Assembly (NCBI RefSeq): GCF_008933115.1
Contig: NZ_WBVO01000004.1
Span: forward strand, 124,001-188,000
Reading direction: 5' to 3'
DNA: 64,000 nt
Source: Phaeocystidibacter luteus
Lineage (GTDB): Bacteria > Bacteroidota > Bacteroidia > Flavobacteriales > Schleiferiaceae
This document shows positions 1 through 64,000 of the stretch, in pieces. Position 1 is the stretch's first letter; every line of letters begins with the position of its first letter. The notes beneath the pieces were generated by a model, which was not told the origin of the DNA, ran no database searches, and was given only the letters and a program-made list of their open reading frames with translations. Position numbers and translations under genes: made by a program.

Positions 1-76
1 GCGCGAGAATCACGAATAGAATTGCCAGTGCACGGAGCACATCAAGACCAAATACTCTGCCTTTATCCAAAATCAT
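1..76 (-). CDS. Acyltransferase 3 family protein, N-terminal fragment (cut by window edge)
   Basis: Reading the minus strand from an ATG at 74-76 gives 25 codons that run off the window. They include GLDVLRALAILFVILA, which matches the conserved start of acyltransferase-3 (OafA/NodX-type) membrane proteins: a short cytoplasmic lead, then the first transmembrane helix with the (L)D.LRA.A...V...H motif. Family members O-acylate sugars of the cell surface. Only this N-terminus is visible, so substrate and integrity are unknown. It lies 36 bp beyond the 3' end of hemN, on the same strand. Confidence 0.72.
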   Translation of the reverse strand, partial: MILDKGRVFGLDVLRALAILFVILA

Positions 77-112
77 CAATTGATTTTGGGAAGATAGTCA
101 GACTCCGCGATT

Positions 113-1459
113 CTACACAGCTTTGCTGAAAACGCCTTCACGCATAACGGCCATTCCGGGGTCGAAAGCGGCACAGACTACTCGAACAATGGCCTTGCCT
201 TTGGCGGTTACTTTCAGGCCACGCGAATCGATGGTAATGAGTCCGTCAGTTACGAAACTGAAGAGTTTCTTCTGAAGATCTGAGTCCATTTGCATTGCCT
301 TGAGTAAATCACGTTCCTTCAATCGGAAGTAGCAGCTCAGTTTCAAAATTCGCTCGCGAACTTCAATTTGATCGTGGCTCATGAGGTGACCTTTGAATAT
401 GGGCAGTTCACCTGCTTCTATGCGCGCCGCCCAATCTTCAACCACCTTTTCATTTTGCCAATAGGCGCCAAATGCATCGGAAATTGAGGACACGCCTAGT
501 CCAAGCTGAAGCGTTTCACGATCGTGCGTGTAGCCCATGAAGTTTCGGTGTAGGTGACGCTCTTCTCTAGCTTCGAAAAGTTCATCGCCAGGCAATACGA
601 AGTGATCCATGCCCACATCGACGTAGCCCGCTTTATTGAGCATGTCACAGCCCAGTTGATAAAGAGCCGTTTTTTCATTCGGCTTGGGCAAATCGTTTTC
701 GTCGTATGCACGCTGACTCTTACTTACCCAAGGCACGTGGGCATAGCTATAGAAAGCGATACGCTCGGGCAACATCTTCGTCACTTCGGTAAAGGTGTTG
801 TCCAATCCCTCAATCGTTTGGAATGGCAAGCCGTAGATGAGGTCGAAATTGATGCTGTTGTATCCGATCGCCCGCGCATCGTCAACGCACTGCCTTACTT
901 GCTCAACCGATTGCCAACGGTGGATGGCTTTTTGAACTTTTGGGTCGAAATCTTGAATTCCCAGGCTCATTCTCCGGAAGCCTAGATTGTAGAGCGCTTC
1001 GAGGTGCTCACGCTTGGTGTTGGCAGGGTGTCCTTCAAAACTAAATGCAAAATCGTCGGACTTTGTTTGTCCATCCAGCACCTGCTCCAGCATGGACGTC
1101 AGGTTTTCTGGATTGAAGAAAGTTGGGGTTCCGCCCCCAAGGTGGATACCTGAGATCTTGAAATCGATTCCTTTAAGTAGGTTGAGGTACATCTTCCACT
1201 CGCTAACGATATTGTCGATGTAGGGCTGTTCAACCTTATGGTTTTTAGTGATGCGCTTGTTACATCCGCAGTAGGTGCACAGTGCTTCGCAAAAGGGGAG
1301 GTGAAAATAGAGGCTCAGTTCGCCCTTCCGTTCTACTTCATCTACAAAGCGAGATAACGCCAGTTGTGTGTTGAATCCTTCTACATTCCAGTGGGGTACG
1401 GGAGGGTAGCTCGTATATCTAGGAACGGCTAGGTTGTACTTTTCCGAAGCGCGTGACAT
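113..1459 (-). CDS. hemN: Oxygen-independent coproporphyrinogen III oxidase
   Basis: A radical-SAM enzyme of 448 residues that decarboxylates coproporphyrinogen III to protoporphyrinogen IX in heme synthesis without oxygen. The HemN-type N-terminal signature PRYTSYPP lies near residues 13-20. The [4Fe-4S] motif CEALCTYCGC gives Cys57, Cys61 and Cys64 plus the HemN-specific Cys66. The SAM-binding GGGTPTF is at about 108-114. The C-terminal HemN domain is present and the length is normal (about 450). These features separate it from HemW-type paralogs. The gene stands alone between an acyltransferase and a membrane protein. Its role fits the heme A synthase at 18.9 kb in respiratory cytochrome assembly. 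Confidence 0.95.
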   Translation of the reverse strand: MSRASEKYNLAVPRYTSYPPVPHWNVEGFNTQLALSRFVDEVERKGELSLYFHLPFCEALCTYCGCNKRITKNHKVEQPYIDNIVSEWKMYLNLLKGIDFKISGIHLGGGTPTFFNPENLTSMLEQVLDGQTKSDDFAFSFEGHPANTKREHLEALYNLGFRRMSLGIQDFDPKVQKAIHRWQSVEQVRQCVDDARAIGYNSINFDLIYGLPFQTIEGLDNTFTEVTKMLPERIAFYSYAHVPWVSKSQRAYDENDLPKPNEKTALYQLGCDMLNKAGYVDVGMDHFVLPGDELFEAREERHLHRNFMGYTHDRETLQLGLGVSSISDAFGAYWQNEKVVEDWAARIEAGELPIFKGHLMSHDQIEVRERILKLSCYFRLKERDLLKAMQMDSDLQKKLFSFVTDGLITIDSRGLKVTAKGKAIVRVVCAAFDPGMAVMREGVFSKAV

Positions 1460-1537
1460 GGTGCTTTAGTTTCTGTGTAGAGCAAATGTCAGCACCTTTA
1501 AGAAGGCAAAAAATGCGATTTGTCAGGTTTTGGACGC

Positions 1538-2113
1538 TTAATGCGAGCGCTTTGCGATTTTTTGCTGATTTGCACTGAGAGGATGTGTGCTAGCGCGAGT
1601 GTTCGCCGCACTGCGCGCATGAATCACGGAGATCAAGTATTCCCGATTGGCAATGCTTTCGGGAATCGTCACTTTTTCTCCTCTGTTGTTCTCTAAGACG
1701 ATAGATTCGCTGAAGAACTTCTTGTTCTCTTTGATTAAACCCTTAAGCTGCATTGAACGATTATCAAGTATTCCGTAGCTAGTCACCTCATGTTGTGTAA
1801 TCGTCACTCTCGCAACTACGGAAAGTCCGAAAAGCCACAGGCCCAACAGAGAAATACCAAAGAACATAACTGTGTAAATCCAGATGCGCTCTGGAGAACT
1901 TTGGAGGTACAATCCTAAAAAGCCCATCAGTAGAAGGAATATTCCGAGGTACTTGGTCAAAGGACTTACCCGATATACCTGTTCAGCCGGATTCTCATTC
2001 CTTTGGTCGAATAGTCGTCGATCTTGTCGTTTTGCAATCGCATTGAGAGTAAAGACAAATACGGCCGTTAATCCAAAGCGAAGGACTTGCCACACCCACT
2101 CCGGTAACTCCAT
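1538..2113 (-). CDS. Membrane protein of unknown function, PH-like C-terminal region
   Basis: A 191-residue protein I do not recognise. An N-terminal hydrophobic segment (about 8-25) and two close transmembrane helices (about 54-73 and 78-100) are followed by a soluble region of about 90 residues with alternating beta-type pattern. That is the usual plan of small bacterial proteins with a PH-like domain after two helices. The start codon overlaps the stop of the O-methyltransferase gene by one base (TAATG), so the two are almost certainly co-transcribed and translationally coupled. No catalytic motif is visible. Confidence 0.7.
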   Translation of the reverse strand: MELPEWVWQVLRFGLTAVFVFTLNAIAKRQDRRLFDQRNENPAEQVYRVSPLTKYLGIFLLLMGFLGLYLQSSPERIWIYTVMFFGISLLGLWLFGLSVVARVTITQHEVTSYGILDNRSMQLKGLIKENKKFFSESIVLENNRGEKVTIPESIANREYLISVIHARSAANTRASTHPLSANQQKIAKRSH

Positions 2114-2751
2114 TACAGAACTCTTGCCGCCATCAATCCATCTCTTACCGGAAGTAGTACATTTTCAACCCTGTCATCTTCCGTAATGTATCGGTTGAGT
2201 TCGCGTAGGGTTTCTGTATCCTCGTCCGTGGCCTTCGGATCCACGATTTTACCGCTCCAAAGTACATTGTCGCAAAGGATAAGTCCGCCCGGATTCATGT
2301 TCTCAATCACGAGTTCGTAGTACTTGAGGTAATTGGATTTATCGGCATCGATAAATACCAAATCCCACTTGTCGGCAAGTGTAGGAATGATTTCCAATGC
2401 ATTGCCAATATGCTGAATAATCTGATTTCCCTTTGGGTGTTGGTCGAACCACTTGCGCGCAAAATCTTCCAGCTCTTCATTTATGTCAATCGTGTGAAGT
2501 ACTCCGTCTTTAGGCAGTCCTTCTGCCATGCAAAGCGCAGAATAGCCGGTATACGTACCAATTTCAAGTACTTTTTTAGGACGATGAAGATGGGAGAGAA
2601 GGGAGAGAACTCGACCTTGAAGATGTCCGCTCAACATTCGGGGTACCATGACCTTTGCGTGAGTTTCTCTGTTGAGTTTCGCGAGGAGTTCGCTTTCGGG
2701 ACTCGTATGCTCGTGAACGTAATTGTCGATATCTTGTGGGAGGAATTCCAT
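2113..2751 (-). CDS. SAM-dependent O-methyltransferase (methyltransferase family 3)
   Basis: A 212-residue class I methyltransferase of the caffeoyl-CoA/catechol O-methyltransferase group. SAM motif I is VLEIGTYTGYS (about 61-71). The acidic motif after strand 4 is VFIDADKSNY, whose Asp and Lys bind the divalent metal and substrate hydroxyl in this family. The following DNVLWSGKV-like segment (here DNVLWSGKIVD) is diagnostic. These enzymes methylate catechol-type hydroxyls; the natural substrate in bacteria is generally unknown. It heads a two-gene unit with the membrane protein downstream and is divergent from the gene at 2804 across 52 bp. Confidence 0.9.
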   Translation of the reverse strand: MEFLPQDIDNYVHEHTSPESELLAKLNRETHAKVMVPRMLSGHLQGRVLSLLSHLHRPKKVLEIGTYTGYSALCMAEGLPKDGVLHTIDINEELEDFARKWFDQHPKGNQIIQHIGNALEIIPTLADKWDLVFIDADKSNYLKYYELVIENMNPGGLILCDNVLWSGKIVDPKATDEDTETLRELNRYITEDDRVENVLLPVRDGLMAARVL

Positions 2752-2803
2752 ACCTATGGGTTTTCAACGAAGGTAAATATCTGCATCCACATCTCCACCT
2801 CTA

Positions 2804-3331
2804 ATGAAGCTCTCGCTATCCAGGTTCAACGCGTTATTCATCACAGCACTTGCCCTCGTGGTGATTGAATCGGTCTTATTCGGTTCTCAGGCCTTTGCCC
2901 TGGCCATGTTCCTCTCTGAAGATGTAAGTACCGATGTACTGTTGATGCTCGCCAAGGATAATCTCTTCGTCTTTGTGCATTGGTATGCATTAGTGGTGAT
3001 CAATCGAAACTTGAAGACTATTCGACGATCGGGTGCGGATGTCGTATCGATCTCCGAAGTGCAAAAGGTCATTCTCGTTATAGTACTTGCTTTGTTGCTC
3101 TACGCAGATGGTACTAGATTGATTCAATTATTCGTCCTGGTAACCGTTGATTTCCAGCGTGACTTTGCTCCTGCGATGGATGAAGAAAACTTTATTTTGA
3201 TTCTGCTATCGCTTTCATTGTATTTCACGAATGCAATTCTTCTCTTCTATGGCGTTTCAAAATTGTTGCTTTCGAGCTTTATCAAGACAACCATCAGAAG
3301 GAATAGTGAAGTAGTTACCTTAGATGGATAG
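2804..3331 (+). CDS. Four-helix integral membrane protein of unknown function
   Basis: A 175-residue hydrophobic protein with four predicted membrane segments (about 10-35, 45-65, 88-110 and 130-155) and a short basic tail. The helices and the conserved-looking acidic and aromatic residues between them do not match a family I can name. It overlaps the next ORF by 8 bases if that ORF used its most upstream ATG. The signal-peptide start of the next gene instead leaves a 19-bp gap. The two are probably an operon. Confidence 0.65.
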   Translation: MKLSLSRFNALFITALALVVIESVLFGSQAFALAMFLSEDVSTDVLLMLAKDNLFVFVHWYALVVINRNLKTIRRSGADVVSISEVQKVILVIVLALLLYADGTRLIQLFVLVTVDFQRDFAPAMDEENFILILLSLSLYFTNAILLFYGVSKLLLSSFIKTTIRRNSEVVTLDG

Positions 3332-3350
3332 GCACATAATCCCCTCGTAC

Positions 3351-3785
3351 ATGAAATTCTCATTTCCTTTCGCCGTAATTCTCGCTTTTGGATTCTCTAT
3401 CACAACATATGCTCAGGATCAAACCTTGGCTTCAATGTCGGATTGCGATTCATTTGTGGACAGCACTATGCACATGTTTTATGTCGGCGACTTCGAGAAG
3501 CTGGGTTCAGCCATGGCTCCATATTGGCCGGTGGAGGAAACCGTTCAGAATGAGGTGATGGCCAAGGGGCATGATGCGTTTGAGTTTTTCAAGGCGACGT
3601 ATGGAGGACCGTTCGAAATCGTCAAAGGCAAGACCTCGGTAATTGAAGGTTTGGGAATCCGCTACACCATGTACCTAAAGTTCGAAACCCACGCCTTGCG
3701 GGTGTACTACTATTTCTACGAAGGGGTGAATGGGTACTTCCTAAACTCCTACGGTTTCGATGTAAACTGGAAAGAAGACTTTTAG
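3351..3785 (+). CDS. Secreted protein of unknown function
   Basis: The chosen start gives 144 residues beginning with a clean signal peptide (MKFSFPFAVILAFGFSITTYAQ). An in-frame ATG 27 bases upstream (3324) would put a charged leader before it and is less likely. The mature part of about 120 residues is a mixed alpha/beta domain rich in aromatics, of the size of small periplasmic NTF2-like proteins, but I see no decisive motif. Its stop overlaps the stop of the convergent M16 peptidase gene by four bases. Confidence 0.6.
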   Translation: MKFSFPFAVILAFGFSITTYAQDQTLASMSDCDSFVDSTMHMFYVGDFEKLGSAMAPYWPVEETVQNEVMAKGHDAFEFFKATYGGPFEIVKGKTSVIEGLGIRYTMYLKFETHALRVYYYFYEGVNGYFLNSYGFDVNWKEDF

Positions 3786-5014
3786 CGAGCCTTGTACACA
3801 AGGGTGCTGAGTTGGTCGGGATCAAAAGCCTCATTGGCCACACGAAGAATGGCATCCGAAGTCACCGATTCGATTCGCTCTGCAATCTCTTCGAAGGTGT
3901 CAATCTTGTTATAGTGGAGCAAGGTTCTACCTTGGCCAATCATGGAGCTGGCGTTGTTCTCTTGTGACAAGGCAATTTGGCCAAGCAATTGCTGCTTTGC
4001 TTTCTTAAGCTGAACTACACCTAGTTTTTTCTCCCGAAGTAAACGCAGCTCTCGGTGGATTAGCCTGAGACTTCGATCAATGGTTCCTTTGTCTGTTCCC
4101 ACATACACCCCAAATGTGCCCGTATCGGTATATGGCGTATAAAAGGATTCGATGTTGTATGCAAAACCGTACTTCTCACGGATGTTGAGGTTTAGTCTTG
4201 AGTTCATACCAGGACCACCAAGCAGGTTGTTCAAGAGAATCATGGCGCTTAGGTCGGCATGATGCAGGCCATATCCACGATTGCCAATGATGGCATGCGT
4301 CTGATACGTTTCCTTGTTCTCGAACTGATACGTGGTCTTGTATTCATTGATCGGGCGACGATGGTAGCGTGGGTCACCGGTAGGCAAATCGCTCGCGTAC
4401 TTGTCGATCCACTTCTTGACATCCGCAAAGTCGAATCTACCAACAATGCTGAACACCATTCGCTCTGGTGAATAGTGTTTTTGCATCCAATCCATCAATC
4501 TCGAACGGTCTATTTCGGCGAGGCTTTCCGGCGTGCCCAAAATATTTCGTCCAATGGGATGCCCGGAGAACAGGAGATCTTCGAAATCATCAAAAATGAG
4601 TTCGCTTGGAGAATCGAGATAAGACGAAATTTCGTCGTTGATTACATCGCGCTCCTTGTTCACCTCCTTTTCAGGCATGACAGACTGGAAAGCAATTTCG
4701 AAGAGTAGTTCAATGGCTCTTGGCAAATGGCGTTCGAGCACGGAGGCGTGGAGAATAGTTTCCTCCTTACCCGTATATGCGTTGAGCTCGCCACCTACAT
4801 CTTCGAGTCGGCTGAGAATGTGATATGCCTTGCGTTTCTTCGTCCCTTTAAACAACACATGCTCAATAAAGTGAGCCATGCCCTGTTCATTATCATTCTC
4901 ATCACGCGACCCCACATTAATAATCAAACCACAGTGCGCAACAGGGCTATCCACATATCTGTGAACCACGCGCAAACCATTGGGTAGAGTTAATATTTGG
5001 TGTGGGGTTTCCAT
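3782..5014 (-). CDS. M16 family zinc peptidase (processing-peptidase-like, cytoplasmic)
   Basis: A 410-residue insulinase-family metallopeptidase. The inverted zinc motif HFIEH is at 48-52, with the third ligand Glu at about 128 (ERDVINDEI). The C-terminal half has the R/Y substrate-binding region (RLNLNIREKYGFAYN). I chose the ATG at 5012-5014. The open frame continues 93 bases further upstream, but that part would be translated from the hairpin array. The start METPHQILTLPNGLRVV matches the usual M16 start, and a TACTTTCG box lies between the array and the ATG on the minus strand. There is no signal peptide, unlike the pair at 14.3-17.7 kb. Homologs in this phylum are single-gene, single-domain peptidases of unclear substrate. 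Confidence 0.92.
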   Translation of the reverse strand: METPHQILTLPNGLRVVHRYVDSPVAHCGLIINVGSRDENDNEQGMAHFIEHVLFKGTKKRKAYHILSRLEDVGGELNAYTGKEETILHASVLERHLPRAIELLFEIAFQSVMPEKEVNKERDVINDEISSYLDSPSELIFDDFEDLLFSGHPIGRNILGTPESLAEIDRSRLMDWMQKHYSPERMVFSIVGRFDFADVKKWIDKYASDLPTGDPRYHRRPINEYKTTYQFENKETYQTHAIIGNRGYGLHHADLSAMILLNNLLGGPGMNSRLNLNIREKYGFAYNIESFYTPYTDTGTFGVYVGTDKGTIDRSLRLIHRELRLLREKKLGVVQLKKAKQQLLGQIALSQENNASSMIGQGRTLLHYNKIDTFEEIAERIESVTSDAILRVANEAFDPDQLSTLVYKAR

Positions 5015-5045
5015 TGGGGGGCGAAAGTACGAAAAGGATTGCCGG

Positions 5046-5303
5046 CCCGCCAGTTGGCGGGGGATTAAGGTGCTGCGCACAAGACTAGCTGCGCTAGTAA
5101 GGCTCACTTTGTTCGCAAGGCGCTTCGCGCAAGGCAGCGTAGCTGCAAGGACTAGCGGGGCTAGTAAGGCTCACTTCGTTCGCAAGGTGCTGCGCACAAG
5201 ACTAGCTGCGCTAGTAAGGCTCACTTTGTTCGCAAGGCGCTTCGCGCAAGGCAGCGGGGCTGCAAGGACTAGCTGCGCTAGTAAGACTCACTTCGTTCGT
5301 AAG
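5046..5303 (+). repeat. AAG-linked mini-hairpin array, locus I left half
   Basis: About 15 short inverted repeats joined by the triplet AAG. After a first palindrome (CCCGCC-AGTT-GGCGGG, 5046-5061) come two exact 117-bp tandem copies (5070-5186 and 5187-5303), each of seven hairpins. The types are GTGC-TGC-GCAC, ACTAGC-TGC-GCTAGT, GCTCAC-TTT-GTTCGC, GCGC-TTC-GCGC, GCAGC-GTA-GCTGC, ACTAGC-GGG-GCTAGT and GCTCAC-TTC-GTTCGC. The copies differ only in loops (GTA/GGG, GGG/TGC) and in one closing pair changed on both sides (G...C to A...T). The array starts 31 bp upstream of the M16 start codon and ends 73 bp before the four-helix-bundle gene. The class is unknown to me. Confidence 0.9.
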
Positions 5304-5376
5304 GGTGAAACGTCAGTAAACGGAAGTAAACGTTTATTCTACGACTATTAAGCCACTGAATCATTTTTTTGTTAAG

Positions 5377-5736
5377 ATGAAATCGGATTTAAAAGTGTTG
5401 GTCCATGTTCAATTGGAAATGACTCATGAGCATTGCATACTACTACGTAAGAAGGACATTCGATGTGATCTTGCACATCAATTAGAAAAGGCAAGTAGAA
5501 GCATCTCGAACAACTACCATGAAGGGTTTGCGACAAGATTTACTGGTGAGAAACTCAAGTTCTTTGATTACGCTAAGCGGTCAGCAGCTGAAGTCAGAGG
5601 AATGTTGAAAGAGCGGAAGTATTATTCTGCTGTGAGTTCTCAAGAGATTCAAGAGTTAGATTCCATTTTGAAAGAAATCGACACTCAGTTTATTAAGCTT
5701 ATCAGCTTTTTTAAAAAGAGAAAGGGTCAAGTGTAA
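5377..5736 (+). CDS. Four-helix-bundle protein, S23 / 23S rRNA intervening-sequence protein family
   Basis: A 119-residue, highly helical, basic protein. The segment at about 36-50 (LEKASRSISNNYHEG), followed by KLKFFDYAKRSAAEVRGML, fits the family core QLrrAa.SI..Ni.EG...s..ef..fl..A..S..E. Known relatives are the proteins encoded inside 23S rRNA intervening sequences and the bAvd accessory proteins of diversity-generating retroelements, which form pentameric barrels and bind nucleic acid. The His-Glu-Gly replacing the usual Ala-Glu-Gly is a small divergence. No rRNA or reverse transcriptase gene is near. The gene sits exactly between two oppositely oriented hairpin arrays, as the intervening-sequence ORF sits between inverted repeats. 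A functional link is inference. Confidence 0.75.
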   Translation: MKSDLKVLVHVQLEMTHEHCILLRKKDIRCDLAHQLEKASRSISNNYHEGFATRFTGEKLKFFDYAKRSAAEVRGMLKERKYYSAVSSQEIQELDSILKEIDTQFIKLISFFKKRKGQV

Positions 5737-5818
5737 CTCAACCCTTTCACTATTCTATTCTCCTGTGTGAAGTGCTTTCAACGCGTTTCGACTCGCAGCA
5801 CATTGTGTAAATCGCACT

Positions 5819-6070
5819 TGCCTTCCCGACGAGTCTTGCACGGAGCGCCTTATCACCGGAGGTGATTCTTGCGAGCATCGCGAGCCTTAACAGCAAAGCT
5901 GTTCTTGTGAACGAAGTGAACCTTGCGCGCAGCTAGTCCTTCCGGCCCCGCTGCTGCCTTGCGCAACGCGCCTTACTCACGCAGTGAGTCTTACTAGCTC
6001 TGCTAGTCTTATGCGAAGCATCATACTACCTCCGGTAGTCTTTGCGCCCTGCGCCTTAATCTTTCAGATT
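5819..6070 (+). repeat. CTT-linked mini-hairpin array, locus I right half
   Basis: On the plus strand the linkers are CTT, the reverse complement of the left half. Clear units include ATCACC-GGA-GGTGAT, AACAGC-AAA-GCTGTT, GTGAAC-GAA-GTGAAC (tandem G.A mismatches), ACTCAC-GCA-GTGAGT, ACTAGC-TCT-GCTAGT, ATGC-GAA-GCAT, ACTACC-TCC-GGTAGT and GCGC-CCT-GCGC. The last hairpin, AATCT-TTC-AGATT, spans the stop codon of the S9 peptidase gene. The part before about 5846 is more degenerate. It is less regular than the left half and has no exact higher-order tandem copy. Confidence 0.85.
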
Positions 6071-8122
6071 CTCTCCCAACCACCTAAAAAACTCACTATG
6101 CCACACCATACCATTCTGCGGGTTCAACACCCAATGGCCTTCGTTAGGGAAGTAGAGGAAGCGCGATTCTACGCCCTGAAGTTGGGCGGCGTTGAATGCC
6201 TCCATGCCCTGGTTTTCCGGTACACGGAAGTCCTTTCCACCATGGATTACGAGAATAGGCGTGTCCCAATTCTGTACAAACTTGGCGGGATTGTATTGCG
6301 TGTAGCTGAGCGGCTGAGGCGATTGCCAATACGGTCCGCCTAGGTCCCAATTTGCGAAGAATAGTTCCTCAGTGGAGCCATACCAGCTTTCCATATTGAA
6401 GAGTCCACAGTGACTGATGAATGCGCTAAAGCGACCTTCGTGAATTCCAGCCAACATGTAAACGCTGTAGCCTCCATAGCTGGCTCCTACTGCACCGAGA
6501 TTCTCGGTATCCACGTATGGTTCTTTGGCAACATCATCAATTGCAGCGAGGTAGTCGCGCATGGCTTGTCCACCCCAATCGCCGGAAATCTGCTCGTTCC
6601 ATTCTGAACCGAAGCCTTGAACACCGCGACGGTTAGGAGCTACTACAATATAGCCTTGGGCCGCCATCACCTGGAAGTTCCAGCGGTAGCTGTAAAATTG
6701 ACTCACCGGACTTTGTGGTCCGCCTTGGCAATAAAGAAGCGTTGGGTACTTCTTGGTTTCATCGAAGTCTGGCGGGTAAATCACCCAAGTGAGCATTTCC
6801 TTACCGTCACTGGTTTCTACCATGCGCTTTTCAATTCGGCTGAGGTCGGTGAGGTTGTAAATGCCGTCGTTTACATGGGTGAGCTGTCGAACCTCTTCGT
6901 CTTCTTCAAGGATGAAGATCTCAGTAGCATGGTTCATATCCTGACGCTCCGCAAATACGAGGTCATCCATTGCATGGAATCCATTGTAGTTGTAATCACC
7001 AGAAGTGAGGAACTCCATTTCGTAGCTGATGCGCTCGTCTTTTTTGATTCGGCCTAACTCAATTTCCGCAAGCTGTTGCGTAGCCATGGTTGGAACGTTT
7101 ACAACCAACTCATCATCTTCAACCCACTGGAAGTCATTGATGTACTCTACTTGTAAATCGTCGGCTTCACCGAGTATAGAAGTGAAGTTCTTAGCAATAT
7201 CGTAAATCGCCAAGCGGTTCTCATCCGACTCGTAGCCGTCGTGAGCCATAGAGGTGAATGCGAGGTATTTGTTGTTAGGTGAGAACTGTGGATGCGTGTC
7301 GTATCCCATTTGGCCTGGGACGTTCATAGTTTCACCTGTTTCAACATTATAAAGACGAATAACGCTGTTCGTTGAAACGGCAAAATCTTTACCTACAGCT
7401 TCTTTAGTGCTATAAGCGATGTACTTGCCATCCGTACTCATCGTGAAGCTTTCACTTCCACTAAAAGGTGGAATCGGGCACTCGAACTGCGAGCCTTTCA
7501 TCAAATGTGTGTAATCCGTTCCTTCGGATTCAATCATCTTCTCGCCGGAAAGGTCGAGGGAGCCAAATGCGGGATGATTCACATATTCGTCGCTCCAGTG
7601 ATCCCAGTGGCGATACATCAAATCGTCTATAATTCTGAAATCGGCCTGCTTGAGCGCTGGGTACTTGTCTTCCGAAGTTTCGAAAACCTTCTCGCGAACA
7701 CTGAAGAGAAGCTTCCAGCTTCCATCCTTCATCTTCATTGGCTTGAAGTTACCTGAACCCTCAGGCAGGTTGGTGAGCTTTTCAGGTGTGCCTCCAACTT
7801 CGGTGATCCAATATTGGCCGTCCTTTGCGTAGCCGATATGAGTTTCATCAAAGAAAACGGCAGCTCCTTCGCTACCTGGAAGGTCTATGACGAGACGTGG
7901 CTCGTCCGATTCTACGTTGTAGATGTACAAGTCACGTTCGCTAGAGTTCTCCTCTAAATTGTATCGAGTAACTCCATAGAGAACGAGGTTTCCGTCTTCC
8001 GATACATCTTCCATCGACACTCTTCCGAGTGACCAAAGAAGGTCTGGAGTCATAATCTGAGATTGAGCCGAGGAGGTAAGCATTGCTCCCGTTGCCATAA
8101 TTGATAGGATTATCTTCTTCAT
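6056..8122 (-). CDS. Secreted S9 family prolyl-oligopeptidase-type serine peptidase
   Basis: 688 residues from the ATG that begins a signal peptide (MKKIILSIMATGAMLTSSAQ); a start 36 bases upstream lacks support. A seven-bladed-propeller-like N-terminal part is followed by an alpha/beta-hydrolase domain. Catalytic residues by motif are Ser548 in GASYGGYS, Asp631 in HGGKDFRVP and His663 in NEGHWV. These periplasmic enzymes (dipeptidyl or acylaminoacyl peptidases) cleave peptides, often after proline, in protein-feeding Bacteroidota. It is the last gene of the serS-to-S9 minus-strand run, 43 bp after the CoA-transferase gene. Its final codons overlap the terminal hairpin of the adjacent array. 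Confidence 0.93.
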   Translation of the reverse strand: MKKIILSIMATGAMLTSSAQSQIMTPDLLWSLGRVSMEDVSEDGNLVLYGVTRYNLEENSSERDLYIYNVESDEPRLVIDLPGSEGAAVFFDETHIGYAKDGQYWITEVGGTPEKLTNLPEGSGNFKPMKMKDGSWKLLFSVREKVFETSEDKYPALKQADFRIIDDLMYRHWDHWSDEYVNHPAFGSLDLSGEKMIESEGTDYTHLMKGSQFECPIPPFSGSESFTMSTDGKYIAYSTKEAVGKDFAVSTNSVIRLYNVETGETMNVPGQMGYDTHPQFSPNNKYLAFTSMAHDGYESDENRLAIYDIAKNFTSILGEADDLQVEYINDFQWVEDDELVVNVPTMATQQLAEIELGRIKKDERISYEMEFLTSGDYNYNGFHAMDDLVFAERQDMNHATEIFILEEDEEVRQLTHVNDGIYNLTDLSRIEKRMVETSDGKEMLTWVIYPPDFDETKKYPTLLYCQGGPQSPVSQFYSYRWNFQVMAAQGYIVVAPNRRGVQGFGSEWNEQISGDWGGQAMRDYLAAIDDVAKEPYVDTENLGAVGASYGGYSVYMLAGIHEGRFSAFISHCGLFNMESWYGSTEELFFANWDLGGPYWQSPQPLSYTQYNPAKFVQNWDTPILVIHGGKDFRVPENQGMEAFNAAQLQGVESRFLYFPNEGHWVLNPQNGMVWHSEFFRWLGENLKD

Positions 8123-8165
8123 GAGCGATTCTTTTTGCGAACCGTGAAGATAAGGCATTCGCGGG

Positions 8166-9227
8166 TTAAAGTCGGCGGGCCACGAAGCTCTTTACACGCT
8201 TGGTCTTTCTTCCTTCAATTTCCTCTTCTAACGCAACCTCTTGTGCTTGAGGTGAATCGAGGACCTCATCCAAAGAGCGCACAATCCCCAGCGGGATGCG
8301 GTGATCTCCACAGGCTTTGTTGAGCTCTTCGCTGTTCCATTGTTTGGTCGCCTTCGATAGCTCCTCAATGAGTGCTGAACGGTTGGTTACGCGGTCAACA
8401 TTCGAACGGAATCGCAAGTCACTTGCCAAGGTGGAAAGGTTGAGTAGTTCCGTGAATTTTTGAAATTGCGCATGGCTTCCAATTGCGGGCACTGCCCACT
8501 TTCCATCCTTTGTGGGAAGCAAATCGCCATAAGGAGCAATATTCGGATGAGCCGTTCCCATCGCCTTGGCCACGTGATTGTTCATCCAATAGTTTGTGGC
8601 TTGATTGGCCAATGCCGATAGCGAGGCCTCTTCTAAACTCACAGCCCAATGACTACCTGTTCCGTGCTTTTCCCGTTCGAGTAGAGCGAGAAGAATGGCC
8701 TCCTTGAGCTGGTGTGCAGCGATGACGTCAATCATGGCGACAGGTAGTTTTGAAGGCAACTGATTCGGCTGGCCCGTCATGCTTATCCAACCCGTTTCGG
8801 CTTGAAGAACGACGTCAAAAGCCGGACGGTTTATGTCGCTAGAGAAGCCGGAGATCTTCCCCCAAATGAGGCGTGGGAATTTCGACTTGAGCGAGTCGGT
8901 TGTCAGTCCAAACACTTTCTCATCTTCAGGCTTGAAGTTGGTGAGAAGGACGTCGGCATCACTCAAAAGCGATTGAAGAGAATCGATTCCTTCGGAAGAC
9001 TTGAGATCGAGGACATCGTATGATTTCTGGGCGTTTATCGCAGCAAAATATGCCGAAATAGAAGAGGTGGAATCTTCGTTTGCGAGTCGCCATCCTCTCG
9101 TCACATCGCCTTTCGGAGGTTCGTATTTGACAACTGTAGCGCCAAGCTCGGCGAGGAATCTACCCACTTCCGGACCCGCAAGAACGGTAGCTAGTTCAAC
9201 TACTTTGAGTCCAGTTAGGGGTTTCAT
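8166..9227 (-). CDS. Class III CoA-transferase (CaiB/BaiF family)
   Basis: A 353-residue family III CoA-transferase, which moves CoA between carboxylic acids through an aspartyl thioester. The N-terminus MKPLTGLKVVELATVLAGPE and the CoA-binding region GATVVKYEPPKGD are typical. The expected catalytic Asp lies in PVAMIDVIAAHQL. At 353 residues it is slightly shorter than the usual 380-400. The acid pair it acts on cannot be read from the sequence. Its ATG overlaps the DUF4286 gene's stop (TAATG), so translation is probably coupled. Confidence 0.9.
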   Translation of the reverse strand: MKPLTGLKVVELATVLAGPEVGRFLAELGATVVKYEPPKGDVTRGWRLANEDSTSSISAYFAAINAQKSYDVLDLKSSEGIDSLQSLLSDADVLLTNFKPEDEKVFGLTTDSLKSKFPRLIWGKISGFSSDINRPAFDVVLQAETGWISMTGQPNQLPSKLPVAMIDVIAAHQLKEAILLALLEREKHGTGSHWAVSLEEASLSALANQATNYWMNNHVAKAMGTAHPNIAPYGDLLPTKDGKWAVPAIGSHAQFQKFTELLNLSTLASDLRFRSNVDRVTNRSALIEELSKATKQWNSEELNKACGDHRIPLGIVRSLDEVLDSPQAQEVALEEEIEGRKTKRVKSFVARRL

Positions 9228-9553
9228 TAATCGAGTCTTTCAGCCGTAAAATCGGCTACTACTTCCATAATGGTGCGGAAGGCAACGGTTTTATCCTTGA
9301 ATCGTTTTTGGTGCTCAGCTTGCAAACCTTCGGCGTACATCTCCTGATAGATGTGGAAAGACTCCATGTCTTTAAGTCGGTATTGAATCGAGTAGGTTGT
9401 TCCCTGTTCCTCATCAACGAGAAGCCTAGAGAAGGTAGCGCCTACAAAGAGACCGGTTTGAAGAACATCCGGAATGTGATTGTCCTTCATCCAACGAAGC
9501 CAATCTTCGAGCGCGTTGTCGTCTACATTTACAGTGACATTATAGAGTAGCAT
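9227..9553 (-). CDS. DUF4286 family protein
   Basis: A 108-residue small cytosolic protein with the pattern MLLYNVTVNVDDN...WLRWMKDNHIPDV and the later FHIYQEMYAEGLQAEHQKRF, which I recognise as the DUF4286 family common in Bacteroidota. The fold is probably a dimeric ferredoxin-like alpha/beta barrel, as in ABM-domain proteins. No function is established. It lies 6 bp after the TPR gene and one-base overlapping the CoA-transferase gene, within the serS run. Confidence 0.82.
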   Translation of the reverse strand: MLLYNVTVNVDDNALEDWLRWMKDNHIPDVLQTGLFVGATFSRLLVDEEQGTTYSIQYRLKDMESFHIYQEMYAEGLQAEHQKRFKDKTVAFRTIMEVVADFTAERLD

Positions 9554-9559
9554 AGAGTC

Positions 9560-11371
9560 TTATGAGTTTAGGTCGCCGCGGAGCTTTCTGAAGGCGGATC
9601 GAGCCTCCTCGGCGTAAATGCTATTGTTGTGCTGAAGGAGAACCTTTTCGTAAAGTGCCTTGGCTTTGTCGAGGTCCATCAGCTCATGCTGGTAAATTCT
9701 AGCCGCTCTAATGAGCGCTTCATCGGCAAGTAACTCCTTCGGAAACTTAGCTTCAATCTCTTCGAAGAGCTGTGCAGCTTGTAGGTGTTCACCTCGGGCG
9801 TTGAATATGGTAGCTCGGGTGTACATCGATTCATCGTGTAGCGGGTGGTCGGATGTGAAGGCGATGAGTTTGTCGAGTGTATCCAACGTCGACAATGCCT
9901 CGTCGTACCGATTTTGGGTTTGATACAAGAGAGCGCTTGCGTAGCGCTCAAGCATCAGATAGGTAGTGTCCAGCGCTGCGTTATCCTTAATCAAAAGACT
10001 CAATCGCAAAGCATCGTTTGAAATCAATTTTGAGGTCGATTTCTTGAGGACGTCAAACATGGTGAGAGCCCATTCAAAATCGCCGGTGTAGAAGGCCACT
10101 CTTGCCTTGCGGAAGCGTGCATCTTGACCTAGTAGGGCAGATTCGAAATCGGCTTCAACTTGAGAATAGGTGAGGATGGCGTCATACGGCAGACCAATCG
10201 CCAACTCGATATCGCCGCGCAGCAGCATGGATTCTGCATGAATGGCTGACTTTTCTGGAGAAACACTCAAAGCTTTCTCTAGTGTGCGCAATGCGCTGTC
10301 TGGTTCTTGAAGTTGAAGAAACTGAAGCTCGGCATTCGCTAGGAGTAGATTTGGAAGGGTAGAGCTGGCTCGCAATCCTTCTGCCGCGCCTTTCATTTCG
10401 GTATTGAGTTGGAGGAATTCTTCTCGCGATGCTCCGTTGGCAATCAGCATGGATTTCTTGCAGCTCATTTCACCCCAAACCGCATCGGCATAGAACGGAG
10501 TGTTGTTGCCTAGCGTTTCGAGATAAGCGTAAATCTGAATGGCATCGTCGTAGGCCTTTGCGACTTGGGCCGACTGTGCCAGTGAGAAGAGTTCAAAGGC
10601 TTGGACTTCTTCTCGGCGGTATAGCGCTTTAAGCTGACGAAAAGCCTGACCGTATTCACCCTCTTGGGTCAGTACCCAAATTAGAAGTCGGTTGAACGAT
10701 ATGCCTTCGCCATCTTGAATTCTACCAATGATTTCGCGTTTCAATACATCCGATTTCGGGATGTTGCCGTCGCGGTTCATGTTGAAACGTATGACATTCT
10801 GGTAGCTGGCGAGAAAATTAGGGTTCCTTGCGAGTGCGTCGAGATAAGCGATGTACATTTCCTCGAGCATTCCCATTTCCGCGTAGAGGAGGGCCTTTTG
10901 TTGATCGAAGGACATGTTGGGGTTGCCGCGTTCAGCGGTTTCAAGTGTGGCCAGCGCGAACTTGAAAATCCCCCATTTCTTGAAGCGTTCGCTGTACTGG
11001 TATGCGAGTCCAGGTTGGCGGTAAACAGCTTCTAGCACGCGATTGAATTCATCTTCTGCAGCGGCTGTGTCCTTGTCGACCAGGTGAATGTAGCCTAGGT
11101 CGATTCGGTAAAGCTCTGCTCTCGCCGGTTGTTCATCAATATGATCTTCGATGAAGTCGGTGGCATCGCCATATTCTTCGAGTTGAATAAAGCAAGCGAC
11201 GATTTGCTGGTAGTAGAAATCGTTGGGTTGTTTCTCGTAGAGATCCTCCCAATCGTTGAGGGCTTCTTCGAAACGCCCTTCTTCCATCGCCTGCTCTGCT
11301 AACTGACGTTTCACCTGAGCATTGGTGCTCAGTGAAAACAGGCAGATTATGGCGATGAGAAACTTATTCAT
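9560..11371 (-). CDS. Periplasmic tetratricopeptide-repeat protein
   Basis: 603 residues with a signal peptide (MNKFLIAIICLFSLSTNAQ) and TPR-type helical pairs across nearly the whole length. Visible examples are near the start (AEQAMEEGRFEEALNDWEDL) and the end (AARIYQHELMDLDKAKALYE). TPR superhelices bind peptides or partner proteins, so this is probably an envelope scaffold, but no partner is identifiable. It overlaps the preceding lipoprotein gene by 8 bases. The pair is likely co-translated, and the lipoprotein is the obvious candidate partner. Confidence 0.88.
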   Translation of the reverse strand: MNKFLIAIICLFSLSTNAQVKRQLAEQAMEEGRFEEALNDWEDLYEKQPNDFYYQQIVACFIQLEEYGDATDFIEDHIDEQPARAELYRIDLGYIHLVDKDTAAAEDEFNRVLEAVYRQPGLAYQYSERFKKWGIFKFALATLETAERGNPNMSFDQQKALLYAEMGMLEEMYIAYLDALARNPNFLASYQNVIRFNMNRDGNIPKSDVLKREIIGRIQDGEGISFNRLLIWVLTQEGEYGQAFRQLKALYRREEVQAFELFSLAQSAQVAKAYDDAIQIYAYLETLGNNTPFYADAVWGEMSCKKSMLIANGASREEFLQLNTEMKGAAEGLRASSTLPNLLLANAELQFLQLQEPDSALRTLEKALSVSPEKSAIHAESMLLRGDIELAIGLPYDAILTYSQVEADFESALLGQDARFRKARVAFYTGDFEWALTMFDVLKKSTSKLISNDALRLSLLIKDNAALDTTYLMLERYASALLYQTQNRYDEALSTLDTLDKLIAFTSDHPLHDESMYTRATIFNARGEHLQAAQLFEEIEAKFPKELLADEALIRAARIYQHELMDLDKAKALYEKVLLQHNNSIYAEEARSAFRKLRGDLNS

Positions 11372-11891
11372 TCAAATTGCTGAAGATGGAATCGAGGCGT
11401 GTTTTCATCGAATCTACGCCTTTTGAGTAAGACATGATTTCGCCAGCTCTATCGCGCGTATGATCTAAGAATTGTTGAACGGCTAAGCGCTCTTGTTCGT
11501 AGTACATTGCAATTTCAGCTGAATCGAGATCGCCTTGTTGAATAACGGCTTTGAGATCTTCCAATTGTGAGATTGACTCCTTCAGTTCAGCAGCGCTCTC
11601 TTTCAATTGGATATTCCACTTGTGGATGGCTCGTTGATAGCGGTCCATCCAGGTGAGATCATAAATGTAAACCTCCTTCAATGTAGAGTCGAAATCCGTT
11701 GTTTTCAGGCGCTCGTAGTAAGGGCGAACCTTTGCGTAGCTCTCGTGAATGGTTGCACTGTCGAGTTCATTCAAGAGGGCATAGGCATCAACCACCTCGC
11801 GGTGAAGAGTCTCAACCTCCTCGGGAACTTCCTGCTTTGAATTGCAAGAAACTATGGAAAGGGCAAGTGCTAAAAGAGCTATGTATTTCAT
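11364..11891 (-). CDS. Lipoprotein with coiled-coil character, unknown function
   Basis: 175 residues. The N-terminus MKYIALLALALSIVSCNSK ends in a lipobox with Cys16, so the mature protein should be lipid-anchored. The rest is almost entirely helical and charged, with heptad-like spacing (for example LKESAAELKESISQLEDLKAV). It overlaps serS by 4 bases (ATGA) upstream and the TPR gene by 8 bases downstream, so it lies inside one operon. I see no enzymatic motif. Confidence 0.8.
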   Translation of the reverse strand: MKYIALLALALSIVSCNSKQEVPEEVETLHREVVDAYALLNELDSATIHESYAKVRPYYERLKTTDFDSTLKEVYIYDLTWMDRYQRAIHKWNIQLKESAAELKESISQLEDLKAVIQQGDLDSAEIAMYYEQERLAVQQFLDHTRDRAGEIMSYSKGVDSMKTRLDSIFSNLNE

Positions 11892-13162
11892 TTTGTAATT
11901 GTTTCGAATCCAGTATACGTGTGAAGAACCTTTGGAATATGGATTCCTCCTTCGCGCTGATGGTTTTCGAGAAGAGCGGCCACAATTCTTGGAAGCGCTA
12001 GCGCAGAACCATTGAGTGTGTGGCAGAGGTGTGTCTTCTTATCGTCGCCTTTGAAACGCAACTTCAAACGATTAGCCTGGAAGGTTTCAAAGTTTGAAAC
12101 GCTACTAACTTCGAGCCATCTTTCTTGAGCGGCACTCCATACTTCAAAATCGTACGTCAACGCACTGGTGAATCCCATATCTCCACCACACAAACGCAAG
12201 ATGCGGTATGGAAGTTCGAGTTCGTCGAGCAGGTTTGCTACGTGGGCAACCATCTCTTCCAATTGCTGGTAAGAATCGTTCGGATGGCAGATGTTTACGA
12301 TCTCCACTTTGTCGAACTGGTGGAGTCTGTTCAAGCCGCGAACATCTTTACCGTAAGAACCCGCTTCGCGACGGAAGCAGGGGGTGTAGGCTGTACTTTT
12401 TATTGGGAAATCTTCGGCTTTCACGATTTCATCGCGGAACATGTTGGTTACCGGAACCTCTGCGGTAGGGATTGCGTAAAGGTTGTCTTCCGGCATGTGG
12501 TACATTTGGCCTTCCTTATCTGGAAGTTGGCCTGTGCCGAATCCACTTTCCTCATTCACAAAGAAGGGAGGGATGAATTCGGTGTAACCAGCAGCGGTGT
12601 TCTTGTCGAGGAAATAATTGATAAGCGCGCGCTGGAGGCGTGCTCCTTTATTGGTGTAGATGGGGAAACCTGCACCGGTCACTTTGACGCCGAGTTCGAA
12701 GTCGATTAGACCGTACTCAGATGTGAGCTCCCAATGTGGTTTTGCGTTATCGGGTAGGGTAGGGAAGTTCCCGACTCTCTTGACTTCCACGTTATCGTCG
12801 GCAGACTTTCCTTTGGCCACGCTTTGGTGGGGTGTATTGGGAAGGCCTACGAGTAGGTTTTGAAGCTCATCGCTTGCATTGTTGAGCGCATCTTGAAGCT
12901 CTTTGCTTCTTTCCTTGAGTTCACCAGAGCGGTTTTTGGCAGCTTCGGCCTTATCGCGTTCACCGTTTCTAAACAATTCGCCGATTTCTTTGGCGAGTTT
13001 ATTTGCTTCGGCGAGGGTATTGTCGAGTTCCACTTGAGTCTTACGTCGGGCTTCGTCGGCATGAAGAATAGCTTCAATGTCGGCGGTAGCATCGATGTGA
13101 CGCTTATCGAGTGCGGCGATGATGGCGTCTTTCTCTTCTCGAATGCGGTGAATTTCGAGCAT
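11888..13162 (-). CDS. serS: Seryl-tRNA synthetase
   Basis: 424 residues, the standard length. The N-terminal part (about 30-110) is the long antiparallel coiled coil that grips the tRNA-Ser variable arm (many Lys/Glu, e.g. KNRSGELKERSKELQDALNN). The class II core shows motif 2 (FRREAGSYGKDVRGLNRLHQ) and motif 3 (NGSALALPRIVAALLENHQ). It charges tRNA-Ser with serine. It is the first gene of the run that continues to the S9 peptidase and is separated from rpmA by 142 bp that contain a terminator hairpin. Confidence 0.97.
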   Translation of the reverse strand: MLEIHRIREEKDAIIAALDKRHIDATADIEAILHADEARRKTQVELDNTLAEANKLAKEIGELFRNGERDKAEAAKNRSGELKERSKELQDALNNASDELQNLLVGLPNTPHQSVAKGKSADDNVEVKRVGNFPTLPDNAKPHWELTSEYGLIDFELGVKVTGAGFPIYTNKGARLQRALINYFLDKNTAAGYTEFIPPFFVNEESGFGTGQLPDKEGQMYHMPEDNLYAIPTAEVPVTNMFRDEIVKAEDFPIKSTAYTPCFRREAGSYGKDVRGLNRLHQFDKVEIVNICHPNDSYQQLEEMVAHVANLLDELELPYRILRLCGGDMGFTSALTYDFEVWSAAQERWLEVSSVSNFETFQANRLKLRFKGDDKKTHLCHTLNGSALALPRIVAALLENHQREGGIHIPKVLHTYTGFETITK

Positions 13163-13249
13163 GGTTTCTATTGAATTATTGGAGAGTCAAAAGTAAGATT
13201 CGCGTTGAGTACTGCGAAACTGAATGACGTATATCTAGTGTATGAAAAA

Positions 13250-13282
13250 CAAAAAAGGCCGTCCCATGTAGGTGACGGCCTT
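13250..13282 (-). terminator. Rho-independent terminator after rplU-rpmA
   Basis: On the minus strand, AAGGCCGTC and GACGGCCTT (13255-13282) pair perfectly around a 10-nt loop and are followed by a T run (the A run at 13247-13256 on the plus strand). It lies just after the rpmA stop and before serS, so serS probably has its own promoter. Confidence 0.88.
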
Positions 13283-13304
13283 CTGAATTTTGGGTTCGAA
13301 TCGA

Positions 13305-13565
13305 TTAGGCCTGAGCAGGCTCGATCGAAACGTATGACTTGTTGTCTTTCTTTTTATTGAAAACAACGGTGCCATCTACCAAGGCAAAGAGCGTGTGATC
13401 TTTGCCGATACCTACGTTTTTACCTGGGTGGTGCTTCGTGCCACGCTGGCGAACGATAATGTTTCCGGCAATCGCATCTTGGCCACCGAAAATTTTCACG
13501 CCGAGGCGTTTACTTTCTGATTCGCGTCCGTTCTTCGAACTACCAACCCCTTTTTTGTGTGCCAT
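13305..13565 (-). CDS. rpmA: 50S ribosomal protein L27
   Basis: 86 residues starting [16 protein letters not shown], the conserved basic N-terminus that reaches the peptidyl-transferase centre. It continues with the L27 core ([26 protein letters not shown]). There is no N-terminal extension of the type that is cleaved in Firmicutes. It follows rplU by 20 bp on the same strand, the usual L21-L27 order. Confidence 0.97.
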
Positions 13566-13585
13566 GGTTGAACGACTTTATTCGA

Positions 13586-14122
13586 TTATTCTTCTGATTT
13601 CTTGTCATCAGCCTTCTTCGCTGCCGGCTTTTTAGCCGCTGGCTTCTTGGCTGCTGGTTTCTTAGCTGCAGGCTTTGCTTCTGCCTTTGCGCTATCAGCT
13701 TTCTTAGCTGTGGTCTTTTTAGCTGCTGGCTTCTTCGCTGCTGCTTTCTTTTCAGTTGCAGCCTCTTCAGTTTTCGCTTCAGCTTTCTTTGGAGCGGCCT
13801 TCTTAGCAGTTCCCTTACCGATACCTTCAATTTGGATTGAAGTGATGGCTTGGCGGTGACCGTTCTTCACTTTGTAACCCTTACGGCGCTTCTTCTTGAA
13901 GATGATCACTTTGTCTGCCTTGAGGTGCTCAAGGATGGTTGCTTTAACTGCAACGCCTTCTATAACCGGGGCGCCAACTTCTACCTTACCGTTATCATCG
14001 GTCAAAAGAACGCGGTCGAAAGAAACTTTCGCTCCTGCTTCTCCTTCTAGACGATTAACGTAGATACGCTGGTCTTTCTGTACTTTGTACTGGTGCCCTG
14101 CTATCTCTACAATTGCGTACAT
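13586..14122 (-). CDS. rplU: 50S ribosomal protein L21 with long Ala/Lys/Pro tail
   Basis: Residues 1 to about 103 are a complete L21 (MYAIVEIAGHQYKV..., HRQAITSIQIEGIG). The remaining 75 residues are a low-complexity tail of repeats such as AAKKP and KKAEAK, ending in an acidic KSEE. L21 is normally about 103 residues, so the tail nearly doubles the protein and resembles a histone H1-type nucleic-acid-binding tail. The alternating lysine-alanine codons are not tandem-identical, so this is not a recent slippage product. The gene heads rplU-rpmA. Confidence 0.95.
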   Translation of the reverse strand: MYAIVEIAGHQYKVQKDQRIYVNRLEGEAGAKVSFDRVLLTDDNGKVEVGAPVIEGVAVKATILEHLKADKVIIFKKKRRKGYKVKNGHRQAITSIQIEGIGKGTAKKAAPKKAEAKTEEAATEKKAAAKKPAAKKTTAKKADSAKAEAKPAAKKPAAKKPAAKKPAAKKADDKKSEE

Positions 14123-14164
14123 GTGTACTGGACTAGATTGTTAAACAATTCAGAATTAGGGCTG

Positions 14165-14172
14165 CAAATGTA
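14165..14172 (-). promoter_or_regulatory. Bacteroidota -7 promoter box (TACATTTG) for rplU-rpmA
   Basis: The minus-strand word TACATTTG fits TAnnTTTG and lies 43 bp upstream of the rplU start codon. I see no good TTTG at the -33 position, so this call rests on the -7 box and location only. Confidence 0.5.
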
Positions 14173-14257
14173 ATTCAAAATATTGAATGAGAGCGAACTG
14201 GGATAGGATAAATTTGACTTATTCCACTTATATACATCGTTTCAGCGCCTTAACCCT

Positions 14258-14288
14258 TTTGAAGGGCAGCATTAAAACGCTATTTTTG
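14258..14288 (+). promoter_or_regulatory. Bacteroidota-type promoter (TTTG, 19 bp, TATTTTTG) for the M16 pair
   Basis: TTTG at 14258-14261 and TATTTTTG at 14281-14288 are spaced by exactly 19 bp, the established Bacteroidota sigma-ABfr arrangement. The M16 start codon lies 46 bp downstream of the -7 box. A second TAAATTTG word lies at 14209-14216 without a partner. Confidence 0.65.
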
Positions 14289-14334
14289 ACGCTTTGCTGC
14301 TTGAATCCCAATTACAAATTTAAAAACTCCCGTG

Positions 14335-15660
14335 ATGAAACATATCACTGTTGGAGCTGCTTTGTTAGCTGCTACCTTCTCGGTACAAGCACAGCGCAGT
14401 GAGGTAGAATTCACCGAATTCGATCTCGACAATGGTCTACACGTGATTTTGCACGAAGATCATTCTACCCCAATCGTTGCGGTTACCGTATTATACCACG
14501 TAGGCTCGAAAGATGAAGTTGTTGGTCGTACCGGTTTCGCACACTTTTTCGAACACCTCCTTTTCGAAGGTTCCGAAAACATCGGAAGAGGTGAATACTC
14601 CAAAATCGTTCAATCAAACGGTGGAGCCCTCAACGCAAACACAACTCAGGATAGAACTTTCTATTACGAGATCCTCCCTTCAAACCAGTTAGAACTCGGC
14701 CTTTGGCTCGAGTCTGAGCGAATGCTTCACGCCAACATCGACAATGAAGGTGTAGAAACACAGCGCGGAGTTGTCAAAGAGGAGAAGCGTCTTCGTATCG
14801 ACAACCAACCTTATGGCAGCTGGATTTCTGAGATGTTCAGCCGCGCATTCACCAACCACCCATACCACTGGGCACCTATCGGTTCAATGGACGATTTGAA
14901 TGCCGCGCAACTCGAAGAGTTTATGGACTTCTACCGCAAGTTCTACAACCCGAACAACGCCACATTGAGTATCGCCGGTGATATCGATCCAGATGAAGCT
15001 CGCGAAATGATTGAGCTCTACTTCGGTGATATTCCAGCGGGCGAGCCAGTGGTTCACCCAACTGTAGAAGAAGGTCCGCTTAACGGTCCTATCATCGACA
15101 CAGTATACGATAACATCCAAGTTCCTGGGGTTTTCGTAGGGTACCGCATTCCTTCTCAAACTTCAGAAGATGCGTATGCACTTGAAATGTTGAACAACGT
15201 CCTTTCTCAAGGCGGGTCTTCACTTCTCCCTAGAAAGATGGTAGACGAACAGCAAATCGCACTTCAGGTATTCAGCTTCCCGTACACACTAGAAGATTAC
15301 GGTGTGTTCATCACTCTAGCTCTAGCTAACGGCGAAACTACCACGGGTGAACTCGTAGCGAGTATGGACGAAGAAGTAGAGAAGCTCAAGACGAGCCTCA
15401 TCGAAGAAGAGACGTACCAACGTGCGCTCAACCAAGTAGAGAGTAGCTTCATTCAAAGCAACTCAAGCATGGCCGGTATCGCCGAGTCTCTAGCTAACTA
15501 CCATGTATATTTTGGTGATGCCAATCTTATCAATGCTGAAATTGAGCGCTACAGAAAAGTGACTCGCGAAGACATTCAGCGTGTAGCAAAAGAGTATCTC
15601 TCGGATGATAACCGAGTTATTCTTCACTACTTGCCAATGGCTCAGCAAGCATCTAATTAA
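14335..15660 (+). CDS. Secreted M16 zinc peptidase, catalytic member of a pair
   Basis: 441 residues from the ATG; a GTG directly before it is also in frame. The signal peptide is MKHITVGAALLAATFSVQAQ. The zinc motif HFFEH is at 70-74 and the third ligand Glu at about 150 (VVKEEKR). It has two M16 half-domains, the second beginning at about 175. The next gene, 23 bp downstream, encodes an M16 protein without the zinc motif. In known paired M16 peptidases (mitochondrial processing peptidase type) an active and an inactive subunit form a heterodimer, so these two very probably work together in the periplasm. Confidence 0.93.
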   Translation: MKHITVGAALLAATFSVQAQRSEVEFTEFDLDNGLHVILHEDHSTPIVAVTVLYHVGSKDEVVGRTGFAHFFEHLLFEGSENIGRGEYSKIVQSNGGALNANTTQDRTFYYEILPSNQLELGLWLESERMLHANIDNEGVETQRGVVKEEKRLRIDNQPYGSWISEMFSRAFTNHPYHWAPIGSMDDLNAAQLEEFMDFYRKFYNPNNATLSIAGDIDPDEAREMIELYFGDIPAGEPVVHPTVEEGPLNGPIIDTVYDNIQVPGVFVGYRIPSQTSEDAYALEMLNNVLSQGGSSLLPRKMVDEQQIALQVFSFPYTLEDYGVFITLALANGETTTGELVASMDEEVEKLKTSLIEEETYQRALNQVESSFIQSNSSMAGIAESLANYHVYFGDANLINAEIERYRKVTREDIQRVAKEYLSDDNRVILHYLPMAQQASN

Positions 15661-15683
15661 TTGACACAACAAAGAATAAAGAG

Positions 15684-17735
15684 ATGAAACGCATTTTACT
15701 TTCCCTTTTTACGGCTGTTGTGGCGATTCCCGCAATGGCTCAGCTCGACCGCTCCGTTCGTCCAGAACCAGGTCCAGCTCGTGAACCAGAAATTGCCGAG
15801 TTTGAAGAGTTTGAACTCGACAACGGCATTCAACTCATTGTAGTTGAGAACCACAAGCTTCCGCGTGTCTCCATGCAAGTTTCTTTGGATATCGATCCAA
15901 TCTACGAAGGAGATAAAGCTGGAATGATTAGCCTAACTGGCGACCTTCTTAGCGAAGGAACCGTGAATAGAACGAAGGAACAGCTTGATGAAGAAGTTGA
16001 CTTCATGGGCGCACGCCTTTCAACCTACTCTTCTGGTGCCTTTGTTTCCGGCTTGTCGAAGTACGACGAGTCTCTCATGGGCATCCTTTCTGATGTAATC
16101 ATGAATCCACGTTTCTCAGAAGAGGCTTTTGAGAAATTGAAGCAACAGAATCTTTCTGGACTAAAGGCAAACGCCAACGATCCAGGTGCATTGATGTCTG
16201 ACCTTTGGAGCGGACGCATCTATGGTCTAGATCACGCCTACGGCGAAATCTTGACCGAAGAGAAGGTGGAGAACATCACGCTAGAAGATTGCAAGAATTA
16301 CTACAACACCTATTTCAAACCGAACATTGCATACATCGTTATCGTAGGTGATATCGATCCAGATGACGCCGAGGAAATGGTAGAAAAGTACTTTGGCGAT
16401 TGGGAAATGGGAGAAGTTCCAACCCATGATGTGTCGGTTCCGGAAGTTCCTGCAGCAACTTATGTGGCACTTCTCGACCGTCCTGCTTCTGTTCAAAGTG
16501 AGATTCGCATCGGTAACCGAGTGGTTCTTCCTGTTGGATCTGAAGACCTCGAGGCTGTTCGCCTTGCAAACATGATTCTCGGTGGAGGTTCACTTGGACG
16601 TCTTTACTTGAACATTCGTGAAGACAAGTCATTTACCTACGGTGCGTATTCTTCTATCGGTACAAACGAGCACGTTTCAACATTCGTTGCCTCTGGTGCC
16701 GTGAGAAACGAAGTAACCGACAGTGCAATCGTTGAGTTCCTCTACGAAATCAACCGCATTCGCACTGAGCTTGTATCTGAAAAAGAGCTTCAAGACGCTA
16801 AGAATTACCTAGCTGGTTCATTTGGACGTTCACTCGAGAGTGCACAAACGGTGGCAAACTTCGGATTGAACATCAAGCGTTACGGTCTTGATGAAGATTA
16901 CTACAACGATTACCTCCAGCGTCTCGATGCTGTAACCGCTGAAGACGTAAGAGCAGCTGCTCAGAAATACTTCTTGGCTGAAAACTTGACAATCGCCATT
17001 GTGGGTAAAGCATCTGAAATTGCTCCAACTTTGGATAAGTTTGGTGAGGTTCAGCGCTTCGACCGCTTCGGGATGCCTGCTGCAGCTACTGTAGCCGTTC
17101 CAGAAGGTATGACGGCAGACGACGTGATGGAAAAGTTCTACGAAAGCATTGGAGGTATGGAAGCAGTTAAGGCTGTTGAAAACTATACTGTTACAGCAGA
17201 GGCTTCTATCCAGGGGATGACAATTACGCTTACTGAAACTTGGATGGCTCCTGATATGTACAAGCAGGAAAGCATGTCGCCAATGGGTGGACAGGAGTTA
17301 ATTGTTAACGGTGACGATGTTCGCGTTATGTCAGGTGGACAAGAAGTTCCAATTACCCCGGAGCAAGCTGAGGAGTCGAAAGCAGATGCAAGTATTTTTG
17401 AGTTCGAAGATCACAGCGCAGTAAAAAAGGTATTGCAGCCTAACCTCGTAGAAGTGAATGGTCAGCAAGCATATGCGGTTGAATTCCACGACGGAGACGA
17501 TGTGACCACACATTACTTCAGCGCTGAAACTGGATACCGTATTCGTTCTTCATCACTTGCAATGGATCAAACCGGTCAAGAGGTGGTTCGCGATGTGGAC
17601 TATTCTAACTTCACCAGCGTAAATGGTATCACAATGCCTCAATCAATCATGGCTCCACTCGGGCCAATGGTAGTTGAGTTCAAAGTGACGAATATGGAGA
17701 TCAACTCAGAAAACATCGACGCATCGATGTTCTAA
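15684..17735 (+). CDS. Secreted M16-like subunit without zinc motif, with extra C-terminal domain
   Basis: 683 residues with signal peptide MKRILLSLFTAVVAIPAMAQ. Residues about 40-450 form the M16 fold. Where HxxEH is expected the sequence reads SLTGDLLSEGTVNR, so no zinc site exists. The substrate-binding R/Y region is kept (LYLNIREDKSFTYGAYS). Residues from about 470 to 683 are an additional beta-rich domain (e.g. FYESIGGMEAVKAVENYTV, then ETGYRIRSSSLAMDQTGQEVV) resembling LolA/LolB-type outer-membrane lipoprotein-sorting domains. It is the likely non-catalytic partner of the gene before it. Confidence 0.9.
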   Translation: MKRILLSLFTAVVAIPAMAQLDRSVRPEPGPAREPEIAEFEEFELDNGIQLIVVENHKLPRVSMQVSLDIDPIYEGDKAGMISLTGDLLSEGTVNRTKEQLDEEVDFMGARLSTYSSGAFVSGLSKYDESLMGILSDVIMNPRFSEEAFEKLKQQNLSGLKANANDPGALMSDLWSGRIYGLDHAYGEILTEEKVENITLEDCKNYYNTYFKPNIAYIVIVGDIDPDDAEEMVEKYFGDWEMGEVPTHDVSVPEVPAATYVALLDRPASVQSEIRIGNRVVLPVGSEDLEAVRLANMILGGGSLGRLYLNIREDKSFTYGAYSSIGTNEHVSTFVASGAVRNEVTDSAIVEFLYEINRIRTELVSEKELQDAKNYLAGSFGRSLESAQTVANFGLNIKRYGLDEDYYNDYLQRLDAVTAEDVRAAAQKYFLAENLTIAIVGKASEIAPTLDKFGEVQRFDRFGMPAAATVAVPEGMTADDVMEKFYESIGGMEAVKAVENYTVTAEASIQGMTITLTETWMAPDMYKQESMSPMGGQELIVNGDDVRVMSGGQEVPITPEQAEESKADASIFEFEDHSAVKKVLQPNLVEVNGQQAYAVEFHDGDDVTTHYFSAETGYRIRSSSLAMDQTGQEVVRDVDYSNFTSVNGITMPQSIMAPLGPMVVEFKVTNMEINSENIDASMF

Positions 17736-17762
17736 TCTGAAGATCTTATAGAGTTATGGAAA

Positions 17763-17787
17763 GGTCACCCTCGGGTGGCCTTTTTTA
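17763..17787 (+). terminator. Rho-independent terminator between convergent genes
   Basis: GGTCACCC and GGGTGGCC (17763-17780) pair around a 2-nt loop with one G.T pair and are followed by six T. The hairpin overlaps the last codons and stop of the convergent EamA transporter gene, so both transcripts may use it. Confidence 0.82.
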
Positions 17788-18667
17788 TTTTATTGGCATT
17801 CACCAAGTACACGCCGGTTAAGATGGCGGTTATGCCAATGATGTGTGCTGCGGTCACCACTTCGCCATCCGCAAAGCCCCAGCCAAGAGCGACAATAGGC
17901 ACCAGGTAAGTGATGCTCACCGCATATAAAGCCGAGGCCTTTTTGATGAGGTAATTGAAGAGGATAATGGCGAATCCCGTTCCCATGACACCAAGAATGG
18001 CGATATAACCCAAGCTTGCTAAAGCATCCGGATTGGTGCTTACAACGTGGATGAAATCCGTGAAAAGGATGAGGCCAAGAACGGCCGGAACGCCAACGGT
18101 CACAAGTGCGAGCAACGTGATTGTTATGGAATCGAGATGCTGAAGCTTAGCACTGATGGTGTTAATGCCAATAGAATACATAAAGCTGGCCGCTACGGTT
18201 AAAAGGGCATAGGGCCACTTATCTCCGAGTGCAACATTCTCTGATGGATTCAACATATACAATGCGCCAGCCAGGCCAATTATGATTCCAAGGACCTGTA
18301 GGACCTTAATTCTGGTGCGGAAAACAACGGCGCCAACAATCAGTGTAAACAATGGAGTCAGCGAATTCGTGATTCCTCCAATGGAAGAATCGATGTGCAT
18401 GAGAGCCCAAGCAAAGAACACATAGGGGATACCATTTCCGAAGAACCCAACAATGAGAATGGGAGCGGCATCCTTTTTCTGAAAGCGGTTCAACCTACGC
18501 CAACCCACCGCAAGGATAAAAATCGATGCATAGACGATACGAAGCAGGGCGACTTGCACACCGTCAAAGGCTACGAGACCTTTCTTCATCAAGATAAACG
18601 AACTGCCCCAAGTAAGGGCGAGCAGGAGGAAGATTCCCGCGTTGATTAGGGGCTGGTTGTTTTTCAC
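17765..18667 (-). CDS. DMT superfamily transporter (EamA domain)
   Basis: A 300-residue polytopic membrane protein with ten hydrophobic helices arranged as two EamA repeats. The first repeat begins FLLLALTWGSSFILMKKGL. The second contains GTGFAIILFNYLIKKASALYAVSITYLVPI. Such permeases export amino acids or other metabolites; the substrate is not predictable. I take the GTG at 18665-18667 as start. The open frame extends 36 bases further, but that stretch enters the hairpin array, and a TATCTTTA box lies just upstream of the GTG on the minus strand. Confidence 0.88.
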   Translation of the reverse strand: MKNNQPLINAGIFLLLALTWGSSFILMKKGLVAFDGVQVALLRIVYASIFILAVGWRRLNRFQKKDAAPILIVGFFGNGIPYVFFAWALMHIDSSIGGITNSLTPLFTLIVGAVVFRTRIKVLQVLGIIIGLAGALYMLNPSENVALGDKWPYALLTVAASFMYSIGINTISAKLQHLDSITITLLALVTVGVPAVLGLILFTDFIHVVSTNPDALASLGYIAILGVMGTGFAIILFNYLIKKASALYAVSITYLVPIVALGWGFADGEVVTAAHIIGITAILTGVYLVNANKIKKATRG

Positions 18668-18681
18668 GGGGTAAAGATAGT

Positions 18682-18890
18682 GCGCGGAGCGAAAGCTCCG
18701 CACAAGTCAACCACCTTTGGTGGGTTGAAAGGTCCGCTTGTAGCGGACAAGGCTTATCGCCTTCCGGCGAATCGCAAGATGATCCGCATTAGTCGGCAGG
18801 CTGCTTTTTTCGCAGAAAGCGAAAACTTGATAGGCTGACGCAGGAAGCCAATCCTTAATTTGCATTAGCAAATTCTTGCGCTCCGCGCCT
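18682..18890 (+). repeat. Mini-hairpin array, locus II (AAG half then CTT half)
   Basis: The left half has AAG-linked hairpins: GCGGAGC-GAAA-GCTCCGC (18684-18701), a 9-10 bp stem with a TTT loop (18706-18727), GTCCGC-TTGTA-GCGGAC, and a longer imperfect hairpin ending GGCGAATCGC. The right half has CTT-linked hairpins: AATTTGC-ATTA-GCAAATT and GCGC-TCC-GCGC. The centre (about 18780-18850) is not clearly hairpinned. Both ends touch -7-like boxes of the flanking divergent genes, TATCTTTA on the left (minus strand) and TATCTTTG on the right. It is the smallest complete AAG-to-CTT array in the window. Confidence 0.8.
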
Positions 18891-18898
18891 TATCTTTG
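18891..18898 (+). promoter_or_regulatory. -7 promoter box (TATCTTTG) for heme A synthase gene
   Basis: A perfect TAnnTTTG lies 18 bp before the ATG and directly follows the last hairpin of the array (its first T doubles as linker base). No TTTG sits at the correct -33 distance, so the array itself occupies the upstream promoter region. Confidence 0.55.
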
Positions 18899-18916
18899 CT
18901 CAAAACCAGTTACCCC

Positions 18917-19930
18917 ATGATGAAGTGGTTACGTCGACTCGTACGTCTCGAACTCGTTTTAATTTTCTTGGTCATTTTGGCTGGATCTGTCGTTCGAATG
19001 ACCGGCTCCGGAATGGGTTGTCCCGATTGGCCAAAGTGCTTCGGTTACATGATTCCACCTACCGAAGAAGCTCAAGTGCTTTGGGCTCCTGAAAAGCAGT
19101 ATCACGAGGGACAAATGATTGTGCATGAGGAAGCCATGTGGTCTGCAAATGCAGATTTCACCTCAGGGGCTGAGTACAACGCCGCTAACTGGACAAAGTA
19201 TACCAAGCACGATTACGCCATCTTTAACTCAACACATACCTGGGTTGAGTACATAAATCGACTTTTAGGAGCGGCAAGTGGCATACCGATGTTTTTGCTT
19301 TTTGTGCTTTCACTCAAGTACTTGAAGTCAAAACCACTTTACACCTTACTCGCTACTGCCGGACTGTTTCTTCTCGGATTCGAAGCTTGGTTGGGCAAGG
19401 AAGTAGTGGATGGGAATTTGATCCCTGGACAAATCACCTACCACATGCTAGGGGCATTCCTCATCGTAATCGTGCTGGTGATTTTCCTGAAACGACTCAA
19501 TCAGAACCCACGGCAGTCGCTACCATTGTCGCGCTGGTACATGTTTGCCGCTTTGTTGCTTATGCTGATTCAAGTGGTGCTGGGGACACAAGTGCGCGAG
19601 CAAGTAGATATGCTTACCAAGCAATTTGGCGAAGGGGCTAGTCGCGAAGGTTGGATTGACCAGATCGATGTACTCATCTATATTCACCGCTCGGCGTCGC
19701 TTGCCGTAACTGGATTCATAATCTACCTCTGGTGGGTGCTGAGAAAGAATGGAAAGAGTAGAAGGTACTTAAACGCCGCACTAATGATGGTTCTGGCGTC
19801 TACCGCATCTGGGGCAATTCTGTTCTATTTTGATCTGCCTAAATTTCTCCAACCGGTGCACTTGCTCCTTTCGGCGGGCATAGTCGCAACTTTGACGTGG
19901 GGCTGGGTTCGTAGACCTAAAACCGCTTAG
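18917..19930 (+). CDS. ctaA: Heme A synthase (COX15/CtaA family)
   Basis: A 337-residue, eight-helix membrane enzyme that oxidises the C8 methyl of heme O to make heme A for aa3-type oxidases. The start MMKWLRRLVRLELVLIFLVI is followed by the family signature GSGMGCPDWPKCFG. Heme-ligand histidines lie in the family positions THTWVEYINRLLGA, QITYHMLGA, IHRSASL and QPVHLLLSAG. An insertion of about 60 residues between helices 1 and 2 is typical of the COX15-like branch in Bacteroidota. An in-frame TTG 21 bases upstream lies within the promoter box and is rejected as start. Confidence 0.94.
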   Translation: MMKWLRRLVRLELVLIFLVILAGSVVRMTGSGMGCPDWPKCFGYMIPPTEEAQVLWAPEKQYHEGQMIVHEEAMWSANADFTSGAEYNAANWTKYTKHDYAIFNSTHTWVEYINRLLGAASGIPMFLLFVLSLKYLKSKPLYTLLATAGLFLLGFEAWLGKEVVDGNLIPGQITYHMLGAFLIVIVLVIFLKRLNQNPRQSLPLSRWYMFAALLLMLIQVVLGTQVREQVDMLTKQFGEGASREGWIDQIDVLIYIHRSASLAVTGFIIYLWWVLRKNGKSRRYLNAALMMVLASTASGAILFYFDLPKFLQPVHLLLSAGIVATLTWGWVRRPKTA

Positions 19931-20154
19931 AGATAAAGCGGACCCTGACCAAAATCTAGGTCGGCCAGGACGGCAATTGCATGTTCTCTAGCTTCTTTCG
20001 GCACTCGTAAAGAGAGGCTTACAGCGCCACCGTAGGCGCTAAAGGTGTGGGAGTTCAGAACGATACATGGAATACCTTCAGCTTCGAGTTTGCTTCGTGC
20101 GATGTGAGCCGTGCTCCAATCGTAGTATTCTGCTATCGTTACTTGTTGTTCCAC
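19927..20154 (-). CDS. DUF2007 domain protein
   Basis: A 75-residue small protein of the DUF2007 (putative signal-transducing) family: a ferredoxin-like unit beginning VTIAEYYDWSTAHIARSKLEAEGIPCIVLN and ending in a short Gly-Pro-Leu tail. It typically recognises two states of a partner through the exposed sheet, but no function is established. It overlaps gldD by 16 bases and shares four bases tail-to-tail with the heme A synthase gene. Confidence 0.8.
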   Translation of the reverse strand: MEQQVTIAEYYDWSTAHIARSKLEAEGIPCIVLNSHTFSAYGGAVSLSLRVPKEAREHAIAVLADLDFGQGPLYL

Positions 20155-20729
20155 GTTGTTGTTTCGATCATGCGCATTACTTCATCGGCCATAAATGCGT
20201 TGGCTGGACGAAGTGAGTCCGCATTGGGACTTGCATAAAAGTAAACAACTCCACGGAGAAAATTGTCCGTGCTATCCGTAAGAAAGAATTGAGTGGCAGT
20301 GGCAGCATCGCCGCGAAGGCTGTACATGAGGCCGTACACTTTCTGATCGCGATTCTCATAAAGCTGCTCTTGGATGCCGTCGGCTTTTACAGTGTGATTG
20401 TACGCCAACCCATGGGCTTCTTCGAGTAGGTCTTGTAGATTGTCTTTTACCGGTTTGTAGGTAAGCTGAACCTTGGCTCGCAACGAAGGGTAAACGACAT
20501 TTCCCCAGCATTCTCCGCGCATGTCCATCTCCCAAACGGCGTGCTTATTCATCTCAAAAGAATACGGACACCCTGGGTCAACCTCTGCGACTTTGTACTC
20601 CTTAGCGGGTAGGTCAATTCTCGGATAACCATAAGGGCGCGGAGATTCGTTTTCGCCGCAGGCAGTCAACATCAAACCTCCCAAAACACCAAGTACCCAA
20701 GGGTTAATCTTCATCTGTATCTTCTTCAT
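20139..20729 (-). CDS. gldD: Gliding motility lipoprotein GldD
   Basis: 196 residues. A lipoprotein signal ends LMLTAC. It is followed by the GldD hallmark region PRPYGYPRIDLPAKEY and PGCPYSFEMN. GldD is required for gliding and type IX secretion in Flavobacterium and localises to the envelope. It overlaps gldE by 26 bases (or 11 if the internal ATG at 20714 is used). The order ssb-gldE-gldD is the conserved flavobacterial arrangement, which supports the assignment strongly. Confidence 0.93.
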   Translation of the reverse strand: MKKIQMKINPWVLGVLGGLMLTACGENESPRPYGYPRIDLPAKEYKVAEVDPGCPYSFEMNKHAVWEMDMRGECWGNVVYPSLRAKVQLTYKPVKDNLQDLLEEAHGLAYNHTVKADGIQEQLYENRDQKVYGLMYSLRGDAATATQFFLTDSTDNFLRGVVYFYASPNADSLRPANAFMADEVMRMIETTTWNNK

Positions 20730-22032
20730 GTGGGTTGATGGTCACTTTAATCCGTTTGATACGGCGTTGGTCAACTGCTTCCACAGTGAACGTAAACTGG
20801 CCGTATTCCTCAACGTGACCTTTCTCTGGGAATTGTCCCGAAAGCTCTAGGAACAACCCTGCAAGTGTATCTGCATCGCCGCGGGCTTTGTCCAACGGCT
20901 CGTCAGAAATCTCAAGGACCTTGTAAAAGTCTGTAATCTGTGTCTTTCCTTCGAACACATAGTTCGCATCGTCAAGCTTCGAATAAACGAGCTCTTCAAC
21001 GTCGAATTCATCGGATATATCACCGACGATTTCTTCAATGACATCTTCTAAGGTTGCGATGCCATCGGTTCCACCAAACTCGTCTACTACAACGGCGAGG
21101 TGAATTTTGCGTTCCTGAAACTCCTTGAGAAGGTCATCAATTTTCTTGCTGCCTGGAACAAAGAATGGATCGCGAAGAAGCTCTTGCCAGTTAAAATCGG
21201 CCGGAGCGTTAATGTGTGGAAGGAGGTCTTTAATGTAGAGAACACCGACAATCACATCGGAGCTATCGCGGTAGACGGGGATTCTTGAGAATCCAGATTC
21301 ACGAACGGTGTTCATGACCGTCTCGAACGACTCGTCGATATTGAATGCCACGATATCGGTTCGCGGCTTCATGATTTGCTTGACGGTAGTAGATCCGAAT
21401 CGAACGATTCCACGGAGAATCTTTTGCTCGTCGGCGTTCGTCGACTCTTCGTCCGTAAGGTCGAGCGCTTGTTCCAACTCATCCATAGAAATACCGCCAG
21501 ACTTTTTGGGTTGCGAGAAAACGCGCCCGGTGGAGGTAAGTATATACGTGAGTGGCTTGAGGATCTTTCCAGCGGAGAGGGTTGGTCGGGCCATTAACCT
21601 CGCGAACGACAAGTTGTTGGTATTGGCGTACACCTTCGGAAGAATCTCTCCAAAGAGGAGGATGAGGAAAGTGATGGCAACGAGTTCGATGACGAATCCG
21701 AGTGTTTCGAACCCGGTAAAATCGAACATGGCATCGGTTAGGTATGTCGACAAAAGCACGATACCTATGTTGATGAAGTTGTTGTTCACCAATATGGTGG
21801 CGAGGAGTCGTTCGGGTTCGTTGAGAAGGTTGAGTATAACCTTATCTCGAGGATCTTCACTTTCGTTCAGTTCCTGTTTGTCGGTCGGTGTAAGCGAAAA
21901 GAAAGCTACTTCTGACCCAGAAACTAGAGCGGAGCCAAGCAGCAATAATCCCAAAATGATGATTGGGATGATGAGTGAGGGTTCGAAACTTACGATTGAA
22001 GCGGCAAGTATGGAACTCGGGTCGGGGTCCAA
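20704..22032 (-). CDS. gldE: Gliding motility protein GldE (CNNM/CorC-type CBS protein)
   Basis: 442 residues. An N-terminal DUF21/CNNM membrane domain has about four helices (PIIILGLLLLGSALVSGSEVAFFS at 22-45 and later segments to about 170). A CBS pair follows (MKPRTDIVAFNID..., GVLYIKDLL, VVVDEFGGTDGIATLEDVIEEIVGDI). A C-terminal CorC/HlyC domain completes it. GldE overlaps GldD in function and gene order. The start codon is a TTG; no in-frame ATG precedes the first membrane helix. Confidence 0.93.
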   Translation of the reverse strand: MDPDPSSILAASIVSFEPSLIIPIIILGLLLLGSALVSGSEVAFFSLTPTDKQELNESEDPRDKVILNLLNEPERLLATILVNNNFINIGIVLLSTYLTDAMFDFTGFETLGFVIELVAITFLILLFGEILPKVYANTNNLSFARLMARPTLSAGKILKPLTYILTSTGRVFSQPKKSGGISMDELEQALDLTDEESTNADEQKILRGIVRFGSTTVKQIMKPRTDIVAFNIDESFETVMNTVRESGFSRIPVYRDSSDVIVGVLYIKDLLPHINAPADFNWQELLRDPFFVPGSKKIDDLLKEFQERKIHLAVVVDEFGGTDGIATLEDVIEEIVGDISDEFDVEELVYSKLDDANYVFEGKTQITDFYKVLEISDEPLDKARGDADTLAGLFLELSGQFPEKGHVEEYGQFTFTVEAVDQRRIKRIKVTINPHEEDTDED

Positions 22033-22060
22033 TAGAGTAGAGTTTGGTTACAAATAGGGA

Positions 22061-22531
22061 TCAGAATGGAAGATCATCGTCATCGGATCCCGGATTGAAA
22101 TCGGCACCTTGGTCGCTAACAGGTGTTGATGCCTGTTGTTGCTGAGGTGCGGATGTCGGCGCGCTGCTTTCTGGGCGTGCGGTATTGCTTTCACCGCGAG
22201 GTGTAAGCATGGTCATATTGTCGGCTTGAATTTCGGTCGAATACTTGGTCTGACCGTCTTGATCTTGCCAAGAGCGCGTCTTGATTCGGCCTTCGATGTA
22301 CACCTTATCGCCTTTGTTGAGATACTTTTCACAAACTTCTGCAAGACCACGTCGGCCTACAACGATATTGTGCCATTCGGTAGATTCCACTTTTTGTCCT
22401 TCTCGATTCTTATAGCTCTCAGTGGTTGCAATGGGAAACTTGACCAACATGCCGCCGCCTTCGAAGTGACGAGCTTCAGGATCTTTTCCGAGGTTACCGA
22501 TGAGCATTACTTTATTAAGTGAACCAGACAT
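22061..22531 (-). CDS. ssb: Single-stranded DNA-binding protein
   Basis: 156 residues. An N-terminal OB fold (MSGSLNKVMLIGNLGKDPEARHF, WHNIVVGRRGLAEVCEKYLNKGD) is followed by a glutamine- and serine-rich disordered linker and the conserved acidic tip DDDDLPF that recruits replication and repair enzymes. It lies between mutY and gldE on the same strand, as in other flavobacteria. Confidence 0.97.
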   Translation of the reverse strand: MSGSLNKVMLIGNLGKDPEARHFEGGGMLVKFPIATTESYKNREGQKVESTEWHNIVVGRRGLAEVCEKYLNKGDKVYIEGRIKTRSWQDQDGQTKYSTEIQADNMTMLTPRGESNTARPESSAPTSAPQQQQASTPVSDQGADFNPGSDDDDLPF

Positions 22532-22568
22532 ATGTTTCTTCTAACGGGTTTCTATCAAAGGTAGCAAT

Positions 22569-23591
22569 TCAGATATCGCTACCAAGATGCAAAGGTAGAA
22601 GATTCTCATCTAGCCAACGTCGAATTGGACGAGGAAACGCAAGTTGTTGAATTTCACTCCATTTTTTCCATTCTGCATCGGTGTTTGACGGGGCGAAATC
22701 GCCCTTGACTTCTATGGGGAAGATTGAGATTTCAAGCTTTTTATGTGAGAGTAGGTGAGTGATTTTATAGGTGGGTAGGCTGCTCGTATCAGCAGACGTA
22801 AAGTTATTCTGCTCTGGGCTCCCCGGCATTAATTCGTACAATCCCTTCCATATGCTATCGGTGCCTCTTTTTCTAATAAGCAATCCAGTCTGGTTATGGA
22901 GAGCGGTATAGGAAAGGTGTTCGACTGTAGGTTTCTTCTTCTTGATCTTGATTGGGCGTTGGTCGATTACCTTGTATTCGAGCGCGAGGCATCTTGTGTT
23001 GAGCGGACAATTCTCGCAATTGGGATTTTTGGGAGAGCAAATCAGAGCCCCCAACTCCATAATGGCTTGGTTGTGCTCGGCTGCCGGTTCGTCTTTGATG
23101 ACTTCTTCGGCGATTTCACGAATGATTTTGATACCCTGAGTTGAATTGACGGGGGTATCAATATTAAAGATTCGGGCAAGAACGCGCTGAACATTGCCAT
23201 CTACTACGGCAACGGATTCATTATTTACGAAAGAGGATACGGCGGCTGCGGTGTATGGACCTACGCCAGGAACTTCTAGCCAGGTATTATAGGAAGAGGG
23301 GAAGCCGTTTTTGGCGATGAACTTAGCTCCTTTATGAAGGTTACGGGCGCGACTGTAGTAGCCGAGGCCTTCCCAGAGTTTCAGGACTTCATCTTCGCTT
23401 GCGTCGGCGAGAGATTGTACGGTGGGAAAGGTCTCTAGAAAGCGGTGGTAATAGGGGAGGCCTTGAGCGACACGAGTTTGTTGGAGAATGATTTCGGACA
23501 ACCATATGGCGTAGGGTGAGCGAGTTCTCCTCCAGGGTAAGTCTCTTCCGGAGATTCGATACCAAGAGCGTAATTCAGATGAAAGTGTCAC
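22569..23591 (-). CDS. mutY: A/G-specific adenine DNA glycosylase
   Basis: 340 residues. It removes adenine opposite 8-oxoguanine. The helix-hairpin-helix and catalytic loop read VPGVGPYTAAAVSSFV...VAVVDGNVQRVLARI, with the catalytic Asp in VVDGN. The EIILQQTRV helix is present. The [4Fe-4S] ligands lie in CSPKNPNCENCPLNTRC. The C-terminal third is the NUDIX-like 8-oxoG recognition domain. Translation starts at a GTG. It is divergent from the HU gene across 138 bp. Confidence 0.96.
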   Translation of the reverse strand: MTLSSELRSWYRISGRDLPWRRTRSPYAIWLSEIILQQTRVAQGLPYYHRFLETFPTVQSLADASEDEVLKLWEGLGYYSRARNLHKGAKFIAKNGFPSSYNTWLEVPGVGPYTAAAVSSFVNNESVAVVDGNVQRVLARIFNIDTPVNSTQGIKIIREIAEEVIKDEPAAEHNQAIMELGALICSPKNPNCENCPLNTRCLALEYKVIDQRPIKIKKKKPTVEHLSYTALHNQTGLLIRKRGTDSIWKGLYELMPGSPEQNNFTSADTSSLPTYKITHLLSHKKLEISIFPIEVKGDFAPSNTDAEWKKWSEIQQLAFPRPIRRWLDENLLPLHLGSDI

Positions 23592-23666
23592 GGAAATTAT
23601 TGTTTTTTAGGCTATTAGCTTAACTAAAAAAGCTAGACAAGGTTTAGGATTTAGAAAAAAAGGGGC

Positions 23667-23674
23667 TATATTTG
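23667..23674 (+). promoter_or_regulatory. -7 promoter box (TATATTTG) for the HU gene
   Basis: A perfect TAnnTTTG lies 55 bp upstream of the HU start. TTTA at 23643-23646 is placed 20 bp before it and could serve as the -33 element. Confidence 0.55.
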
Positions 23675-23729
23675 CGCCCTCAAATTTATACAGTACAAAC
23701 TGTCTCTAATCATTTAATTCACAGGAACA

Positions 23730-24023
23730 ATGACGAAGGCGGATATCGTTGGACGCATCTCTGACAAGACCGGCATGGAAAAAGCTGATGTTCAAGCAGT
23801 AGTAGAAGGTTTCATGCGCGAAGTTAAGAACGGTCTTGAAGCTGGAGACAACGTATACCTGCGCGGTTTTGGAAGCTTCATCATCAAGAAGCGCGCAAAG
23901 AAAACGGGTCGCAATATTTCGAAGAACACAACTTTGGTAATCCCGGCTCACTACATTCCAGCATTTAAGCCTGCGAAAGTATTTGCGGAGAGCGTGAAGG
24001 ATAAAGTTCCTGTAAAAGAGTAA
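23730..24023 (+). CDS. HU-family DNA-binding protein
   Basis: A 97-residue histone-like protein. It shows the HU/IHF dimer core (MTKADIVGRISDKTGMEKADV), the RGFGSF turn (here LRGFGSFIIKKRAKKTGRN) and the flexible DNA-binding arm with the NP/IP tip (VIPAHYIPAFKPAKVF). It bends and compacts DNA. In this phylum the gene normally precedes RNase G, as here, and is divergent from mutY. Confidence 0.95.
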   Translation: MTKADIVGRISDKTGMEKADVQAVVEGFMREVKNGLEAGDNVYLRGFGSFIIKKRAKKTGRNISKNTTLVIPAHYIPAFKPAKVFAESVKDKVPVKE

Positions 24024-24033
24024 GAGCTAGCGA

Positions 24034-24561
24034 ATGAAGATAGGTCCTATCATCGCTATTGTAGTTGCCGCTGCGGTTACGGCGTTTCTCGTTTTTTCTG
24101 ACACTTCACTAACTGAAGAGGAGGCGAACGCGAAGCGAATGGAAGCTGAGCATGCGGATCACGACCACAGTGAGCATGAAGGTGAGGATGTATCTGATCT
24201 CGATGCAAAAGTTGCTGAGGCAGTAGAGATTATCGAAACGGGAAGCAGACCACCGATGGTGGCCATTCAAATGCTTCTTGAAGTTGTTGAAGAAGATCCC
24301 GAGAATATCGGAGCGTTGATGGTGTTGGGCGACTTCTCGGTAATGTCTGGTCAGTATGAGAAAGCCGAAGGTAGATACCAGACGATTCTCGCACTAGAGC
24401 CAAACAACGATGTAGCTTTGAATAAGCTGATTGGCGTTTACACGACTACCGATAAGGTAGCTGAAGCGAAAACAGCGATACAGGGATTCTTGGAAAAGAA
24501 TAAAAATCACCCAAGGTCTGAGGAGTACAACAAGCTTCTCGAGTCACTTGGAGAACAATAA
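24034..24561 (+). CDS. Membrane-anchored TPR protein
   Basis: 175 residues with an N-terminal hydrophobic anchor (IGPIIAIVVAAAVTAFLVF), a His/Glu/Asp-rich stretch (AEHADHDHSEHEGED, about 40-54) that could bind metal, and two or three TPR units (e.g. GALMVLGDFSVMSGQYEKAEGRYQ). It starts 10 bp after HU. A TPR gene at this position between HU and RNase G is common in flavobacteria, but I know of no defined role. Confidence 0.8.
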   Translation: MKIGPIIAIVVAAAVTAFLVFSDTSLTEEEANAKRMEAEHADHDHSEHEGEDVSDLDAKVAEAVEIIETGSRPPMVAIQMLLEVVEEDPENIGALMVLGDFSVMSGQYEKAEGRYQTILALEPNNDVALNKLIGVYTTTDKVAEAKTAIQGFLEKNKNHPRSEEYNKLLESLGEQ

Positions 24562-24580
24562 TTTTTAAAACATTTCAGCT

Positions 24581-24670
24581 ATGCCAAGCGGAAAGAAAAG
24601 AAAGCGTCATAAGATGGCTACTCACAAGCGTAAGAAGCGCTTGCGTAAAAACCGTCACAAGAAGAAGTAA
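24581..24670 (+). CDS. 29-residue basic protein, AURKAIP1/COX24-type (mS38-like)
   Basis: The ORF starts ATG at 24581, 19 bp after the TPR gene, and encodes 29 residues of which about two thirds are Lys, Arg or His (MPSGKKRKRHKMATHKRKKR then LRKNRHKKK). This matches the small Bacteroidota proteins named for the AURKAIP1/COX24 domain, whose mitochondrial relative mS38 is a small-subunit ribosomal protein. It is likely ribosome-associated. A hairpin follows 30 bp after the stop. Confidence 0.82.
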   Translation: MPSGKKRKRHKMATHKRKKRLRKNRHKKK

Positions 24671-24699
24671 GTGATACTTCATTCTTAACGTACACACTG

Positions 24700-24722
24700 A
24701 AGCACCTTCAAGGAGGTGCTTT
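24700..24722 (+). terminator. Hairpin, possible terminator after the 29-residue protein
   Basis: AAGCACCT (24700-24707) and AGGTGCTT (24714-24721) pair perfectly around a 6-nt loop. The T run is weak (TT then AGG), so it may act as an attenuator or processing site before the RNase G gene instead of a strong terminator. Confidence 0.5.
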
Positions 24723-24779
24723 AGGTGTTGCATATAATGTCCTAAGCTAGGGCAGACTTACTATTTAATACATATTGAA

Positions 24780-26324
24780 GTGCGTAATGAATTAATCATC
24801 CACTCGCGTGAAAACGAGGCGGTGATCGCACTTCTCCAAGACGGTAAACTCACGGAACTTCATACAGAACGCGACGATGCTCGCTTCTCTGTTGGAGATA
24901 TCTACATTGGTCGCGTGCGCAAACTGGCAAAAGGCCTAAACGCAGCGTTCGTAGACGTGGGTTATGAAAAAGATGCGTTTCTGCATTATCACGACCTTGG
25001 ACCTCAGGTCAAGTCGTGGCATTCGTTCATGAAGCGCACGCAAACGGGAAAGCAACACAGCAACATTACCAACTTTCAGTTTCAACCACTGATCGACAAG
25101 AATGGTAGTATTGATGAAGTTCTCAAACCCGGACAAAATATTGTCGTTCAGATTGCTAAAGAACCAATCTCAACGAAAGGACCGCGCATTACTTCGGAGA
25201 TCTCCCTTGCGGGAAGATTCATCGTTCTAGTGCCGTTCACCAGCAGAGTTTCTGTTAGTCAGAAAATCCGCGACCGTAAGGAGAAGGACAGGCTCAAGAA
25301 GCTTGCGATCAACATTTTACCGAAAGGCTTCGGACTCATCGTACGTACTGTGGCAGAAGGCCGCACTACCGCTGAACTCGAAGCAGACCTGAAAAGTCTA
25401 TTGAAGAAGTGGCGTACGATGCATCGACAGATCAAGCGCCAAAAGGCTCCCGCTCGCGCCTTAAGCGAGATGGATCGCGCATCCGCGTTTCTACGCGATG
25501 TGTTTAACGACACGTACGAACGTATCATCGTTGACGACAAAGATCTGCACGATGAAATCCGTGAGTACATCGAATCTATTGCCCCAGATAGAGTTGAAAT
25601 CGTCAAGTATTTTGGCGGTAAAACTCCAATCTTCCAGCATTTTGGTGTAGACCGCCAAATAAAATCTGGCTTCGGCAGGTCGGTTTCTATGACCAAGGGA
25701 ACCTATCTGATCATCGAGCATACTGAAGCTATGCACGTTATTGACGTGAATAGCGGAAACCGTTCGAACCAAGGAGATTCACAAGAGGACAACGCCCTCG
25801 CCGTGAACCTTATCGCCGCAGAAGAAATTGCACGTCAGCTTCGTCTGCGCGACATGGGCGGTATTATTGTGATTGACTTCATCGACATGCACAAAGGAGA
25901 AAACCGAAAGATTCTCCATGAGAAGATGAAGGAAATCATGAAATCCGACCGCGCAAAGCATAAGATTCTTCCACCGTCACGCTTCGGCCTGGTGGAAATC
26001 ACTCGCCAGCGTGTTCGTCCAGAAATGAATATTCCAACGCGCGAAGAGGATCCTGATTCACTCGTTGAAGCTCCAATTCTCGTTGTTGATGACATTGCAC
26101 ACGCTCTGCAAAGAGTGGCAAACGACGGCGCGAAACAGGTCTTCCTGCACGTGCATCCATTCATTCATGCCTATATCACGAAGGGAATTTGGTCATCCAT
26201 CCGCAGAAAGTGGGCAAAACAGTACAAAGTGAAGTTGCAGGTTATCCCACGCGATGCCTACAAAACTTTGGAATATCACTTCTTCAATGAAAAAGATGAG
26301 GAGATTGGTCAGAAGAAAGGCTGA
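24780..26324 (+). CDS. rng: Ribonuclease G/E family endoribonuclease
   Basis: 514 residues starting at GTG. An N-terminal S1 RNA-binding region (GDIYIGRVRKLAKGLNAAFVDVGYEKDAFLHY) is followed by the RNase E/G catalytic part. The metal-binding aspartates lie in MHVIDVNSGN and GGIIVIDFIDM. The length matches RNase G and lacks the long C-terminal scaffold of RNase E. It matures rRNA and starts mRNA decay. It follows the HU-TPR-29-residue unit and is followed by a strong terminator. Confidence 0.95.
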   Translation: MRNELIIHSRENEAVIALLQDGKLTELHTERDDARFSVGDIYIGRVRKLAKGLNAAFVDVGYEKDAFLHYHDLGPQVKSWHSFMKRTQTGKQHSNITNFQFQPLIDKNGSIDEVLKPGQNIVVQIAKEPISTKGPRITSEISLAGRFIVLVPFTSRVSVSQKIRDRKEKDRLKKLAINILPKGFGLIVRTVAEGRTTAELEADLKSLLKKWRTMHRQIKRQKAPARALSEMDRASAFLRDVFNDTYERIIVDDKDLHDEIREYIESIAPDRVEIVKYFGGKTPIFQHFGVDRQIKSGFGRSVSMTKGTYLIIEHTEAMHVIDVNSGNRSNQGDSQEDNALAVNLIAAEEIARQLRLRDMGGIIVIDFIDMHKGENRKILHEKMKEIMKSDRAKHKILPPSRFGLVEITRQRVRPEMNIPTREEDPDSLVEAPILVVDDIAHALQRVANDGAKQVFLHVHPFIHAYITKGIWSSIRRKWAKQYKVKLQVIPRDAYKTLEYHFFNEKDEEIGQKKG

Positions 26325-26352
26325 TACCTCGTTTATTAGAATCCGAAAGATT

Positions 26353-26386
26353 GTCCCGGCAGCTACTACAGTTGTCGGGACTTTTT
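26353..26386 (+). terminator. Rho-independent terminator after rng
   Basis: GTCCCGGCAGCT and AGTTGTCGGGAC pair (with G.T pairs) around ACTAC, followed by five T. It directly adjoins the stop codon of the convergent membrane-protein gene. Confidence 0.88.
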
Positions 26387-27295
26387 CTACATAGCATATA
26401 CATATCCAACGTTCATCGAGAAACTCGAGTATTGGTTAATAAATACCTCTTCGGTTTCTAACTCATGAAACCTAAAGCCCACGTTGGTGTAGATGTGCGA
26501 CCTCTTAGTGAGGCCATGTTGGAATCTAACGGAGTAGTTGAATTCATTGGTTGGAACGCCTCTGTACATCCAAGAAGGCAAGTCGGTGCCCTCAAACCTG
26601 TATTTTCCATATTCGTAGCTTGTATTCATCTGAATGAATGTCATTTCACTAATCGGGAAACTGATTGTGAGGCCCATTCTAATTCCATCTTTAATCTGAT
26701 GAAGAGGTACAAAAAGAGAGTCTGAAGTATTGTAGGCGTAAATACTCGGGTCAGTAATCCGGCGATAATACTCTACTGATGGATAAAGGCCAATTTTTGC
26801 AAGTTCAAAAGCGCCTGTATAGTTAACTCTCAACTCTTGAGAATAGGGTGAAAGACCAGGCGATAGAATAGTTGGCAACATGAAATCGTCTACAATCGGA
26901 CTAGAAAACCCAATGCCGATTACTGATCGATTAAAGAACCCAGTTCCATGCGATATCCCGTACTCTAAGTCAATCTCCACCTGATCGAAGAAGCCTTGAT
27001 CTTGCCTTAGATTGCTATTAGACGCTGGGAGACTCACCTTCAATCTAAAATTCTCGAATGCGACAATGCTGGTTTGGAGGCGTAGTTCCCTAAACAGCTG
27101 ATTAGTTCCAAGGTCTCCAATTCCACCACCTCCACTGAAGTTTATTCCCCCAGTAAGGGTAACTGTATTATAGAAGGCGGTTGGGTTGGCGAGATTAGGC
27201 CATGGGGCCTGATCTACTCCTGTGGTTTGACCTAGCGCAATGAGACTACTAGTGACTAAGGCGAATGACAATAGAGAGCGAGAAATTGACTTCAT
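26387..27295 (-). CDS. Outer-membrane beta-barrel-like protein, paralog A
   Basis: 302 residues from the ATG beginning a signal peptide (MKSISRSLLSFALVTSSLIALGQ); an upstream extension of 36 residues is not supported. The mature part alternates hydrophobic and polar residues with aromatic strand ends and closes in Val-Tyr-Ala-Met, as in transmembrane beta-barrels. It shares layout and phrases with the gene at 27933 (ANPTAFYNTVTLTGG against YDPTQLYSSVSLSSG; IKDGIRMGLTISF against IKNGIVLGVSSSY). The two flank recX. I know no function. Confidence 0.72.
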   Translation of the reverse strand: MKSISRSLLSFALVTSSLIALGQTTGVDQAPWPNLANPTAFYNTVTLTGGINFSGGGGIGDLGTNQLFRELRLQTSIVAFENFRLKVSLPASNSNLRQDQGFFDQVEIDLEYGISHGTGFFNRSVIGIGFSSPIVDDFMLPTILSPGLSPYSQELRVNYTGAFELAKIGLYPSVEYYRRITDPSIYAYNTSDSLFVPLHQIKDGIRMGLTISFPISEMTFIQMNTSYEYGKYRFEGTDLPSWMYRGVPTNEFNYSVRFQHGLTKRSHIYTNVGFRFHELETEEVFINQYSSFSMNVGYVYAM

Positions 27296-27403
27296 GGTGC
27301 AAAAGAGAGTTCGGAAATGCGAGCGATTCGTGAAAATAACCATTTCTCTTGAAAAGCAAAAGCATTTCTTTGAATATCTATAGCTTCGCCTAAAAGCAAT
27401 CAA

Positions 27404-27877
27404 TTGACAAAAGTCTACGATTTAGATAAGGCCCGCGACGTCATCCGCAAATTCTGCGCGTATCAAGAACGCAGTCAGAAACAGGTGCGAGAACGATTGA
27501 GAAAAATGGGATTGATTGATGAAGCGGTAGACCTCCTTATCTCAGAAGTCATCCAAGAAAACTACCTAAACGAAGAGCGATTTGCACGAGCCTTTGTTCG
27601 TGGAAAGCATGGGATTAAAGGTTGGGGCCGAAAGCGATTGGAGCGTGAACTGAAGCACCACGAGGTGAGCGCATACATTCTTCGCAAAGCCATGGAGGAA
27701 ATCGATGAACAGGCATACGACGAAAAGCTAGAAACTCTGGCTTCCAAAAAATGGGAAGAAACTAAAGAGCCCAACAGATTTAAAAAGGGGAAGAAAGTAG
27801 TCGATTTTTTAATTCGACGTGGTTACGAAAGTGATGCGGTTTGGGAGATTGTGCATAGACTGTTGTCGGAAAAATGA
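27404..27877 (+). CDS. recX: Regulatory protein RecX
   Basis: 157 residues of three-helix RecX modules. It has the opening A...ALRxLxxRxRSxxEL-like segment (DVIRKFCAYQERSQKQVRERLRKMG, split here by residues 11-35), YLNEERFARAFVRGKHGIKGWG, and a final FLIRRGYESDAVWEIV. RecX binds RecA filaments and limits recombination. The start is probably the TTG at 27404, as no ATG lies before the first module. recA is not in the window. Confidence 0.9.
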   Translation: MTKVYDLDKARDVIRKFCAYQERSQKQVRERLRKMGLIDEAVDLLISEVIQENYLNEERFARAFVRGKHGIKGWGRKRLERELKHHEVSAYILRKAMEEIDEQAYDEKLETLASKKWEETKEPNRFKKGKKVVDFLIRRGYESDAVWEIVHRLLSEK

Positions 27878-27932
27878 CATTTGCTTCAAGAAGCACCTTA
27901 AAGTTCTGGGATACGAGAGCGGGATTATCAGA

Positions 27933-28877
27933 CTACTCCTTACGATTAAAGATGTATTTATACCCTAAGAATATTCGTGAATCTCGTAAAAGCAAATCAC
28001 TTATGTAACTATTACTTGAAAGTGAGCTTTGGCTAAAGGAAATGCTTAAAAAGAACAATGATCTGGAATTCAGAAAATAATTCAAGGACATCTCCACACT
28101 CCAAGCTGAAGATCTTTCATTTCGTGCATTAAAAAGGTCAGCATAGTCACCATCCTCGTAGATCATTTGACCAAATTGACTCGATAAATCAAAGTTTATG
28201 TACAGTGACTTTGAGAAATCATAACTTGAACTCACTCCAAGGACAATCCCATTCTTAATCTCGTTAGGAGGGAAGAAAGATGAATCCGCATAATGAACTG
28301 CCATGTGTTGATTAACGATTTTTCTAAATCCACCAATGTGAGGGTAGAGTCTTACATGGTCGCTAAGTATCACTGAGCCGGTGTAGTTCAGACTCATAGC
28401 ATAGGATAATGGCGATGCGTATATGATTGAATTTGAACCTAATTGCGGATCATCGGTAACTGGTGTGCTCAATTTGAAGGCAAAGAGCGAAGAATTGTAT
28501 ATACCAGAGTTGTTGTGAGGCTGATATGCTATTCCAATGGAGGTGTTATCAAAAATACTTGAAGGACTTCTATCCTCACTGTTTGAACCCGGTAGCTTTA
28601 CTCCGAGTTGGATTTGTTTTGATAGATTGATGTTAGCCTCGAAAGCAAAATTCCAAGTCAGCTCACCTGTAAACCACAAATATTCGCTGCTAACAGCTGA
28701 GTAAAACCCTTCGTCTATCCTACTAAGACCAGAGCTTAATGAAACTGACGAATACAATTGTGTTGGATCGTATAGATCGGGGTAATTTTCAATCGGCCTG
28801 GCATTCTGCGCGATAGTGATTGCGGGCAAAATGTGGAGTGTAATAGCCATGATGAGAGTAGAGAGAGACTTTGCCAT
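27933..28877 (-). CDS. Outer-membrane beta-barrel-like protein, paralog B
   Basis: 314 residues with a signal peptide (MAKSLSTLIMAITLHILPA, then ITIAQ). It is rich in beta-strand-like alternation and Ser/Tyr, ending FLGYKYIFNRKE. It is a diverged copy of the protein at 26387 on the same strand, with recX between them on the other strand. The gene follows the threonine aldolase gene by only 3 bp, so it is probably expressed from that promoter. Confidence 0.72.
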   Translation of the reverse strand: MAKSLSTLIMAITLHILPAITIAQNARPIENYPDLYDPTQLYSSVSLSSGLSRIDEGFYSAVSSEYLWFTGELTWNFAFEANINLSKQIQLGVKLPGSNSEDRSPSSIFDNTSIGIAYQPHNNSGIYNSSLFAFKLSTPVTDDPQLGSNSIIYASPLSYAMSLNYTGSVILSDHVRLYPHIGGFRKIVNQHMAVHYADSSFFPPNEIKNGIVLGVSSSYDFSKSLYINFDLSSQFGQMIYEDGDYADLFNARNERSSAWSVEMSLNYFLNSRSLFFLSISFSQSSLSSNSYISDLLLRDSRIFLGYKYIFNRKE

Positions 28878-28880
28878 GCG

Positions 28881-29897
28881 CTACAAGTCTTGTAGAAGTT
28901 CGATGGTCCTAAGTAAATCGGAATCACTAAAGTCATAGTGCGTCACCATTCTCAATAGCGTAGCACTCATCGCAATAATCGATATGTCTTGCTCCGCCAA
29001 TTTCTGCATCCATTCCTTCGCGTCGTATCCCTCCTTTAATTCAAAGATTACGATGTTCGTTTCCACTGGCTTCACATTGTCCACCGCAGGGTGGTTTCCC
29101 AGCGCTTCTCCCAATCTAGCCGCCCTTGCGTGATCTTCCGCTAGCCTTTCTACATGGTTGTCCAAGGCATAAATCCCAGCCGCGGCCAAGTATCCGGCCT
29201 GCCTCATACCTCCGCCGAAGCGCTTTCTAGTCCGGTTCGCAGCGGTTATAAAGTCTCTATCACCCAGCAACAACGAGCCAACCGGACATCCCAGTCCTTT
29301 CGACAAACAAATCGAAATGCTATCGAAAATTTGGCCGTACTGGGCTGGTGTTTCTCCCTTTGCCACAAGCGCATTGAATAGTCGAGCACCGTCCATGTGA
29401 TACGGCAATCCGTTTTCTCTTGCTAGTATGCCTATTCGCTTTAACTCCTCATAATCCATGCATGTCCCGCCCCCTTTGTTACTCGTGTTTTCCATGGATA
29501 TGAGTCCGGTTGGACATGCGTGCACATCTCCCCAACCGTTGATGAGTGGTTTTATTTCCTCCGCTGTAATTCGTCCGTAATCGTCTCCCGCAGCTCTAAT
29601 TTGCAGACCAGAATTAAACGCCGCACCGCCGCCTTCATAATTGTAAATGTGGGCATGTTTGTGACAAATTACTTCATTCCCCGGTACCGTGTGCACGTTT
29701 AATGCAATCTGATTTGTCATGGTTCCCGAAGGACAGAAAAGGGCATCATCCATTCCAAACATCTCGGCGGCTTTGAGTTCAAGCTTTCGAACTGTTGGGT
29801 CGTGTTCAAGCACGTTGTCGCCCACTTCAGCTTTGAACATGGCCTCAAGCATAGGCTTGGTGGGTTTGGTGACGGTGTCGGAACGTAGGTCGATCAT
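28881..29897 (-). CDS. ltaE: Low-specificity L-threonine aldolase
   Basis: 338 residues of PLP-dependent fold type I. The start MIDLRSDTVTKPTKPMLEAM is diagnostic. The PLP lysine is Lys200 in SICLSKGLGCPVGS. Asp169 in YHMDGARLFNA contacts the cofactor nitrogen. It splits threonine or allo-threonine into glycine and acetaldehyde. It reads away from prfB and heads a two-gene unit with the barrel protein. Confidence 0.94.
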   Translation of the reverse strand: MIDLRSDTVTKPTKPMLEAMFKAEVGDNVLEHDPTVRKLELKAAEMFGMDDALFCPSGTMTNQIALNVHTVPGNEVICHKHAHIYNYEGGGAAFNSGLQIRAAGDDYGRITAEEIKPLINGWGDVHACPTGLISMENTSNKGGGTCMDYEELKRIGILARENGLPYHMDGARLFNALVAKGETPAQYGQIFDSISICLSKGLGCPVGSLLLGDRDFITAANRTRKRFGGGMRQAGYLAAAGIYALDNHVERLAEDHARAARLGEALGNHPAVDNVKPVETNIVIFELKEGYDAKEWMQKLAEQDISIIAMSATLLRMVTHYDFSDSDLLRTIELLQDL

Positions 29898-30372
29898 TGT
29901 TGGGATTTTGGGGATGAAATTCGAAGCTAGTGAAAATGGGGGTAATGGGGGCTTGTGTTTAGGGTGAAAGGAGGAATCATGGCGGGGGGAGTTGTGTTGG
30001 GGGATGGGTGGACTAATGGACCTATAGACCTACAGACTTATTGACTTATGGACTTATGGACTGGTTGACTGAAGGGGTGGGCTAGCCGGTGTTGCCCGGG
30101 GCCGCTTCCCGCGACCCCACTTTCAAGATCGGAATTTGATTCGGGGTAAGTCGGAGGTTAAACGTTTACTTTCGTTTGCAAACGGATTGCTGAAAATAGG
30201 GGTGTGAGATTCGAGGGAATGGCTGGGATCTTCGTAACTTCAACACATGGGGTGGAGGAGGTGGCCCCCGCTCGCCCCCAGTCCAACCGAGCAGTCTACC
30301 GAAGATACCATTTCATCCCCAACACCCACATTTCTCACCCTCCCCCTCTTATCTCAGTATCCCATCTTTCAT
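29898..30372. other. 475-bp intergenic region with an 8-bp tandem repeat
   Basis: This divergent region between ltaE and prfB holds no credible gene. At 30013-30072 there are seven and a half degenerate 8-bp units (CTAATGGA, CCTATAGA, CCTACAGA, CTTATTGA, CTTATGGA, CTTATGGA, CTGGTTGA, CTGA). The surroundings are G-rich on the plus strand. An open frame upstream of prfB runs through 30204-30386 but has no start signal and unlike composition. Confidence 0.7.
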
Positions 30373-30380
30373 TACTTTTG
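30373..30380 (+). promoter_or_regulatory. -7 promoter box (TACTTTTG) directly before prfB
   Basis: TAnnTTTG ends only 6 bp before the prfB ATG. If used, transcription would start at or next to the start codon, giving a leaderless or nearly leaderless mRNA. Confidence 0.5.
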
Positions 30381-30386
30381 CAGGCT

Positions 30387-31502
30387 ATGGTTGGAAACGA
30401 ACAACTCAAAGAACTTCAAGCGCGACTCAAGTCGTTGCGCGGTTACCTCAAACTCGAAGAGAAGCGAATTCAAATCGCCAACGAAGAAGAGCGAACAGGC
30501 GACCCTTCCTTTTGGGATGACCCCCAAGAGGCCGAGAAAACCATGCGATTCATTCGCGAGTTAAAGTTTTGGGTTGAAGGCTACGAAACCGTAGAAAACC
30601 TTGTTGAAGAACTCGAGCTCGGCATCGAATTCGCCAAAGAAGGCGGTATGTCCGACGAAGAGGTGGAAGAGATTTACAACAAGGGCAAAAACCAACTCGA
30701 AGATCTTGAGTTCCGCAACATGCTTTCTGGCGAGGAAGACAAGCTTTCTGCTGTCCTCCAAATAACTGCCGGAGCCGGTGGCACCGAGTCGTGCGACTGG
30801 GCCGGAATGCTCATGCGTATGTACTTGCGTTGGGCTGAAAGAAGCGGACACAAAGTTCGTGAACTCAACTTCCAAGAAGGCGACGTGGCCGGGGTGAAGA
30901 CCGTAACCCTCGAAATTGATGGCGAGTATGCCTTCGGATACCTCAAAGGCGAAAACGGCGTTCATCGCCTCGTGAGAATCTCGCCGTTTGATTCGAATGC
31001 ACGTCGACATACTTCCTTCGTTTCGGTGTATGTGTATCCATTAGTAGACGATAGCATCGAGATCGATGTGAATCCATCCGATATTAGCTGGGATACCTTC
31101 CGTTCTTCGGGTGCAGGTGGACAGAATGTTAACAAGGTTGAAACAGGTGTGCGTCTACATCACGAGCCATCAGGTATCGTAATTGAGAATACCGAAACGC
31201 GAAGTCAGCATCAGAACCGTGAAAAGGCAATTCAACTGCTCAAATCTCGCCTTTACGAGAAGGAAATCGAGGAGCGAAATGCCAAGCGTGCTGAAATTGA
31301 AGCAGGTAAGAAGAAAATCGAGTGGGGAAGCCAGATCCGCAACTATGTGCTTCACCCATACAAACTGGTGAAGGACGTGCGCACCGGTGTGGAAACCGCA
31401 CAGGTCGATCACGTGCTCGATGGTGACCTCGATACCTTCCTCAAAGCATTCCTCATGGCAGAAGGTCAAGGGGTGGATGTCGACGAAGAAGCGGTAGATT
31501 AG
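30387..31502 (+). CDS. prfB: Peptide chain release factor 2
   Basis: 371 residues. RF2 recognises UGA and UAA. The codon-recognition motif SPF is in RISPFDSNARRH. The catalytic GGQ is in SSGAGGQNVNK. I chose the ATG at 30387 because MVGNEQLKELQARLKSLRGYL aligns with the RF2 start. The open frame extends 61 codons upstream without support. The codons after LRGYL read straight into AAA CTC with no in-frame UGA, so the classic +1 programmed frameshift that autoregulates RF2 in many bacteria is absent here. Confidence 0.95.
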   Translation: MVGNEQLKELQARLKSLRGYLKLEEKRIQIANEEERTGDPSFWDDPQEAEKTMRFIRELKFWVEGYETVENLVEELELGIEFAKEGGMSDEEVEEIYNKGKNQLEDLEFRNMLSGEEDKLSAVLQITAGAGGTESCDWAGMLMRMYLRWAERSGHKVRELNFQEGDVAGVKTVTLEIDGEYAFGYLKGENGVHRLVRISPFDSNARRHTSFVSVYVYPLVDDSIEIDVNPSDISWDTFRSSGAGGQNVNKVETGVRLHHEPSGIVIENTETRSQHQNREKAIQLLKSRLYEKEIEERNAKRAEIEAGKKKIEWGSQIRNYVLHPYKLVKDVRTGVETAQVDHVLDGDLDTFLKAFLMAEGQGVDVDEEAVD

Positions 31503-31557
31503 GTCGTTCCCTTATTCAGGTAAACCCAGTGGCAACTCTATTCGTATATTGGTTACG

Positions 31558-34500
31558 ATGAAGTTGACCGGTTTACGGAGCATTGCTCACTTTACACTTT
31601 TCCTATTCGGACTGAGCTTCATGCCCAATTTTGCTTTTGGGCAAGATTTCTTTGTCCCGAATGAAGGCCAATGGCCAGGAGATTTTCTCTACAAGGGAAA
31701 GTTCGGCAACTCCTACGTTTTTATCGGCGACCAACACATCGGTATTTCGCAAGTGGTCTATGAAGATCTTCACAACCACAATCATCCACATCGCGAAGCC
31801 TCGAGCGGACACTTCTACAAGATGAATTTTGTGGATGCGAAACTGCCAACCATTCAATCCTCTGGCAGAGCATCGCATTATCTCAACTTCTTTCTAGGAA
31901 GTAGCAATCGCTGGAGATCCAAGGTGTTTCCAGTTTCCGAAATTCGACATACCGACTTATACGAGGATGTTGATGCCGTCTTCTACACGAGGTATGGCCA
32001 GTTTAAATACGATTTGATATCAGAGAATGCATCGAGCCTCCAGCAAGTAAAAATCTACTACGAGGGTACGGAAGGAGTTCGGATTATTGAAGGTCGACTT
32101 CACATTCAAACCTCCGTTGGAGAAGTGATTGAAATTCGACCGTATGCCTATCATCCCGATACAAAGAAGGCTATTGAAGCGTCTTATGTTCTTCATGGCG
32201 ATACCCTTTCTTTTCATATTGATGAAGAATACAACGGCCCTGTAGTCCTTGATCCGACATTCATCTTTTCAACCTACACGGGTTCGCAAGCCGATAACTG
32301 GGGCTATTCTGCAACGTATGACCCTTCGGATAGCAGCGCCTACGCTGCGGGAATCCAATATGGTGCTGGCGGAACATATCCCACTACAACCGGTGCATTC
32401 GATACCACATATAACGGTGGCACCAGCGATGTGACAATCTCGAAGTTTAGTCCCGACGGGCGCTCGCTCATTTACAGTACCTATTTAGGTGGATCCGGGG
32501 TAGAGCAACCCAGTAGTATTATTGCTGATTCCACAGGACGTCTTATTGTTATTGGTCCAACGGGGTCCGACGATTTTCCAGTTACATCCAATGCGTTCGA
32601 CACCACCTTCAACCCCGGGTCGGCCGTTTCAATTAACAGCTTCAACCATCCAGCCGGGGTGGATCTGTTCGTTACTGTTTTTAATGACTCTGGAACCGCA
32701 CTCTACGGAAGTACATACGTCGGCGGCTCTGGCGTTGACGGTATGAATATGCAGCTTGCTGAAAATTATGGTGATTGGGTAAGGGGAGAGGTCATTCTCA
32801 CACCCGACAATACGATTATGATCGCCAGTTCTACGACCTCTCCAGATATCCCGCTGGTCAATAACTATCGTCCCGCAAGCATTGTACAGCAGGAAGCCTG
32901 GATCTTAGAATTGCCGCTTGAGTGTGATACGCTCTTGTGGAGCACGACTTATGGTGGAGCAAACCGTGATGGCGGTTTCGCGCTACGAATATATCGCCCC
33001 AATAACCGGATTTATATGTGCGGCTCGACCCAAAGCTTGGATTTAGACAGCACCGGAAGTGGCGCTGTTCCCAATTTTCTGGGTAATAGAGATGGATTCA
33101 TTGTCTCTTTCGATGAAACCACAAGAGTTCCAAACGCAGCTACGTACAATGGTACCACAGATTGGGACATGAACTTTATGATGGATTTAGATAGAGACGG
33201 CGATGTCTACGTGTACGGTCAGACACGTGGGACCTACCCAACATCGACAAGAGCCATTAATGAGATAAATCACTCCGTGTTTGTGAATGAGTTCAGCGCG
33301 GATCTAACTACCGACATGAGAGCTCTGGCATTCGGGAACAAGCGCGCAAATAGCCTAGCCATATCACCTACAGCCTTTGCGGTGGATGAGTGCGGCGACG
33401 TTTATTTAAGTGGTTGGGGTGGATCCGTAAACATCGTGGCAAGTACCACGCAGGATATGTTTACCACCAGCGATGCCTATCAGGATTCGACACGCGGAAG
33501 TGACCTATATTTTGCCGTGATTGATGCGAGTTTCCAGCGCTTCAATTATGCAACCTTCTTTGGTGCAATTGAAACGGATCCAAATCAAGATAGAGAACAC
33601 GTGGATGGCGGAACTTCCCGCTTCGATTCGAGAGGGATTATGTATCAAGCTACCTGCGCAGGGTGCGGTGGGTCAGATAGATTTCCCACCTTCCCGAACG
33701 ACGTTTACTCGAGGGTGAACGGATCCGGGAATTGTAACTTGGCGGTGACTGTTATCGCTTTTGAGCAGCAACAAGCATCCGTTTCAATAAGTGCTCCAGA
33801 TACCGTTTGCTCGCCATTCGACTTTTATGTGGTTGATACCATCACGGGCGCTGATTATGTGATTTGGGACTTTGGAAACGGCGATATTGATACATCCTTT
33901 TCAACCCCAATTAGAACCTTCACTACGCCAGGTACATACACTGTTACCGTCACTGCAATTGATACGAATTGTGGTACCATGGATTCTGCTAGCCTCACAT
34001 TTGAGGTTGTGAATCCTACTGCCGATGCATCATTTGCCATGTCATATGATGAATGTGACGTAAACCGAACCGTGAATTTTATTACCTCTTCACCCAACGC
34101 TATATTCTTTTGGGATTTTGGCGATGGTGCACGAGATACCACAACGGGAAATACAGCTCATACTTACCCAGGCCTAGGGCCATATACCGTAACCGTCATC
34201 GCAATAGCAAGCAACTGTTTCGGTTCCGCCGCAGATACGTCTACCGCAACGGTGACCTTCTCGGTTCCTCCGGACGACCCAGAAATCGAGTTTTACTACG
34301 GTGGCTGTACAAATGAAGCCGAAGCGAGGTTTTATACAGAAACGCCGGGCTGGCATGTCTTCGAATGGCAGCTCAGCGATGGGCAGCAGTTTGTGGGTGA
34401 CTACTACATCACAACGATTGATGAGGGTTTCATTACGGCGACGCTAACGGTGACGGATACCATTTGTAACCGAAGTGTGACGGTGTCCGAAACCTTTGAA

Positions 34501-34815
34501 GCAAAGGCCGACATCACGTCATTTGCCGGTAGTGTACCAAATGTGTTTACACCAGATGGCGATGGAATAAACGACTTCTTCCAACTTCAAGAGGGCTTTG
34601 TGCCATCTAGCCTTACCGGGTTTAGCGTGAAGGTATATGACCGTTGGGGACAACCTCTTTTTGAGAGTAGTTCTATAGATTTTAAGTGGGATGGAAGCGT
34701 GGATGGTAAGCCTTTGACAGAAGGTGTGTACTTTTGGATAATCAGTTCTGCCTCCAGTTGTGGGGGAGGAGTGAAAGAGAACGGAGTTGTACACATCATG
34801 AAAGCTGAAGAATGA
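31558..34815 (+). CDS. Large secreted beta-propeller/PKD protein with T9SS type B C-terminal domain
   Basis: 1085 residues. The signal peptide is MKLTGLRSIAHFTLFLFGLS. An N-terminal domain (about 25-230) is of the kind that precedes SBBP-type propellers in Bacteroidota. Propeller-like repeats follow to about 730 (TISKFSPDGRSLIYSTYLGG, DLFVTVFNDSGTALYGSTYV). Two PKD domains have the WDFGNGD / WDFGDGA motif. A final gliding-motility-associated domain reads VPNVFTPDGDGINDFF ... KVYDRWGQPLF. That last domain is the type B signal for export through the type IX system and surface attachment. It is probably an adhesin or surface-layer protein. Confidence 0.9.
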   Translation: MKLTGLRSIAHFTLFLFGLSFMPNFAFGQDFFVPNEGQWPGDFLYKGKFGNSYVFIGDQHIGISQVVYEDLHNHNHPHREASSGHFYKMNFVDAKLPTIQSSGRASHYLNFFLGSSNRWRSKVFPVSEIRHTDLYEDVDAVFYTRYGQFKYDLISENASSLQQVKIYYEGTEGVRIIEGRLHIQTSVGEVIEIRPYAYHPDTKKAIEASYVLHGDTLSFHIDEEYNGPVVLDPTFIFSTYTGSQADNWGYSATYDPSDSSAYAAGIQYGAGGTYPTTTGAFDTTYNGGTSDVTISKFSPDGRSLIYSTYLGGSGVEQPSSIIADSTGRLIVIGPTGSDDFPVTSNAFDTTFNPGSAVSINSFNHPAGVDLFVTVFNDSGTALYGSTYVGGSGVDGMNMQLAENYGDWVRGEVILTPDNTIMIASSTTSPDIPLVNNYRPASIVQQEAWILELPLECDTLLWSTTYGGANRDGGFALRIYRPNNRIYMCGSTQSLDLDSTGSGAVPNFLGNRDGFIVSFDETTRVPNAATYNGTTDWDMNFMMDLDRDGDVYVYGQTRGTYPTSTRAINEINHSVFVNEFSADLTTDMRALAFGNKRANSLAISPTAFAVDECGDVYLSGWGGSVNIVASTTQDMFTTSDAYQDSTRGSDLYFAVIDASFQRFNYATFFGAIETDPNQDREHVDGGTSRFDSRGIMYQATCAGCGGSDRFPTFPNDVYSRVNGSGNCNLAVTVIAFEQQQASVSISAPDTVCSPFDFYVVDTITGADYVIWDFGNGDIDTSFSTPIRTFTTPGTYTVTVTAIDTNCGTMDSASLTFEVVNPTADASFAMSYDECDVNRTVNFITSSPNAIFFWDFGDGARDTTTGNTAHTYPGLGPYTVTVIAIASNCFGSAADTSTATVTFSVPPDDPEIEFYYGGCTNEAEARFYTETPGWHVFEWQLSDGQQFVGDYYITTIDEGFITATLTVTDTICNRSVTVSETFEAKADITSFAGSVPNVFTPDGDGINDFFQLQEGFVPSSLTGFSVKVYDRWGQPLFESSSIDFKWDGSVDGKPLTEGVYFWIISSASSCGGGVKENGVVHIMKAEE

Positions 34816-35153
34816 TTCGAGTATATCACAATCCACGATGCACCAAATCTCGTGAGGCCGTAAAGTATTTAGAGGAAAAAGGAGTTGAAGCTCAAGTGGT
34901 TGAGTATATGAAAGAACCTCTTACACCAAACGAGTTAGAGGTAATCCTAGATGCCCTCGACATGGAACCGATGGAACTCATTCGCACCAATGAAGCGATT
35001 TGGAAAGAAGAGTTCAAAGGGAAAGAGCTAGACGATGATGAACTCATCCTCGCCATGATCGAGTATCCTAAACTCATGCAACGTCCCATCGTTATGAACG
35101 GCGATAAAGCGGTTGTTGCGCGTCCGGCAGAGAAATCAGACGAAGTCTTATAG
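34812..35153 (+). CDS. ArsC-family reductase (glutaredoxin-like)
   Basis: 113 residues. The start MIRVYHNPRCTKSREAVKYL carries the catalytic Cys10. The conserved C-terminal region QRPIVMNGDKAVVARP is present. This family includes glutaredoxin-coupled arsenate reductases and also YfgD/Spx-like proteins of other function. No ars genes are nearby, so arsenate resistance is not assured. The start overlaps the preceding giant gene by 4 bases (ATGA), a strange operon partner for a surface protein. Confidence 0.88.
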   Translation: MIRVYHNPRCTKSREAVKYLEEKGVEAQVVEYMKEPLTPNELEVILDALDMEPMELIRTNEAIWKEEFKGKELDDDELILAMIEYPKLMQRPIVMNGDKAVVARPAEKSDEVL

Positions 35154-35177
35154 ATTCGTTTCTATAGAAAAAAGGAA

Positions 35178-35204
35178 CCCCGAGTGATGAGCTCGGGGCT
35201 TTTT
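35178..35204 (+). terminator. Rho-independent terminator after the ArsC-like gene
   Basis: CCCCGAG (35178-35184) and CTCGGGG (35192-35198) pair around a 7-nt loop, followed by CTTTTT. On the minus strand it also lies just after the fumC stop and has an A-rich partner side, so it may serve both convergent genes. Confidence 0.9.
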
Positions 35205-35220
35205 GATGTTTAGGGTGTGC

Positions 35221-36618
35221 TTATTTCAAACTCCCAACCATATCTTCTGGCTTAACCCACTCGTCGAATTGCTCGCTAGTGAGAAGCTCAAGTTCAACCG
35301 CAGCCTCGCGGAGTGTCTTTCCTTCAGCGTGTGCTTTCTTGGCGATTTTCGCAGCATTCTCGTAACCGATGTGCGTGTTCAAGGCCGTCACTAACATCAA
35401 GCTGTTCTCCAAATGCTGCTTAATCATCGGCTTGTTCGGCTCAATTCCTACCGCACAGTTTTCATTGAAGGATACACATGCATCCCCAATCAATCTTGCA
35501 CTCATCAATACGTTGTAAGCCATCATTGGCTTGAAAACATTCAACTCGAAGTGGCCTGTTGAACCACCAACGCTTACTGCCGTATCGTTGCCAATAACTT
35601 GCGCCGCTACCATCGTCAATGCCTCAGGTTGCGTAGGGTTTACTTTACCTGGCATAATAGATGACCCCGGCTCGTTGCTTGGTAAATTGAGTTCGCCAAT
35701 TCCACAACGTGGTCCAGATCCCAACATACGGATGTCGTTACCAATTTTCATCAAGCTAACCGCTACTCGCTTTAGAGCTCCGCTCATTTCTACCATAGCG
35801 TCGTGTGCTGCTAGAGCCTCAAACTTGTTTGGCGCAGTCACGAATGGTAACCCTGTTAGCTTCGCAATCTTTTCAGCCACCAAAACGTCGTATCCGTTTG
35901 GCGTATTCAAGCCAGTACCAACAGCAGTACCACCAAGAGCTAACTCACGTACCATTTCGAGAGCGTTCTTGAGGGCGCGAATACCGTTGTTCAACTGCTG
36001 AACGTATCCCGAGAATTCTTGTCCGAGGGTAAGCGGCGTCGCATCCATAAAGTGCGTACGACCTGTTTTAGTGATGGTGCTGTATTCCTCACTTTTCGCC
36101 TGAAGCGTGTCGCGAAGTACCTCAATACCCGGAATAGTATTCTCAACAACCAACTTGTACGTGGCAATATGCATTGCGGTAGGGAAGGTGTCGTTCGACG
36201 ATTGTGACTTGTTCACGTCGTCGTTCGGGTGAAGCGCCTTTGCTTCATCAGTCAGGGCACCACCGTTAATCACGTGACCTCGGTTAGCAACAACCTCGTT
36301 TACGTTCATGTTGCTCTGCGTTCCAGAGCCGGTCTGCCAAATCACAAGAGGGAAGTTGCCTTCAAGTTTGCCGGCAAGAATCTCGTCGCACGCCTTTGCG
36401 ATGAGGTCCATTTTCTCCGTTGGCAAAACGCCCAATTCGCTGTTCGCCTGAGCGGCGGCTTTCTTCAAGTAAGCAAATGCCTCGATGATTTCAGAAGGCA
36501 TGGAAGCCTCTGGACCAATCTTGAAGTTGTTTCTACTGCGTTCGGTTTGTGCACCCCAATAAGCGTCGGCCGGAACCTTTACTTCGCCCATGGTGTCGTG
36601 CTCAATGCGATAATCCAT
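35221..36618 (-). CDS. fumC: Class II fumarate hydratase
   Basis: 465 residues, normal length. It catalyses reversible hydration of fumarate to malate in the TCA cycle. The superfamily signature [13 protein letters not shown] is present, with its catalytic Ser in the mobile SS loop. [20 protein letters not shown] holds the catalytic His. The N-terminal [22 protein letters not shown] is typical FumC, separating it from aspartase and argininosuccinate lyase. It follows a small membrane-protein gene by 20 bp. Confidence 0.96.
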
Positions 36619-36638
36619 CTTGTGGTGATTTATTGAAA

Positions 36639-36965
36639 TTATTGAACGATTAGCATTACGATGTATGCTGGAATAGTGCTGATTAAGGCCACCAGCAATC
36701 CTCTTAAAACATAGCTTGAAGTAGAGAGTTTACGCTGAACGCGTAGAGCTCCAACATGATAGGCCAACAAAATACACGCATAGGCAAATGCACCAGCGCC
36801 ATACACTTTGTTGAGTGCCATCCACTCCGCGTCTGTAAGAGGTGTGTCGCCCTCAAACCCGTAAACCATATTCGGTTCAATCCAGCCCCCATATAGCGGG
36901 AAGGCTAGCGCTCCGATGCATAAAGCGGCAAGGATGAAGGTGATAGAATAGATTTTCTTGACCAT
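36639..36965 (-). CDS. Small membrane protein of unknown function
   Basis: 108 residues from the ATG before a typical membrane start ([20 protein letters not shown]). A longer frame begins at 37043 but its extra 26 residues are charged and unlike a leader. Three hydrophobic helices (about 5-20, 55-75 and 85-107) surround a polar loop. It is not recognised. It lies 20 bp upstream of fumC on the same strand. Confidence 0.62.
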
Positions 36966-37106
36966 CGTCTGAAATTCATCGGCAAAAATACAACCTCCTT
37001 TGCGCTCAAAGTAGGTGGAACTCAGTTTTCTCGACAATTCCATAAAAAAGATGTGGGATGAATAGGCTTTTATCTTTAATTTAGCGGCCGTTAATTACAT
37101 TGAGAT

Positions 37107-37268
37107 ATGAAGTTCATCGGATTCCTCATCTTCTTGCTTATCGCCCTAATGGGCTTTTCTATGTTGATCTTCCTCGCATTGTTCGTAGGATATTGGATCA
37201 CACTCACAACGGTTGAGCGCATCAACCCAGACCTTGCCAACAGAATGGTTGGCCATAAAGAAGACTAA
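37107..37268 (+). CDS. 53-residue single-helix membrane protein
   Basis: The ORF starts at an ATG at 37107-37109 and encodes 53 residues. A strongly hydrophobic stretch at about 4-33 (FIGFLIFLLIALMGFSMLIF) is followed by a polar tail (TTVERINPDLANRMVGHKED). A TATCTTTA promoter-like box lies about 30 bp upstream and a terminator 35 bp after the stop, which supports a real single-gene unit. It is not recognised. Confidence 0.6.
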   Translation: MKFIGFLIFLLIALMGFSMLIFLALFVGYWITLTTVERINPDLANRMVGHKED

Positions 37269-37302
37269 CAGGTTCTTCAACCCGAAGACTTACTAGATAT
37301 TG

Positions 37303-37329
37303 AAAACCCCGCTTTGGCGGGGTTTTTTG
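37303..37329 (+). terminator. Rho-independent terminator
   Basis: AACCCCGC and GCGGGGTT (about 37305-37324) pair around a short loop and are followed by a T run. It ends the 53-residue protein gene. Confidence 0.88.
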
Positions 37330-37336
37330 GTTTTTG

Positions 37337-37400
37337 GAGGGTTAGAGGGTTAGAGGGTTGGAGGGTTAGAGGGTTAGAGGGTTGGAGGGTTGGAGGGTTG
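37337..37400 (+). repeat. Eight perfect 8-bp tandem units (GAGGGTTR)
   Basis: Eight consecutive units GAGGGTTA or GAGGGTTG with no indels (order A,A,G,A,A,G,G,G for the last base). The G-runs resemble telomere-like DNA and could form a G-quadruplex on the plus strand. It lies just after a terminator in noncoding DNA. Confidence 0.9.
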
Positions 37401-37453
37401 GACTTTGGCGAGGAGCTAATCTAGGTCATTAGGATTTTGATCTTCTTTAATTT

Positions 37454-37815
37454 TAAGTCGCTTGACACCCGTCCATTTTTGCGATTTTCTACTCAGTCCG
37501 ATGAGTTAAAATCAAGAATTTGCGATTTTGCCTTTTGCGCGAAACATACACACGCCGCGCTCTCTTTTCCGCGCCAGCGGAATCCTTTCACATCTTCAGA
37601 AGGCGAGTTGTTATCCATTTGAATAGGTAAGTCGCTTGACACCTATTCATTTTGCGTTTTCTACTCGGTTCGATGAGTTGAAATCAAGTAATTGCGATTT
37701 TGCTTTTTGCGAATTTGCAGCTTGCCCGCCAGCCGGCGGGAGAAGCATACACACGCCGCACGCTCTTTTCCGCACCAGCGGAATCCTTTCACATCCGCCG
37801 AAGGCGTATTGTGAT
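37454..37815 (+). repeat. Two tandem copies of an approx. 175-190 bp noncoding repeat
   Basis: Copy 1 starts at 37454 and copy 2 at 37628. Both begin TAAGTCGCTTGACACC. Both share GATGAGTT followed by AAATCAAG, then ATACACACGCCG, then a TTCCGC-[GA]CCA-GCGGAA hairpin, then AATCCTTTCACAT. Copy 2 carries an extra insert of about 30 bp with a CCCGCC-AGCC-GGCGGG palindrome, the same kind of palindrome that begins the hairpin array at 5046. It ends about 25 bp before the stop of the DUF389 gene. No coding function is seen. Confidence 0.8.
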
Positions 37816-37841
37816 CCTTTTGCCGAGGCACGAGGCAATCC

Positions 37842-39308
37842 CTACAACTCCGTCACAAACACCGTATCCGACCCCAATCTACTCCTCACATACGCCCTCA
37901 ACTTCGTCTTAATCTCCAGCTCCTTCGCCTCTTCCAATTCTAAGCTAGGGTCAAACTTGATGAGCAAAGTACAAATGGTGTCCCGAGTGGCATTCGACAA
38001 TTGAAGCTGACCCGCGTAGATCTCCGAAATCTCCGGATTGTAAATTCGAATTCCCTCGATTAAATCTTTAGGCAGCCCAGACTCCGCAAGCTTATCCAGC
38101 TTATCCTTCAGTCGAGCTATTTCCGAATCCTTGCCTTGAAGCGTATTCTGTGATTCAATTAAGGAGGAAGCAATGCGCTGCATCTCCTCACCATTTGCCG
38201 CAATCGCACTATTGTCAACCTGCACGACATTCAGCACTATGTTATTCAAACCTCTCGCTTCCGCTTGCTTCTCCCAACTCGCTATCATCTTGTCGGGAAT
38301 CTGCTCTCCCAGAAAAGCCAAGCTAATAATGGCCGCGTCTCCCTCAAAGGTGATTTCAGGATCCATCATCATCGCTCTATCCACATGAATGTCCTCCGCA
38401 ATGAAGGCTTCAATTTTTTGAAGACGATACGTACGGTCGACCACATTGTAGAATACATACGCGCTAGGTAGAACGAACACAATGAGGACGAAGATGATAA
38501 TACGGCGAGTTCTCTTCTCTTTTAATGGGTCGGCAAGCTTACGCGCAGGATACTTCAAGTAGCGCACAACTAATGTGGTGGCTAGACTGATGAAAATACT
38601 GTTGATGAGGAAGAGGTACATCGCTCCTCCAAAGTGGAAGAGATTACCCGTGGCAATGCCATATCCAGCCGTACATAAAGGCGGCATAAGGGCTGTTGCA
38701 ATTGCTACCCCCGGAATCACGTTGTTCTTTTCTCTTCTAGAACCCGCAAGAATCCCCGCTGCACCACCAAAAATGGCAACCATCACATCCAAAAGCGTAG
38801 GTTGTGTTCTTGCCAACAATTCAGATTGAGTGCCGATAGTCGGGGCAATGAGGAAAAAGAGAGTGGAAGACAATATCGCCATCAACACCGCAACACCCCA
38901 GTTTCGAAGGCTTCGCTTTAAGAGGACGATGTCGTTAATTCCAACCGATAATCCCACACCCATAATGGGACCCATGAGTGGGGAAATAAGCATGGCTCCG
39001 ACAATAACAGCCGGAGAGTTTACATTCAAACCAATGGAACAAATGAAAATGGAAAGAATTAAAATCCAGAGGTTAAAGCCTCGGAATTCAACATCCTTTT
39101 CAATGCCCTCAATGGTCGATTGAGGATTTGCATTGTCAATAATGCTCAAGCGATGCTTGATGAACTCTCTGAAAGTACGGATGAATCGACGGAAGTAAAA
39201 TTCGCTCTCCTTTCGAACGTCTTCCTCTTTCTTCAGTTGCTCTTCAACAACTGCATCGCTAATGTCCTCTCCAGATGAGTCGGCAGGTTGGTTTTTATCC
39301 TCTACCAT
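37842..39308 (-). CDS. DUF389 family membrane protein
   Basis: 488 residues. An N-terminal cytoplasmic part of about 75 residues precedes a membrane domain with the family's conserved SPAVIVGAMLISPLMGPIMG and GVAIATALMPPLCTAGYG. It continues to about 265. A C-terminal soluble part of about 200 residues contains a coiled coil (ESQNTLQGKDSEIARLKDKL). The function of this widespread family is unknown. It lies 6 bp downstream of the mannose-1-phosphate guanylyltransferase gene and is probably co-transcribed with it. Confidence 0.9.
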   Translation of the reverse strand: MVEDKNQPADSSGEDISDAVVEEQLKKEEDVRKESEFYFRRFIRTFREFIKHRLSIIDNANPQSTIEGIEKDVEFRGFNLWILILSIFICSIGLNVNSPAVIVGAMLISPLMGPIMGVGLSVGINDIVLLKRSLRNWGVAVLMAILSSTLFFLIAPTIGTQSELLARTQPTLLDVMVAIFGGAAGILAGSRREKNNVIPGVAIATALMPPLCTAGYGIATGNLFHFGGAMYLFLINSIFISLATTLVVRYLKYPARKLADPLKEKRTRRIIIFVLIVFVLPSAYVFYNVVDRTYRLQKIEAFIAEDIHVDRAMMMDPEITFEGDAAIISLAFLGEQIPDKMIASWEKQAEARGLNNIVLNVVQVDNSAIAANGEEMQRIASSLIESQNTLQGKDSEIARLKDKLDKLAESGLPKDLIEGIRIYNPEISEIYAGQLQLSNATRDTICTLLIKFDPSLELEEAKELEIKTKLRAYVRSRLGSDTVFVTEL

Positions 39309-39314
39309 ATAAGA

Positions 39315-40400
39315 TTAGGTGTATTGATCTCCGAAATCAACTTTTACGTCATTGACCATTTGCTTGATGGCTTGTTCTTCCGAACGCGGACAAATCAGTA
39401 GGCGCGTATCATCTTGAATGATGATGTAATCTTCAAGCCCACTAATCACCCCAAGCTTTCCTGGATCAATACGTACGATGTTGTTTCGACTATTGTAAAA
39501 TAACACCTTTTTTGTATTCACACTGTTGCCGTGATCGTCTAATTTACTCTGCTCGTGCACCGAGCCCCAAGAGCCTAAGTCGCTCCAACCGAAGCTACTA
39601 GGGATAACGTATACGTTCTTTGCCTTCTCGAGTATGCCGTAGTCAACACTCTCGTTTTCACAGCTCGGATAGATGTGATCGATGAACTCTTTTTCTCCCG
39701 AGGTATTCAGCACATCCCAACCTTGTTCAAACGATTGGTAGATGTCCGGCAAGTGCTTGTCAAAAGAGTTCATGATGGTATTGGCATTCCAAATGAAGAT
39801 GCCCGAATTCCAGAGGAAGTCACCACTCTCAATGAACTGCTCAGCCATCTCCAAATTTGGCTTTTCGGTGAAGGTCTTCACTTGTTGTACCTCCGGATGG
39901 ATGTCCTTCTCAGGGTCTTTGTACTGAATGTAGCCGTAACCTGTTTCCGGACGATGCGGCTTTATGCCCAATGTGCAGAGGATGTTATTGTCACGAGTCG
40001 CCTCCAAAGCCACGTTCAAAATGCGACCGAACTCTTTCTCATCCGTAATCAAATGGTCTGCAGGTGAGATCACCATGTTCGCCAACGGATCCTTCTTCTT
40101 AATCTTGAAGGAAGCATAGGCAATACACGGAGCCGTGTTTCTTCTCGCAGGTTCCAGAATAATGTTCTCATTCGGAATATTCGGGAGCTGATCTTGCGTG
40201 ATGTCGGCGTATTGCTCGTTGGTTATGACGTAAATATGATCTTCGGGACAAATGTTCGTGAGTCGACGAAAGGTCTGTTGAATGAGTGTTTCGCCAGTGC
40301 CAAGTATATCGAGGAATTGCTTTGGCTTGGTAGAAGTGCTGGAAGGCCAAAATCGACTTCCCACTCCTCCGGCCATAATAACGCAGTATGTATTCTTCAT
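39315..40400 (-). CDS. manC: Mannose-1-phosphate guanylyltransferase
   Basis: 361 residues. It makes GDP-mannose from mannose-1-phosphate and GTP for surface polysaccharides. The nucleotidyltransferase signature VIMAGGVGSRFWPSSTSTKP with KQF is at the N-terminus. ILEPARRNTAPCIAYASFKI is the second diagnostic motif. It lacks the C-terminal isomerase domain of bifunctional enzymes. The chosen ATG is preceded by an in-frame TTG three codons earlier. Confidence 0.93.
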   Translation of the reverse strand: MKNTYCVIMAGGVGSRFWPSSTSTKPKQFLDILGTGETLIQQTFRRLTNICPEDHIYVITNEQYADITQDQLPNIPNENIILEPARRNTAPCIAYASFKIKKKDPLANMVISPADHLITDEKEFGRILNVALEATRDNNILCTLGIKPHRPETGYGYIQYKDPEKDIHPEVQQVKTFTEKPNLEMAEQFIESGDFLWNSGIFIWNANTIMNSFDKHLPDIYQSFEQGWDVLNTSGEKEFIDHIYPSCENESVDYGILEKAKNVYVIPSSFGWSDLGSWGSVHEQSKLDDHGNSVNTKKVLFYNSRNNIVRIDPGKLGVISGLEDYIIIQDDTRLLICPRSEEQAIKQMVNDVKVDFGDQYT

Positions 40401-40553
40401 TGGTGTCAATTGAAAGGAATGTCAAATATAAGGTTTCGTAAGTGCTTATCCATTTTGTGAGATGGTTAAGGCATCGTCAATTTTGGCTATCTTCGCGGCT
40501 TGAAGAACGACATTAACTGCTGAATTTCACGGCGGTTTCAAAATAGAACAATC

Positions 40554-41126
40554 ATGCTTAATCTCGTCCTATTCGGCCCTCCAGGAGCCGGCAAAGGAAC
40601 TCAGTCCGAGCGCCTCATCGACCGCTATTCCCTAGTGCATTTGTCTACCGGAGATATCTTCCGCTACAACATGAGCAACGATACCGAACTCGGTAAGCTC
40701 GCTAAGGAGTACATCAATAAAGGTCAGCTTGTGCCCGACGAGGTTACCATCAACATGCTTTCTGCCGAGGTTGAAAAGCATCCAGAAGCAAAGGGTTTCA
40801 TCTTCGATGGTTTCCCACGTACCAAGCCCCAAGCCGCAGCGCTTGATACCCTTATGGAAGGAAAAGGCTCTGGCATCACAGCCATGGTAGCTCTAGAAGT
40901 TCCCGAAGAAGAGCTCCGCAACCGTCTCAAAGAGCGCGCACTTTCTAGCGGCCGCGCCGATGATGCCGATCCAGCGATTATCCAAAACAGAATCGACGTT
41001 TACAACGCCGAAACAGCTCCGGTGAAGGACTTCTACATCGCTCAGGATAAGTTCTACGGAATCGACGGTGTAGGTTCAATCGACGATATCACCAACCGAC
41101 TTACAACGGTTATTGACCAATTTTAA
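40554..41126 (+). CDS. adk: Adenylate kinase
   Basis: 190 residues. The P-loop is [10 protein letters not shown] and the catalytic region is [14 protein letters not shown]. The LID between about 125 and 138 is short and has no zinc cysteines, so this is the short-LID form. It balances AMP, ADP and ATP. Its stop overlaps the obg start by one base (TAATG), which predicts coupled translation. A TATCTTCG box at 40488-40495 is a possible -7 element. Confidence 0.96.
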
Positions 41127-42118
41127 TGGCAGGCTCTAACTTCATCGACTACGTAAAGATCCATTGTACTTCCGGAAAGGGAGGAAAAGGGTCTACACAC
41201 CTACTCAGAACACGCGGTAACGCCAAAGGCGGTCCCGATGGTGGCGATGGAGGTAGAGGTGGCCATGTTATCGTGCGCGGCAATTCGCAGATGTGGACAT
41301 TGCTCCACCTCAAGTATCGCAAGCACATCAAAGCCGAACACGGTGGCGATGGAAGCCGTATGGATCGACACGGTTCAGATGGTGATGATCGCTACATCGA
41401 CGTGCCTCTGGGTACCGTAGCTAAAGATCCAGATACCGGAGAGATCCTGTTCGAGATTACCGAAGACGGACAAGAGCAAGTGCTCATGCAAGGGGGTAGA
41501 GGTGGACGTGGTAACACGCACTTTAAATCTTCTACCAATCAAACTCCCCGATATGCACAACCCGGTGAGGAAGGCGAAGAAGGCTGGAGAATCCTAGAGC
41601 TAAAAGTGCTCGCAGATGTTGGTCTGGTTGGTTTCCCCAACGCCGGAAAGTCCACGTTACTTTCAGCTGTAAGTGCTGCGAAGCCAGAAATTGCAGATTA
41701 CCCATTCACGACCTTGGTGCCAAACTTAGGTATGGTGGCTTACCGCGATTATCAGTCTTTCGCCATTGCCGATATCCCAGGAATTATCGAAGGTGCAAGT
41801 GAAGGTAAGGGCCTCGGACATCGCTTCTTGCGTCACATTGAACGCAACGCGCTTTTACTGTTTATGATTCCGGCAGATGCCGACGACCATAGGAAGTCGT
41901 ACGACATTCTTCTGGAAGAATTGAGAAAGTACAATCCGGACCTGCTGGATAAGCAACGCTTATTGGCCGTTTCTAAATCGGATTTGCTCGACGAGGAGCT
42001 CGAAGCTGAAATCGCAAAAGAGCTTCCGGAAGATCTGCCACATATCTTCATTTCCTCAGTTACTGGAAAGGGTATTCAAGAATTGAAAGACCTTCTCTGG
42101 AAGAAGTTGAATGAATAA
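41126..42118 (+). CDS. obgE: GTPase Obg
   Basis: 330 residues. It has a glycine-rich Obg fold at the N-terminus ([20 protein letters not shown]-like: [18 protein letters not shown]), G1 [12 protein letters not shown]3 DIPGIIEGA and G4-like SKSD. It acts in late 50S ribosome assembly and stress response. The C-terminal Obg-specific extension of some species is absent. It is coupled to adk. Confidence 0.96.
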
Positions 42119-42132
42119 CCGACCTTCGGAGT

Positions 42133-42720
42133 ATGGCGAACTTTGATGGTCCGTTTTGGGAATCCGATAGAGAACTCTTCGTTTCACTGAACAACGCCGG
42201 CTTCGAATCATTAGACGGATTCATGCTGGCCGTCTCCGGTACCCTCATGTGGATACCGTTGTACGCCATTCTAGTTTTCTTATTGTTCAAGGCCAAAGGC
42301 ACTCGCGATGGAATCATCTCGCTCGCCTGGGTTGTTGTGCTCATTCTGCTGTGCGATCAATTGTCGGTACATGCGTTCAAAGAAGTGTTCGAACGACTTC
42401 GTCCATGCCATGAGCCGTTGCTCGAAGGTCAGGTAAGGTTGGTGAAGTCGCACTGTGGTGGACAATTCGGTTTCGTTTCTTCCCACGCTACCAATACTTT
42501 CGGACTTGCCGTTTTCGTAGGAAGGATACTGAAGGATAAATACAAATGGCTGCTTGCCGCGCTAGTGATTTGGGCAGCATTGGTTTCGTACAGCCGCATT
42601 TGGCTTGGCGTTCATTACCCGATGGATATTTTCGGCGGTGCGGTTCTAGGAACTGTAATCGCTACGCTTCTGTTGAGGATTTCTGAAAAGACCCTCAACC
42701 GCGGTCGTTCTGAATCTTAA
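42133..42720 (+). CDS. PAP2-family membrane phosphatase
   Basis: 195 residues with five or six membrane helices and the three acid-phosphatase motifs: KEVFERLRP, SSHATNTFG and SRIWLGVHYPMD. These give the catalytic histidines. It dephosphorylates lipid phosphates, possibly undecaprenyl diphosphate. It starts 14 bp after obgE. Its last 26 bases overlap the end of the convergent TonB-like gene. Confidence 0.92.
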   Translation: MANFDGPFWESDRELFVSLNNAGFESLDGFMLAVSGTLMWIPLYAILVFLLFKAKGTRDGIISLAWVVVLILLCDQLSVHAFKEVFERLRPCHEPLLEGQVRLVKSHCGGQFGFVSSHATNTFGLAVFVGRILKDKYKWLLAALVIWAALVSYSRIWLGVHYPMDIFGGAVLGTVIATLLLRISEKTLNRGRSES

Positions 42721-43624
42721 TGGGAATGATCATGTAGGAGTGAACGGGCTGTCCATTTATTTGCCCTGGTGTCCAATCAGGCATGCTCAAGATCAATTTC
42801 TCAACATTCACTTCAAGCGACCTATCCGGATAGGTATTCCGCATAATTTCAACATTCGATGTTTTTCCTTTCTTCGAAATGATGAAGCGAACGTAAACCC
42901 GAACGTTTTCTTCTAGCTCCGCGATATGAGGAGGTATTTCAAGCGAATCTCTAACAAATTTGAAGAGCGCTTCAACACCACCTGGGTATTCCGCTTGAAC
43001 TTCTGGGAATTGAGCAATCACGCTGTCGGGCTGAGGTTCAGGAGGATAGAATGCTTCCGGGTCAACCACCGGAGGAGTGTCTATCGGATTCGAGAGAGCA
43101 ACTTCACCATCGAGAACATGCAACACGGGTTCTCCGATGTCGGGTATGTTGGCGGGAAGCGGGATGTCCTTTTTGGCTGCCTTCACCTCTAGCGTGTCGG
43201 AAGCAGTGGATGTCTCCAGGGTATCGAGAGCCGATGTTTCTGTTGAATCTGATATTGTGTCGGATTGGATGGTCTGTACCTGCGGTGGGGTGGGGTTGGA
43301 AGATGAATCCCCGTTGGAACAGCTCGCCGCCATCATTGCCCCAATAGCCAAAACGTAAAAGGCTAGGTTGGTCTTGGGGTTCTTCCGCACATACTTTTTG
43401 ACCGCTACTAGAATCTCCTCTTCTTTAAAATCGAATTGATGCGGATAGATATGGCCGCAAACGCGTTCGTCTGCATGCGAAAGCAAGTACTCAATGATTT
43501 CCTCTCTTCGCATTTGGGTGAAATCCATCACCGACTTCTGGCACGAATCGCAATGGCGGGAAATCAACCCGATTTTCATTTTGTCCCAATCTTCGTGGCA
43601 AGGGTCTGTGATAGCGTATTTCAT
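42695..43624 (-). CDS. TonB-like energy-transducer protein with cysteine-rich cytoplasmic head
   Basis: 309 residues. The N-terminal part of about 85 residues is soluble and holds CHEDW and HCDSCQKSVMDFT, a likely zinc-binding CxxC with nearby Cys and His residues. One membrane helix follows (about 85-102). A long Pro/Thr/Asp-rich spacer precedes a C-terminal TonB domain (VRVYVRFIISKKGKTSNVEI, PDWTPGQINGQPVHSYMIIP). TonB couples the proton gradient to outer-membrane receptors. The cytoplasmic head is not part of classical TonB and suggests a regulatory role. Confidence 0.85.
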   Translation of the reverse strand: MKYAITDPCHEDWDKMKIGLISRHCDSCQKSVMDFTQMRREEIIEYLLSHADERVCGHIYPHQFDFKEEEILVAVKKYVRKNPKTNLAFYVLAIGAMMAASCSNGDSSSNPTPPQVQTIQSDTISDSTETSALDTLETSTASDTLEVKAAKKDIPLPANIPDIGEPVLHVLDGEVALSNPIDTPPVVDPEAFYPPEPQPDSVIAQFPEVQAEYPGGVEALFKFVRDSLEIPPHIAELEENVRVYVRFIISKKGKTSNVEIMRNTYPDRSLEVNVEKLILSMPDWTPGQINGQPVHSYMIIPIKIQNDRG

Positions 43625-43672
43625 ATCGGTCGTTAGCTATTGATTGTATGCAGCAACGACACAAATACCATG

Positions 43673-44026
43673 CTACGATTTGTTCCTTTTGAATTCGTGT
43701 GCAGCTTCAATCAAGAGCTCCAACTCTTCGTGGACAATCGATTCCACAGAATGAACCCGGTAGCTTCCCACACGTTTACGTCCGTCAACGCGCAATAAGT
43801 GCTGAACACCTTCGAACTGAACTCCATCCATGAAGGAAACATCAACACCCCCTTTTATCGGGTTGAGATAGATCCAGATTTTCTTGTGATGCATGAAAAA
43901 CGGCAACCCATACTTTATTCCCTCGGTGATTCCCTCTCCCGATTCAAGTATCAGAAATCTGAGGTGATGCCACAAAGGACGTTCCTCCGGCGGTTTGCGT
44001 TCGATGTATTCTTCTACAGGATTCAT
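43673..44026 (-). CDS. DUF1801 domain protein
   Basis: 117 residues with the family pattern of a small YdhG-like fold: WHHLRFLILESGEGITEGIKYGLPFF, then HHKKIWIYLNP and VDVSFMDG. The function is unknown. Its ATG overlaps the LysR gene stop by 4 bases (ATGA), so it is co-transcribed with the regulator. Confidence 0.82.
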   Translation of the reverse strand: MNPVEEYIERKPPEERPLWHHLRFLILESGEGITEGIKYGLPFFMHHKKIWIYLNPIKGGVDVSFMDGVQFEGVQHLLRVDGRKRVGSYRVHSVESIVHEELELLIEAAHEFKRNKS

Positions 44027-44919
44027 TTCTCAGTAAATTCGGTATACCAGGAAAAGTGATCTTCAATGACTTGGTCGCGTGTTTCACGAATATGCTCTAG
44101 TAAGGCCTGTGCAATAGGAGAGAGCTTTTTGTTTTTGAGCCAGATTAATCGCCACGTAGTAGTAATAGGTAGTCCTTTTACATTCAGAATGTGAATATCG
44201 CCAACCTCCAATTGGTTGCGAACACCGATAATTGGGAGAACCGACTGACCAAGTCCTGCGATTACCGCTTGCTTAACGGCTTCATTCGAAGTTAACTCCA
44301 GCCTCTTACGCTCCTTCACCGATCCGAAGTATTGATCCATTGCCGCCCGAGTTGCCGAGCCCTCCTCTCGGTAAATAAGAGGAGCAGACTTATCGCGTTT
44401 GGGCGAACCCGACATCAAATAAAGTCGGTTTTCAATGATCGGCTCTTCCTCTACGTCCGTATCCTCTGGAATGACTGATACAAATGCGAAATCAATCTCA
44501 TTACTCCGCAAGCTCTGCATCACCTTGGTTTTGTTTGTCACATCAAGTTTCAAATCTATACCCGGATGGTCGTGAATGAAGCCTGATAGAAAAAAGGGAA
44601 TCACATACTTTCCAGTAGAAGCCGATGAAATACTCAGCTTTCCAGATTGCAGCCCTTTGTAGGCTTGAGTTCTATACTTAATCCCTTCAGCTTCTCGTAA
44701 TACGTTTTCGGCCAGTTCGGCAATGGAGAATCCAAAATCCGTTATGTGCAACTTTCTGCCTATCACTTCCGTGAGGGGTAAATCAAACTGATTCTGAAAG
44801 TTTTTCAACTGAATCGAGAGCGCGGGTTGAGTCATGTGCATGCTCTCCGCAGCCTTGGTAACACTCTCGTGCTTAACTACTTCTAGGAAGATCTGAAGCT
44901 GGTGCAGCGTGTAATTCAT
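44023..44919 (-). CDS. LysR-family transcriptional regulator
   Basis: 298 residues. The winged helix-turn-helix is at about 3-60 (LHQLQIFLEVVKHESVTKAA, ESMHMTQPALSIQLKNF). The periplasmic-binding-type effector domain follows. The gene is divergent from a two-gene unit ending in an SbtA-type bicarbonate permease. LysR proteins CmpR, CcmR and CbbR control inorganic-carbon genes elsewhere, so control of the divergent permease is a good inference. An AT-rich dyad lies between the two. Confidence 0.93.
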   Translation of the reverse strand: MNYTLHQLQIFLEVVKHESVTKAAESMHMTQPALSIQLKNFQNQFDLPLTEVIGRKLHITDFGFSIAELAENVLREAEGIKYRTQAYKGLQSGKLSISSASTGKYVIPFFLSGFIHDHPGIDLKLDVTNKTKVMQSLRSNEIDFAFVSVIPEDTDVEEEPIIENRLYLMSGSPKRDKSAPLIYREEGSATRAAMDQYFGSVKERKRLELTSNEAVKQAVIAGLGQSVLPIIGVRNQLEVGDIHILNVKGLPITTTWRLIWLKNKKLSPIAQALLEHIRETRDQVIEDHFSWYTEFTEK

Positions 44920-44938
44920 AAGAAAGGTTAATGAATAG

Positions 44939-44974
44939 CATCATAAATATATATAAAAATATATGAAATAGATG
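44939..44974 (+). promoter_or_regulatory. AT-rich dyad, candidate LysR operator
   Basis: CATC...ATATAT on the left and ATATAT...GATG on the right form an imperfect inverted repeat in the 91-bp region between the LysR gene and the small-protein/permease unit. LysR proteins typically bind such dyads between divergent genes. Confidence 0.45.
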
Positions 44975-45010
44975 TGGGAGTTTTGCACTGTAAAACAAAA
45001 TTCAACTGGT

Positions 45011-45316
45011 ATGAAATCGATAACCCTGATTGACAGCACCTACGAACCAAAGGAAGCTAAAGAAGTTCTCCTTTCATTGATTCGTGACAAGATTGAATTC
45101 CTGAACCGCAAGATTCTAAGAAAAGCAGAATGTGAAGGTTTGGAATGCACGCATTCGAAGCAAAGAGTAGCTGAGCTTACCAAAGAACTTGAAGAGCTAA
45201 GAGGCATGTTCAACGTCATCGAAAGCGAGAATGTGACTTGCGAGCTCAAGAGCGATGTTCGCCTTACCATTCGCAACTCAGAGGGAGTGGAAGTTGAACT
45301 CGAAACCCAGCTATGA
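45011..45316 (+). CDS. 101-residue coiled-coil protein paired with the SbtA permease
   Basis: From the ATG at 45011 (an ATG 39 bases upstream is less likely) the protein has a helical middle with heptads (SKQRVAELTKELEELRGMFN) between short beta-like ends. Its C-terminus, DVRLTIRNSEGVEVELETQL, overlaps the permease start by 4 bases (ATGA). In cyanobacteria the same slot holds SbtB, a PII-like regulator. This protein has no PII T-loop pattern and I do not recognise it. Confidence 0.7.
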   Translation: MKSITLIDSTYEPKEAKEVLLSLIRDKIEFLNRKILRKAECEGLECTHSKQRVAELTKELEELRGMFNVIESENVTCELKSDVRLTIRNSEGVEVELETQL

Positions 45317-46269
45317 GTTTAGATCTACTCTTCGACAACCTTACCAATCCGGCCCTACTCTTTTTCTTTCTTGGTCTAATCGCCGTTCAACTTAAAAGCG
45401 ATTTGGCCATCCCGGAGACCTCCTCAAAGTTCATCTCCATGTACCTCTTGTTCAGCATTGGGTTCAAAGGTGGACAAGAGTTGTCTCACAGTGAAGTTGG
45501 GCCCGAAGCCATTGCGATTATTGCCTTAGGTATTGGGTCTGCCATTCTTATTCCGACCTACACCTTTTTCTTGCTCCGCAAGTTCTTGAACATCTATGAT
45601 TCATCTGCACTTGCCGCAGCATATGGATCCGTGAGTGCCGTAACCTTCATTACGACCGTTTCATTTCTCGAGATGGAAGGAATGGAGTTTGGCGGACACA
45701 TGGTTGCCACTATGGCTATGATGGAAGCACCTTCCATCGTCATGGGTATGTTGTTCTTGTCCATTTTTGCGAAAGGCGGACAATCCATGAGCATGAAGAA
45801 GGTCGTTCATCACTCACTGACCAATGGAAGTGTTCTTCTGATTCTCGGTAGTTTGATCATCGGATATGTGGCTAGCGATTCTCAAGCCGAAGGTATTGCA
45901 CCTTTCACCACGGATATTTTTAAAGGATTCCTTGCCGTGTTCTTGTTGGACATGGGAATTGTTTCCGGAAAGAATTTATCCTCATGCTGGAAAAACGGGC
46001 CTTTCCCAATCGCCTTCGGAATTTTGGTTCCAATGGTGAACGGTATAGCCGCAGCATTGCTGTCTGGGGTGTTTACTGATAATGTGGGAGACAGACTCCT
46101 CATAAGTGTCTTAGCGGCGAGTGCCTCCTACATTGCTGTACCAGCCGCAATGAAGTTGGCCAACCCAAAGGCAAGTCCGGGATTGTACATTCCAATGGCA
46201 TTGGCAATTACATTCCCTTTTAATATCACCATAGGTATACCGCTATACCTATTCTTTATTCAGTTGTAG
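45313..46269 (+). CDS. sbtA: Sodium-dependent bicarbonate permease, SbtA family
   Basis: 318 residues with about ten helices in two inverted halves. It begins DNLTNPALLFFFLGLIAVQL and LKSDLAIPE. The family phrases YLLFSIGFKGG and LAAAYGSVSAVTFITTVSFL are present, with AASASYIAVPAAMKLANP in the second half. It should import bicarbonate with sodium across the inner membrane. In a heterotroph this feeds anaplerotic carboxylation. Setting: LysR regulator divergent, small unknown protein directly upstream, crcB downstream. Confidence 0.92.
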   Translation: MSLDLLFDNLTNPALLFFFLGLIAVQLKSDLAIPETSSKFISMYLLFSIGFKGGQELSHSEVGPEAIAIIALGIGSAILIPTYTFFLLRKFLNIYDSSALAAAYGSVSAVTFITTVSFLEMEGMEFGGHMVATMAMMEAPSIVMGMLFLSIFAKGGQSMSMKKVVHHSLTNGSVLLILGSLIIGYVASDSQAEGIAPFTTDIFKGFLAVFLLDMGIVSGKNLSSCWKNGPFPIAFGILVPMVNGIAAALLSGVFTDNVGDRLLISVLAASASYIAVPAAMKLANPKASPGLYIPMALAITFPFNITIGIPLYLFFIQL

Positions 46270-46326
46270 GCTGGCAGGCGAGAGTGTAGACCGTCAATTT
46301 GTACCTTGCTACTCAAATTCACTCAC

Positions 46327-46701
46327 ATGAATTATCTGTACGTGTTTTTGGGAGGAGGAATTGGCTCCATGTTGCGCTACGGCATTTCGGTTTTTACCAT
46401 TCGGAATGTCGAACAGAAGTGGGCCCCCTTGGCAGGTACATTCGGTGCAAACATTCTCGCCTGTATTCTGCTCGCCATTTTGGTGAAAGGCGAACAAAGC
46501 GGAGCCTTATCCCGACCCGCATTTCTACTTCTCGGCACAGGTCTCTGTGGAGGTTTTAGCACCTTTTCGACATTTAGCTTGGAGACTTTCGCGTTTTGGT
46601 CAAGAGGCGATCATGCCTGGGCTATCGCCAATGTACTTGTGAGTGTGACTTTGGGGTTTGCCGCCATGTGGCTGCTTCTGAAGTCTTGGCCTAGCGCATA
46701 A
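46327..46701 (+). CDS. crcB: Fluoride efflux channel CrcB/Fluc
   Basis: 124 residues with four helices. The family motifs GGGIGSMLRYGIS, GTFGANILACILLAI and GLCGGFSTFSTFSLE are all present. The last carries the Phe box and Ser/Thr line of the fluoride pore. It acts as a dual-topology dimer that lets fluoride leave the cell. I found no fluoride riboswitch in the 57 bp upstream, so it may be constitutive or read with the permease. The start is the ATG at 46327, not the in-frame TTG at 46306. Confidence 0.94.
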   Translation: MNYLYVFLGGGIGSMLRYGISVFTIRNVEQKWAPLAGTFGANILACILLAILVKGEQSGALSRPAFLLLGTGLCGGFSTFSTFSLETFAFWSRGDHAWAIANVLVSVTLGFAAMWLLLKSWPSA

Positions 46702-48874
46702 GCGTAACCGTTCCGCGCCTTTCGATGTATTCTCCTTCCGTGCTTCTAAACATGACTATCCAGGCGTAAGCGCCATCTTCACATTCTCTCCCGCCATTCT
46801 GGAAGGTTCCATCCCATGATTCTTGAGCATCTCCACTGCTAAATACAGTGTTGCCCCAACGGTCAAATATTTCAAAACGATACTGGCTATACCCCGAACT
46901 CACCGCACGGAATCTGTCGTTCACTCCATCCCCATTCGGCGTAAATGCCGTAGGTGTGTAGATTAGTGGAATAGGCGCTACACGAAACGGTACAATCTTC
47001 TCGACCACACACCCGAAGTTGTTTTCTACTTCTACACTGATTTCGTAGGTTCCAGTGTCGCCATACCGATGAAGTATTTCAGTTCGATTCGAATACGACG
47101 CTCCATCACCTGAATACACCACAAAAGTTTCATCATTGTCAACCCCATCAATGAAAATGCGCACAAATGGTTCAAAGATGTCCGTCTTCTCCGGCGTAAT
47201 CCAAATGTCGATATCAGGAGAAGGGAATACAGTTATCGTATACGGGTAGAATGCAGAATCAATGCAACCTGCCGTGGTGTACATGAGAAGTGAACCCGAG
47301 TAAGTGCCTGGACTGTTATAAACGTACTGTGGATCTATGGCCGAACTCGTGTTTCCATCGCCAAAATCCCATTCATAGAACACTTGTTCCGTGGCCGTTG
47401 CGCTGTGATTGAGGTCTAGCTCGTATGGCGCACACTGACCGCCCAGCGGAGGTGTTGCTTCAAATTCGGGTCTTAAGCCAATGGATATTGGCACCCGAAG
47501 TGTATCCGTACATCCAAAGTCTTCTACGGCCAGCTCGATTACATAGGTTCCGGGAGCCGTGAACGATATCGGCGGCGGGTTTGGTGAGTTGCTCGTTTGA
47601 ATATTGGCCTGCGGCGGGAACACCCAGCTGAAAACGGCATCCGGACTAAAGTTGCCATTGGCGAAGAAGTCGATGCCCTGTGCGTCAAAACACGTATTCC
47701 CATTCTGTGAAATGGTGAACTGAACCGGATATCTTATTTCAAATTGAGCAGTTGCGGTATCGGCACATGGGTAACCGCGGTTCACAATAAGCGTTACCGT
47801 GAATACACCGGTATCACTGTAAGTGTACACCGGGTTAGGCGATGTGCTTGTATCGGAATTCGTTGCAGGATCTCCAAAATCCCACCAGTACTCGGTTGCG
47901 TTAACGGCATCTTCCTCAAATTGAATGGTGCGTCCCACGCAAATCGTTCCAGGGTTGACGATTTGAAGTTCAATTCCGCTCCGAACATTACTGGAACAGT
48001 TCGTCACATTGAACTGGTAGTCCCTTCTCACCGTTGAGAGGAGTTGCCCATTCCGGAATTCCTGAACACAAACCGCGAAAACAAATTGTCCAAGTTGGGT
48101 AGGCGTACCCGTAATTTCTCCTGTTTGAGGATTTATGGTCACCTGAGGACTTGAAGGAATTGGGTTTGTGGCAGAACGGCCGGCCACAAAGGGTACCGGT
48201 TGATACGGTGGCGCGCCGGCTGGATCGGGTGCGGGGCAAGTCAAACAGTCTGAACCCGTTGGCGGCTGGTTCGTTCCACCGCCGTGCAGCGGGCTGCAAA
48301 GTTCGTAGTGGATGGAGTCGCCATCGGGTTCGTTAACCGATGAATCAATAAAAAGTGGATCATTCAAGCAGAGAACAATCGGTGGTTCTGTAGCGAATAC
48401 AGGTGTGGAATTGCACTGGTCGTTGGAAGGAATGCTTACCGTGTAGGTATTACCCCAGTCGCCCGAATTTGGGATGTTGCTAATTGTGTTGTTACGGCAA
48501 CAGCGTTGGTGGGTGATCGTATAGCCACCTGCTCGAGGTGGAAGGGTAACGGTGATGGTGTAATCCGTGTATTCTGTGCAAACATTTGGTGGCGATTGCA
48601 GACATGGATTATTCACCGATGTGGGAAGTTGGAAAATCGCCCCATGCGGAACGTCAAGATTTTGAACGATGTTTCCGTTTGAGTCGAAGATGGTAACCGC
48701 TGCAAGGGGGTCGAAATTAGCTCCGGATGAGTTGCAGTCTCGGTAAATTCTCAGATCGATTCTGTACCGGTCATTTCCTAAGCATTCGTACGTAATCTCA
48801 CCACCAACAAGGTGTGCAGCTTCAACCACAAAGGTCGAGAGGAGCATTAAAGAGATTACTAGAAGCTTACGCAT
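46691..48874 (-). CDS. Secreted PKD-domain protein with T9SS type B C-terminal domain
   Basis: 727 residues with a signal peptide (MRKLLVISLMLLSTFVVEAA). The N-terminal region (HLVGGEITYECLGNDRYRID) belongs to a large flavobacterial group of surface proteins. Several PKD modules follow (YWWDFGDPATNSDTS, FYEWDFGDGNTSS). The last about 85 residues are the gliding-motility-associated domain (YTPTAFTPNGDGVNDRF, EIFDRWGNTVFSS). It is exported by the type IX system. It overlaps the convergent crcB by 11 bases. Likely an adhesin. Confidence 0.9.
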   Translation of the reverse strand: MRKLLVISLMLLSTFVVEAAHLVGGEITYECLGNDRYRIDLRIYRDCNSSGANFDPLAAVTIFDSNGNIVQNLDVPHGAIFQLPTSVNNPCLQSPPNVCTEYTDYTITVTLPPRAGGYTITHQRCCRNNTISNIPNSGDWGNTYTVSIPSNDQCNSTPVFATEPPIVLCLNDPLFIDSSVNEPDGDSIHYELCSPLHGGGTNQPPTGSDCLTCPAPDPAGAPPYQPVPFVAGRSATNPIPSSPQVTINPQTGEITGTPTQLGQFVFAVCVQEFRNGQLLSTVRRDYQFNVTNCSSNVRSGIELQIVNPGTICVGRTIQFEEDAVNATEYWWDFGDPATNSDTSTSPNPVYTYSDTGVFTVTLIVNRGYPCADTATAQFEIRYPVQFTISQNGNTCFDAQGIDFFANGNFSPDAVFSWVFPPQANIQTSNSPNPPPISFTAPGTYVIELAVEDFGCTDTLRVPISIGLRPEFEATPPLGGQCAPYELDLNHSATATEQVFYEWDFGDGNTSSAIDPQYVYNSPGTYSGSLLMYTTAGCIDSAFYPYTITVFPSPDIDIWITPEKTDIFEPFVRIFIDGVDNDETFVVYSGDGASYSNRTEILHRYGDTGTYEISVEVENNFGCVVEKIVPFRVAPIPLIYTPTAFTPNGDGVNDRFRAVSSGYSQYRFEIFDRWGNTVFSSGDAQESWDGTFQNGGRECEDGAYAWIVMFRSTEGEYIERRGTVTLMR

Positions 48875-48963
48875 TTAATCCAAGGCTTAGGTCTTGTTTA
48901 ACTAAAAAAGGTACGAACTAAACTGGACTTCGGTTGACGCTTTGCGGGAATTTCTGCTCTGAT

Positions 48964-49878
48964 TTAGTAATCGAGCAGCATTTCTTTCCAGGGGATTATG
49001 GTCTCAATTCCATGTTTTTTCAAGTAGGCTAAATCATCTTCCGAGTCAGTTGCCAATAAGAAGAAATCTCCTCCCCATGCGCCAAGGTGCTTTGCAGCTC
49101 CCTCTAGGTCAGGCCAATTTTGGTTCATCGTTGGTCTCTCCAATATCATGCCGATTATCTCGTCATGTCGGCGTACCGCAGATTGGAAAGCATTTAGTTC
49201 TGGTGTGGTATGTAGAGTTTTGGTTAATGTGTTGATTTCGGGTACAATCTCCAGTCGTTTCGATTGGTCGATCTGGCTGTATTTAACAACTTCGGAGGCA
49301 CTATTCTGTTTGTTGCCCGAGTATGCGAAGTACAGGTGTTCTGCAAAAGGAGGAACATAATCTGTATGTAGAATTTCTCGTCCGCCTTCCGTGAGTTTGT
49401 ACAACGTACCTCTGTTTGCGTGAGCCACAGCTACGTCATAACCCGAACCAGAAAGACATTCATCGAAAATGGCGAAGGGGTCTACATCTAGCCATTTGGC
49501 AATCACAGCCACGAGACTACTGCTGGATCCCAAGCCCCATCCATTTGGAAAGTCCATTTCGGTAGTGACATTCCAACCTTCAAAAGGGTGTTTGCCTCTG
49601 GAATCACAGTAGGTAAGAATGCGATGAAGCGTTTCAGCTACCTCCGCGTTAGTGTGATCAATAAGACTGCCGTCGTTGTCCCAAAGTCCCTCAAACCAAA
49701 CTTTGCCATTAACATCGTAACTGCGCCATTTGAGGCCAGAACCAGGGGAGGGGTTGGCCTGTAAGGATTGACCGTATTTGGTGGGAATGGCCCAAGTACG
49801 CGCGCCATCTAGCACAGCGTACTCGGCCGATATCATCAGTTTTCCAGAAGCTCGAACTTTTGTCGAAGCTCTTTCCAC
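48964..49878 (-). CDS. GYDIA-type GHMP kinase (mevalonate pathway)
   Basis: 304 residues. The GHMP ATP loop is NGWGLGSSSSLVAVIA. The downstream signature SGYDVA gives the family its name in Bacteroidota (Gly-Tyr-Asp-Ile/Val-Ala). The N-terminal KVRASGKLMISAEYAVLDGA is shared with mevalonate and phosphomevalonate kinases. It follows the HMG-CoA reductase gene by one base on the same strand, so it very probably phosphorylates mevalonate or an intermediate on the way to isopentenyl diphosphate. Confidence 0.88.
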   Translation of the reverse strand: MERASTKVRASGKLMISAEYAVLDGARTWAIPTKYGQSLQANPSPGSGLKWRSYDVNGKVWFEGLWDNDGSLIDHTNAEVAETLHRILTYCDSRGKHPFEGWNVTTEMDFPNGWGLGSSSSLVAVIAKWLDVDPFAIFDECLSGSGYDVAVAHANRGTLYKLTEGGREILHTDYVPPFAEHLYFAYSGNKQNSASEVVKYSQIDQSKRLEIVPEINTLTKTLHTTPELNAFQSAVRRHDEIIGMILERPTMNQNWPDLEGAAKHLGAWGGDFFLLATDSEDDLAYLKKHGIETIIPWKEMLLDY

Positions 49879-49879
49879 A

Positions 49880-51229
49880 TTAAGAGTCTTTCTTCACGTC
49901 ACTTCGTGGCACTGGGATTCCGCGCAATTCGCAGAATTTGGCAACCACCAAGTTGTGGTGTGGTACTTTGTCGGTAAAGTGAGCAACAATCGCATCGCGC
50001 TCTTCAGTCGTAGCTTCAAGCTGATTCAGAATGTTGAAGAGGTGCATCTTCATGTGACCTTTCTGAATGCCCGTGGTTACAAGCGCCCTCAATGCACCAA
50101 AGTTCTGTGCAAGTCCCGATGCAGCAACAATGCCCATCAGTGTCTCACTGTTAGGATGTCCAAGTAGCTCATGTGCCAGCTTCACCATCGGGTGAAGTTT
50201 TGTTAGGCCACCCACTGTACCCAAAGCCAACGGAATTTCAATCCAGAATCGGAAGATTCCGTCTTCCACTGTACAGTGTGTTAGACTTGTATACTGACCA
50301 TTGCGAGAGGCGTAGGTGTGAGACGCTGCCTCAATCGCACGGAAGTCATTTCCAGTGGCGATGATTACGGCGTCAATACCGTTCATAATTCCCTTGTTGT
50401 GCGTAGTAGCACGGTAGGGCTCTACTTCCGCAATGCGAACTGCGCGCTTGAATTTGGTAGCAAACTCTTCCGGAGTTACGTCTTTATCGTCGTTCAGTTC
50501 TTCTACTTTACAACTCACCTCGGCACGCACTACACATTCTGGAGTGTAGTTGCTGAGGATGCACATCACCACTTGAAGGTTTTTGTCTTCTTCGCTAATG
50601 TCTCTCGACATCACGTCGGCTCGCATTACTTGTGCGAATTGCTCCAGGCAAGAGTTGATGAAATTGGCTCCCATTGAATCGCACGTTTCGAAGCGCGCCT
50701 CAATCTGGAAGTAATTCTCTAGTACATCTGTTTTATCCTTCAACTCAACACTCAAAATGCCGCCGCCACGAGCGCGCATGTTTGCAGTGAGTTCCTCTGT
50801 TTCTTCAAAAAACATTGGCTTCCATGCTTCGAACATGGTTTTCAATGTCTCTACAGAACCGTAATAGTTGAAGTGAACATGGCCAATCTTGGTTGTGCTT
50901 ACGATTTCAGTTTTGAAACCTCCACGTTTCAACCAAAAACCAGCGGCTTTTGAGGCTGCGGCAACCACTGAACTCTCTTCAATTGCCATGGGCAAAGTGT
51001 AAAGCTCGTCGTTGATTAGGAAGTTGGGAGCTACTCCAAAAGGAAGGAAGTAGTTGGTAACGGTATTCTCGATGAAGTCATCGTGCAATTGCTGCTTCTT
51101 TTCATCGGTGTGCCAGTATTCTTCGAGCAGGGCTCTTGCGGCCTCTGGCTTCTCGAAGTGTTCGTTTACTAACCACTCAATCTTTCCTTCTTTGGAAAGC
51201 TTGCTAAATCCTTTGATTGGCTTTTTCAT
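49880..51229 (-). CDS. Class II hydroxymethylglutaryl-CoA reductase
   Basis: 449 residues from the ATG before KKPIKGFSKLSKEGK; a start seven codons upstream is possible. Motifs are CDSMGANFINSCLEQFAQVM, HNKGIMNGIDAVIIATGNDF (a class II hallmark) and LGTVGGLTKLHPMVKLAHEL. It interconverts HMG-CoA and mevalonate. The pairing with a GHMP kinase and the phylum's use of the mevalonate route argue for the synthetic direction, although database names of this class say degradative. Confidence 0.95.
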   Translation of the reverse strand: MKKPIKGFSKLSKEGKIEWLVNEHFEKPEAARALLEEYWHTDEKKQQLHDDFIENTVTNYFLPFGVAPNFLINDELYTLPMAIEESSVVAAASKAAGFWLKRGGFKTEIVSTTKIGHVHFNYYGSVETLKTMFEAWKPMFFEETEELTANMRARGGGILSVELKDKTDVLENYFQIEARFETCDSMGANFINSCLEQFAQVMRADVMSRDISEEDKNLQVVMCILSNYTPECVVRAEVSCKVEELNDDKDVTPEEFATKFKRAVRIAEVEPYRATTHNKGIMNGIDAVIIATGNDFRAIEAASHTYASRNGQYTSLTHCTVEDGIFRFWIEIPLALGTVGGLTKLHPMVKLAHELLGHPNSETLMGIVAASGLAQNFGALRALVTTGIQKGHMKMHLFNILNQLEATTEERDAIVAHFTDKVPHHNLVVAKFCELRGIPVPRSDVKKDS

Positions 51230-51380
51230 CACGTTTGTTTCAAGTTGCAAAGGTAAACGATTATGTGAGAGGATTGTTTTCGTTTGTATTCTACCTAGCC
51301 CGTTAAAGTTTCATCAAACTGCATTTGCTTTGGTGCTTGAAAACGTGTGAATTAAGAGCCGCTTTCTAGCGTTCGTGCGT

Positions 51381-51388
51381 TATCTTTG
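51381..51388 (+). promoter_or_regulatory. -7 promoter box (TATCTTTG)
   Basis: A perfect TAnnTTTG lies 17 bp before the ATG of the zinc-ribbon protein. No TTTG stands at the exact -33 position. Confidence 0.5.
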
Positions 51389-51405
51389 TCGGAACCTTGT
51401 GAACC

Positions 51406-51690
51406 ATGGCAAACCAAATACTTTGTAAGAACTGCAAGACGTGGAATTCGACTGAAGCGGAAACCTGTTCTTCTTGCGGTTACGAGCTTCATTCGGAGCG
51501 GATTCAAAGGGAAGAAGTTTCACTACAGCGAGCCGAAACGCAAAAAGGGTGGGACGTTCCCGTTATCAAGATCAAGCCAAGCCACCCGTGGTATGTTCGA
51601 CCATTCTTGTACGTGGCACGTGCCGTGCAGATTGCCGCTTTAGCCATTGGCGGAGCGCTTGCGTGGTCAGCTTTTTGGGCTTCTGCCTAA
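51406..51690 (+). CDS. Zinc-ribbon protein with one membrane helix
   Basis: 94 residues. The N-terminal zinc ribbon is CKNCKTWNSTEAETCSSCGY (two CxxC pairs). A charged linker is followed by a C-terminal hydrophobic helix (about 70-92). It ends one base before the next gene's ATG. The plan fits a small membrane-tethered zinc protein of unknown role, perhaps linked to protein quality control or signalling at the membrane. Confidence 0.75.
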   Translation: MANQILCKNCKTWNSTEAETCSSCGYELHSERIQREEVSLQRAETQKGWDVPVIKIKPSHPWYVRPFLYVARAVQIAALAIGGALAWSAFWASA

Positions 51691-52044
51691 ATGCACGCTC
51701 CGCGTAAAACCGACATCCAATTGTTCTCGCTTTTTGCGGGCGTCTTCTTAGTTCACCAACTTACCCAATGGTACGGTTTGCATTCCCGGATACTAGACAA
51801 CTACCTAGACCCATTTCTGGCTGTGCCGGTTATGCTCGGTGCCGCAATTCTTATCATCCGCTTGATCCAGCCCAAAGCCAAACTGCATTGGATTACGGTA
51901 GCCGTTTACACCGCTGGATTAATCGTCTTTTTTGAATCTGGATGGATAGAAGACACACGACTGCACTATGACCCAATTGACGCAATTCTGTACGTCGTTG
52001 GCGCCCTGGTTTTCTACTTCACTATCAATCGGGTAGATCGTTAG
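51691..52044 (+). CDS. Four-helix membrane protein of unknown function
   Basis: 117 residues and mostly hydrophobic. Helices are at about 12-25, 38-56, 63-82 and 93-110. Charged loops such as IQPKAKLHW separate them. It directly follows the zinc-ribbon gene, so the two form an operon. Its stop overlaps the stop of the convergent gene by four bases. It is not recognised. Confidence 0.68.
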   Translation: MHAPRKTDIQLFSLFAGVFLVHQLTQWYGLHSRILDNYLDPFLAVPVMLGAAILIIRLIQPKAKLHWITVAVYTAGLIVFFESGWIEDTRLHYDPIDAILYVVGALVFYFTINRVDR

Positions 52045-52601
52045 TCTTTGACGAAGTTGCTGTTGAATTTTGAAACCATCTCGGAATAAGAGCGTACGTA
52101 AAGACTCAAGAAGCCATATTGCGAGATGAACGCTGGGAAGGGTGATGGGGGATGAATCCACTCTTCACCGTTCCAATCCCAAATGTTGAGGCCTTCTAGC
52201 CCAAGGTTCTTTGATCTTGAGATATCCGCCACCAAGTAAGGCATATAGGGCACATCAACGATTTCGCCCTCGGCGTTCATAATGATGCCATCCCAGTCAC
52301 CACTCATGAGCTTGCCTGAGTTGTTCGCATTTATAAAGTATACCCTTCCGGCCGTGTACTCGTTGGCAAAAGCCTGACGAATAGCTAGGTTGTTTCGCTC
52401 AATTTCCGCAATGTAGGCATCAACCATTTCTGGTGTCTTTTCCTCACGCAAGAGTTCTATTCTGTCTTCTTGATAGTACAATCGAACAATCAGCGTCCCA
52501 TCTCTGAGTTTCTCAACACATTCCCTTGCACCTTCTGGGTCGATTTGCGCTGACCCAAGTAGTGATGTAGCAGCTAGAAGTAGGGTGAAGAAGTATTTCA
52601 T
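52041..52601 (-). CDS. Secreted protein of unknown function
   Basis: 186 residues from the ATG starting a signal peptide (MKYFFTLLLAATSLLGSAQ). The mature protein (PEGARECVEKLRDGTLIVRL...) has a Lys/Glu-rich helix early and a conserved-looking VPYMPYLVADISRSKNL later. It is not recognised. It lies downstream of the beta-barrel-like lipoprotein gene and the lipase gene on the same strand, with a 54-bp gap to the former. Confidence 0.68.
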   Translation of the reverse strand: MKYFFTLLLAATSLLGSAQIDPEGARECVEKLRDGTLIVRLYYQEDRIELLREEKTPEMVDAYIAEIERNNLAIRQAFANEYTAGRVYFINANNSGKLMSGDWDGIIMNAEGEIVDVPYMPYLVADISRSKNLGLEGLNIWDWNGEEWIHPPSPFPAFISQYGFLSLYVRSYSEMVSKFNSNFVKD

Positions 52602-52655
52602 GAGGTGTCGTATTTCTATCAAACTGACGTTCAAAGGGAATAATAGGATGGGGGC

Positions 52656-53333
52656 TTAATGAAATATGTAACGGAAACTGGCTGTGAGTCCACCTCCCCA
52701 TTCCGAATTGGAATCATCTAAGTCGAACCCAAGGTTCTGGTTTATTTCCAAACGGCATTCCCATGCATCCGCGAATCTGTATTGTACACCAACGGCAAGC
52801 GTGCTCATTCCGTAAGAAACGTCAAAATCTGAGGCTAGAACGCCAGCTCCGAGTTGAAGTCCGAGGTAAGGCTGAACCGCACCGGGTGAGTTTAACCGGC
52901 CGAAATAGCTGATTCCCAAAGCGTGGGCACCATTCGAGTACGCTTCACGATCTGGTTGATCCTCGAAATAGGAATAGGCATATTGGTATTGTCCACCGAT
53001 AAAATGCTCTATTGAACCCGTCAAATTGAGCTTCCTTTGATAGCGAGCGGTAGTGGACAAGGCAAAATTGTCGAAGTAGTTGAGCTGGTAATTTGCGTAA
53101 ACAAAATCCTGATTAGTCAGCGCATAGCCTACTCCTAATCCCAAAGCGGGAAGGAAAGATATCCGGTTTTCACTACCTCCTTGTACTTCCGGAAGCGCAC
53201 TTGCTGTAGCGTCTATGAACAAGTCGCCCTCTTCAGCGGCAATGGGTGGCGGAGCAAAGGTGTTGTCCACCATCAATCCGCAAGATGATAGAACGCCGGC
53301 CGATAGCGCCAGCATGGCAATTCTCAGTTTCAT
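52656..53333 (-). CDS. Putative outer-membrane beta-barrel lipoprotein
   Basis: 225 residues. The N-terminus MKLRIAMLALSAGVLSSCGL contains a lipobox (LSSC). The body alternates as in an eight-strand barrel (e.g. LGLGVGYALTNQDFVYANYQ; TLAVGVQYRFADAWECRLEI) and ends ASFRYIFH with an aromatic-rich last strand. Its ATG overlaps the stop of the lipase gene by 4 bases. It is an operon partner of a secreted lipase, so it may anchor or insert with it. The role is not known. Confidence 0.75.
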   Translation of the reverse strand: MKLRIAMLALSAGVLSSCGLMVDNTFAPPPIAAEEGDLFIDATASALPEVQGGSENRISFLPALGLGVGYALTNQDFVYANYQLNYFDNFALSTTARYQRKLNLTGSIEHFIGGQYQYAYSYFEDQPDREAYSNGAHALGISYFGRLNSPGAVQPYLGLQLGAGVLASDFDVSYGMSTLAVGVQYRFADAWECRLEINQNLGFDLDDSNSEWGGGLTASFRYIFH

Positions 53334-54787
53334 TCCTCTGTCGATTTATTTTGATTTTCGAATATCATCAATATTCTGTTTCTATTCATCATCAACAGCT
53401 GGTTACCTCTAAACTCCATTCTGTTGCAGTTCGAAAGCATTCGTGTAAATCGGGTTCCACTTTCTCCTTCGGGCATTTCCCAGTCTCGATAAATCGTCAG
53501 TCGTTCATCAACAATAATGTAAGAGATGCTGAAGTGAAAGCCATTTTCGAGAGCACTCCATCCATGAACTCTTCCATTTCTAGTAAAGAGTATCCATGGT
53601 ATTTCGTTTCCGTACTTTACTTCAACCATTTCATCTTCTTGCAACCACGATTTCAATTTCCATTGAATGCCGAGAAACTCATGTCCTTCATAAAAGGGAG
53701 TTCCCAGCTTCTCTGTGAGGTACAAATAGGGTTCATGAAGGTGATGAGCGAATACTTGTCCCGAGTCTGGTACGAATAGCCTGTGGTACTCTTCATCGGG
53801 ACGCAGTACGATCTGAATGCCCGTTCGAACGTAGTTGTTAGAATGATAGAAATCAGGCATTTCTAACCCTTCGATCTTCTTCTCAACCTCCTCTTGAATT
53901 CTTTCTCCTAAATAGCGCTCGTAGTTCTCTTGAGCATCACGGGTAGGGTTTTCTAGTTTTCGCTTCACCCACCAGAGTCCGATTCTATCCAGCAAGTCCT
54001 GCTGAGCTATCACATCATCCATCATCACAAATGGATTGGTCTCATTGAAGTCCTCAAGTGTTTGAACGGATATAGGCACTTCCGGAACCCAATCCGCTGC
54101 GTTGACCACATTAAACGCCCACCCGTTTTGTGTTCTTGATTCGTAGTCGTAGGCGAAATACAGGTTGCCCGGTTTGGGCGCCGCGCTGCAATAGGTCTTG
54201 AATCTCCATCCGGCAGGTAGCATCATGGATCGCGACATATAGTTGAGTTGCGCGTTCATCAAATAGGCTATGGCGCCACCTTGACTGTGCCCCATGATGT
54301 AAAAATCTTCGATCTCCTCTTCTTGCCATAAGGCGTAAATCTTAGGTAGGATATCTTGAAGCAACATCCCGCAACCTAAGGTCCAACCCGCATGTACCGC
54401 GGCATCTGGGTGATCCGCAAGATGGTATTTAAACTCCTGCTGCTCACCATCCTTCAGCCATTTAATTTCGCCTTGCGCAGGAATCATCGCCGCGTAAAAG
54501 TTGAGCATCCAGCTCTCGGGCTTTGGGGTTGTTCCACGTATGCTGATGACCGCCGTTTTCTGAACTCGATTCACCCAGAGTTCCCACTTATTGTCGAGGC
54601 CAATGGATGGCGACGAATAGGCGAGTACGTGGTTTTGAGGAGTTTCGAATTTTGCTTTGTATGCGCTGTCACCTCCTGTTTGGGTCGAAATCAACAGCAT
54701 CTCTTTATACTCGTCAGCCCTGAAGCCGGGGCCGTATTGTGCCGACATCCCCAAAGGGAAGAGGAGTAGTAGCAGAAAGTATTTCAT
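53330..54787 (-). CDS. Secreted class 3 lipase
   Basis: 485 residues from the ATG before a signal peptide (MKYFLLLLLFPLGMSAQ). The upstream extension of 44 residues has no support. The alpha/beta-hydrolase core has the nucleophile elbow FYIMGHSQGG (catalytic Ser in GHSQG). Candidates for Asp (NAADWVPEVP) and a later His follow. The C-terminal about 150 residues are a separate beta-rich region of unknown role. It hydrolyses acyl esters outside the cytoplasm. It is divergent from the small secreted protein at 54876. Confidence 0.88.
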   Translation of the reverse strand: MKYFLLLLLFPLGMSAQYGPGFRADEYKEMLLISTQTGGDSAYKAKFETPQNHVLAYSSPSIGLDNKWELWVNRVQKTAVISIRGTTPKPESWMLNFYAAMIPAQGEIKWLKDGEQQEFKYHLADHPDAAVHAGWTLGCGMLLQDILPKIYALWQEEEIEDFYIMGHSQGGAIAYLMNAQLNYMSRSMMLPAGWRFKTYCSAAPKPGNLYFAYDYESRTQNGWAFNVVNAADWVPEVPISVQTLEDFNETNPFVMMDDVIAQQDLLDRIGLWWVKRKLENPTRDAQENYERYLGERIQEEVEKKIEGLEMPDFYHSNNYVRTGIQIVLRPDEEYHRLFVPDSGQVFAHHLHEPYLYLTEKLGTPFYEGHEFLGIQWKLKSWLQEDEMVEVKYGNEIPWILFTRNGRVHGWSALENGFHFSISYIIVDERLTIYRDWEMPEGESGTRFTRMLSNCNRMEFRGNQLLMMNRNRILMIFENQNKSTEE

Positions 54788-54875
54788 GGTCGGTGTTTTG
54801 ATTAAAGATAATGACCACAAATCAATAGAGCGGTATTTTCTATCTTTCGGGCACTTAATACTCGAATATTCTCTC

Positions 54876-55331
54876 ATGAAGAACTTCGCATACACATTGA
54901 TTCTCGGTGTTCTCTTCACCTTGGTAGCCTCAGAAGCTAAAGCTCAGCAGCTCTTGTCGCTTCATTCTGGGTATGATTTTCAATTCGACGCCGTGTACGT
55001 AGGTGTGGGTGGAGAATTCAATGAGAAGATGTTGGTTTCGGCAGACCTTGGAGTTTCTTCCGAAAAGCTATTCGTGAAAGCCAATTTCGCAACCCGCTTC
55101 CTCAATTTTAAAGAGGCTGAGGTGACTTCTTTCCTAGGTTTGGGGGGTGGACGTTCTTTCCCGCAACTCGATGGATTTTACAATGACTGGATGGCAGAGT
55201 TGTTCCTCACAGTTCGTTATTATCCGTTTTATGTTGGATACAGCTTCGGATTCTATCTCCCTGAAGATCCCAATCTAGAAGGTTACGGCAACTACCATTC
55301 ATTTAGAATTGGTGTGCTTATCGGCAATTAA
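54876..55331 (+). CDS. Small secreted beta-barrel-like protein
   Basis: 151 residues with signal peptide MKNFAYTLILGVLFTLVASE ending KAQ. The mature part of about 125 residues alternates as a small outer-membrane barrel (YVGVGGEFNEKMLVSADLGV, FLTVRYYPFYVGYSFGFYLP) and ends FRIGVLIGN. A TATCTTTC box lies 28 bp upstream. It is not recognised. Confidence 0.7.
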   Translation: MKNFAYTLILGVLFTLVASEAKAQQLLSLHSGYDFQFDAVYVGVGGEFNEKMLVSADLGVSSEKLFVKANFATRFLNFKEAEVTSFLGLGGGRSFPQLDGFYNDWMAELFLTVRYYPFYVGYSFGFYLPEDPNLEGYGNYHSFRIGVLIGN

Positions 55332-56101
55332 GCTTCCATCTCCCTCCAGTAAAATGGAAGGGTCTCTTTTCTTTCTCGGTACTCAGATTGGAGGAGTTCT
55401 AGCAACACCTCGCTATCGAGCATGGCCATATACAACGCGCCTCTTGCACGCATGAGTTTGTCCTCATCGTCTGTGCCCAATTCCAACTGATAGAGCTTTC
55501 TCAATCCGTCTTTGAATTCCTCAATCACGTCAAACTCACTAGGCATCGTGTGTTCAAAAACCGCGGAGAATGCAAAGGCTTCCAGCAAGAGGTTTCGTTC
55601 CATTTCGGTGACGGGAATTTCTGACCACCCTGCGCATACCTTCCCTCTGTAGTATCCTTCTGGAGTCAATCCTACAATGCTGAAGAATTTTACGGCGAGA
55701 TTCATTACTTCTCTCGTTGAGACCGTATCTCTTTGGACCGTTCCATTCAAAATCGCATTCCACTCGCGCAACGCATCGTAGCGAAAGGTGTCTTGCTTGA
55801 ATTTCGCGAAGAATTTATTCTGACGGTCAACACTGTCCATTTCCTCGAGTAGCTCGTCGTATCCCTGGCTCAAGTTTGGAATGATGTAATTGAGGGCGTG
55901 AACGTTCGAGTTTATTACATCGCATTCATATTCGACCTCCATGTCAAGCCGCGCTACACCATAACTGTAGTTTCGCTCTTCTACAGTGAACTTTTGAACC
56001 ATGACATCCTCCTCAAGCTGCTTCAGTAGGTCGCAGTCTTGACCGTATGATGAGAAAGAGCCGATGACAAGCGTGAGCAACGCGAGAACTTTAAATTTCA
56101 T
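55328..56101 (-). CDS. Secreted helical protein of unknown function
   Basis: 257 residues. Signal peptide MKFKVLALLTLVIGSFSSYG. The rest is mostly helical and acidic, with one Cys-containing segment near the start (CDLLKQLEEDVM) and another (GKVCAGWSEIP) in the middle, possibly a disulfide. It shares four bases tail-to-tail with the gene at 54876. It is not recognised. Confidence 0.68.
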   Translation of the reverse strand: MKFKVLALLTLVIGSFSSYGQDCDLLKQLEEDVMVQKFTVEERNYSYGVARLDMEVEYECDVINSNVHALNYIIPNLSQGYDELLEEMDSVDRQNKFFAKFKQDTFRYDALREWNAILNGTVQRDTVSTREVMNLAVKFFSIVGLTPEGYYRGKVCAGWSEIPVTEMERNLLLEAFAFSAVFEHTMPSEFDVIEEFKDGLRKLYQLELGTDDEDKLMRARGALYMAMLDSEVLLELLQSEYRERKETLPFYWREMEA

Positions 56102-56231
56102 GGTAGCTGGTTTTTGAGTGAAACGCGTTTCAGAACTTAATAGTTGGGAAATCTGAGGCTGCCTACGTAAAACTACGTAGTTGGTTGAAAATCAATTCTA
56201 TAATTTTGAGTTGAGACCAATTTACCAAACC

Positions 56232-58229
56232 ATGTATTTTTTCGATTCCCATTTTCACGTTCAAAACCTCACGCATCCCAATATTGAAAACTTCATAGAC
56301 CGACTCCGGAATGAAAGTCGGATAGCTAGGCTGCTCACGGAAGAGATTTCAGAATCCTTCATCAACAACGCCATTAATATTGCGGCGTTCTCCGCCCCGC
56401 TGGTCCTACCCCTGCTCGGTGTTCTTGGTCCTGTAGCGGGACTAGTTCGACTGATAAATCGGGTATTTGATAGGGACGAAGATGCTAAACCGACCAAGGC
56501 GCACTTGTACATTATCAATCTACTTCTCCTTATGAATCGACCTATCGATGTATATCTGGAGGAAGTGAATGAAGATGTGCTCAAACTCATCCAACTTGAA
56601 GCCCTGAAAATTGGAAATCAGTCATTCGATAAAGTAGCAGTGAGTGCGCTTATTATGGACTATACCGACCGTGACTATACACAGTCGGAGGCCATTTCAA
56701 ACTTTCAATATGCGAGAGTGGGAAAGCCGGTGGTGAGACAAACAGAGGACTTGCTTACGGGCATGAAGCGCTTCAATGAAAGTCAGGGTAATAATGTGAA
56801 ACTCACCGTCATGCCCTTCCTCGGCATGAATCCTGAGAACTACGGTTTTGTGGATGATCAACCAAAAAAAGTTCAACTACCCATTCATTTGAACCTCAAC
56901 TCACTGCCCGATGCATGGGTTACAGGCCCGGCCATGAAGTTGCTTTATACACCCAGCACCAAGTTGTTGGTTTGGACTCAAGATTCAATGTCACAAACCG
57001 AATTTGATGCTTTGACGAACGCACTGCAAACGGACGGAGTTTCAGAAGAAGTTGTGCGTAGAGCAAAGGCCTTACTTACCGACTTGCAGATGAGTGTAGG
57101 AGGGGAGAGGTCTGTGAAACAGGTTTACATTACCCAAAAATTCAACATTCCATCTTCTCTTGAGGGAAAATGCAAAGTCGAGGATGCCGAAGGAGGAGGC
57201 GTTCATTTGAATTGGACGGCCGCGGACATGACCGAGATCGATAGAAAGGCGCTTCAAAATGCTATTCCAAAACCGAACGAACACTCCGACGCCAAAGCGA
57301 GAGCTGAACGCGCGTACAACCTCGGCCGAGTGGAATTCTTGTTCAAGCAGTTGGATGCGCAGCATAATTCGGATACGCCAACACTGAATGAATTGCTCGA
57401 CAAGTACTTTGGCGACGCACCTCCCTCTATACAAACTTTGGAGAGCAATCAAACCGCTTGGACAGGTAAGATGGAAGACGTTGGCAGAGGAGTCTTTTTG
57501 GGCGTGAAGCTCTATCCTCCTTTGGGCTTTGACCCATATCCGGAGGGTACGCCTGACATCAATCCTAGAAAGGCCAGGGTTCTCCATTTGTATTCATTCT
57601 GTTCACAAAGAGGCATTCCGCTTACCGTTCACACCAGTTCTGGAGGTTTTCAGTTGATGTCGAGCGAACGCCACGAACTTTACACCTCTCCAAAACGATG
57701 GCTTCCTGTCATGGAGCGCTTCCCAAATTTGAGAATCAATTTTGCGCATTGCGGCATACAGAATGCAGATATGGATAGTGACCATGATTGGAAGAAGATC
57801 CTGTTTGAGCAGATTATTTGCAAGCCAGTGAAGCCGCATGGAATGAGCGCTTCGGATTGGTCAGACTTACTCGAAAATCCCAATACAGATCCGAGTGAAA
57901 TCTCATGGGCGCACCCTAATGCCTATGCCGACCTCAGCGATTTGTTGAATACCAAGGAAGCTTACAAGCAGTTCTCACGAGGAATGAGGGCGTTAGACCT
58001 AACCGATGTACAGTGGAAGCACTTGAGAAGCCGTCTGCTTTTCGGAAGTGATTTCATGATCAACCTGAGGGAATGTGCGAGTTATGTGGATTATATCAGT
58101 CAGTATACAATCAATAAGTATGATGTATGGGCAGATGTAAGTGGAGATCGCTTGAAATTCAATGATGACGATTTCCGTTTTCAAATGGCGCATACAAATC
58201 CAATGAGGTTTCATTTTGGAGGCATCTGA
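56232..58229 (+). CDS. Large amidohydrolase-superfamily protein
   Basis: 665 residues from the ATG before FFDSHFHVQNLTHP, whose His-x-His pair is the metal motif of strand 1. Later metal or catalytic positions are LTVHTSSGG, INFAHCGI and LLFGSDFMI (strand-8 Asp). The core is a TIM barrel like amidohydrolase-2 enzymes, but the protein is twice their usual size. A long N-terminal insertion carries an unusual hydrophobic stretch (IAAFSAPLVLPLLGVLGPVA). The substrate is unknown. An in-frame ATG 51 bases upstream lacks support. Confidence 0.82.
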   Translation: MYFFDSHFHVQNLTHPNIENFIDRLRNESRIARLLTEEISESFINNAINIAAFSAPLVLPLLGVLGPVAGLVRLINRVFDRDEDAKPTKAHLYIINLLLLMNRPIDVYLEEVNEDVLKLIQLEALKIGNQSFDKVAVSALIMDYTDRDYTQSEAISNFQYARVGKPVVRQTEDLLTGMKRFNESQGNNVKLTVMPFLGMNPENYGFVDDQPKKVQLPIHLNLNSLPDAWVTGPAMKLLYTPSTKLLVWTQDSMSQTEFDALTNALQTDGVSEEVVRRAKALLTDLQMSVGGERSVKQVYITQKFNIPSSLEGKCKVEDAEGGGVHLNWTAADMTEIDRKALQNAIPKPNEHSDAKARAERAYNLGRVEFLFKQLDAQHNSDTPTLNELLDKYFGDAPPSIQTLESNQTAWTGKMEDVGRGVFLGVKLYPPLGFDPYPEGTPDINPRKARVLHLYSFCSQRGIPLTVHTSSGGFQLMSSERHELYTSPKRWLPVMERFPNLRINFAHCGIQNADMDSDHDWKKILFEQIICKPVKPHGMSASDWSDLLENPNTDPSEISWAHPNAYADLSDLLNTKEAYKQFSRGMRALDLTDVQWKHLRSRLLFGSDFMINLRECASYVDYISQYTINKYDVWADVSGDRLKFNDDDFRFQMAHTNPMRFHFGGI

Positions 58230-58296
58230 TGATGTGAGCCGAATGGCATCCAACCGTTCGTTACATTTGTACGTTCTTTAAGTGAAACGGTTGAGG

Positions 58297-58911
58297 ATGA
58301 AATTCAAACACTACGCTCTTTTCGTTGGGCTAATTATGGGGCTGACATCATGCGATGACGACCCAGTAGCGGCTACCGAATATTTTCAAATGTCGGAGAG
58401 AACGACCTATGACATTAGGTTGAGCGGACGTTTTGCGGATACACTGTATTTCAAGAATGACACCTTACAGCAATGGGAGTATGTCACCGGCACTGAAGTT
58501 TTGACCGGCGATTTGTACGTCTTCACCCTTGACGACGAAAACAAGTTTTCTGGATATTTCCGATGGACAAGAGCGCAGCGCTCTTATGATAGAAGAGTTA
58601 TTCGACAGCTTTTTACACAATGGGATACTGCTGACAACACCGTGAATCAGTTGACCCTTCAGATAGATAGTTTTAGGCCAGTAGGAGGGAGGCTTCGTAC
58701 GCACTCGATTACGCTAAAGAACGATACACTTGACCTTCTCATGAATGCGGGAAACCTGCCATTCGAAATTGAAAATCAAACGACCTCAACGCTACAGGGA
58801 TTTGCAGGGTATAGCACTCGCTCAACCGTAATTGAAGGGCATCCTGATAGCACAGACTTCAGCTACTACCGCCGATTCTGGAATCTTCGCGACTTGTTAA
58901 TCCAAGACTAA
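58297..58911 (+). CDS. Lipoprotein of unknown function
   Basis: 204 residues from the ATG beginning MKFKHYALFVGLIMGLTSCD with a lipobox Cys. A GTG 15 bases upstream is also in frame. The mature part is beta-rich with Thr and Asp (e.g. YDIRLSGRFADTLYFKNDTL), typical of small periplasmic or surface lipoproteins. It is not recognised. The 159 bp that follow hold no gene. Confidence 0.7.
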   Translation: MKFKHYALFVGLIMGLTSCDDDPVAATEYFQMSERTTYDIRLSGRFADTLYFKNDTLQQWEYVTGTEVLTGDLYVFTLDDENKFSGYFRWTRAQRSYDRRVIRQLFTQWDTADNTVNQLTLQIDSFRPVGGRLRTHSITLKNDTLDLLMNAGNLPFEIENQTTSTLQGFAGYSTRSTVIEGHPDSTDFSYYRRFWNLRDLLIQD

Positions 58912-59070
58912 CTCTACGAAAGCCAAACCGATAGTACGGCGGCCAAAAAGTAGAGAGAGATCAAGGTGGTTCTTTTACTCAGTGTTACTCTCATACTTCA
59001 GATAGCGGCAAATTAGGGGATTACCGCATGGGATGACGTATATAACACGTATTCTCGAAAAATAGTTCGA

Positions 59071-61083
59071 TTACTTACACTTGTTCAGGATGTCTGGGCT
59101 AAGGTTTACCCCTTTCGCTACCGCTTGAAGGTAGTATTGACAACTCTTTTCATCTTGATTCATATCGGCGTAGAGTGTTCCTAGCATAGCGAAGACATTT
59201 CCATTCGCCGAATTCAGCTCGGCAGACTTCAGTAGGTCTTGTTCTGCTTTCGCATACTGACCTCTTTGCGCGAAGAAACTACCACGGTTGGCATATGCGG
59301 CTGCATCATTCGGATTAGATTCGATCGCCAGGTTGAATAGTCGTTCTGCTTGAACGTAATTCCCTCCTCGTGCAGCATTGATGGCCTGTTGCATGAAATC
59401 GTCGGACGTAGGATTTTGAGCGGATTGTTTCTGATTGGCGACCTGCTGAATTTGACGGGCGAGAGATACCGCCATCTCGTCGTTTGGATAGGCTTGCAAC
59501 ACGGCCAAGGCCTCTGAAAAGTTCTCTTTTCCGCCGAGCGCCCGAGCATAGGCCATGGCGATTTCTACATTATTCGGATACAGTTCGTGTCCCTTTTTCG
59601 CTTGATTGAAGGCTTCTTCAAGTTTGCCTCTCCTCAAATAAAAGAGCGGTGCCTTAGATAACACCACTTCACTTTCTGGTTCTCTTTCCATCGCCTTCCG
59701 TACCCAGGTCATAGCCTCTTCAGGTTGGCTAAGTTGCTCAAGAAGGACTGCGCGGTTAATCGCTCCCTCCCCAGATTCAGGAGCAATCTGCTCCATTCGG
59801 TCGAAGGCCTCAAGAGCTTCTTGATTTTCGCCAGCGGCTACAGCACCTAAGGCATACATGTTCGCGGCATTCGTGTAGTTCGGATAATGCTCCAATACGC
59901 CGCCCCAAAGTGCCATGCTCGATTCCCAATAGGAAATTTGAGATCGAGTAAGCCAACCAAAAACTAAGGCTATCGCTACCGTTGCGTATAATGGGGCTTT
60001 TGCATTTTTCGCTTTGAGAAAAGCTATTCCAGTGTGAATGGCGGGAAGCAGAAGACCAATCATCGCGATGTACGCGTAGCGGTCGGCCATGACATAATTG
60101 CCAAATGGTACTTCTAGAATTTTCAGCATTAACACGATGTTCACTGCAAACCACGCCAATCCGAAGAACCACAGTTTAGACCTTTTGAACGTCCAGTATA
60201 GCAGGCCAAGATAGACTAGCACACCCACAAGCCCGATGTAATAGATTCCGCCGATTTCACTCCCAATTTCCGAAGGGTAGGGGTGATACGGACTAAGTCC
60301 AATGGGGATAAAAGTGTGCACGATGTACATGACAAAGGCGTAACAACCAAGGATGAAGCGTTCCCCAAATTCGTAGGGGTTGTTGCCGAGATCCCAAGCT
60401 TCTGACTGAGCATTTCTTCCAAGCCAAACGAAGACTAAAGCCGCTGCTGCAAACCCGGCTTTTTCCATCCATCTCGACTTGACGAAGAGCTTACCTGTTT
60501 CAAAATAATCAAGTATGAAATAGACCGGCAAAAGCAGAATGCCTTGTCCCTTTGCTAAGCAGGATAGCAAAAAGAATACGGCTGTGTACCCCAATCGTTT
60601 CACATCCGAATCACGGAGATATTTTATGTATTGAATGGCGCTAAGCAGGAAGAATAGAGTGTAGAGAACGTTTTTTCTTTCTGTCATCCATGCATAGCTC
60701 TCTACGGCTACAGGGTGCACCGCCCACAAAAGTGCAACGGCAAATGCGGTGAGTTCATCTTTTAAAAGAAGTCGAACCAACCAAAAAAGCAGGAGTGCGT
60801 TCCCGGTGTGTAGGAGTATGTTGACCAAGTGATGGGCATAGATAGAATCGGACCCAATGGATTCATCAAACCTTAGGCTGAGTAGAGTGAGAGGGTGATA
60901 GTGGCCGTCGAAGTAAGCCGTGAACATTCCCTCTTCGGGGCGTTCGTCGGCAAACTCCAAGTATGGATTCGCGGTGATGTAACGCTCGTCATCATAGTTC
61001 AGCAATTCTCCGTTAACAGCGGGAAAGGTAACCGCCAAGGTGGCGAGAATGAGGGCGAATATCCAGGTAGTACTTGATTTCAA
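59071..61083 (-). CDS. TMTC-like membrane glycosyltransferase with TPR domain
   Basis: 670 residues. The N-terminal about 400 residues have ten or more helices in the GT-C layout, with NYDDERYITANPYL early and HPVAVESYAWMTERKNVLYT, the motif typical of the TMTC/DUF1736 group. The C-terminal about 260 residues are TPR repeats (AAAYANRGSFFAQRGQYAKA, EQDLLKSAELNSANGNVFA). Eukaryotic TMTC proteins O-mannosylate substrates. Bacterial relatives are presumed lipid-sugar transferases acting at the periplasmic face. It reads together with the lipoprotein gene 11 bp upstream. Confidence 0.88.
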   Translation of the reverse strand: MKSSTTWIFALILATLAVTFPAVNGELLNYDDERYITANPYLEFADERPEEGMFTAYFDGHYHPLTLLSLRFDESIGSDSIYAHHLVNILLHTGNALLLFWLVRLLLKDELTAFAVALLWAVHPVAVESYAWMTERKNVLYTLFFLLSAIQYIKYLRDSDVKRLGYTAVFFLLSCLAKGQGILLLPVYFILDYFETGKLFVKSRWMEKAGFAAAALVFVWLGRNAQSEAWDLGNNPYEFGERFILGCYAFVMYIVHTFIPIGLSPYHPYPSEIGSEIGGIYYIGLVGVLVYLGLLYWTFKRSKLWFFGLAWFAVNIVLMLKILEVPFGNYVMADRYAYIAMIGLLLPAIHTGIAFLKAKNAKAPLYATVAIALVFGWLTRSQISYWESSMALWGGVLEHYPNYTNAANMYALGAVAAGENQEALEAFDRMEQIAPESGEGAINRAVLLEQLSQPEEAMTWVRKAMEREPESEVVLSKAPLFYLRRGKLEEAFNQAKKGHELYPNNVEIAMAYARALGGKENFSEALAVLQAYPNDEMAVSLARQIQQVANQKQSAQNPTSDDFMQQAINAARGGNYVQAERLFNLAIESNPNDAAAYANRGSFFAQRGQYAKAEQDLLKSAELNSANGNVFAMLGTLYADMNQDEKSCQYYLQAVAKGVNLSPDILNKCK

Positions 61084-61094
61084 TTTGGTCAGAT

Positions 61095-61544
61095 TTAGTC
61101 CTGTTCTTCGGAGAACGCATCGGAAGTTACGCGATATCCATACACTTCAAACGGGCCTTCTCCTTTGCGCAAAAGTTGAATGAGCACCACGGCAGTATGA
61201 TTCTCATACGTGTTCAGATATTCGTAATCGTAAAGCGAGGGTTCACTTCCGCCTTCCACAACTTTCGTCTGCCAGTCGATCAATTGAGCGTCTTCCAGCT
61301 CGCCAAGTGCCACACGATGGTGTCGAAACTTGCCCTCCAATTGTTCAACCGTAAATTCATCAAACACAAGGTCTGCAAACATAGCCGTTGCAGAATCCCA
61401 TTCGCCATCATTGATGTGAAGCAATAGCTCTTGTGCCACGGGAGCGCCCGCATCCCTATCCTTAATCCTATTCAAATAGGTCTTTGACTCCGTACACGAA
61501 ACGAACGTGAGCAAGGCAATGAGTGAAAGAAGGTATTTGTGCAT
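61095..61544 (-). CDS. Lipoprotein of unknown function
   Basis: 149 residues from the ATG starting MHKYLLSLIALLTFVSCTES (lipobox Cys). The frame extends upstream into the hairpin array; that part is rejected. The mature domain is alpha/beta with LFADLVFDEFTVEQLE-like helices and a final beta stretch (YENHTAVVLIQLLRKG), possibly NTF2-like in size. It precedes the TMTC-like gene by 11 bp. A TATCTTCC box lies in the 35 bp between its start and the array. Confidence 0.72.
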   Translation of the reverse strand: MHKYLLSLIALLTFVSCTESKTYLNRIKDRDAGAPVAQELLLHINDGEWDSATAMFADLVFDEFTVEQLEGKFRHHRVALGELEDAQLIDWQTKVVEGGSEPSLYDYEYLNTYENHTAVVLIQLLRKGEGPFEVYGYRVTSDAFSEEQD

Positions 61545-61579
61545 GTGGTGGGGTGTTTGGGAGGGGAAGATAAAGGAAA

Positions 61580-61960
61580 GGGCAGCAAGCTGCAAGGTGC
61601 TGTGCACAAGACAGCGAAGCTGTAAGATGCTTTGCATAAGTCAGCCATTCGGCTGAAAGGCACTTTGTGCAAGACAGCAGGGCTGTAAGGATCTTGCCTG
61701 CGGCAGATCAAGGCACTTCGTGCAAGACAGCGGAGCTGTAAGGATCTTGCCTGCGGCAGATCAAGGCACTTCGTGCAAGACAGCGGAGCTGTAAGGATCT
61801 TGCCTGCGGCAGATCAAGGCACTTCGTGCAAGACAGCGGAGCTGTAAGATGCTTTGCATAAGTCAGCCATTCGGCTGAAAGGCACTTCGTGCAAGACAGC
61901 AGGGCTGTAAGATGCTTCGCATAAGTCGGCCATCGGGCTTAAAGACAGCCAAGCCATAAA
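61580..61960 (+). repeat. AAG-linked mini-hairpin array, locus III left half
   Basis: It begins with GCAGC-AA-GCTGC and GTGC-TGT-GCAC. Then come AAG-linked hairpins of types ACAGC-NNN-GCTGT, ATGC-TTT-GCAT, TCAGCC-ATTC-GGCTGA and GCAC-TTC-GTGC, plus a 20-nt hairpin with GATC arms. A three-hairpin 53-bp unit repeats exactly three times (61687, 61740, 61793). A 63-bp four-hairpin block occurs on both sides of it (about 61626 and 61849). The start is 36 bp upstream of the lipoprotein ATG. Confidence 0.9.
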
Positions 61961-61982
61961 GCTTTTGCCTGCGGTAGAACAT

Positions 61983-62765
61983 ACGCACAGCGTCTAACGA
62001 ATGAAATGAGTCTTGCAGCTCTGCTGCCTTGCGACCGCAGGGCGCCCTTCCGACGATAGGAGGACTTACGCGCAGCGTCTTACGAATGAAATGAGTCTTG
62101 CAGCTTTGGTGCCTTGCGACCGCAGGGCGCCTTTCCGACGATAGGAGGACTTACGCGCAGCGTTTTACGATTGAAATGAGTCTTGCAGCTCTGCTGCCTT
62201 GCGACCGCAGGGCGCCTTTCCGACGATAGGAGGACTTACGCGCAGCGCCTTACGAATGAAATGAGTCTTGCAGCTGTGCTGCCTTGCAACCGAAGGGCGC
62301 CTTTCCGACGACAGGAGGACTTGCGCATAGCGCCTTACGAATGAAATGAGTCTTGCAGCTTTGCTGCCTTGCAACCGAAGGGCGCCTTTCCGACGATAGG
62401 AGGACTTACGCGTAGCGTTTTACGAATGAAATGAGTCTTACAGCTTTGCTGCCTTGCGACCGCAGGGCGCCTTTCCGACTATAGGAGGACTTACGCGCAG
62501 CGTTTTACGAATGAAATGAGTCTTACAGCTTTGGTGCCTTGCGACCGCAGGGCGCCTTTCCGACTATAGGAGGACTTACGCGCAGCGTTTTACGAATGAA
62601 ATGAGTCTTGCAGCTTTGCTGCCTTGCGACCGCAGGGCGCCTTTCCGACGATAGGAGGACTTACGCACAGCGTCTTACGAATGAAATGAGTCTTGCAGCT
62701 CTGCTGCCATGCGACCGCAGGACGCCTTTCCGCCAATAGGCGGACTTATTCGCCGCCAGGCGAAT
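61983..62765 (+). repeat. CTT-linked mini-hairpin array, locus III right half: nine exact 85-bp units
   Basis: Nine tandem units of exactly 85 bp start at 61983, 62068, 62153, 62238, 62323, 62408, 62493, 62578 and 62663. Each unit has five hairpins with CTT (or near-CTT) linkers: ACGC-GCA-GCGT; ACGAAT-GAA-ATGAGT with tandem G.A mismatches; GCAGC-TTT-GCTGC; GCGACC-GCA-GGGCGC; TCCGAC-GATA-GGAGGA. A last hairpin, ATTCGCC-GCCA-GGCGAAT (62748-62765), closes the array at the stop codon of the MBL gene. Not a single indel occurs over 765 bp. Confidence 0.93.
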
Positions 62766-63805
62766 CAATACTCCTCCCACCACCTCTCCGTCGGAATATC
62801 CTTTATAGAAAACAGTTCACCTATTGCCGGTGTGCCAACGATTAATGATAGTGGGTCCGAATGCTCGATGATTTCCTCCATGGGTTGGAACCAAGTGTGG
62901 GCATAACTGAGTTTGAAGCCTGCCCAGTGAACAGGTATTGCCGTTGTGGTGCCTACGTCCATTGCAGCTTGCACGGACTCTTCGGGGAACATGTGAATCA
63001 AGTGCCAGTCGGGTGAATATTGTCCGCATTCCATAAACGAGAGGTTGAAGGGACCGAGCTTCTCACCAATTTTTTTGAAGTGCTTCCCATAACCGCCATC
63101 ACCGCTGAACCACACTTTGAATTTTGGCCCAACAAACGCCCAGCCGCCCCAAAGCGACTTTGCACGGTCTTTTAACCCTCGTCCAGAAAAATGTCGGGTA
63201 GGCGTAAATGTGATTTGTATTCCGTTGAAAGTGGTAAAATCCCACCAGTCAAATTCGGTGATGTTCTCCTCCGCAATTCCCCAGCGCAGCAAGTGACGCT
63301 TAACACCAAGCGCCACGTAAAAGGCCTTGACCTTCCCCCTTAGTTTCAGAATGCTAGCCATGTCGAGGTGGTCGTAATGATCGTGAGTAATCAGCACCAA
63401 ATCAATGTCTGGAAAATCATCGATGAGGTCTAATGTGTTCTTGGAGAACCGCTTAACCCCTCCTGGAGCTATAGGAGCTGCATTCGGGCCAAGCATAGGG
63501 TCAATCATCATCGTTTTTCCTCGCCACCGCATCAACAAAACCGAATGTCCGTACCATATGAATTTCGGATCGTCAGAATCCGACAGGAATTCGGCTTTGT
63601 CAAAGGGGATAACAGAAATGGGCTTTTCTGGAGCAGAAGGCTTAGAGCCCTTTATTTGCTTGGCTATCATGCCCGGCAATTGCGACATGCTAATCGACAT
63701 CGTCGTAGGCTCCAAATTTCTAAACGCGCCATTTTTCCAGTTAGGCGAAGCCTCATACCGGGCTAGCTCTTCTGCTGATATTTTTCCTCCGAATTGTTTT
63801 GTCAT
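62765..63805 (-). CDS. MBL-fold metal-dependent hydrolase (NAPE-PLD/UlaG-like)
   Basis: 346 residues from the ATG before TKQFGGKISAEELARYEASP. The upstream frame enters the next array and is rejected. The beta-lactamase-fold motif THDHYDHLD (HxHxDH) is present. Later metal ligands are in YSPDWHLIHMFPEE-type and ATAIPVHWAGFKL-like positions. The N-terminal PNWKNGAFRNLEPT is shared with NAPE-PLD-like lactonase/phosphodiesterase relatives. The substrate is unknown. It is flanked on both sides by related hairpin arrays. Confidence 0.88.
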   Translation of the reverse strand: MTKQFGGKISAEELARYEASPNWKNGAFRNLEPTTMSISMSQLPGMIAKQIKGSKPSAPEKPISVIPFDKAEFLSDSDDPKFIWYGHSVLLMRWRGKTMMIDPMLGPNAAPIAPGGVKRFSKNTLDLIDDFPDIDLVLITHDHYDHLDMASILKLRGKVKAFYVALGVKRHLLRWGIAEENITEFDWWDFTTFNGIQITFTPTRHFSGRGLKDRAKSLWGGWAFVGPKFKVWFSGDGGYGKHFKKIGEKLGPFNLSFMECGQYSPDWHLIHMFPEESVQAAMDVGTTTAIPVHWAGFKLSYAHTWFQPMEEIIEHSDPLSLIVGTPAIGELFSIKDIPTERWWEEY

Positions 63806-63842
63806 GGTGAGGTGGGGGTGTGGGAAGGAAAGGTAAGACAAA

Positions 63843-64000
63843 ATGCAGCGAAGCTGCAAGGTGCTTCGCACAAGTCAGCTTACAGCTGAAAGGCACTTTG
63901 TGCAAGACAGCGGGGCTGTAAGGATCTTGCCTGCGGCAGATCAAGGCACTTCGTGCAAGACAGCAGAGCTGTAAGATGCTTCGCATAAGTCGGCCATCGG
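63843..64000 (+). repeat. AAG-linked mini-hairpin array, locus IV left half (continues past window)
   Basis: It opens with GCAGC-GAA-GCTGC and GTGC-TTC-GCAC, then TCAGC-TTACA-GCTGA, GCAC-TTT-GTGC, ACAGC-GGG-GCTGT, the 20-nt GATC-arm hairpin, GCAC-TTC-GTGC, ACAGC-AGA-GCTGT and ATGC-TTC-GCAT. This is the same unit order as locus III left. It starts 37 bp upstream of the MBL start codon and is cut by the window edge, so any CTT half is not visible. Confidence 0.88.

Follow-up and report, generated by a model that had tools for sequence, protein, structure and literature searches.

The closest described relatives of the locus considered here are the intervening sequences (IVSs) of rRNA that encode an S23 protein. 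Sections of PMC4990558 describe rRNA IVSs with an S23 open reading frame (ORF) as having complementary ends and tandem heptamers before the ORF, and as being cleaved by RNase III; the function and origin of IVSs are called unclear there. According to portions of PMC11270868, 23S_rRNA_IVP ORFs lie at several sites in the 16S and 23S genes of CPR rRNA, and ORF-less insertions are reported in these genes alongside homing-endonuclease ones. A passage of PMC10053308 notes the resemblance of PF05635 to Avd. S23 genes also occur in cas loci: part of PMC3936711 counts 18 such genes, one of them between cmr3 and cmr2, and 23S rRNA IVP appears in a legend of PMC10910872 on adaptation-module associations. 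The parts of PMC4679880 that deal with intergenic heptamers in Beggiatoaceae contain none of the S23 terms looked for, and a search of open-licence papers found no account of S23 gene-plus-arms elements in operons such as those described below.

Locus I lies in a window of 64,000 nucleotides, the whole stretch of DNA that was analysed. We consider it probable that this locus belongs to a family of small insertion elements, in which an S23 gene lies between inverted arms of short repeated units, and which forms the protein-operon counterpart of the rRNA IVS. The features of the locus, in window coordinates, are as follows.

3782 to 5014, minus strand: M16 peptidase gene, a neighbour, 82% and 81% identical in two congeners (profile, sequence comparison)
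5067 to 5304, plus strand: left arm, an AAG-spaced hairpin half-array with two 117-nt repeats that are 95% alike (repeat search, hairpin detector)
5327 to 5336, plus strand: TAAACGTTTA palindrome, 50 nt upstream of the S23 gene (upstream-region comparison)
5377 to 5736, plus strand: S23 / 23S_rRNA_IVP four-helix-bundle gene, 119 aa (profiles, model, Foldseek)
about 5817 to 6055, minus strand: right arm, a CTT half-array, the inverted counterpart of the left arm (repeat search, hairpin detector)
6056 to 8158, minus strand: S9 prolyl oligopeptidase gene, a neighbour, 74% and 77% identical in two congeners (profile, sequence comparison)

The centre between the half-arrays spans 5305 to about 5816 and contains the 119-aa ORF. 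This ORF is matched by the PF05635 profile (E 3.4e-12, 47.0 bits against a cut-off of 33.8) and by TIGR02436 (E 2e-12, 47.3 bits against a cut-off of 24), and by these profiles it belongs to the S23 / 23S_rRNA_IVP family. A model of the protein, predicted from 57 sequences (pLDDT 87.3, pTM 0.79), has four helices, at residues 2-24, 30-52, 56-78 and 88-117. With the model as the Foldseek query, the nearest solved structures were the S23 proteins 2gsc and 2rld (TM 0.64-0.79, best E 1.1e-3), followed by one talin fragment and one Legionella effector chain, and then by Avd 4dwl and the DGR particle 8ub7, with the Avd chains at TM 0.60-0.71 by query. Since none of these reached an E-value of 0.001, we base the fold match on the TM-scores by query, which range from 0.60 to 0.79. 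Profiles, Foldseek and the repeat and hairpin searches agree with the preliminary description of the locus as a 119-residue, Avd-related S23-family gene between an AAG half and a CTT half.

As to a position within an rRNA gene, the 64-kb window gave no Rfam match above gathering score, and the S23 gene is adjoined by peptidase genes. It lies antisense to both of these neighbours and probably has a promoter of its own. This orientation and the very long, hairpin-rich arms make locus I an atypical element. The TAAACGTTTA palindrome also precedes the other S23 gene of this genome exactly, and the orthologue in a congener with one mismatch. As a family-wide S23 site it was rejected, AAACGTTT being present in 3 of 61 S23 upstream regions, all from this genus. 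A k-mer search upstream of S23 genes gave no common motif; its hits were words resembling the arrays and others possibly derived from shared upstream genes.

The arms of locus I pair over stretches of 78, 68, 38 and 28 nt, at 79%, 82%, 87% and 93% complementarity, respectively. Our AAG-hairpin detector found 68 units in the window compared with 0-9 in ten block shuffles, and most of them cluster at four places, locus I (5070-6054) and arrays II (18732-18888), III (61581-62744) and IV (from 63861 to the end of the window). The predicted RNA fold of locus I contains 142 arm-arm pairs, against a mean of 18.7 and a maximum of 65 in 25 shuffles, and has an energy z of -11.8; that of the orthologous locus in congener G001 has an energy z of -6.0. 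Inverted flanks scoring at least 22 were found at only 4 of 502 predicted ORFs in the window and 28 other 20-kb stretches, namely the locus I gene with a score of 45, the orthologue in the congener with 48, and two ORFs in stretch L172 with 22 each. Locus I combines an S23 gene between inverted arms with complementary ends that are predicted to be able to close a stem round the ORF.

The orthologue in G001, at 43% identity, likewise lies between the S9 and M16 peptidase genes, where the M16 protein is 82% identical to that of the focal genome (G000), and it is flanked by arms of a different unit. The two arms of each locus match one another with scores of 79 in the focal genome and 50 in G001. 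Crossed arms of the two genomes score 22 and 14, left against left 23 and right against right 17, and the S23 genes score 65 against each other. Own arms score far above crossed arms and the gene score is 65; therefore, both arms of the locus have changed together while the gene is still recognisable. In the second congener, G002, the M16/S9 gap has by eye neither S23 gene nor arms, and a different open frame is present; empty gaps without any such insert were seen at other sites (see below).

A genome-wide profile search gave two S23 matches in the focal genome, locus I and a gene with an in-frame stop on contig C26 (L001). The preliminary description had held that S23 genes of this genome lying away from arrays would speak against its reading; the C26 gene also lies between inverted arrays, of the unit GGAGGGTT. 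These observations bear on the proposal that the arrays are independent, species-specific hairpin repeats that spread by slippage or through an unseen transposase, among which the S23 gene is found by chance or because such gaps tolerate it. This proposal is hard to reconcile with an orthologue likewise placed between inverted arms of another unit, with a second S23 gene between inverted arrays and with arms that match each other and not those of the orthologue. In a tree of S23 sequences, which has long branches and drew a program warning, the locus I gene and its orthologue are grouped together (100/99) and surrounded by S23 genes that this genus carries at other sites. A further observation from the genus is a decayed, reversed S23 remnant seen by eye in G002 (L139, 600-1500), which resembles the S23 pseudogene at the same place in the focal genome. 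The gene downstream of this remnant is presumably gdh-like.

We compared the flanks of S23 genes among order-level relatives. An S23 profile search gave 84 matches in 40 genomes (26 of them with a match at E 0.001), and 14 of these matches were left aside and 5 had short flanks, so that 65 were compared by their two 300-nt flanks. The inverted match between flanks reached z of at least 3 at 43 of the 65 genes, with 22 below, compared with 1 of 257 intervals drawn at random from these loci. Because random intervals are mostly coding, control genes offer the fairer comparison. A refined set comprised open frames of 95-170 aa, minus L056 and L027 and plus the pseudogene L001, and included 58 genes with long enough flanks. 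With exact gene ends and 250-nt flanks, 37 of these 58 had arm scores of at least 17 (21 below). The same score was reached by 4 of 79 control genes, and two of the four are S23 genes situated close together. The inverted match exceeded the direct match in 49 of the 58 loci, and in 28 loci the best partner of the left arm among all 58 right arms was its own, where 1 is expected. Between own arms, RNA prediction gave a median of 38 pairs, and 42 of 58 combinations had at least 20; for swapped arms the median was 11, and 80 of 232 combinations reached 20 pairs.

An independent named set of 80 loci from several phyla (77 with flanks, 73 with both neighbours) gave arm scores of at least 17 in 53 of 77 S23 loci (24 below) versus 11 of 67 control genes, a higher control rate than in the first set, a stronger inverted than direct match in 61 of 77, and the own arm ranking first in 22 of 77. 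A minority of S23 genes in each set lacks detectable arms. The arm units differ between S23 loci and are often 7-8 nt long by eye. A strict detector found arrays of 7- or 8-nt units beside 20 of 60 S23 genes, and on both sides in 4, whereas the remainder of these loci would lead one to expect about 0.02 per 600 nt.

These sequence comparisons show that the left and right arms of one locus are often each other's best match, and that the two arms of locus I are unlike those of its orthologue. They support the view that the gene and the inverted arrays beside it act as a single unit, and the arm excess in the two data sets further weakens the idea of independent arrays. The preliminary description had offered, as one reading, that arrays and protein are parts of one element. 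In a wider form this holds for S23 genes with matching inverted arms; the AAG/CTT unit was seen in this species alone. Its expectation that S23 genes of relatives would be flanked by AAG/CTT arrays was borne out at locus I alone among the 31 S23 loci first scanned, although inverted arrays of other units flank other S23 genes. AAG/CTT hairpins were therefore rejected as a general S23 partner, and the AAGRCAGCNNNGCTGYAAG AAG pattern, absent from 59 relatives, is found in 1 of 60 genomes, the focal one.

The window contains three further arrays, the first two of which are perhaps related to locus I.

18686 to 18893, unstranded: array II, AAG half then CTT half, gene-less (hairpin detector, congener comparison)
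61581 to 62744, unstranded: array III, AAG half (53-nt repeats) then CTT half (85-nt repeats), gene-less
63861 to 64000, plus strand: array IV, AAG half, with CTT-oriented units past the window at contig positions 188077-188180 (hairpin detector)

The genome-wide profile search gave no S23 match at arrays II-IV, in line with the earlier account of II and III as empty. Their units differ from those of locus I. Where array II stands in the focal genome, G001 has no array and G002 has a different one, and the site of array III could not be matched up in G002, where the adjoining gene order differs. The AAGRCAGCNNNGCTGYAAG pattern occurs 20 times in the focal genome, 18 times on the contig of the window and twice at ends of contigs C3 and C6. 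AAG-hairpin units stand at the very ends of these two contigs (L032, L033); therefore, the arrays probably break the assembly and more may exist unseen. In 960 kb sampled elsewhere, 60 kb of it from the focal genome, AAG hairpins nowhere formed clusters of three or more; such clusters are confined to the window, its continuation and the C3 and C6 ends in this sample.

Arrays of period 7 or 8 numbered 13 in 404 kb of the focal genus and 1 in 240 kb of other S23-bearing genomes. In four genomes without an S23 match (380 kb sampled) there were 2 such arrays and no AAG-hairpin clusters. The preliminary description had held that arrays in relatives lacking the family would speak against its reading; in this sample of such relatives the AAG type is absent and the period-7/8 type is not. 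Gene-less arrays are mainly a feature of the focal genus within our sample. As they are common there, arrays in this genus have a life apart from S23. This abundance, the restriction of the AAG pattern to one genome and the gene-less state of arrays II-IV speak for the idea of independent hairpin repeats; weighed against the evidence from arms, we hold that idea to be distinctly improbable as an account of locus I.

One gap of the genus holds heptamer and octamer arrays without a gene in the focal genome (L134, 2120-2800) and a full S23 element in G002, between genes that we take to be carboxyl-transferase-like and LepA-like. It is possible that arrays II-IV derive from S23 elements as gene-less copies of locus I, as had been proposed for them, because elements reduced to arms occur at another site in another genus (see below).

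Other repeats were noted in the window. An array of about 7-nt GGACTTA-like units lies between two open frames at 29990-30091, with a TTAAACGTTTA palindrome at 30158-30168. A GGAGGGTT/AGAGGGTT octamer array at 37334-37405, not seen in G001 or G002, shares its unit with the arms of the C26 S23 gene. Adjoining it at 37454-37822 are duplicated stretches of 26, 55 and 81 nt, 86-89% alike and 172-201 nt apart.

We next looked at the sites that S23 genes occupy. From 60 S23 genes, of which 5 lacked one or both neighbours, 42 of 55 point in the same direction as both neighbours, 6 are opposite to both and 7 are mixed. The corresponding figures for the named set are 65, 0 and 8 of 73. Ordinary predicted-gene triples (400 kb) also mostly share one direction (146 of 281, with 32 opposite to both); orientation alone is therefore not taken as proof of insertion. 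Neighbour pairs identified by profile, with one representative each, were scoA|scoB (L055), FadB-like|thiolase (L009), sdhA|sdhB (L084), split MetH halves (L079), paaG|paaH-like (L068), PTPS family|acyl transferase (L015), SRP GTPase|radical SAM protein with TRAM domain (L014), thiolase|acyl-CoA dehydrogenase (L074) and SRP54|FolD family (L077). Other S23 loci were assigned to these sites by eye from the ends of their neighbours. MetH was seen split into two genes with an S23 gene in the split in L079 (by profile, 345 + 885 aa) and in L063, L067 and L076 (by eye).

On plasmids, 25 records match one S23 query, and three were looked at in detail. Their S23 genes lie between ribonucleotide reductase subunits (antisense), at cas6|cas4 and at AAA ATPase|ParB, with inverted arm matches of z 12.0, 13.9 and 5.7, respectively; at cas6|cas4 the direct arm match is stronger than the inverted one. 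A phage collection gave no match for one canonical S23 query. A search of both locus sets for S23 genes lying in 23S rRNA, using five 23S motifs for each, returned one weak match (L091; 20-mer, up to 4 mismatches) that is probably due to chance, and such a location was rejected.

Gaps with and without S23 genes were compared at two sites. Among the best 30 of 81 sdhA|sdhB matches, the 4 gaps with an S23 gene measure 449-538 nt and the 23 without one 8-78 nt (3 unmeasured). Among the best 30 of 37 fadB|fadA matches, 11 gaps with an S23 gene measure 457-824 nt and 15 without one 2-132 nt (4 unmeasured). In the occupied gaps at both sites, an arm, the gene and a second arm make up the extra sequence, which starts at the stop codon of the upstream gene. 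In genus g4, the fadB|fadA gap contains a full element in G053 and arms without a gene in G005 (L293; 27-nt arm match, score 15), and by eye also in G054 (L311); the arm units of L293 and L311 resemble those of G053 by eye. In the focal genus, the gap beside the SRP GTPase gene holds a decayed S23 gene and an array in G001 and is short in G000 and G002, as judged by eye. As read from these comparisons of gaps, gene and arms are present or absent together at operon gaps that are otherwise tight, and the elements are insertions, most of them in sense with both neighbours.

The S23 tree combines signs of inheritance and of movement. Three unrelated clades occupy the scoA|scoB gap and two the sdhA|sdhB gap. 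Copies at paaG|paaH group together and metH copies adjoin, as if inherited. Movement is suggested by two scoA|scoB copies nested among those of metH and by two from sdhA|sdhB that stand next to the paaG|paaH copies. Across genera, S23 identity is 52-68% at the metH halves and 63-71% at paaG|paaH. The S23 gene might instead encode an operon-resident, autogenous RNA-binding regulator, with the arms as a cis-acting attenuator or processing site, all kept for the benefit of the host and not for mobility. The prevailing sense orientation is compatible with such a regulator, as are operon sites common to several genera with similar S23 genes (the metH halves and paaG|paaH). Against these stand the patchiness within the family in the gaps measured above (4 of 27 and 11 of 26), the use of one gap by unrelated S23 clades, the existence of a pseudogene and of arms-only remnants, and the antisense position of locus I. 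We therefore judge a regulator of this kind unlikely, though it keeps some weight.

No target duplication was seen by eye at the elements. One suggestion for how they might move is helper-dependent reverse transcription, by analogy with the part that Avd plays in diversity-generating retroelements, which would suit the likeness of the fold to Avd and to the DGR ribonucleoprotein and the sense bias in transcribed gaps. The focal genome, however, has no RVT_1 match at E 1e-5, and RVT_1 is also missing from G005, G018, G019 and G026, in spite of their 7, 8, 5 and 8 S23 matches. An RVT_1-type reverse transcriptase is therefore unneeded for keeping the elements; a reverse transcriptase helper in the same genome is unsupported, and we consider movement by this route very improbable.

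For the S23 gene and its inverted arms as an insertion element, we envisage the following course. In RNA, the arms would pair to form a long duplex, leaving the S23 reading frame in the loop. By analogy with the rRNA IVS, RNase III would cut this duplex and separate the host cistrons without harm. The S23 protein, Avd-like and probably a pentamer, may bind the RNA or DNA of its own element and, once bound, could help the element to persist or move. The arms would lengthen and turn over by slippage and conversion. One kind of element in transcribed gaps, cut from RNA at the arm duplex, is the simplest account of the precedents in rRNA IVSs, CPR and cas loci together with the present data.

S23 genes are common, with one peptide pattern matching at least 590 stretches in a collection of 84,980 species genomes, and in listings they appear as four helix bundle proteins to which no role is assigned. 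Our results suggest that the S23 gene-plus-arms unit found in many bacterial operons is a little-noticed class of insertion element. A wider reading is possible, though we lean slightly towards doubting it: S23 genes with inverted arms would be widespread mobile mRNA intervening sequences that sit in sense in operon gaps, are cut out of the transcript and need neither transposase nor reverse transcriptase of their own, with rRNA IVSs and cas-linked S23 genes as landings at those places and gene-less arrays such as II-IV as remains. Genes and arms that come and go together in protein operons make the question of IVS function and origin testable. Sites with presence and absence, arms that change in step and arms-only remnants offer a system outside rRNA, in which assays of cutting and of movement would leave the ribosomes untouched.

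Among known systems, the S23-encoding 23S rRNA IVSs, such as that of Coxiella in the parts of PMC4990558 that treat it, are alike in having an S23 ORF in the loop, complementary ends, heptamers by the ORF and a sporadic distribution. They lie in rRNA, whereas the present elements lie between protein genes, mostly in operon gaps, and locus I differs further in that its arms are long AAG-hairpin arrays and its gene is antisense to its neighbours. With Avd of diversity-generating retroelements (4dwl, 8ub7), the 119-aa protein shares a four-helix-bundle fold, as judged from its predicted model; this genome differs from one with such a retroelement in that the RVT_1 match to a reverse transcriptase is absent. 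MITE and REP-type palindromic repeats are gene-less inverted repeats scattered over intergenic gaps, as are gene-less arrays here, but the arm unit of the present elements differs between loci. Lastly, S23 genes of cas loci are alike in occupying the gap between two operon genes, with the plasmid gene at cas6|cas4 as an example from our own data. They are listed as a CRISPR-Cas-associated function, whereas the present data suggest a general operon-gap insertion, and this would be a simple explanation for the presence of S23 genes in cas operons.
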